Source: a virus. From it: 23,236 nt of DNA. The DNA is taken from IMG/VR virus record IMGVR_UViG_3300030099_000217, positions 5,261 through 28,496 of that record; one strand, written 5' to 3'. Numbering within the stretch: the first letter of the stretch is position 1; each line of letters opens with the position of its first letter. Under the pieces are notes generated by a model, which was given only the letters and a program-made list of their open reading frames with translations, was not told where the DNA came from and searched no databases. Shown one piece after another: positions 1 through 23,236 of the stretch. The position numbers were made by a program, and so were the translations under genes.

Positions 1-156
1 ATCATAGAAGATTATAGTTTGAATTATAATATAGGAAATGCAGTTACATATTTACTAAGAGCAGAAAACAAACATAATACACCTAAAGAATGTATAGAAA
101 AAGCAATACATCATTTACAATTTGAATTAGAAAGAATACACAATGACACTATATAA
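1..156 (+). CDS. DUF3310-like protein, C-terminal part
   Basis: The gene is cut by the left edge of the window; 51 codons remain and end with TAA at 154-156. The reading frame contains a YNIGNAVTYLLRA stretch and then an acidic/basic helix with KAIHHLQFELERI. This is the usual C-terminal signature of the DUF3310 family, small phage proteins with a conserved GNAxKYxxR motif followed by KAxxYLxxEL. The family is common in early regions of tailed phages and is sometimes called nucleotide kinase-like, but its biochemical role is not established. It overlaps the next gene by 14 bases, so the two are probably translated from the same message. The missing N-terminus prevents checking the rest of the domain. 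Confidence 0.7.
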   Translation: MIEDYSLNYNIGNAVTYLLRAENKHNTPKECIEKAIHHLQFELERIHNDTI

Positions 157-397
157 ATGCGAATGTGGTAAAGAAGAAAAGGAAATAACTAAAGCAACTA
201 TTGTATATAGAGATGGGAATTGGGTTGCTAAAGAAGCAATATGTGGATGTGGTAAGTATATGGATAGTGAACCAGCAGAAGGTATGCCTAACTTAATAAG
301 AACAGAACCAACACTAAGTAATAAAGGGGATAAACTTTGGGATGGTGCTAAAGAAAAACTAACAGGAGAACGAGGTATAAACGAACCATTTAAATAA
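143..397 (+). CDS. Small Cys-rich phage protein
   Basis: An 84-residue protein that I cannot assign to a named family. It has two CxC pairs: CEC near residues 6-8 and CGC near residues 35-37. Each is followed by GK, which suggests a small zinc ribbon or similar metal-binding fold. The remainder is polar and ends in a basic tail with no membrane segment. It starts inside the end of the DUF3310 gene, and its stop overlaps the next start as TAATG, so it lies in a tightly packed operon of small early or middle genes. A DNA- or protein-binding role is possible but is inference only. Confidence 0.6.
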   Translation: MTLYKCECGKEEKEITKATIVYRDGNWVAKEAICGCGKYMDSEPAEGMPNLIRTEPTLSNKGDKLWDGAKEKLTGERGINEPFK

Positions 398-597
398 TGC
401 ATAGAAAAAGAAGATCAAAAAAGCATAAAGCTTTATTAAGAAAAAAGATAGTAGAATATTATTTTGCTAATCCACATCATAACGCATATAAAGTTATAGA
501 GGAAAAGTTTGATGTTGATGAGGGTACTATTAGAAAAGCACTAGATGACGAATTGAAAAAAAGATTTGAAAACGCACAAAGAGTAAGAAGTCTATAA
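397..597 (+). CDS. Small basic helix-turn-helix-like protein
   Basis: A 66-residue, very basic protein that opens with an Arg/Lys-rich tail (HRKRRSKKHK). Predicted helices follow, in which NAYKVIEEKFDVDEGTIRKAL fits a helix-turn-helix: helix, turn at FDVDEG, then a recognition helix. Such proteins often bind DNA and act as regulators or packaging accessories, but no specific family is recognisable. Start and stop overlap both neighbours by a single base (TAATG at 395-399 and again at 595-599), suggesting translational coupling. It lies just upstream of the NinB-like gene and the late region, so a role in the early-to-late switch is conceivable but unproven. Confidence 0.6.
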   Translation: MHRKRRSKKHKALLRKKIVEYYFANPHHNAYKVIEEKFDVDEGTIRKALDDELKKRFENAQRVRSL

Positions 598-980
598 TGA
601 AATTTGTAATAAAGGATAATAAAGATAAGCAAAGCCTGATAAACTATTTAAAGGAATTAGGTAATGATTATGTAGTAGATGTTAAGAAACAAAAAAACAA
701 TAGGTCAATGATGCAAAACAATTATTATTGGAAATGTATAGTACAAGTATTAGCAGAAGAACTAGGATATTTTAATGATGAAATGCACGATACACTAAAA
801 GTTAAATTTGCAAGTGAATGGCAAAGCATAGAAATAAACGATAAACAAATAGGATTACAAGTCATAAACAGTACCGCTAGAATGAATACTAAAGCATTCG
901 AGATATATGCAGAACATATACGCATATGGGCATTAAGTGAATTAGGTATTAGACTAATGCTACCAAATGAATATAAATAA
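597..980 (+). CDS. NinB/Orf-like recombination protein
   Basis: This 127-residue protein matches the layout of the lambda NinB (Orf) family. There is a polar N-terminal strand region, then the RSMMQNNYYW helix near residues 37-46. Next come an LGYFNDEMHDTLKVKF segment, a STARMNTKAFEIYAEHIR segment and a C-terminal LGIRLMLPNEYK. In the family these correspond to RSxxQNxxYW, the H-x-x-LK helix, the ST-x-x-L-x-x-x-F-x-x-Y helix and the LGixLPxP end. NinB/Orf binds single-stranded DNA and SSB, and assists strand-exchange recombination during phage replication. Length is close to the usual size of about 140 residues. It is the last gene before the first late-promoter motif, so it probably belongs to the early or middle operon. 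Confidence 0.75.
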   Translation: MKFVIKDNKDKQSLINYLKELGNDYVVDVKKQKNNRSMMQNNYYWKCIVQVLAEELGYFNDEMHDTLKVKFASEWQSIEINDKQIGLQVINSTARMNTKAFEIYAEHIRIWALSELGIRLMLPNEYK

Positions 981-997
981 TTTCTATTATATAATAT
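963..997 (+). promoter_or_regulatory. Late-promoter motif, copy 1 (terS)
   Basis: An upstream box, CCAAATGAATA at 963-973, is followed after exactly 9 bases by the core TCTATTATATAATAT at 983-997. The last two core bases are the AT of the terS ATG at 996. The upstream box matches the 11-base consensus of copies 3 and 4 at 9 of 11 positions. The fixed spacing across five sites argues for a two-part promoter. If the start point lies at or near the ATG, the message is leaderless. This is the first copy in the window and marks the entry into the packaging and structural genes. Confidence 0.65.
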
Positions 998-1349
998 GGA
1001 TAACGAACAAAAACGCACACAAGTCAATAAACAAAAACTAATAGAAGCACTAGAAGTATCATTAGGTATAGTTACAGAAGCTTGTGATAAAGCAGAGTTA
1101 AGTAGAACACAACATTACAAGTGGTATAAAGAAGATGAAGATTATCGTAAAGCAGTAGATAGTATAGAAAACAAGTTTATAGATTTTGCAGAATCACATT
1201 TAAAGAAACAAATAGAAAAAGGAAGTACACAAGCTACTACATTCTTTTTAAGAACTAGAGGACGTAAAAGAGGGTATGCAGAAAAACAAGATATTGATAT
1301 TACAAGTGGTAATGAACCAATTAAAATAAACATCAATCTTGGAGATTAA
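996..1349 (+). CDS. terS: Terminase small subunit
   Basis: A 117-residue protein directly upstream of, and overlapping, the large terminase subunit. The N-terminal half reads as a helix-turn-helix: LIEALEVSLGIVTEACDKAELSRTQHYKWYKEDEDYRKAV, where LSRTQHYKW would be the recognition helix. This is the typical terS arrangement in which a gene-activator-like HTH precedes a D-x-x-Y/F-R-x-A-v helix. The middle holds a helical oligomerisation segment (ESHLKKQIEKGSTQATTFFLRTRGRKRGYAEK), also typical of the family. TerS forms a ring that recognises the packaging site and regulates TerL. The start codon lies within the end of a late-promoter motif. Position, length and HTH make the assignment strong, although the sequence family itself is divergent. 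Confidence 0.85.
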   Translation: MDNEQKRTQVNKQKLIEALEVSLGIVTEACDKAELSRTQHYKWYKEDEDYRKAVDSIENKFIDFAESHLKKQIEKGSTQATTFFLRTRGRKRGYAEKQDIDITSGNEPIKININLGD

Positions 1350-2649
1350 TGCAGAATTTACCAAGACACAAAAGGAGTGTCTAAAATACCTATTTGATAA
1401 CAAGACAAAAGAAGTATTATTTGGAGGAGCAGCAGGTGGTGGTAAATCATGGGTAGGTGTAAGCTATTTAATATTGATGTGCTTACAATATCCTAAAACC
1501 AGGTATCTAATGGGTAGATCTAAATTAGATGCACTAAAGAAAACAACACTAAATACATTTTTTGAAGTATGTTCAACGTGGAATGTAAAAGCAAATGAAC
1601 ATTATAACTTTAATGGATCTAGTAATGTAATAACATTTTATAATGGTAGTGAAATAATACTAAAAGATTTATTCTTATATCCAAGTGATAGAAACTTTGA
1701 TAGTTTAGGTAGTTTAGAAATAACAGGAGCATTTATAGATGAAGCAAATCAAATAACAGAAAAAGCTAAGAACGTAGTAGCATCAAGATTAAGATATAAG
1801 TTAGATGAAAATAATTTAATACCTAAATTACTAATGACTTGTAACCCTGCTAAGAATTGGGTATATACATCATATTATAGACTAGCACAAGAAAACAAAC
1901 TAAAAGCACATAAACAGTTTATACAAAGTTTAGTTACAGATAATGAATATATATCTAAGCATTATGAAAAACAGTTATTTGAATTAGATGAACTTACTAA
2001 GCAACGTCTATTATTTGGTAATTGGGAATATGATGCAACACAAGATAGTTTAATAGATTATAATTCTATACTTAGTTTATTTGAATCTAAAGGAACTAAT
2101 GGTGATAAATACATAACTTGTGATGTAGCACGTTTTGGAAGCGATAGAACGGTTATTATGTTGTGGGAAGGGTTACACCTTAAATATATTAAAACTATGC
2201 TTAAATCGGCTATAAATGATATTGTAGAGGAAATTAAGAAGTTACAACAAGAGAATCAAGTAGCATTAAGAAATATAATAGTGGATGAAGATGGTGTAGG
2301 TGGAGGTGTAAAAGATTATCTAAGATGTCAAGGATTTGTTAATAATGCAAGGGCATTAAAAAACGAAAACTATCAAAACCTTAAAACACAATGCTATTAT
2401 AAACTAGCTGACTTAATAAATAAAAGTCAATTAGGTATTACTTGTAACAACATAAATACTAAGAACGATATTATAGAAGAATTGGAGCAAGTAAGAACTA
2501 AAGATGCTGATAAAGATAATAAATTACAAATACTCTCTAAAGATACTATTAAAGCAATTATAGGTCGTTCACCAGATTATGCAGATGCTTTAGCTATGAG
2601 ATGCTATTATGAAATAGACAGTAATTATGGTAGGTATTTTGTACAGTAA
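1339..2649 (+). CDS. terL: Terminase large subunit
   Basis: The 436-residue packaging motor and nuclease that translocates DNA into the prohead. ATPase motifs: Walker A GGAAGGGKS at residues 29-37, Walker B AFIDEA at 131-136 and the coupling motif TCNP at 167-170. The C-terminal RNase H-like nuclease has acidic residues at D262 (CDVARFGSDR), D316/D318 (IIVDEDGVGGG) and D413/D416 (SPDYADAL). All expected catalytic residues are present, so the protein should be active. The start is unusual. No ATG exists in frame before Walker A, so translation probably begins at TTG 1339, overlapping terS by 11 bases; an out-of-frame ATG lies at 1349. Coupling to terS termination would explain how a weak start is used. 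Confidence 0.95.
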   Translation: MEINAEFTKTQKECLKYLFDNKTKEVLFGGAAGGGKSWVGVSYLILMCLQYPKTRYLMGRSKLDALKKTTLNTFFEVCSTWNVKANEHYNFNGSSNVITFYNGSEIILKDLFLYPSDRNFDSLGSLEITGAFIDEANQITEKAKNVVASRLRYKLDENNLIPKLLMTCNPAKNWVYTSYYRLAQENKLKAHKQFIQSLVTDNEYISKHYEKQLFELDELTKQRLLFGNWEYDATQDSLIDYNSILSLFESKGTNGDKYITCDVARFGSDRTVIMLWEGLHLKYIKTMLKSAINDIVEEIKKLQQENQVALRNIIVDEDGVGGGVKDYLRCQGFVNNARALKNENYQNLKTQCYYKLADLINKSQLGITCNNINTKNDIIEELEQVRTKDADKDNKLQILSKDTIKAIIGRSPDYADALAMRCYYEIDSNYGRYFVQ

Positions 2650-2681
2650 ACTAAATATGAACTTTTTCTATTATATATTAT
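2647..2681 (+). promoter_or_regulatory. Late-promoter motif, copy 2 (tail chaperone)
   Basis: An upstream box, TAAACTAAATA at 2647-2657, is followed after exactly 9 bases by the core TCTATTATATATTAT at 2667-2681. The core ends in the AT of the ATG at 2680. The upstream box overlaps the terL stop codon. Register and spacing are identical to the other copies, and the only variable base in the core is T here. It would start a separate transcript for the tail module, probably leaderless. Confidence 0.65.
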
Positions 2682-3321
2682 GAAAATCAATGTTAAAAAA
2701 GAAGGTAAGGTAAAATCTTTTAATTTGATTAAAAGTTGGGATGACGTTACTTTAGATAGTTGGATTAAATTAATGGACTACCAAAAAGGAAGTAAAAGTG
2801 AGGAAGCAATAAAATCTATTAGATTATTATCTGATATGCCTAAAAAACTTGTTAAAGAATTGGCTATAAAAGATATTGCAGTTATAATGGGTAAGGTTGC
2901 AGAAATGCAAAAAAAGGCAGATGGCACTTTTAAAAAGATAATAAAAGTAAATGGTGTTGAATATGGTATGCACCCTAATTTGGAAGATATTACATTAGGA
3001 GAATGGGCAGATATAGAAACATTTATAAAAGATGGAATAGAAAAAAATATGCCAGAAATAATGTCAGTTCTTTATAGACCTGTATTGGAAAAGAAAAATA
3101 AAGCATATACTATACCAGCATATGATGGGAATATAACTATAAGAGCAGAAGAATTTAAGAGTATGAAAGCTGCACAAGTACAATCCTCGCTGGTTTTTTT
3201 TTGGAGTTTAGGAAAAGAATTGTTGAAGATTTTGCCATCATATTTAATGGCACAGACAGAGGAGATAAAGAAGGAATTGGAGATCAAGATTTTGCAGAAA
3301 AATGGGGTTACTTTGGATTGA
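2680..3321 (+). CDS. Tail assembly chaperone, short (G-like) form
   Basis: A 213-residue, mostly helical, charged protein. It is probably the zero-frame product of a tail assembly chaperone gene (lambda gpG-like), which binds the tape measure and recruits tail tube subunits during tail assembly. The N-terminal half (DDVTLDSWIKLMDYQKG, then VNGVEYGMHPNLEDITLGEWADIETFI) matches a pattern I associate with chaperones of Bacteroidota phages. The strongest support is the T9 run at 3194-3202 near the 3' end, with an open -1 frame behind it that has no ATG for 120 bases. Ribosomes slipping there would make a longer fusion (see the next two entries). Ribosomes that do not slip end at TGA 3319-3321. 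Unusually, the tape measure gene is not adjacent but about 7 kb downstream. A late-promoter motif overlaps the start. Confidence 0.7.
   Translation: MKINVKKEGKVKSFNLIKSWDDVTLDSWIKLMDYQKGSKSEEAIKSIRLLSDMPKKLVKELAIKDIAVIMGKVAEMQKKADGTFKKIIKVNGVEYGMHPNLEDITLGEWADIETFIKDGIEKNMPEIMSVLYRPVLEKKNKAYTIPAYDGNITIRAEEFKSMKAAQVQSSLVFFWSLGKELLKILPSYLMAQTEEIKKELEIKILQKNGVTLD
3195..3201 (+). other. Slippery heptamer T TTT TTT for -1 frameshifting
   Basis: In the zero frame the codons read GTT TTT TTT TGG (3193-3204), so 3195-3201 is a perfect X XXY YYZ heptamer within a run of nine T. Slippage by -1 continues as TTG GAG TTT AGG, which is open to 3455. A 6-bp stem (TGCCAT at 3233-3238 with ATGGCA at 3247-3252) lies 31 bases downstream, farther than usual for a stimulator. 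A run of nine T could also cause slippage by RNA polymerase, giving the same products. Confidence 0.7.
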
Positions 3322-3455
3322 TGTATAGATTGTGTGGAGGAGATATTAGTAAATTAGAAACAATAACAAGATTAAATGCACTAGAAGCATTTACTTGGTT
3401 AAGTTATGAAACAGATTTAGAATCATTAAAAAGAGTTAATATAAATGGCAATTAA
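3201..3455 (+). CDS. -1 frame extension of the tail assembly chaperone (T-like domain)
   Basis: This frame is probably not a free-standing gene but the C-terminal part of a frameshift fusion of about 258 residues (2680-3455), the counterpart of lambda gpGT. It has no ATG near its beginning; the nominal first codon is TTG 3201, inside the slippery region. Its sequence includes EKWGYFGLMYRLCGGDISKLETITRLNALEAFTWLSYETD. This fits the aromatic, GGDI-centred pattern seen after the frameshift in tail chaperones of Bacteroidota phages. The T domain contacts the tail tube protein in lambda. Alternatively, re-initiation at ATG 3321, which overlaps the zero-frame TGA as TGATG, would give a 44-residue peptide, but that would discard the conserved-looking segment before it. 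The end overlaps the next gene by 11 bases. Confidence 0.65.
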   Translation: MEFRKRIVEDFAIIFNGTDRGDKEGIGDQDFAEKWGYFGLMYRLCGGDISKLETITRLNALEAFTWLSYETDLESLKRVNINGN

Positions 3456-3939
3456 TAATAAAACATATAATAACGTAATAGATACTTTAAAGAATCTAGG
3501 TGAAAATCATTTAATGATTAAAACTACAACAGTAGGAGATATATATGATATAGACCTAGAAAAGAATACTCTATATCCATTAATGCACTTAAATCCTGTA
3601 AATGTAACAACAACAAGAACAGAATTAATATACAATTTTCAAGTATTTATAATGGACTTAGTAGAAGATGATAATGCAAATGAACAAGAGGTATATAGTG
3701 ATGTACTACAAGTATGTATAGATATTATTGCAATACTAAGTAATTCAAAATGGCAAAGTCAGTTAGCATTAGATATTGATGCACCTGTATATTTTGCAGA
3801 AGGTAATTTTACTTTAGAACCATTTAAAGAAAGGTTTGATCAATCAGTAACAGGATGGGTATTTAATATAGGATTAACAGTAGAAAATAGTTTCCAATCT
3901 TGTACTATACCAATGACAGATACATATATAGGAGAATAA
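3445..3939 (+). CDS. Probable tail terminator or tail completion protein
   Basis: A 164-residue protein with alternating strands and helices and no membrane segment. Landmarks are an N-terminal helix (NNVIDTLKNLGENHLMIKTTTVGD), the central LYPLMHLNPVNV, a strand pair FQVFIMDLVEDDNANEQEVYSDVLQVCIDIIAIL, and the C-terminal LEPFKERFDQSVTGWVFNIGLTVENSFQSC. I associate this architecture with a conserved virion-assembly protein of Bacteroidota phages, and it is compatible with the alpha/beta fold of tail terminators that cap the tail tube. Its place between the tail chaperone and an HK97-gp10-like connector supports a role at the head-tail junction. The assignment rests on context and pattern memory rather than diagnostic residues. 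It overlaps the frameshift extension upstream, and its stop overlaps a mini-gene start as TAATG. Confidence 0.55.
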   Translation: MAINNKTYNNVIDTLKNLGENHLMIKTTTVGDIYDIDLEKNTLYPLMHLNPVNVTTTRTELIYNFQVFIMDLVEDDNANEQEVYSDVLQVCIDIIAILSNSKWQSQLALDIDAPVYFAEGNFTLEPFKERFDQSVTGWVFNIGLTVENSFQSCTIPMTDTYIGE

Positions 3940-4004
3940 TGAAATTTAAGATAGGTAAATATAGAATAGAAATAGGATTTTTTAAAATTACTATTAAATT
4001 ATGA
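3939..4004 (+). CDS. Mini-ORF of 21 residues
   Basis: A 21-codon frame (MKFKIGKYRIEIGFFKITIKL) with its ATG overlapping the preceding TAA as TAATG. Its TGA overlaps the next ATG as ATGA. The peptide is strongly beta-prone and basic and resembles nothing I know. Perfect overlap at both ends suggests either a genuine micropeptide or a translational bridge carrying ribosomes from one gene to the next without a ribosome binding site. Coding status is uncertain. Confidence 0.4.
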   Translation: MKFKIGKYRIEIGFFKITIKL

Positions 4005-4207
4005 CAGAATTATTTGAATTAATAGAAAGTTATGGAATAACGCTAGTATTGTTAGTAGGTTCTTTTTATGCTTTATATCAATTCTTTTTCTTTAGTATTA
4101 GAGAGGTTAAAAAAACATTCGAAAAACATCACGAAAAAAATGCAGATAATATGCAAGAAGTAAAAGATAAATTAAACAAAATATTAGAATTAATAAAACA
4201 AAAATAA
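4001..4207 (+). CDS. Small membrane protein with coiled-coil tail
   Basis: A 68-residue protein with one clear transmembrane helix near residues 12-32 (ITLVLLVGSFYALYQFFFFSI). A charged, heptad-like helix follows (REVKKTFEKHHEKNADNMQEVKDKLNKILELIKQK), probably cytoplasmic. One-helix membrane proteins with a coiled-coil tail occur among holins, holin-like factors and tail-associated proteins. Here the gene lies inside the tail module rather than the lysis cassette, so a virion or membrane-delivery role is as likely as a holin role. ATGA overlap with the mini-ORF upstream, and no gap to the next gene (TAA then ATG at 4208), indicate coupled expression. No family is recognised. Confidence 0.6.
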   Translation: MTELFELIESYGITLVLLVGSFYALYQFFFFSIREVKKTFEKHHEKNADNMQEVKDKLNKILELIKQK

Positions 4208-4657
4208 ATGGCAGATTTAACAACAACAATCACAGAATCGGTTACTTTAAACGGAAGTACAAGAGGTTCTACAAATGTAATAACAACAACAGGTATAGTA
4301 GATGTATTTGAACGTATATTAACTTGTACGCATAGTCAAACTACAACTATCGCAACATTTGCTGCAACACCTCACGCATCAGCAGGAGCATTAGATGTTG
4401 AAAATACTAAATATGTTAGAGTAACTAACTTAAGTGCAGACCAAGATATGAAAGTAGCATTAATAACTACTAATACTAATTACCAGGTTACTGTTAGAGC
4501 AGGTGCATCTCATGTATTATTTCAAGCAGAAGAAGGTGCTATTGGTGAAACAGATACATCACCAGCATTTGGAACACTAGAAGATGTAACAAGTATTCAA
4601 GTAAGACCAGCAGCTACAACAGATGTACAAGTAGAAATATTTGTAGGATTGGTATAA
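4208..4657 (+). CDS. Hypothetical virion protein, beta-rich
   Basis: A 149-residue protein rich in Thr, Ala and Val with predicted beta strands throughout. Segments such as TKYVRVTNLSADQDMKVALI, YQVTVRAGASHVLFQAEEGAIG and VTSIQVRPAATTDVQVEIFVGLV read like the edge strands of a small beta-sandwich. Phages use such folds for capsid decoration, tail tube accessory or fibre-attachment proteins. There is no signal peptide, membrane segment or catalytic motif. The gene sits between a membrane protein and an HK97-gp10-like connector, and its stop overlaps the next start as TAATG. A structural role is inferred from composition and position; no family can be named. Confidence 0.55.
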   Translation: MADLTTTITESVTLNGSTRGSTNVITTTGIVDVFERILTCTHSQTTTIATFAATPHASAGALDVENTKYVRVTNLSADQDMKVALITTNTNYQVTVRAGASHVLFQAEEGAIGETDTSPAFGTLEDVTSIQVRPAATTDVQVEIFVGLV

Positions 4658-5217
4658 TGGCAACATCTAATATAGAAAGGTATTTAGAGAGTTTTGGTAA
4701 ATATATTGTCCAACAGGCAAAGAGCAATTTATCAAAGTCTAAAAAAAATACAACTAAAGATTTATATGATTCTATTCGTTTTGTAGTTAAAAAAACAAAT
4801 AAAGGATTTAGTGTTAATTTCTATATGTTAGATTATGGTGCATTTGTAGATAAAGGGGTAAGTGGAAAGAAAAAAATACAAGAATATAAAACGTGGGATA
4901 ATAGAACAATAGCAAGTCCTTTTCAGTTTGGTACAGGATCATCTCCTGTAGGTAAAGCTGAAGGCGGTATGTCAGGTATTATGGCTAAATGGGTAAAAAG
5001 GAAAGGGTTTCAATGGAAAAATAAAGAAACAGGCAAATTTATGAGCCATAAGAGTATGGGGTATCTTATAGCAAGAAGTATATATAGAGATGGTATAAAA
5101 AGTACAAGTTTTTTTCAAAGACCACTAATGTTAGGAATGAGAAAATTTAATAAAGAATTATTAAGTAATGTGGCACAAGATATAAGAAATAGTTTTTCAA
5201 CAACAACAATTAACTAA
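4657..5217 (+). CDS. HK97 gp10-like head-tail connector or neck protein
   Basis: A 186-residue basic protein that begins with a helix (IERYLESFGKYIVQQAKSNLSKS) and a strand/hairpin region. The motif LDYGAFVDKGVSGKKK lies near residues 58-73, and GIKSTSFFQRPLMLG near the C-terminus. In the HK97 gp10 family the pattern YxxFVExGT and a C-terminal proline-containing PFLxPA segment sit in just these places; here they appear as YGAFVDKGV and SFFQRPL. These proteins form part of the neck joining head and tail. An insertion of about 60 residues between the two motifs (SPFQFGTGSSPVGKAEGGMSG and more) makes it longer than the usual 110-150 residues. Start and stop both overlap the neighbours as TAATG. 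Confidence 0.6.
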   Translation: MATSNIERYLESFGKYIVQQAKSNLSKSKKNTTKDLYDSIRFVVKKTNKGFSVNFYMLDYGAFVDKGVSGKKKIQEYKTWDNRTIASPFQFGTGSSPVGKAEGGMSGIMAKWVKRKGFQWKNKETGKFMSHKSMGYLIARSIYRDGIKSTSFFQRPLMLGMRKFNKELLSNVAQDIRNSFSTTTIN

Positions 5218-6713
5218 TGGCAAATATAATATTAGAACAACAACCAAAGTATAATCCATTTCCAGCTGCACAAGATGTAATATTTGCAGTATCGGAAAAT
5301 ACTATAGTAACTCAAGAAACAAGAGTTAAATTTATTGCATCAGTTTATGTAAGTTTTGATGCATCAGCATTAGGTGGTGCAGATACATTAGTAGCAACTT
5401 TAAAAACAACACCTAATAATGTAGGGGTTGGCATGTTTGATCTTAGACCTATTTTAGAAAGTTTTGTTAATTCTGATAATTTACCAGATGGTAATGAGTT
5501 AGCGGTTATACCAGGTGCAGCACCCCCTAAATATAAAACTAATAATTTTGCTAATAATAATCAATTCCCATTACATTTAGTAGACCAATTTTGTTTCTCT
5601 AATCATACTATGAAATATGTATCTGTAAAATTTCAAGTAGAATACTTAGGAGCAGATTCTAATAATCCTAATACAGTTAGTATTGATTCAGATTTTGAAT
5701 TTACACCAAACTATTTATTTTATAATGGATATTTAAGCCATACAGATACTTTAGACTTTGGTACATTCTCTAATAACTTTGGATGGAATTTAGAAAATGC
5801 AGGATTTGATTTTGGGGGTTCTTCTATTAACTATATTCAAAATTCTACCACATCAAGATTCTTGACTAATTGCCCAGATACTTTGTATGCTAGATTAACA
5901 GATTATGGTACTATACCTACATTTAATGCAGTAGATAAAAGCTTTACAACAGGAGCACCTCAATCTGGAACGTGCAGATTAGATGTAATAGAAGTTAAAA
6001 TGTATAATAGTGCAGGAGTACAATTAGGATCAACATTTGACATAGTTAATAATACAGGTAATGGGGGTTATCATAATAACAACGGTTATACACCAACTAA
6101 ATATTTATTTGCAGGTGTATTTCCTGCTAACTTAAATAATTGGTCATCTGATTTTCAAGCACAAACAGCAGACCTTAGTTATTACACAATCAGAGGTAAG
6201 GGTGCAAATACAACATCTATTACTAAACTATATACAATCCATATAATATGTGATAATTCATTTGGTTATGAAGGCATAAGATTGACATGGCTAAATAAAT
6301 TTGGAGGGTGGGATTATTATACGTTTAATCAAAAATCAGTAAAGTCATTAACTACACAAAAATCTCAATATACACAATTAGGTGGTAGTTGGAATAAACA
6401 ATCTTATAGACCACATGGATATAAGGGAGGTATGAAAAACTTTAGAGTAAATGCTAAGGAATTAATTAAAGTAAATACTGATTACTTAAATGATGTACAA
6501 AGTATATGGATGGAGGAGTTATTAAATAGTCCAGAAGTTTATATAGTTAATCAATATTCAGATGATGATACAGGGGGTATTATTAACAAATACATAGAAC
6601 CTGTAATAGTAACAACATCTAGCTTTACAAGAAAAACAGTAGCAAACGATAAACTAATACAATATACAATAGATTTAGAACGTAATACAGATTTAAGAAC
6701 ACAAGCAGTATAA
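5217..6713 (+). CDS. Large tail protein, possibly distal tail/baseplate
   Basis: A 498-residue soluble protein rich in Asn, Tyr and Phe and predicted to be mainly beta. The N-terminus (LEQQPKYNPFPAAQDVIFAVSENTIV) and the C-terminal region (KFGGWDYYTFNQKS, then KELIKVNTDYLNDVQSIWMEELLNSPEVYIV, and IVTTSSFTRKTVANDKLIQYTIDLERN) resemble conserved baseplate-type proteins of Bacteroidota phages. The C-terminal block has the flavour of distal tail proteins, which connect the tail tube to the hub: a helix packed beside strands, followed by a strand ending in an acidic position. The next gene is the hub-like protein, separated by one base, supporting a shared tail-tip complex. No catalytic motif is visible. 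The structural role is fairly secure, while the exact position in the tail is inferred. Confidence 0.55.
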   Translation: MANIILEQQPKYNPFPAAQDVIFAVSENTIVTQETRVKFIASVYVSFDASALGGADTLVATLKTTPNNVGVGMFDLRPILESFVNSDNLPDGNELAVIPGAAPPKYKTNNFANNNQFPLHLVDQFCFSNHTMKYVSVKFQVEYLGADSNNPNTVSIDSDFEFTPNYLFYNGYLSHTDTLDFGTFSNNFGWNLENAGFDFGGSSINYIQNSTTSRFLTNCPDTLYARLTDYGTIPTFNAVDKSFTTGAPQSGTCRLDVIEVKMYNSAGVQLGSTFDIVNNTGNGGYHNNNGYTPTKYLFAGVFPANLNNWSSDFQAQTADLSYYTIRGKGANTTSITKLYTIHIICDNSFGYEGIRLTWLNKFGGWDYYTFNQKSVKSLTTQKSQYTQLGGSWNKQSYRPHGYKGGMKNFRVNAKELIKVNTDYLNDVQSIWMEELLNSPEVYIVNQYSDDDTGGIINKYIEPVIVTTSSFTRKTVANDKLIQYTIDLERNTDLRTQAV

Positions 6714-6714
6714 T

Positions 6715-9603
6715 ATGAGTACACAGTTAATCTTATTCCCACAAAGTTATAATAGTTATGCTTTTACAAGTACGCAAAACTTAAATCAATACGCATCTAA
6801 TATAACTTTTACATCAGCAGCTCTAAATACTTTTGGAATGTCATCATATGGAACTGCATGGGCATTTTTAGCTTTATCTAATTATCCTGCTACAGTAGGT
6901 AATTGGCAGTTATTTTATACAGATGCTACCAATGCTGATTGGAGTGCTACAACTATACCAACTATAAATACATCTACAAATAAATTAACATTATACTCTA
7001 GTGCAGGTGCAGGAGCAGAAGGGTCTTTAGCAGGAGTATATCAAAGATTAGATGGATTAACTGTAGGAGTGCAATATACATTAACAATAACACATTCTAG
7101 TTTACCAGCAGGTTCTAAATTTCAAATAGGGTTTCAAGGATTCGGAGTTGTTAATTTTGATAGTACAGCAATAGGAAATTCTGGTAATTCTCCTACTATA
7201 ATAGCAGCAAGTGGAAATACAACTACAACTTTAAATTTTACCGCACCAGCTGGATTACCTGCAACTTATTTATCAGTTGCTTATAACAACACTACAAATC
7301 AGACAATAACTATATCTAAAATAAGCGTAACAGAAAACCCTATTAATATACCTTTAACTTATAATAATATAGAAGATGGACAAGTAATATGTGATTTATA
7401 CCAAGAAGAAGATATACCACTTACATTAAGTGTAGATAATTTTAAAAATGCAGCAGAAAAAACTCAATCTTATAGTAAAGATTTTGATTTACCAGCAACT
7501 AAAAGAAATAACAAGATATTTACCCATATTTTTGATGTTACCAAAACTATAGAAAATGTATATGACTTTAACCCATATGTAAGAACTAAGGCAATATTAA
7601 AACAAAATGGATTATTAATATTTGAAGGTGCATTAAGGTTAATAGAAATAAAAGATGATAATGGAGAAATAAGTTATAATGTAAACTTATTTGCTGAAAC
7701 TATTGCATTAAAAGAAACGTTAGAAGGTAGAACATTTGCAGCATTAAATTTAGAAGAATTAAATCATGGGTACGATTATACTAATATCACCTTATCTTGG
7801 GAGGGAGAAATAGTATTGACTAATAACTTAGCTGCTGATAGTTTTGCATTAGTGCCTGGATTAGCAACTAACAAAACTAATGTAATAAAATATCCTTTTT
7901 GCGATTGGGTAGGTAATATAGATGTATCACAAGCTGAACCAGAATTGAGTAGGTTAGAAGATGCTTTTAGACCATGGATAAGTGTTAAGTATTTATTAGA
8001 TAATATAGCAAGAGATTCAGGATATACTTTTCAATCTGATTTCTTTGATAGTTCCGATTTTGCTAAGTTATATATGGATTTTAATTGGGGTTCTGACGGG
8101 GGACCAACAGATTTTAGCCATACAGGAGGTGCTTATTATAAGATAGGTGATCCAAATAAATACGCAGCTACATCAGCTACAACTTGGCATTTTGAAAATG
8201 ATGCTAGTCCAGATGATTTTGATGCTGATACAGGTTGGGATTTAGCAAATAATAAATTTGTATGTCAAGCAAATAATACTATATACGATTTAAACGTTGG
8301 ATTAAGATTTATAAATGTAACAGCAGGGGTTGTTAATGTAAATTATATAAGATTTGTACGTAATAACCTTAGCGGTGTATTTGGTGCAGTTGGTACTAAA
8401 GATTATTTTGCTGAACAGACACCTGCAACCAATTCAGACTTAACGTTAGCAGGTGGTACAGGATTTGATGCACAGGGAGATTATTTAGCGGCAGTTTCTA
8501 TACCTTTAGGAGAAAGTGGGGGTACAGGAGATGAGTTATATATTGAGTGGGAAGCAGATACGGCATCAGCAATAAAACAAAAAAATGTTGCTGGATATGA
8601 CACGGGATATAACCAAAGTACAATAACAGGTAGGGTATATAATAGTGCAAACTTTGTAACATCAGCTATGTTCAATACAGAACGTGGTCAGATAAAACAA
8701 TGGGATTTTATAAAGGGATTAATGACAATGTTTAACCTTATAAGTATGCCAGACCCTAATAATCCTAATAATATAATCTTTGAACCTTATGCAGATATAT
8801 TTATTAGTGATACAGCAGGAACTACATTAAAAGAAAGAAGCATCAAGCATGATTGGACAGATAAAATAGATATATCCAAGATAGATTTAAAACCAATGGA
8901 TTTAAAAAGAAAAGTAGTATTTAAATATGCTTTTGATGAGGAGGATTATGCTTTGAAAAAATACAGATTAGCTGCACAAGGTTATGAATATGGTAGTATG
9001 GAATATAATGGCTCTACTGCTTTTCCATCTTCCAATCAAGTAACAAATTTAGTAGGAGAAGAAGAAATAATTGCGGAACCTTTTTCAGCAACTATAATAA
9101 AAGCTATACAAGATAATTTCCCACTATTTATAATACCTGTAATATATGGAGGTAATGATAATGGGGGATTTGGTTCTATTAATAATTTACCTAGAATACT
9201 ATACAATAATGGTAAGGTATCACAAAACTATGATGTGCCAGGACAGAATGGTGTTGTGGGTGGTATAAAGACAGAATACTTACAGTTTTCTCATTTTAGC
9301 TATGTACCTGCTGACGATACAGCTGACGATTACAACTTTGGCTCATGTCCATTATTTGATGGTGTTGCAGGATTAACACAACCTATTCTTAATTTATATA
9401 ACGTATATCATGCTCCTTATTTTAATGAGTTATATAATAAGAATACTAGAATTATGACTGTAAAAGTAAATTTAAATGCTGCTGATATAAATACTTTTGA
9501 TTTTAGAGATAAGGTAATGATTAAAAATAGAGCATATAGAGTTAATAAGATAGATTATAAACCTAATGCTTTATCAACTGTTGAATTTATACTAATACCA
9601 TAA
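6715..9603 (+). CDS. Tail tip/hub protein with N-terminal carbohydrate-binding-like domain
   Basis: The largest protein in the window, 962 residues. Residues 1 to about 210 are rich in Thr, Ser, Asn and Tyr and look like a jelly-roll carbohydrate-binding domain (SAGAGAEGSLAGVYQRLDGL, VGVQYTLTITHSS, TTLNFTAPAGLPATYLSV, ITISKISVTE). From about residue 215 the protein changes to a hub-like part: CDLYQEEDIPLTLSVDNF, then YSKDFDLPATKRNNKIFTHIFDV, then ILKQNGLLIFEGALRLIEI. I recognise that order, with the SKDFxLPxTxxNxxxFxHIF signature, from tail-hub proteins of Bacteroidota phages. The C-terminal part (FDFRDKVMIKNRAYRVNKIDYKPNALSTVEFILIP) closes with strands. It probably forms the tail tip and helps bind host surface sugars. 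Upstream it is one base from the baseplate protein; downstream it overlaps the fibre gene as TAATG. Confidence 0.65.
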   Translation: MSTQLILFPQSYNSYAFTSTQNLNQYASNITFTSAALNTFGMSSYGTAWAFLALSNYPATVGNWQLFYTDATNADWSATTIPTINTSTNKLTLYSSAGAGAEGSLAGVYQRLDGLTVGVQYTLTITHSSLPAGSKFQIGFQGFGVVNFDSTAIGNSGNSPTIIAASGNTTTTLNFTAPAGLPATYLSVAYNNTTNQTITISKISVTENPINIPLTYNNIEDGQVICDLYQEEDIPLTLSVDNFKNAAEKTQSYSKDFDLPATKRNNKIFTHIFDVTKTIENVYDFNPYVRTKAILKQNGLLIFEGALRLIEIKDDNGEISYNVNLFAETIALKETLEGRTFAALNLEELNHGYDYTNITLSWEGEIVLTNNLAADSFALVPGLATNKTNVIKYPFCDWVGNIDVSQAEPELSRLEDAFRPWISVKYLLDNIARDSGYTFQSDFFDSSDFAKLYMDFNWGSDGGPTDFSHTGGAYYKIGDPNKYAATSATTWHFENDASPDDFDADTGWDLANNKFVCQANNTIYDLNVGLRFINVTAGVVNVNYIRFVRNNLSGVFGAVGTKDYFAEQTPATNSDLTLAGGTGFDAQGDYLAAVSIPLGESGGTGDELYIEWEADTASAIKQKNVAGYDTGYNQSTITGRVYNSANFVTSAMFNTERGQIKQWDFIKGLMTMFNLISMPDPNNPNNIIFEPYADIFISDTAGTTLKERSIKHDWTDKIDISKIDLKPMDLKRKVVFKYAFDEEDYALKKYRLAAQGYEYGSMEYNGSTAFPSSNQVTNLVGEEEIIAEPFSATIIKAIQDNFPLFIIPVIYGGNDNGGFGSINNLPRILYNNGKVSQNYDVPGQNGVVGGIKTEYLQFSHFSYVPADDTADDYNFGSCPLFDGVAGLTQPILNLYNVYHAPYFNELYNKNTRIMTVKVNLNAADINTFDFRDKVMIKNRAYRVNKIDYKPNALSTVEFILIP

Positions 9604-10490
9604 TGTCAAAAATAATAACTAAAACAGGATTTATATTAAAACCTAACTCAGTTAGTTCATTAGGAACTGTTACATTTACAGATGGTACTACAAATGGATT
9701 AATTGCAGACCAACAAACTTGTGAAGCGTATGGATATACATACAATATAGCAACAGGTACTTGTAGTGCCTTTGTTCCTAGTCCTAAAATGGTAGATGAT
9801 TTTAATAATACTAACAATTATGAGTTAGGGCAAAGAAATAGTAGAGAATCAGCGACACAAAACAACCTAATAGTAGGTACACATAACACAAATAAAGGTT
9901 CTAATAGCAATACCTTAATGCTAGGTAACCAGCATAAGATAGAAATAGGTAATGATAACTCATCTATATTAGGTGGTTCAAGAGCAATAGTAACAAGAAA
10001 AGGAGAAGTTGTAACAGCAGGAGGAGGACAAAGAACACTATCAGATAGTACAAGTGCAGCAACCTTTAATAGTAGAAGGCAATCATCAACAATAGAATTG
10101 TCAGGCGTTACAATAGATAATACAGCAACAAATCTAACAGTACAAGGAGATGGCTCTAGTTTTATAAATGTCAAGAATAATTCTATTATAGGATATGATA
10201 TTTACATAACCAGATTAGAACTTGGTGGTACATCAGGAACTGCTGGTAATTACTCATATAGAAATATAAGGGGTGCAGTACAAATAGATGATAGTTATAA
10301 TATGGCATTTGTAGTAGGGTTTAGTAGGAATATAGCAAAAATAGGACAGAATGGTACTTGTATAATGGCAGATACATCTACAAGTAGCGTAAAATCAATA
10401 TCAGTAAACGTACAAGATAGAAATAATGTACATAACTTATGGAGTGCCTCAGTAACATTACATGAGGTTATTTCAGAAACAACATTTTAA
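9603..10490 (+). CDS. Tail fibre or spike protein with YadA-like head repeats
   Basis: A 295-residue protein with fibre-like composition (Asn, Ser, Thr, Gly). Residues 33-54 contain a Cys pair (C40 and C54) in DQQTCEAYGYTYNIATGTC, a small disulfide-type motif I know from marine phage fibres. Residues 88-125 show short repeats of the form NxLxxGxxNxxxxGsnsxxLxxGxxxxIxxGNDNSSILGG. They resemble YadA-like head repeats, which build trimeric left-handed beta-rolls in adhesins. The C-terminal part is beta-rich with FVVGFSRNIAKIGQNGTC. A trimeric receptor-binding fibre attached to the hub encoded just upstream is the most likely role. It has no membrane or enzymatic motif. The TAATG overlap with the hub gene supports co-expression. 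Confidence 0.6.
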   Translation: MSKIITKTGFILKPNSVSSLGTVTFTDGTTNGLIADQQTCEAYGYTYNIATGTCSAFVPSPKMVDDFNNTNNYELGQRNSRESATQNNLIVGTHNTNKGSNSNTLMLGNQHKIEIGNDNSSILGGSRAIVTRKGEVVTAGGGQRTLSDSTSAATFNSRRQSSTIELSGVTIDNTATNLTVQGDGSSFINVKNNSIIGYDIYITRLELGGTSGTAGNYSYRNIRGAVQIDDSYNMAFVVGFSRNIAKIGQNGTCIMADTSTSSVKSISVNVQDRNNVHNLWSASVTLHEVISETTF

Positions 10491-10492
10491 TT

Positions 10493-11935
10493 ATGGCTAA
10501 AGAAGTAATAGAAGCAGAAGTAAAATCAAATATAGGAGAAGTAGCAGATGGTATAGAAAAGGCAGCAGATAATACCGAGAAACTATCAAAAGCAACGGAT
10601 GATGGTACAAAAGGATTCCAAGGCATGGGTAAAGCTATCAAAGGTATTGGAAATGCCTTAAAAGCAGCAGGAATAGGTCTAGTAGTTGGATTGTTTGCTA
10701 AACTCTTAGATGTGTTTAGACAAAATCAAAAAGTGTTAGACACATTTAATGGTGCTATGGAATTTTTAAGCATTACATTTAATGACTTTTTTAAATTCTT
10801 AGAAAACAATGTTAATACTGCAACAAGTGTTATGGATAAGCTATTTGGAAATACCGCAGTACAACAGGTATTACAATTTGGTAAGATGCTTAGTGTAGAG
10901 ATTATAACTAGAATAAAAAATCTTATTGAAGGGGTTGGTTTATTAGGTAAAGGGTTAGTACAACTATTTAAAGGGGATTTTGAAGGTGCATTAACATCAT
11001 CTACAGAAGCATTAGCAAACTTTAAAGACACCATTACAGGTAACGTAGTAGAAACTGTAAAGATGGAGCAAACGATAACAAATGTTACTAATAAAATTAA
11101 AGAATATACAAAGTCTACATTAGACGCTGCAAAATCAATAGTAGAACTTAATAAAGCAGCGGAATTAGCAGCAGTAAAAAATCAAAAAATAATAGAGCAA
11201 AAAGACAGGGAAGCAGAATTACAAAGACAAATACGTGATGATGAAAGTAAAACATTTGAACAAAGGATAGAAGCTAATGAAAAGTTAGCGGTGATATTAC
11301 AAGACCAAGAAAAAGCTATGTTAGCAAATGCAGAAGCAATAGTAAAAGCGGCTCAAGCACAAAAAGATAAAAATGGAAGTGATGAAAATAAGATAGCATT
11401 AATACAAGCAGAAACAGAAAAAGAAGCAGTATTAGCACAAATAACAGGATTTAAATCAGAACAATTAGTTAATCAAGTATCATTAGAAAGAGAACAAGCA
11501 GAATTTAACAAAGAAGCAACACAACTTGCAATAGATAATGCTAATGCTCAATTATCAGCATATGGTCAGTTAGCAGGTGCATTAAGTGCTTTAGCAGGAG
11601 AAAATAAAGAGTTAGCAGTTGCACAAGCAATAATAGATACATATGTAGGTGCAAATAAAGCTTTTGCACAAGGAGGTACATTAGGATTTGTTACAGGTGC
11701 AGCAATTATAGCATCTGGATTAGCTAATGTAAGAAAAATAATGTCTACAGATGTTGGTGGTGCAGGTGGAGGTGGAGGTATGAGTGCAGCAACACCAGCT
11801 CCAGAAATGACTAGTGGTGCTTTTGATCTTAGCGGTGTAAGTAAACCAGAACCTGTACAAGCATTTGTAGTAGCAGACGATATGACCAACACTCAAGACA
11901 AATTAGCAACAATTAGAAGAAGAAGTACAATTTAA
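10493..11935 (+). CDS. Tape measure-like tail protein
   Basis: A 480-residue helical protein. A charged N-terminus is followed by a hydrophobic stretch near residues 47-75 (AIKGIGNALKAAGIGLVVGLFAKLLDVF), typical of tape measures, whose hydrophobic part enters the host membrane. A long Lys/Glu/Ala coiled coil spans about residues 215-350 (KDREAELQRQIRDDESKTFEQRIEANEKL). The C-terminus has Ala-rich helices (AIIDTYVGANKAFAQGGTLGFV), a Gly run GGAGGGGGM and a final VQAFVVADDMTNTQDKL. This end pattern is familiar from tape measures of Bacteroidota phages. The length is short: if it sets tail length at the usual 0.15 nm per residue, the tail would be about 70 nm. It lies far from the tail chaperone and after the tail-tip genes, which is an unusual order. 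It could also be an accessory tail protein. Confidence 0.65.
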   Translation: MAKEVIEAEVKSNIGEVADGIEKAADNTEKLSKATDDGTKGFQGMGKAIKGIGNALKAAGIGLVVGLFAKLLDVFRQNQKVLDTFNGAMEFLSITFNDFFKFLENNVNTATSVMDKLFGNTAVQQVLQFGKMLSVEIITRIKNLIEGVGLLGKGLVQLFKGDFEGALTSSTEALANFKDTITGNVVETVKMEQTITNVTNKIKEYTKSTLDAAKSIVELNKAAELAAVKNQKIIEQKDREAELQRQIRDDESKTFEQRIEANEKLAVILQDQEKAMLANAEAIVKAAQAQKDKNGSDENKIALIQAETEKEAVLAQITGFKSEQLVNQVSLEREQAEFNKEATQLAIDNANAQLSAYGQLAGALSALAGENKELAVAQAIIDTYVGANKAFAQGGTLGFVTGAAIIASGLANVRKIMSTDVGGAGGGGGMSAATPAPEMTSGAFDLSGVSKPEPVQAFVVADDMTNTQDKLATIRRRSTI

Positions 11936-11973
11936 AAATCAAATAAATATTAATTTAATCTATTATATAATAT
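11931..11973 (+). promoter_or_regulatory. Late-promoter motif, copy 3 (head module)
   Basis: The 19-mer TTTAAAAATCAAATAAATA at 11931-11949 overlaps the stop of the tape measure gene and recurs exactly at 13797-13815. Its last 11 bases form the upstream box. After 9 bases comes the core TCTATTATATAATAT at 11959-11973, ending in the AT of the ATG at 11972. It would start the transcript for the head-assembly genes, probably leaderless. Confidence 0.7.
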
Positions 11974-12487
11974 GCCTTGTAAAAAATGTAAAGACGGAAA
12001 ATATAAGTGGGGTAACACAGGAGAATGTAAGTATGCCACTAAAGACGAATGCGAAAAAGCTAATCCTAAAAAATATAGTAAAATGAAAAATACACCAACA
12101 CCATTAGGTAAAAAGACCTATGCAGAATATGAAAAAGAATTAAAAGAATTTAATTTAAGTGCAGAACCTAAATTACAAAAAATTGAATTAGCATTAGTAG
12201 ATGATATAGAAAAAATATATGGGGAAGTAATTGATAATGCTTCTAAAGCAGATAAAGCTAAAAACAATGCAATAGAAAGTATTAGAAAATTTAAACTAGA
12301 AGTTGTTAAAATTAAACAAGATAGTGCAAATGGTATAAAAAAATTAAATGAATTTAAAGATGCTGCTAAAGAATTAGGAATTGATATACCAAGTAGAATT
12401 AAAGGTTTAGAAAAAGCATTTGAAACATCAAGAAAATCTATGGAAGATTTTCAATCAGCATCTGATAAAGCTATGAAATTATTATAA
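11972..12487 (+). CDS. Cys-rich protein with shared C-terminal helical module
   Basis: A 171-residue protein in two parts. Residues 1-32 hold four cysteines (C3, C6, C19, C27) in a CxxC-x12-C-x7-C pattern around a KWGNTGECKYATKDEC segment, likely a small zinc-binding head. Residues from about 68 are a long charged helical region starting KIELALVDDIEKIYG and containing AKELGIDIPSRIKGLEKAF at 132-150. The same arrangement, KxxL then AKELG, occurs in the C-terminal parts of the next two genes, so the three appear to share a module. The gene stands directly upstream of the prohead protease, which suggests an internal head or scaffold-associated component. A segment NLSAEPK at 61-67 resembles FSAED and FSADR in the scaffold and may be a processing site. 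No named family is recognised. Confidence 0.65.
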   Translation: MPCKKCKDGKYKWGNTGECKYATKDECEKANPKKYSKMKNTPTPLGKKTYAEYEKELKEFNLSAEPKLQKIELALVDDIEKIYGEVIDNASKADKAKNNAIESIRKFKLEVVKIKQDSANGIKKLNEFKDAAKELGIDIPSRIKGLEKAFETSRKSMEDFQSASDKAMKLL

Positions 12488-12497
12488 AATAAATAAT

Positions 12498-13367
12498 ATG
12501 AAAAAGAAACCTACAAAAATAGTTGAATTAGTTATAGAAGAAAACAACGAAATGTTAGCAATAGATGCTATTAGTTTAGTATCAGCACCTGCAATAGAAC
12601 AGGACTTTGTATTTTTTGGAAAAGATAAACACAATCTTACATTTGCAAAAGTAGATGAAGATAAACGTATGTTAGTTAGTCCAGCACTAATACCTAACAA
12701 GCAAATATTTAGATATGATCCTAATACTGATAGTGAGTATTATGTATACTTTAGTAAAGATACTGTAAGACAAGCAGCAGAATTATATTTAAAACATAAC
12801 AATCACCATAAAGCAACGTATGAACATAAAGATAGAGTGTCTGGTGTATTGACTACAGAAAGCTGGATAAAAGAAGGTGACCAAGACAAATCTAAAATGT
12901 ATGGTTTTGATTTACCTAATGGAACGTGGTTTGTTAAGATGCGTATAGATAATGATGATTTATGGCAAAAGATAAAAGATGGAGAATTGAAAGGACTTAG
13001 TATAGAAGGGTACTTTGTAGATAAAATGCAAAAGATGTCAGATAATAAACCTACAAATGAAGAAATAAGACAAGCATTAAGAGAAATAATTAATCCTAAA
13101 AAAGTAAAATTAGGTAAAATTCAAGATGTTACAAAACTATATAATGTTATAAAAAAAGCTAAAGATAATATGGATGATGATTTAGCAAAAGCTAAAAGAT
13201 CAGCAATTATAGGTGATACAGAAATACAAAATTTTAATAAATTAGCTAGTGATGTAGAAAAAGCTGCTAAAGAATTAGGAGTACCGACAGGTGATTTAAA
13301 TTTACAAAAATTATTTAATGATATAAAAAGTTTTCAAAAAGAATTTAATAGTGTAATTGATATATAA
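12498..13367 (+). CDS. XkdF-type prohead serine protease with C-terminal module
   Basis: A 289-residue protein. The N-terminal 180 residues fit the XkdF-like phage serine protease family: DAISLVSAPAIEQDF at 23-37, then LVSPALIPNKQIFR, a helix with AAELYLKHNNHHKATYEHKDRV, ESWIKEG at 121-127, GTWFVKMRI at 142-150 and KGLSIEGYF at 165-173. By analogy with the family, H110 in YEHKD and S168 in LSIEG would be catalytic. Such enzymes mature the prohead by cutting the scaffold and capsid proteins. Residues 186-289 form a separate helical tail. TNEEIRQALREIINPKKVKL matches the start of the next gene, and AKELGV is at 257-262. The protease may therefore carry a scaffold-like domain that brings it into the prohead. 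The acidic scaffold and capsid genes follow. Confidence 0.75.
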   Translation: MKKKPTKIVELVIEENNEMLAIDAISLVSAPAIEQDFVFFGKDKHNLTFAKVDEDKRMLVSPALIPNKQIFRYDPNTDSEYYVYFSKDTVRQAAELYLKHNNHHKATYEHKDRVSGVLTTESWIKEGDQDKSKMYGFDLPNGTWFVKMRIDNDDLWQKIKDGELKGLSIEGYFVDKMQKMSDNKPTNEEIRQALREIINPKKVKLGKIQDVTKLYNVIKKAKDNMDDDLAKAKRSAIIGDTEIQNFNKLASDVEKAAKELGVPTGDLNLQKLFNDIKSFQKEFNSVIDI

Positions 13368-13378
13368 AATAACATAAC

Positions 13379-13801
13379 ATGAAAAAGAAAGTAACAGATC
13401 AAGATATAATTAGTGCTTTAAATGAGATAATACAAGAATCTAATAAACCACAAAAGGTAGAGTTAGGGTTAGCAGATGATTTAAAAAAATTAAATACAGA
13501 AGCTGAAAAAATTACTAAAACTGTTAATAAAGATAGTAATGATTTATCAAAATTATTGCAAGAATTAAAAGATATATCTGATGATTTTAATAAGATTAAT
13601 GATAGAAGAAGAGATAATATTAAAAAAGGTAAATCTACTTTTAAAGAATTAAATACACTATTAGACAAAACACAAAAACAAGCTAAAGAACTTGGTATAG
13701 CACCAAGAGATATACCTAATTTTAGTAAAAGTTCTAAAATAAATAGTGATTTAAGAGCATCAGTAAATGATATACAAAAATATTCTGATATAAAAATTTA
13801 A
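13379..13801 (+). CDS. Free-standing copy of the protease C-terminal module
   Basis: A 140-residue charged helical protein without membrane segments. Its N-terminus (TDQDIISALNEIIQESNKPQKVEL) parallels residues 186-205 of the protease upstream (TNEEIRQALREIINPKKVKL). QAKELGIAPRDI near residues 101-112 parallels AKELGV in the protease and AKELGI in the Cys-rich protein. It therefore looks like the protease tail made as a separate protein, the way some phages make a scaffold from an internal start of the protease gene. Here it has arisen by duplication instead of by an internal start. A scaffolding or protease-partner role is the natural inference. It is 11 bases downstream of the protease gene, and its stop overlaps the 19-mer of the next promoter motif. 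Confidence 0.6.
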   Translation: MKKKVTDQDIISALNEIIQESNKPQKVELGLADDLKKLNTEAEKITKTVNKDSNDLSKLLQELKDISDDFNKINDRRRDNIKKGKSTFKELNTLLDKTQKQAKELGIAPRDIPNFSKSSKINSDLRASVNDIQKYSDIKI

Positions 13802-13839
13802 AAATCAAATAAATAAATAACTATTCTATTATATAGTAT
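13797..13839 (+). promoter_or_regulatory. Late-promoter motif, copy 4 (scaffold and capsid), with a leader
   Basis: The 19-mer TTTAAAAATCAAATAAATA at 13797-13815 is identical to the one at 11931. After 9 bases comes the core TCTATTATATAGTAT at 13825-13839. Unlike the other four copies, the core is followed by A instead of G, giving ATA, and the true ATG is at 13864. This copy alone yields a transcript with a leader. That shows the motif is not merely part of a start-codon context and is best read as a promoter. Confidence 0.7.
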
Positions 13840-13842
13840 AAA

Positions 13843-13854
13843 CTTAAATTTAAG
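13843..13854. promoter_or_regulatory. 12-base palindrome in the scaffold gene leader
   Basis: CTTAAATTTAAG is a perfect palindrome between promoter copy 4 and the scaffold ATG at 13864. As DNA it could be an operator for a dimeric protein. As RNA it could only form a very short hairpin near the 5' end. In AT-rich DNA such a site may arise by chance; its location just after a putative start point is what makes it notable. Confidence 0.35.
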
Positions 13855-13863
13855 ATAAATATT

Positions 13864-14562
13864 ATGGACATAAAAAAACAAATCAAAATAGCTTTAGGAC
13901 TTGATACAGAAGAAGTAGTATTAGGCTTTCAAGCTAAAACAGAAGATGGTACTATAATAGTATCTACTGCTGAAGAATTAGAAAGCGGGGTGGACATCAG
14001 CGTTTTGACCGAGGATGGAACGACTATAAAATTACCACCAGGAACGTATAAACTTGACACAGGCGTATCTTTTAGAGTTGAAGAAGAAGGTATTGTTGGT
14101 GAAGTTATAGAGTCAGAAACAGAAGAAGAAGATACTCCAAAAGAGGAAATGGCAGAAGAAGATGATAAAAAAGAATATGATGAAGAAGCAGATGTAGCTG
14201 ATTGGGAAGGTATGGAAAAAAGAATCAAAAACCTAGAAGATGCAGTAGCAGATCTTAAAAGAGAAATAGGAGAAACAGGAGATGTTGAAGAAATGGCAGA
14301 AGAAACAGTAGAAGAAACTACAGAAGAGCCATCTAAAACTCCTAAAACAATTAAAACAACTGAAGTAGTTGAATTTTCAGCAGAAGATGAAATTAAAAAA
14401 CTGAAAGAAGAAAACGAAAAACTAAAAACTGAATTAGCAGAAAGTCCAGCAGACGCACCTGTTAATACAAATAAATTTAGTGCAGATAGACCAACACTAA
14501 ACAGAAAACAATATAACAAACTTTCTAAACAAGAAAGATTTTTATATAACTTAAATAAATAA
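13864..14562 (+). CDS. Acidic scaffold protein
   Basis: A 232-residue, very acidic protein immediately upstream of the major capsid gene, the usual place for a scaffold. Residues about 18-82 form a beta domain (LGFQAKTEDGTIIVSTAEELESG, VSVLTEDGT-like repeats, LPPGTYKLDTGVSFRVEEEGIVGEV). I associate this domain with scaffold proteins of Bacteroidota phages. A Glu/Asp-rich stretch (85-115) and two coiled-coil segments follow (MEKRIKNLEDAVADLKREIGE and EIKKLKEENEKLKTEL). FSAED at 171-175 and FSADR at 205-209 are similar and may be cleavage sites for the XkdF-type protease. Codons 40-54 (13981-14022) are much richer in G+C than their surroundings. The gene is driven by promoter copy 4 with a 24-base leader. 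Confidence 0.65.
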   Translation: MDIKKQIKIALGLDTEEVVLGFQAKTEDGTIIVSTAEELESGVDISVLTEDGTTIKLPPGTYKLDTGVSFRVEEEGIVGEVIESETEEEDTPKEEMAEEDDKKEYDEEADVADWEGMEKRIKNLEDAVADLKREIGETGDVEEMAEETVEETTEEPSKTPKTIKTTEVVEFSAEDEIKKLKEENEKLKTELAESPADAPVNTNKFSADRPTLNRKQYNKLSKQERFLYNLNK

Positions 14563-14587
14563 TAAACTAAAAAAAAATTAAAAAATT

Positions 14588-15505
14588 ATGGCATTTAACG
14601 TAACAAGTAACTTTGCAGGTAAGGCAGCTGGTTTTTACATCAGTGCTGCACTTAAAGAAGCAAAATCATTAGATTACTTATCTATGATAGAAAATATCAA
14701 GTATAAGTCAAACATTCAAAGAATGGCAGGTTCTTCAGTAGTTAAGGATGCAACTTGTGATTTTTCAGATGCAGGTACTTTAGACCTTACTGAGAAAGTA
14801 TTAGAACCTAAGAACTTACAAATTAACATTGATTTGTGTAAGAAAAACCTTTTAAGTTCGTGGGAAGCATTACAAATGAGAGCAGGGGCAGGAGCACCAC
14901 CTCCAGCATCTTTTGAAGATTATGTAATTTCTTACATGGGTGATATTATAGCACAAGCAACAGAAGAAAGTATCTGGAGTGGAGTAAATGGAACAACAGG
15001 AGAATTTACAGGATTCTTAGGTGCAGCAGTTGGTTACTTATTACCAGGTGTTGACGCAACTGTAATACAATCATCAGCTTCAGGTGCTTATACAGCAGCT
15101 AACATTATTGCAAATCTTCAAACTTTGACAACTGATATGGCGGCTAATGTACCAGCTATATTAGGAAAAGAGGATTTACATATATACATGAATAACAAGA
15201 CATACGCTATGTACATTTCAGCAGTATCTACATTAGGATATGTTAATGCTTACAATATGAATGGAGATTATGAACCTGTATTTGAAGGATATAAAATAGC
15301 AGTATGTCCTGGTATGGCAGACAATCAACTAGTAGCAGCAGAAAAGTCGAACTGTTATTTTGGGACGGATTTACTTTCAGATGCAACTAGAATTACTCTT
15401 ATGGATATGGCTAACCTTGATGGTTCAGACAATATGAGATTAGTAGCAAGATATTCAGCAGGGGTTCAAACAGGAGTTGGAGCAGATATAGTAAGACAAT
15501 CATAA
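14588..15505 (+). CDS. Major capsid protein
   Basis: A 305-residue soluble protein following the scaffold gene. Features fitting an HK97-fold capsid protein are an N-terminal helix with AGFYISAALKEAKSLDYLSMIENIKYKSNIQRM, and a beta region TCDFSDAGTLDLTEKVLEPKNLQINIDLCKKNLLSSWEAL. A long backbone helix follows (SFEDYVISYMGDIIAQATEESIWSG), and a C-terminal part has YMNNKTYAMYISAVSTLGYVN, YEPVFEGYKIAVCPGM and NMRLVARYSAGVQTGVGADIV. That last block matches the familiar order of P-loop and A-domain segments in capsid proteins of Bacteroidota phages. No long N-terminal delta domain is present, consistent with a separate scaffold. Codon choice is slightly less AT-biased than in its neighbours, as expected for a highly expressed gene. 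A strong terminator follows. Confidence 0.8.
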   Translation: MAFNVTSNFAGKAAGFYISAALKEAKSLDYLSMIENIKYKSNIQRMAGSSVVKDATCDFSDAGTLDLTEKVLEPKNLQINIDLCKKNLLSSWEALQMRAGAGAPPPASFEDYVISYMGDIIAQATEESIWSGVNGTTGEFTGFLGAAVGYLLPGVDATVIQSSASGAYTAANIIANLQTLTTDMAANVPAILGKEDLHIYMNNKTYAMYISAVSTLGYVNAYNMNGDYEPVFEGYKIAVCPGMADNQLVAAEKSNCYFGTDLLSDATRITLMDMANLDGSDNMRLVARYSAGVQTGVGADIVRQS

Positions 15506-15516
15506 TAATATAAAGT

Positions 15517-15544
15517 AGAGGGTTGAAATATACCCTCTCTTTTT
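15517..15544 (+). terminator. Intrinsic terminator after the capsid gene
   Basis: The perfect 7-bp stem AGAGGGT (15517-15523) with ACCCTCT (15532-15538) has an 8-base loop and is followed by a CTTTTT tract. It is one of the few GC-rich hairpins in the window. No late-promoter motif lies between it and the tail tube gene, so the tail tube is probably expressed by read-through at a reduced level. Confidence 0.8.
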
Positions 15545-15565
15545 AACTTTTAAAACAAATTAAAT

Positions 15566-16165
15566 ATGGCATGTACAGCATTAACTAAAGGACGTGGATT
15601 GACTTGCGACAGAATCGCAGGTGGAGTCAAATATATTTATTTTGGAGTTTATGATGATTTCAATGCATCAGCATCAACAGGTGAAGTATTAGGTACAGGT
15701 ATAGTAAGGTCAGCAGGTGAAATTACCGACATAGAAATGGCTACATCAACAGGATTATATCGTTATGCTTTACCACGTGGTGAATCTAGCTTAACAGAAA
15801 CTATTGTAGGTTCTACAGAAGCAGGAACTATTTTTTACACACCTCAAATTTCAATGAAATTAAATCAACTTACTAAAGAAGATCAGAATCAATTGAGATT
15901 ATTAGCTATGTCAAAAGTAGTAATATTTGCAGAACTTAATCAATTAAATTCAGCAGGTAAAAACGTAATACTTTGTATGGGTGCTGAAAATGGAATGAGA
16001 TTAAATAGTGGTACTAATTTAAGTGGAGCAGCATATGCAGACCATAATGGTTATTCATGGACATTTGATGGTATGGAAGAAGAGCCAATGTCAACTGTTG
16101 CAGATTATACAACTAATCCATTTGACAATACTGCATTTACAAATGTATCTATAACGATATCATAA
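15566..16165 (+). CDS. Major tail tube protein
   Basis: A 199-residue soluble, beta-rich protein between two terminators, directly after the capsid gene. The opening CTALTKGRGLTCDRIAGGVKYIYFGVYDDF is a pattern I recognise from tail tube proteins of Bacteroidota phages: a Cys near the start, a second Cys before a GGVK/GGLK turn, then an aromatic strand. Later parts fit a tube subunit with one long loop: TSTGLYRYALPRGESSLTETIVGS, IFYTPQISMKLNQLTKEDQNQLRLLAMSKVVIFAEL and NGYSWTFDGMEEEPM. Many copies would stack into the tail tube under control of the tail chaperone and tape measure encoded upstream. Its position beside the capsid gene fits a high copy number. There are no membrane or enzymatic motifs. 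Confidence 0.75.
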   Translation: MACTALTKGRGLTCDRIAGGVKYIYFGVYDDFNASASTGEVLGTGIVRSAGEITDIEMATSTGLYRYALPRGESSLTETIVGSTEAGTIFYTPQISMKLNQLTKEDQNQLRLLAMSKVVIFAELNQLNSAGKNVILCMGAENGMRLNSGTNLSGAAYADHNGYSWTFDGMEEEPMSTVADYTTNPFDNTAFTNVSITIS

Positions 16166-16172
16166 CTTCTTG

Positions 16173-16190
16173 ACACTTTAAGTGTTTTTT
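16173..16190 (+). terminator. Weak terminator-like hairpin after the tail tube gene
   Basis: ACAC (16173-16176) pairs with GTGT (16182-16185) within the symmetric ACACTTTAAGTGT, followed directly by a run of six T. The stem is short and AT-rich; it probably only assists the stronger terminator about 20 bases downstream. Confidence 0.4.
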
Positions 16191-16206
16191 ATATATTTTC
16201 TTGATT

Positions 16207-16236
16207 AAAGGGCTTTAAATAGCCCTTTTTTCTTTT
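16207..16236 (+). terminator. Intrinsic terminator after the tail tube gene
   Basis: The perfect 8-bp stem AAAGGGCT (16207-16214) with AGCCCTTT (16221-16228) has the 6-base loop TTAAAT and a T-rich tract to 16236. It lies just before promoter copy 5, so it insulates the next transcription unit from the capsid and tail tube unit. Confidence 0.85.
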
Positions 16237-16241
16237 CTAAT

Positions 16242-16276
16242 ACAAATAAATTAACTCTTTTTCTATTATATAGTAT
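16242..16276 (+). promoter_or_regulatory. Late-promoter motif, copy 5 (16275 gene)
   Basis: An upstream box, ACAAATAAATT at 16242-16252, is followed after exactly 9 bases by the core TCTATTATATAGTAT at 16262-16276. The core ends in the AT of the ATG at 16275. It directly follows a strong terminator. That placement is what a promoter for a new unit should have, and it is the best positional support for the promoter reading. Confidence 0.7.
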
Positions 16277-17447
16277 GATACATACATCTATCACAAATCC
16301 AGAATCAGAAAATGAGGTTTATATATCTACAGAAGATAACAGGATAGATACAAGCGTACCTAGTAGTCAGGTACAATTGCTATTTGAAATTACTAATGAT
16401 ATGGGAGAAACTTATACAGTTATCCCAACAACATCCCCTGTTACTTATACAAAATCGCAATTTACATATCCAACAAATTATGATATTTATGATAGATATA
16501 CTAAGGTAACATTAACAGCGTCTGAAAATTATGTTGCTGCAAATATATTTACAGGTAAATTTTATGCAGTATCGCCAGGATATTACTATTATAAAGTATT
16601 TGAATGCACAACAACACATTCTGGAGCAATAACACCTGCCTGTAATAATATGCCTGTTAATTCAAGTGGTAAAATAGGAAGATTAGATGTAACTGATTTT
16701 GCAGGTACTGTTATATATACATTAGACTTAACAGGAAAGAATGATGTTTACGAAAAATCTTTTACAAATTTAAGTGCACAAATATATCCTATGAAGATAT
16801 ATAATAGTTGTAATGATCTTATTGTAGACTCTTCTTTTGTAATAAATACAGAAACTGCACAAACAGATGGTACAAGATATATGGAAATTAAGAATGTAGT
16901 ACAAACATCTACAGGTATAACATTTGATATAAAATCTAATATGCCTGCTGGACATTCTTATTCATTTACTCAAGGTACAGGTTCAGAAACACAGATAACT
17001 AATATTACAACTAAACCACAAACAACATCACACAGTTTTGCTCAGGTAGCAAATCCAACAACATCAGCAAATTTAGTAACGTTAAAAGCATATGACGCAG
17101 CAGGAGGAGCAACAGGAGGAGGATCTGTAGTAGGAGGAGGTCAGACAATCGTTTTAAGACCTGTAAAGGAAACATCTAGCTATTATGGTATAGCACTACC
17201 AATAGCAACTAATAATGTCTTAAATAGCACCGTAGGAGCTGAAATAGAAAAGGGTAATTCTTTTGTTACCGCAGTTTATGGTACAAGTACAGCTACAACT
17301 AATGCTGATTTTTATGTATTACAAGGAATGGTAGAACAAGGAAAAATGTATGTAACGCAAGACTCAGAAACATTTAAAGAAATAAAATATACACAGTATG
17401 TAGAGGATGTGGAAGAGCAGCACGTGTATAATCAAGCGTATGATTAA
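16275..17447 (+). CDS. Beta-rich virion protein
   Basis: A 390-residue protein rich in Thr, Ser, Tyr and Val with predicted beta structure. Residues 1 to about 190 look like two immunoglobulin-like or jelly-roll units. The first includes QVQLLFEITNDMGETYTVIPTT and FYAVSPGYYYYKVFECTTTHSG. The second includes KIGRLDVTDFAGTVIYTLDLTGK and YPMKIYNSCNDLIVDSS. A Gly-rich linker near residues 278-292 (GGATGGGSVVGGGQ) separates a C-terminal part that ends in an acidic helix with TQYVEDVEEQHVYNQ. I associate proteins with the GYYYYKVFE segment with the structural region of Bacteroidota phages, but their exact location in the virion is unknown to me. The gene opens a new transcription unit immediately behind a terminator. 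Confidence 0.55.
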   Translation: MIHTSITNPESENEVYISTEDNRIDTSVPSSQVQLLFEITNDMGETYTVIPTTSPVTYTKSQFTYPTNYDIYDRYTKVTLTASENYVAANIFTGKFYAVSPGYYYYKVFECTTTHSGAITPACNNMPVNSSGKIGRLDVTDFAGTVIYTLDLTGKNDVYEKSFTNLSAQIYPMKIYNSCNDLIVDSSFVINTETAQTDGTRYMEIKNVVQTSTGITFDIKSNMPAGHSYSFTQGTGSETQITNITTKPQTTSHSFAQVANPTTSANLVTLKAYDAAGGATGGGSVVGGGQTIVLRPVKETSSYYGIALPIATNNVLNSTVGAEIEKGNSFVTAVYGTSTATTNADFYVLQGMVEQGKMYVTQDSETFKEIKYTQYVEDVEEQHVYNQAYD

Positions 17448-17468
17448 TAAATTAATAAATAAATAAAA

Positions 17469-17741
17469 ATGATAGAAAACGTACAACAATTATTAACAGA
17501 ACAATTAGGGAAAAACGGAAGCACTGAAATATTTACTACAGCAGCACAAACAGGTAAAGATTGGTATTGTGTTTATTTTCCTGTAACATCAGTAGTATCA
17601 GCAATTACAGTAGCAGATGCAACAGGAGAAGCTGCTTTACAAACGACTTTACCAGCAGGAACTACATTGTTTATGAATATAACAGCAATAACTTTAACAT
17701 CAGGAATTGGTATAGGTTACCATGAAGGAGCAACTACATAA
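17469..17741 (+). CDS. Small beta-rich virion protein
   Basis: A 90-residue protein with a short N-terminal helix (ENVQQLLTEQLGKNG). Strands follow, typical of a small decoration-like fold: DWYCVYFPVTSVVSAITVADATGEAAL, TLPAGTTLFMNITAITLTSGIGIGYHEGATT. The ending, with LPAGTTLFMNIT and LTSG, is a recurring pattern in small structural proteins of marine phages. No signal peptide or membrane helix is present. It sits between a larger beta-rich virion protein and the LamG-fold protein, and three bases separate it from the latter. Role as a capsid decoration or fibre accessory is inferred from size and neighbours. Confidence 0.55.
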   Translation: MIENVQQLLTEQLGKNGSTEIFTTAAQTGKDWYCVYFPVTSVVSAITVADATGEAALQTTLPAGTTLFMNITAITLTSGIGIGYHEGATT

Positions 17742-17744
17742 GAT

Positions 17745-18449
17745 ATGTTAGCACTTAAATTAGGAAATAGTTTAAATACAACTCCAACAGGATATAATAT
17801 CTATTCAGTAGATATGAATGGTACGGATGAATATATAGATATTGGTGAATCTAAAGGTACATTTGATGGTCAAAGTGGTTCAGTTAGTGCATGGTTTACA
17901 ATAGACAGTACAAGTACAAGTAGCACTATATTTCAAGCTAGAGTAGATACTAATAATTATGTTAATGTATTTTATCACAATGGAAGTCAAGAATTACGAA
18001 TTGCATACAGATTAGGCGGTTCAACAAAGTTAGCACAACATGTGGTTGACATTGAAGGTGATGGTAATTTTCATCATATCTTAGCAACTTGGAGTACAAC
18101 AAGAATACAAATATTTGTAGATGGAACTTTACAAGACACTAATACTTTTACAGGTACATTTACAGGTACATTTGCAAATGTTATGATAGGTCAAAACACT
18201 TTAGGTGGTAATTATTTGCATGGTAAGGTAGCACACTTAGGCATTTTTACTAGAGAAATGGCAATAAGTGATGTATATGTAGCAAATAGAGAACCTATAG
18301 ACCTTACAGCAAAGCAATATTTAGCAGCTTATTACAAATTAGATGCAGGTAGTGGTGTTACTGCATTTGATGCTAGTGGTGGTGGTAGTAATGGTACGTT
18401 AGAAAATACACCTACTTGGAGTACAGATGTACCTTTTAAAGCAGATTAA
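17745..18449 (+). CDS. LamG/concanavalin A-like virion lectin
   Basis: A 234-residue protein with one LamG (laminin G-like, concanavalin A superfamily) domain at about residues 20-190. The strand order is readable: MNGTDEYIDIGES, GQSGSVSAWFTIDSTS, TIFQARVDTNNYVNVFYHNG, GDGNFHHILATWSTTRIQIFVDGTLQ and FANVMIGQNTLGGNYLHGKVAHLGIFTREM. The segments HHILATW, IFVDG and HGKVAHLGIF are the family's characteristic strands. The tail (LAAYYKLDAGSGVTAFDASGGGSNGTL) repeats a motif common after phage LamG domains. These domains bind polysaccharides, so the protein probably decorates the head or tail and contacts host or particle surface glycans. An in-frame 12-base tandem repeat lies at 18147-18170. Confidence 0.75.
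   Translation: MLALKLGNSLNTTPTGYNIYSVDMNGTDEYIDIGESKGTFDGQSGSVSAWFTIDSTSTSSTIFQARVDTNNYVNVFYHNGSQELRIAYRLGGSTKLAQHVVDIEGDGNFHHILATWSTTRIQIFVDGTLQDTNTFTGTFTGTFANVMIGQNTLGGNYLHGKVAHLGIFTREMAISDVYVANREPIDLTAKQYLAAYYKLDAGSGVTAFDASGGGSNGTLENTPTWSTDVPFKAD
18147..18170. repeat. Two tandem copies of TTTACAGGTACA in the LamG gene
   Basis: The 12-base unit occurs twice in direct tandem and is followed by a partial TTT start of a third. It encodes FTGT twice in a loop of the LamG domain. Being in frame, copy-number changes would lengthen or shorten the loop without breaking the gene. Confidence 0.7.
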
Positions 18450-18450
18450 A

Positions 18451-18672
18451 ATGAATTATACAATATTAAATACAGACGAGTTAAGTAGCGTAAATTTTAG
18501 CGAGGTTTTAGAATCATCTGAAGATACTTTACGCTATAATAACGCAAAGACAGAATTTTTAATTAAATTTGAAGGCGAAACACCTAGTTTTTTAGAAGGT
18601 AAAACATTATATGATTATGATGGTATAATGGAAATACTAAACAGTCCAGAATGGACACAACCAACAGATTAA
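18451..18672 (+). CDS. Small conserved phage protein
   Basis: A 73-residue protein (MNYTILNTDELSSVNFSEVLESSEDTLRYNN, then TEFLIKFEGETPSFLEGKTLYDYDGIMEILNSPEWTQ). The start at 18451 is preferred over an in-frame ATG at 18427 because the latter lies inside the LamG gene, whose stop is at 18447-18449. The text from the N-terminus sounds like a small protein I have seen upstream of portals in Bacteroidota phages, where an N-terminal Y-T-I-x-T-x-E-L strand and a C-terminal EI-L-x-x-P-EW-T helix are constant. Function is unknown. It ends one base before the portal start, suggesting co-expression and a possible role in portal or head assembly. Confidence 0.65.
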   Translation: MNYTILNTDELSSVNFSEVLESSEDTLRYNNAKTEFLIKFEGETPSFLEGKTLYDYDGIMEILNSPEWTQPTD

Positions 18673-18673
18673 C

Positions 18674-20722
18674 ATGAAAGAAATCATTAATATTAATTTA
18701 GGTACAGAAACTGCTCCACAAGTACAAGAAGTACGTGGTAAGGACTATATAGAATATGGTACTGATAATTGGAAAAACTTATACCCACAGTTTCTTATAG
18801 ATCTTTATTACAATTCTAGCACAAATGCAGCTATTATTAACGCAACTGCTGAAATGATAGCAGGTGAAGATATTGTAATAGATGATGAAGATGAACGTAA
18901 TTTAGATGCTATTGTTAAGTTAAAGCAATTTATGGCAGAACCTAATTCTAATGAAACTTTACATGAGTTAATTAAAAAGGTTTCTTTTGATTTTAAACTA
19001 CAAGGTGCATTTGCTTTAAATATAGTATGGTCAAGAGATAGAACACAAATAGCAGAAATATATCACGTGCCTGTAGAAAAGATTAGATGTGAACGACCAG
19101 ATGAAATGGGTAAAGTTAAAGGTTATTATATAAGTGCAGATTGGGCAAATACAAGAACTAACAAACCTTATAGAGTACCAGCATTTAATCCTAATGATAG
19201 AACATCAGCTAATCAAATTTTATATAGTGGATTATATTCGCCTAATATGAACTCTTATTATACACCTGATTATTTAGCTGGTAATAATTGGAGTTTAATT
19301 GACCAAAAAGTATCTGAATATCATCTTAATAATATAACAAATGGGTTTAGTGGTTCTTATTTTATATCTTTTGCGAATGGTGTACCTACACAAGAGGAAC
19401 GATTCCAAATAGAGCAAAGTTTAAAAGAGAAATTTACAGGTAGTGAATCAGCAGGTCGTTTTGTACTTACATTTAGCGAGGATAGAACTAGAGTACCAGA
19501 AATAACACCTATTACTATGGATAATGCAGATAAGCAATATCTTGCATTACAGGAACTTTTAGTACAAAACATACTTACAGCTCACCGAGTTACAAGTCCT
19601 ATGCTTATGGGTATTAAAAACGATACAGGACTAGGTTCTAATGTAGATGAACTTAATGCAGCAGGAAACTACTACTTAAATACAGTTTGTATGCCTTATC
19701 AGAATCATATCATTAAGGTACTTAGAAGATTGTTTAGAGTTAATAATATGGATATGCCTATTAGTTTCGTACAGATTAAACCAATTACTTTAGAATTTAC
19801 ATCAGAAGATTTAAAAGCAGTAATGGAGCAAGATGAAATTAGAGAAGAATTAGGATTACCACCATTAAATGAATCTGTAGAAGTAAGAGAGGATTTTGCT
19901 AAAGTAGGTAATATTGATGGTAAACCTGTATTTGATACTAAAGAAGAAGCATTAGCACAAGCTGAAAAGATGGGGTGTGAAGGTTATCACGAACACGAAT
20001 ACGAAGGTAAGACGGTTTATATGGCGTGTGAAAGTCATGATGAAGCTATGGGTTTTGAGAATACAGAACTATCTAAATTTATAGAAGAATATGGTGAAGA
20101 TATACCAGAAGATTGTGAATTAATACATGAAGAAAAAGTAGAAGATGAACATATTGAATTTGATTTTGAACATATATTAAATGATGTAGCAAATGAAAAA
20201 GTAGAACTAGCTAAAACAGGCAAAGCATTACCAGGTAGAAAATCAGAACAAGATGGTATATCTAAAAAGACTTATGATTATTTTAGAGTAAGATATGTAT
20301 ATACAGAAGATAATTTTTTAGTAAATAAGACAGGACAAAGAAGAAAGTTTTGTAGACAAATGATGGGTGCTTCAAAAAGTGGTAAAATGTATAGAAAAGA
20401 AGATATACAAAGAATGACGGATATGGTTGTAAATGATTACTATTACAGTAAAAGACAAAAAAGAAATATAGGATGGGGACCTAAAGGTGCTTTAAAATAT
20501 GATATTTTTAAATATAAGGGAGGTGGAAATTGTCAGCATTTTTGGCTAAGACAAATATATAAAACTACTTTAGGAAAATCTAATACAACTAAAATAGAAG
20601 ATGCAGATCTAATAGGATATACTAAAGCTAGAAGCGAAGGGTTTACTGCTGAAAAAAATAGTGTATTAGTAGCAAAACCACCTAAAAGAATGAAGAATAA
20701 AGGATTTTTAAAACCAAGATAA
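18674..20722 (+). CDS. Portal protein with C-terminal Cys/His extension
   Basis: A 682-residue protein in three parts. Residues 1 to about 405 are the portal, the dodecameric ring through which DNA enters the head. It has DNWKNLYPQFLIDLYYNSSTNAAIINATAEMIAGE, LQGAFALNIVWSRD, EIYHVPVEKIRCERPDEMGKVKGYYIS and LTAHRVTSPMLMGI with GLGSNVDELNAAGNYY. Residues 413-460 form a small module with C435, H439, H441, C452 and H455 in MGCEGYHEHEYEGKTVYMAC, probably metal-binding. The end (about 530-682) has RYVYTEDNF, a second Cys/His set (C560 in RKFCRQMM; C620 and H622 in GGGNCQHFW), GWGPKGALKYDIFKYKGG and a basic tail. I associate such ends with portal or capsid-associated proteins of Bacteroidota phages, without a known function. 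Portals usually have 400-550 residues. Confidence 0.85.
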   Translation: MKEIININLGTETAPQVQEVRGKDYIEYGTDNWKNLYPQFLIDLYYNSSTNAAIINATAEMIAGEDIVIDDEDERNLDAIVKLKQFMAEPNSNETLHELIKKVSFDFKLQGAFALNIVWSRDRTQIAEIYHVPVEKIRCERPDEMGKVKGYYISADWANTRTNKPYRVPAFNPNDRTSANQILYSGLYSPNMNSYYTPDYLAGNNWSLIDQKVSEYHLNNITNGFSGSYFISFANGVPTQEERFQIEQSLKEKFTGSESAGRFVLTFSEDRTRVPEITPITMDNADKQYLALQELLVQNILTAHRVTSPMLMGIKNDTGLGSNVDELNAAGNYYLNTVCMPYQNHIIKVLRRLFRVNNMDMPISFVQIKPITLEFTSEDLKAVMEQDEIREELGLPPLNESVEVREDFAKVGNIDGKPVFDTKEEALAQAEKMGCEGYHEHEYEGKTVYMACESHDEAMGFENTELSKFIEEYGEDIPEDCELIHEEKVEDEHIEFDFEHILNDVANEKVELAKTGKALPGRKSEQDGISKKTYDYFRVRYVYTEDNFLVNKTGQRRKFCRQMMGASKSGKMYRKEDIQRMTDMVVNDYYYSKRQKRNIGWGPKGALKYDIFKYKGGGNCQHFWLRQIYKTTLGKSNTTKIEDADLIGYTKARSEGFTAEKNSVLVAKPPKRMKNKGFLKPR

Positions 20723-20725
20723 ACT

Positions 20726-21289
20726 ATGGCAACAGCATTATTTGTATCAGAAAATATGTTAAAGCAAAGTACCGCTATTAACATGAACGTATCAACAGAT
20801 TTGATACTACCATACATTATTCAATCACAAAAATTATATTTAGAACCAAAACTTGGTACTGAATTATATAATGAAATTAATGATGAGATTGTAGCTGCTA
20901 ATGTAAGCACAAACAATAAAACGTTATTAAATGAGTATATATCACCAATGCTGGTCAATTGGGCATTTTATCATGTTATACCGTTTTTACGTTTTAAGGT
21001 CGAAAATGGTAATATCTATAGTAAGACATCAGAAACAGGAAATGCGTTGAGTACAGAAGAATCGCAACACCTTAGAGAAGAAATTAGAAACACAGCAGAA
21101 TACTACACGGAACGTCTTATTGAATATATAAAAAATAATACATCTTTATATCCAAAATATTCTACTAATAGTGGTGCAGATATTTCACCAGATTCTAACG
21201 CTTACTATAATGGCATGAATCTTGAAAGACCTAATCAGCAAGGAACTAAATTAACACTTAGAAATTTCTTAACATCTGATTTAACATAA
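20726..21289 (+). CDS. Head-tail connector-like protein (DUF6712-like)
   Basis: A 187-residue helical protein directly behind the portal gene. The start TALFVSENMLKQSTAINMNVSTDLILPYIIQSQKLYLEPKLGTELYNEI matches the beginning of a connector-like family in Bacteroidota phages (DUF6712). In that family a short strand precedes a helix bearing I-x-x-A-Q-x-x-Y-I-x-P-x-L-G-x-x-L-Y. Helices with YISPMLVNWAFYHVIPFLRFKVENGNIYSK and LREEIRNTAEYYTERLIEYIKNN follow. A helical bundle of this kind is typical of adaptors such as HK97 gp6 that sit below the portal. Position and pattern agree, so a head-tail adaptor is likely. The stop overlaps the next small ORF as TAATG. Confidence 0.7.
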   Translation: MATALFVSENMLKQSTAINMNVSTDLILPYIIQSQKLYLEPKLGTELYNEINDEIVAANVSTNNKTLLNEYISPMLVNWAFYHVIPFLRFKVENGNIYSKTSETGNALSTEESQHLREEIRNTAEYYTERLIEYIKNNTSLYPKYSTNSGADISPDSNAYYNGMNLERPNQQGTKLTLRNFLTSDLT

Positions 21290-21411
21290 TGAAGAAATAT
21301 TATAAAGTAAAAGAAGTAAATAAAATTAAATTAAAATCTTATCTAAAAGGTAAGGATAACAATAATAAGAATGAAAGAAATACAAGACACCGCACAGGTA
21401 GCACTCGCTAA
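21289..21411 (+). CDS. Small basic ORF of 40 residues
   Basis: Starts at ATG 21289, which shares a base with the preceding TAA (TAATG), and ends at TAA 21409-21411. The product is very basic (MKKYYKVKEVNKIKLKSYLKGKD with an Asn/Arg-rich tail) and has no membrane segment. It overlaps the holin-like gene by 41 bases in another frame. The coupling signature supports translation, but composition alone cannot tell a real protein from a ribosome bridge. Confidence 0.4.
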   Translation: MKKYYKVKEVNKIKLKSYLKGKDNNNKNERNTRHRTGSTR

Positions 21412-21535
21412 TGGTACTGCAATAGGTATATCGTTAGTTGAGGCAAATGAGATATTGACGTTTATATCCTTAATTCTAGCAATAGGATTTTCAATTTATA
21501 AATTTGTGAAATATGAAAAAAAGAAAGCTCAATAG
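21371..21535 (+). CDS. Holin-like small membrane protein
   Basis: A 54-residue protein starting at ATG 21371: polar N-terminus (MKEIQDTAQVALANGTAIGISLVEANEIL), one hydrophobic helix near residues 28-44 (LTFISLILAIGFSIYKFV) and a basic tail (KYEKKKAQ). Size, single membrane helix followed by KxxKYEKKK, and position just upstream of an endolysin fit a small phage holin or pinholin, which permits the endolysin to reach the cell wall. The N-terminal segment is weakly amphipathic and could be a second partial helix. It overlaps both neighbours (41 bases upstream, 23 downstream). A second candidate holin lies after the endolysin. Confidence 0.6.
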   Translation: MKEIQDTAQVALANGTAIGISLVEANEILTFISLILAIGFSIYKFVKYEKKKAQ

Positions 21536-21638
21536 TAACAATCCTCGCTATATTAAAAATACTGAAGAAGTTAAAACTCGTCAAGAGTTTGTACATGAAG
21601 TTAAAGGGGTTAAGGTTTACAAAGTTTACTACCTCTAA
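21513..21638 (+). CDS. Small basic ORF of 41 residues in the lysis cassette
   Basis: Runs from ATG 21513 to TAA 21636-21638 and overlaps the holin-like gene by 23 bases and the endolysin by 44 bases. The product (MKKRKLNSNNPRYIKNTEEVKTR, then HEVKGVKVYKVYYL) is basic and soluble, with no known family. It fits a staircase in which each gene is shifted by +1 frame relative to the one before. It may be a genuine small protein or a leader that delivers ribosomes to the endolysin start. Confidence 0.45.
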   Translation: MKKRKLNSNNPRYIKNTEEVKTRQEFVHEVKGVKVYKVYYL

Positions 21639-21999
21639 TTTGGACTTAAAGTATTTCAAGCTATCAGAATTTGATAGCCCAGATAATCCTGGATCAGGAA
21701 ACAAGATGGATAAGTCGTTTCTTGAAAAGCTAGATTATGCTAGACATAATGCAGGAATCCCATTTACAATAAATAGTGCCTATAGATGTGAAGCGAGAAA
21801 TACCCTTGTTGGTGGTCGTTGGGGATCAAGCCATAAAAAATTTTTAGCAGCAGATATAATGTGTATTGGTAGCAGAGATAGAGCATTAATTATAAAATCT
21901 TTATTAGAAGTAGGTATAACAAGACTAGGTATAGCAGATACTTTTATACATTGTGACGTTGATAAGTCAAAAGACCAAGATGTTTTTTGGCTATATTAA
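21595..21999 (+). CDS. Endolysin, peptidase M15 family (D-Ala-D-Ala carboxypeptidase-like)
   Basis: A 134-residue protein counted from ATG 21595; an in-frame TTG at 21589 would add two residues. It is a zinc peptidase of the M15 type. YFKLSEFDSPD at 20-30 and FTINSAYRC at 57-65 precede GSSHKKFLAADI at 77-88, with zinc ligands H80 and D87 in the S-x-H-x-x-x-x-A-x-D pattern. IHCDVD at 118-123 supplies H119, the third ligand. The usual Gly after SxHxx is Phe here (HKKFLAAD). Such enzymes cleave peptidoglycan cross-links or stem peptides and act as phage endolysins. No signal peptide is present, so it needs a holin; candidates flank it on both sides. The start is inside the preceding small ORF. 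Confidence 0.85.
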   Translation: MKLKGLRFTKFTTSNLDLKYFKLSEFDSPDNPGSGNKMDKSFLEKLDYARHNAGIPFTINSAYRCEARNTLVGGRWGSSHKKFLAADIMCIGSRDRALIIKSLLEVGITRLGIADTFIHCDVDKSKDQDVFWLY

Positions 22000-22033
22000 A
22001 AACTAAATTTGAATATTAACTAAATTAAATAAA

Positions 22034-22228
22034 ATGAACAATTTACTAAAAAACTTTTTAATCGGTAAAATTTTAAAATCTAAAAAAGCATGGTACACTA
22101 TAGCAGCTATTTTAGTACAGTTATTGCATGAATCATTTGGATTAAACCCAGAAGATACTACAGCAATAATGCATTCTTTAATCGCCCTTGTAATAGGTCA
22201 AGGATTAAGTGATAGTGCAAAAAAATAA
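22034..22228 (+). CDS. Small membrane protein, possible holin
   Basis: A 64-residue protein. A short amphipathic N-terminus (NNLLKNFLIGKILKSKKAW) is followed by one clear hydrophobic helix (YTIAAILVQLLHESFGL), a PEDT turn and a second hydrophobic helix (IMHSLIALVIGQGLSDSAKK). The C-terminal pattern SLIALVIGQGLSDSAKK is familiar from small membrane proteins in phage lysis regions. It may be the holin, or part of a two-holin system with the 54-residue protein upstream of the endolysin. It lies 34 bases after the endolysin and overlaps the metallophosphoesterase start by about 20 bases. Membrane topology is clear; function is inferred from position. Confidence 0.65.
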   Translation: MNNLLKNFLIGKILKSKKAWYTIAAILVQLLHESFGLNPEDTTAIMHSLIALVIGQGLSDSAKK

Positions 22229-22943
22229 CAGATATAGATTAAAGCCGCATGAGATAGTGGCACTAAAAAAAATGAGGGAAACCGACACAAGAAATGTTCT
22301 TGTCGTTGGTGACCTTCATTGTCCATGGGATTTAGATGAGTATTTGCCATGGGTTGTTGAACAATATAATATATGGAATTGTACGCAAACAATTTTTATT
22401 GGTGATTTGCTGGATTCAGCAGGATATTCGTATCATGAACAAAATCCAGATTTACCTTCAGCAGGTGATGAATTAAATTATGCTATAAAAAGAGTACAAA
22501 GATGGTACAACGAATTTGACGAAGTTGGTACAAAAATAATTATCGGAAACCATGATAGAATGGCATCTAGGAAGATGATGACAGGTGGCATACCGTCAGC
22601 ATGGTTAAAATCATATAATGAAGTGTTAGGTACACCTAATTGGGAATTTGTCGAAAGGTATGTACAAGATGGTGTACAGTATGTTCATGGTGAAGGTGGT
22701 ACTGCAAGAACTAAATGTAGAGCCGATATGATGAATACAGTACAAGGACACTTACATACACAATGTTATACAGAACACTATGTCGGAATGAATTATAGGG
22801 TTTTCGGTTCTCAAGTGGGTTGTGGTATTAATCACGAATCTTATGCGATGGCCTACGCAAAATATGGCAAAAAACCAGCAATCAGCTGTATGGTTGTGTT
22901 AAAAAATGGTGAAATACCTATCAATTTATTGATGGATTTATAA
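22209..22943 (+). CDS. Metallophosphoesterase
   Basis: A 244-residue calcineurin-like phosphoesterase. Counted from GTG 22209, the metal ligands are GDLH (D35, H37), GDLLD (D66), GNHDR (N114-H115-D116), H160 in VHGEGG and GHLH (H181, H183), so all motifs of an active two-metal site are present. Other alternatives for the start are GTG 22215 and ATG 22272. The last still leaves the first strand (NVLVVGDLH) intact, but the longer forms keep RYRLKPHEI, which I associate with homologues. The family hydrolyses phosphodiesters or phosphomonoesters; the phage substrate is unknown. It could process nucleic acid, nucleotides or a host signal. It closes the late region, and T-rich sequence follows rather than a clear hairpin. 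Confidence 0.85.
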   Translation: MIVQKNNRYRLKPHEIVALKKMRETDTRNVLVVGDLHCPWDLDEYLPWVVEQYNIWNCTQTIFIGDLLDSAGYSYHEQNPDLPSAGDELNYAIKRVQRWYNEFDEVGTKIIIGNHDRMASRKMMTGGIPSAWLKSYNEVLGTPNWEFVERYVQDGVQYVHGEGGTARTKCRADMMNTVQGHLHTQCYTEHYVGMNYRVFGSQVGCGINHESYAMAYAKYGKKPAISCMVVLKNGEIPINLLMDL

Positions 22944-23104
22944 CAAAATCTATACATTTTCCTTATTTTCTTAATTTTTTTTTGACTATTCTACTAGTTT
23001 AAAATAAAAAAATATTCGTTTTTTTTAAAAAAAATTGTTAAAAATTGTTGTTGTATATAAATTTTTATATATTTGTTCCATTATTAATTAAAAAAATTAT
23101 CAAA
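22944..23104. other. AT-rich spacer between the late region and the next operon
   Basis: A non-coding stretch of 161 bases, the longest in the window. It has a run of nine T at 22975-22983, A7 at 23006-23012, and T8 directly joined to A8 at 23019-23034 (a perfect 16-base palindrome). These tracts would give bent, easily melted DNA. There is no GC-rich terminator hairpin, and no late-promoter motif. It ends with a host-type promoter and an AT-rich leader. Confidence 0.7.
23045..23075 (+). promoter_or_regulatory. Host-type Bacteroidota promoter
   Basis: The -7 box TATATTTG at 23068-23075 matches the Bacteroidota consensus TAnnTTTG exactly. The -33 box TTG is present three times in tandem (TTGTTGTTG, 23045-23053), giving spacers of 14 to 20 bases, of which those near 17-20 are usual. 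It lies about 30 bases upstream of the ATG at 23105. Unlike the late genes, this gene is therefore probably transcribed by the unmodified host polymerase, as expected for an early gene. Confidence 0.7.
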
Positions 23105-23236
23105 ATGTCTTTACAACAATTATTTCAAGAAGCACAAAACAGATATCTCAACGGATATTCTCAAAGTAGATTAGTAGACTATGTCTATCAAAACGCAAAC
23201 AACGATACGCAAGCAGAGAAAATATTAAATAAAATA
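23105..23236 (+). CDS. Start of an unidentified gene, cut by the right edge
   Basis: 44 codons from ATG 23105 remain open to the end of the window (MSLQQLFQEAQNRYLNGYSQ, then LVDYVYQNANNDTQAEKILNKI). The protein start is polar and helical with no membrane or catalytic motif. It has its own host-type promoter and an A-rich leader (AAAAAAATTATCAAA), so it should be expressed early and strongly. Its codons use more C than most genes here (CTC AAC GGA, GTC), a possible difference in origin or expression. Function cannot be stated from this fragment. Confidence 0.6.
   Translation, partial: MSLQQLFQEAQNRYLNGYSQSRLVDYVYQNANNDTQAEKILNKI

Follow-up and report, generated by a model that had tools for sequence, protein, structure and literature searches.

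Three consecutive genes of an uncultured marine phage, encoding a Cys-rich protein, a prohead protease and a 140-residue protein, end in homologous helical modules, and modules of this kind are exchanged between viruses and between gene positions. As judged from the aligned sequences, the constant element is a short leader helix with a K-[VI]-E-L-[GAS] junction, rather than the helical module. In the papers searched we found no account of such exchange behaviour. The window, the whole stretch of DNA analysed (23,236 nt), covers bases 5261-28496 of a 28.5-kb virus record (IMG/VR IMGVR_UViG_3300030099_000217). The local gene order is a tape-measure-like protein, the Cys protein, the protease, the 140-residue protein, a scaffold-like protein and the capsid, with the portal further on. 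The protease scored 64.1 bits against the curated Pfam cut-off of 24 and is thus a member of Peptidase_S78_2 (XkdF); it also matched the PHROG head maturation protease. The nearest isolates are the Nonlabens phages P12024L and P12024S, and going by these the hosts of such marine phages are probably Bacteroidetes; no host or provirus relatives were found in the genome collection searched. The features of this gene block are as follows.

11972-12178, plus strand: leader 1, Cys head and helix TYAEYEKELKEFNLSAEPKLQ
12179-12193, plus strand: junction 1, K-I-E-L-A
12194-12484, plus strand: module 1, helix 74-135, turn at AKELG, helix 141-170; type found as a standalone in L001 and as a protease tail in L108
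12498-13031, plus strand: XkdF-type prohead protease domain, Peptidase_S78_2 at residues 48-172, E 1.7e-17
13047-13100, plus strand: leader 2, C-terminal helix of the protease, PTNEEIRQALREIINPK, retained by module-free relatives
13101-13115, plus strand: junction 2, K-V-K-L-G
13116-13364, plus strand: module 2; L091 has the same type as its protease tail, L124 as a standalone gene
13379-13453, plus strand: leader 3, MKKKVTDQDIISALNEIIQESNKPQ, a near copy of the protease C-terminal helix; helix 7-21
13454-13468, plus strand: junction 3, K-V-E-L-G, linker between helices, block pLDDT 63
13469-13798, plus strand: module 3, helix 29-104 and helix 115-136; type shared with protease tails in L002 and L081
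13864-14562, plus strand: scaffold-like protein, leader MDIKKQIKIALGL... and a conserved C-terminal helix; no homology to the modules
14588-15505, plus strand: major capsid protein, Phage_capsid 1.6e-4, just below the curated cut-off

A sequence-only reading had described a single module joined in turn to a Cys head, a protease and hardly anything within the head-assembly gene block, and this description was confirmed. The motifs lie at residue 70 of the 171-residue Cys-rich protein (KIELA), residue 202 of the 289-residue protease (KVKLG) and residue 26 of the 140-residue protein (KVELG), and AKELG[IV] follows 62, 55 and 76 residues downstream, respectively; the protease and the 140-residue protein also share T-[DN]-x-[DE]-I-x-x-A-L-x-E-I-I upstream of the motif. 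BLASTP among the three proteins gave pairwise E values of 7e-5, 3e-5 and 5e-5. Smith-Waterman comparison gave z = 8.7, 6.7 and 6.6, with the observed score reached by none of 500 shuffles, and z = 3.2-3.4 remained when both motifs were masked. Coiled-coil controls, the tape-measure-like protein and the scaffold, gave z of -1 to 0.9 except for the pair of the 140-residue protein and the scaffold (3.2). A hold-out HMM, trained on 96 modules from other viruses with every type near those of the window left out, matched the three proteins at 4.5e-18, 1.2e-16 and 3.3e-10 and matched no scaffold protein when run against the scaffold family. The relation thus stands above the level of Lys/Glu helices in both shuffles and profile comparison, which rules out chance likeness, and the similarity of the three proteins is true homology. 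The module of the 140-residue protein is 92% identical to the protease tail of L002. The Cys head of the window, which the sequence-only reading called zinc-finger-like, has its cysteines at C3, C6, C19 and C27, a putative Cys4 metal site, and all four are conserved in the heads listed; the N-terminal blocks were predicted with a pLDDT of 86-88.

Every copy has the same architecture, a leader helix followed by K-[VI]-E-L-[GAS] and a variable module. The junction logo reads K[VI]EL[GAS], with T, N, E or K at times in the P1' position, and it is flanked by variable leaders before and variable modules after it. In two AlphaFold models the junction was a low-confidence linker between helices. Modules extend for a median of 98 residues past the motif (~100), and 85% of them contain [KR]-x-[LIM]-G. 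A constant short leader before a variable body is the arrangement expected of proteins that work like the T4 internal proteins.

Module copy number varies among relatives. In most relatives from the Cys-head search (L028-L079 and others) a single gene encodes a direct fusion of Cys head and protease, and in this arrangement the head is the N-terminal part of the protease. Many of these fused genes stop ~25 residues past the protease domain with a helix such as PTDEEILSALNEIINENQTK and without a module. In window-like viruses the Cys-protease gene is split, and any piece may bear a module, giving Cys-module, protease-module and standalone forms. Among 155 complete loci, 66 had no module copy, 21 had one, 42 had two, 24 had three and 2 had four. 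Two loci (L060:4832-6167 and L063:4802-6137) carry three standalone modules after a fused Cys-protease, with divergent leaders and the junctions KLDLS/KLELS, KINLS and KLNLS. The module profile also gave weak matches to the upstream tape-measure-like gene at E of about 0.001-0.005 (L121:4489-5964, L151:3512-4987, L127:4435-5964, L064:747-2504), which could be coiled-coil noise or another module copy.

The sequence-only reading had assigned the helical module itself a scaffold or prohead-targeting role. This assignment was not supported, because the 66 module-free relatives have the same protease and scaffold genes and because one module type gives way to another almost freely against a background of otherwise constant head genes. 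The leader is the better targeting candidate, since its helix occurs without a module in the fused Cys-protease and since helix and junction recur in the portal. The leaders are amphipathic, although the hydrophobic-moment test cannot tell targeting helices from ordinary amphipathic ones. On these sequence grounds we have moderate confidence that the leader directs proteins into the prohead core.

Similar sequences occur in other head proteins of the window.

12636-12647, plus strand: N-L-T-[LF]-A linker, conserved, where the protease domain begins; possible site of autocleavage
14368-14379, plus strand: V-E-F-S in the scaffold, a candidate cleavage site that is conserved amid variable flanks
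18674-20197, plus strand: portal protein with C-terminal leader helix FDFEHILNDVANE; gene 18674-20722
20198-20212, plus strand: portal junction K-V-E-L-A; helix and junction form residues 495-513
20213-20719, plus strand: C-terminal conserved domain with VRYVY / GGGNCQHFW, downstream of the portal junction; unmatched in Pfam

A helix followed by K-[VI]-[EQ]-[LF]-A was found at the portal C-terminus of 51 of 57 relatives, compared with 3.0±1.7 in shuffled sequences. A near match, KLELA, is kept in the portal (L360) of a virus that has a fused Cys-protease and no module (L114, same contig). A DUF3721-like stretch (E 6e-6, just under the cut-off) was observed at portal residues 420-455, in the C-terminal extension. 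The scaffold conserves the pattern aliphatic-x-[LF]-[GAS] as VVEFS, and at the N-terminal linker of the protease the pattern is fixed as NLT[LF]A. In gp01 of Nonlabens phage P12024L (L153:179-1228), a single polypeptide comprises the protease and a scaffold-like beta domain, linked through a leader helix and AVKLG. Two further candidates were rejected: KIVEL in the N-terminal part of the protease, which aligns with a beta-strand-like region that reads KTYQISY in the Nonlabens phage, and an N-terminal cleavage of the major capsid protein, since the motif density is low in capsid proteins.

Herpesvirus assemblins, which have their fold class in common with prohead proteases, cleave at sites with an aliphatic residue at P3 and a small one at P1', and T4 gp21 also requires an aliphatic P3. 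The conservation of KVEL at the protein level between leaders and modules that are themselves unrelated, its position in a linker, its recurrence in the portal and the similar sequences in the protease linker, the scaffold and P12024L all argue for a protease site. Cleavage by the prohead protease at KVEL is therefore somewhat probable, as far as sequence and structural models indicate, and the VRYVY/GGGNCQHFW domain of the portal may be released by the protease.

The module types are numerous and move among gene positions. The 231 module copies of the enlarged set of relatives fall into 97 types, with a Chao1 estimate of about 158. Among the 50 multi-member types, 37 are spread over at least two gene positions, and 8 of them over all three. 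Same-type pairs lay in different positions in 202 of 352 cases, compared with 223±9 for random labels; the corresponding values in the first set were 61 of 99 and 65.4±4.6, and in these pairs the modules were 66% and the leaders 32% identical. A tree of 100 modules required at least 38 position changes, compared with 43.5±2.8 with shuffled labels. Leaders thus belong to the gene position whereas modules do not, and position is near random with respect to type. The finding that no type recurred within a genome (0 of 85) was not taken as avoidance, since only about two cases are expected by chance.

The types are also replaced rapidly. Only 6 of 74 virus pairs with a protease-domain DNA identity of at least 95% had the same tail type, whereas the scaffold and capsid of these pairs showed 92% and 89% protein identity, respectively. 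The median dN/dS within types was 0.34 over 313 pairs, which indicates purifying selection. Each type is kept functional, yet it is replaced faster than anything measured around the modules, from which we infer a trait under varying selection, not a neutral filler.

We propose that the three genes would be interchangeable cargo cassettes for the phage head. The short amphipathic leader helix would take each product into the prohead core, and the neighbouring XkdF-type prohead protease would cut K-[VI]-E-L-[GAS] after L. The long-helix-plus-hairpin module would thereby be freed inside the head, remain with the DNA and probably be ejected into the host. The exchange of modules, seen between viruses as well as between gene positions, would proceed by recombination within the 12-15 nt KVEL junction and near the stop codon. 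It would keep at least 97 types in circulation, with the modules most plausibly acting, like the T4 internal proteins, on variable host factors such as defence systems. We see the whole model, with a targeting leader, a cleaved KVEL and a swapped, packaged and probably ejected module, as evenly poised between right and wrong. Ejection with an anti-host role, which is suggested by analogy, is its more tentative part.

Counting against cargo, 66 of the 155 relatives do without any module, and a core or structural role would suit the single module fold no less. All modules share one fold type, a long helix, the AKELG turn and a second helix, and the fold predicted for two different module types was coiled-coil-like. 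When 103 modules were searched against Pfam, PHROGs and PADLOC, only scattered coiled-coil matches were obtained and none was specific; no match to the T4 internal protein family was found in Pfam or PHROGs, and the best of the PADLOC matches among 74 families had E 2.6e-6, with no anti-defence homologue. Profile matches to solved structures (designed bundles, haemagglutinin HA2 and similar) were judged compositional and set aside. Foldseek gave no match with E below 1 in the PDB, and the structural neighbours in BFVD were only uncharacterised phage proteins. No described family matches the module.

The modules might instead be extra pieces of the prohead core, long helical hairpins that co-assemble with the scaffold and are then degraded or expelled; their sequence would matter little, so that the types could be exchanged and could drift freely. 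The coiled-coil-like fold predicted in two different types, the position of the module genes next to the protease, scaffold and capsid genes and the copy number of 0 to 4 across the complete loci would all agree with this. A true core protein should, however, vary in step with the scaffold and capsid proteins that it partners; module-free viruses are common, and the low dN/dS together with near-total type turnover beside ~90% identical scaffold and capsid proteins is unlike neutral filler. We therefore consider a core role rather unlikely. It is quite improbable that the modules are instead sensed by a host defence that watches late head proteins, in which case type turnover would reflect escape and not effector delivery. 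Turnover combined with purifying selection within types would fit such frequency-dependent selection, but the simplest escape is loss of the module, as in the module-free viruses that exist, and the gain of one to four copies would be left unexplained.

The borders of exchange bear on how cargo modules would be swapped. Where leaders matched and modules differed, DNA identity fell from about 0.8-0.9 to about 0.5 at +12 nt, after the K-V-E-L codons, and the same module behind different leaders gave the mirror-image pattern. The 3' border lies at the stop codon or just after it. The KVEL codons show a strong synonymous bias in these AT-rich genes (GAG 0.71 versus 0.14, AAG 0.51 versus 0.19, TTG 0.32 versus 0.08); the bias is highest exactly at the junction, and the excess of GAG occurs in every leader group. 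This bias indicates that the junction is constrained as DNA too. We read it as the trace of repeated exchange that homogenises the junction stretch; a recombinase site is also possible. Two encoded proteins are possible agents of exchange, a recombination protein of NinG type (E 8e-13) and a borderline match to NinB; they were found at L374:3229-3645, on the window contig upstream of the window, and at window positions 597-980.

KVEL might then be a DNA recombination site only, a homology anchor or recombinase site with no role for the protease, given that breakpoints fall at KVEL, that the codon bias peaks there and that the genome encodes the NinG-type protein. We give this little credence, because the motif is conserved as protein through 69 different 12-nt spellings and because it is found again in the portal, which showed no exchange of modules and a weaker codon bias (GAG in 12 of 42). 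What we tentatively suggest is a dedicated cassette-exchange system in which one 12-15 nt sequence would serve both as the DNA swap point and as the site where the prohead protease releases the module from its targeting leader. With such a dual-use junction, a new module would arrive in frame, targeted and cleavable in several genes, including that of the protease itself. That the resemblance is a chance likeness of Lys/Glu helices, or the mosaic an artefact of metagenome assembly, can hardly be entertained: although the composition is of low complexity and the contigs were built from environmental reads, chance is already refuted by the shuffle and hold-out tests, the stretches shared at crossovers span only ~12-15 nt, which is short for assembly-graph joins, and identical leader-module combinations occur in contigs of independent data sets (e.g. 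L005, L009, L276).

If the cargo model is true, these marine phages have a large and fast-traded repertoire of packaged proteins, which would have been overlooked because each is a small coiled-coil-like 'hypothetical protein'. It would be a source of possible counter-defence proteins and would provide a defined protease cleavage rule, and the leader with KVELG would be a natural tag for loading cargo into a phage head. Modular exchange extends here into the C-terminus of an assembly protease.

The capsid targeting sequence (CTS) leaders and diverse internal proteins of T4 provide a precedent (PMC3012670; PMC12373910). IPI, IPII and IPIII likewise have a common N-terminal leader on otherwise different small proteins, several per genome, from which the prohead protease removes the leader, and they vary strongly between related phages. 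We found no sequence relation between them and the modules. The T4 proteins vary in fold, whereas the modules have one helical fold; this is the main point against a direct T4 parallel, and it keeps a core or scaffold role in contention. Unlike the T4 proteins, the modules swap gene positions, even onto the protease, and their packaging, cleavage and ejection are what we infer here.

As far as the cited accounts go, the phage SPN3US resembles the present system in having an extra C-terminal protease segment and a processed portal. The C-terminal propeptide of its protease gp245 was proposed to be prohead-targeting (PMC7411985), the protease favours serine at P1' and processes the portal, and in SPN3US/phiKZ-type phages the portal and ejection proteins are processed by one protease (PMC7411985, PMC10052503). 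It differs in being a giant myovirus with another cleavage motif, and those accounts describe no exchangeable cassettes. The domain of XkdF / Peptidase_S78_2 proteases is shared, and the exchangeable C-terminal tail and the Cys head are additions here. P12024L and P12024S have homologues of the protease and capsid and a scaffold-like domain behind the VKLG join, but their protease and scaffold form one gene, in which no Cys head or module was recognised. Polymorphic toxin systems also combine a constant N-terminal part with an exchangeable C-terminal cassette, whereas the present cassettes lie in a phage head context, have one conserved fold and are accompanied by no toxin or immunity gene that we found. 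The modules would be of a known kind, polymorphic packaged head proteins, whose mode of exchange is unusual.
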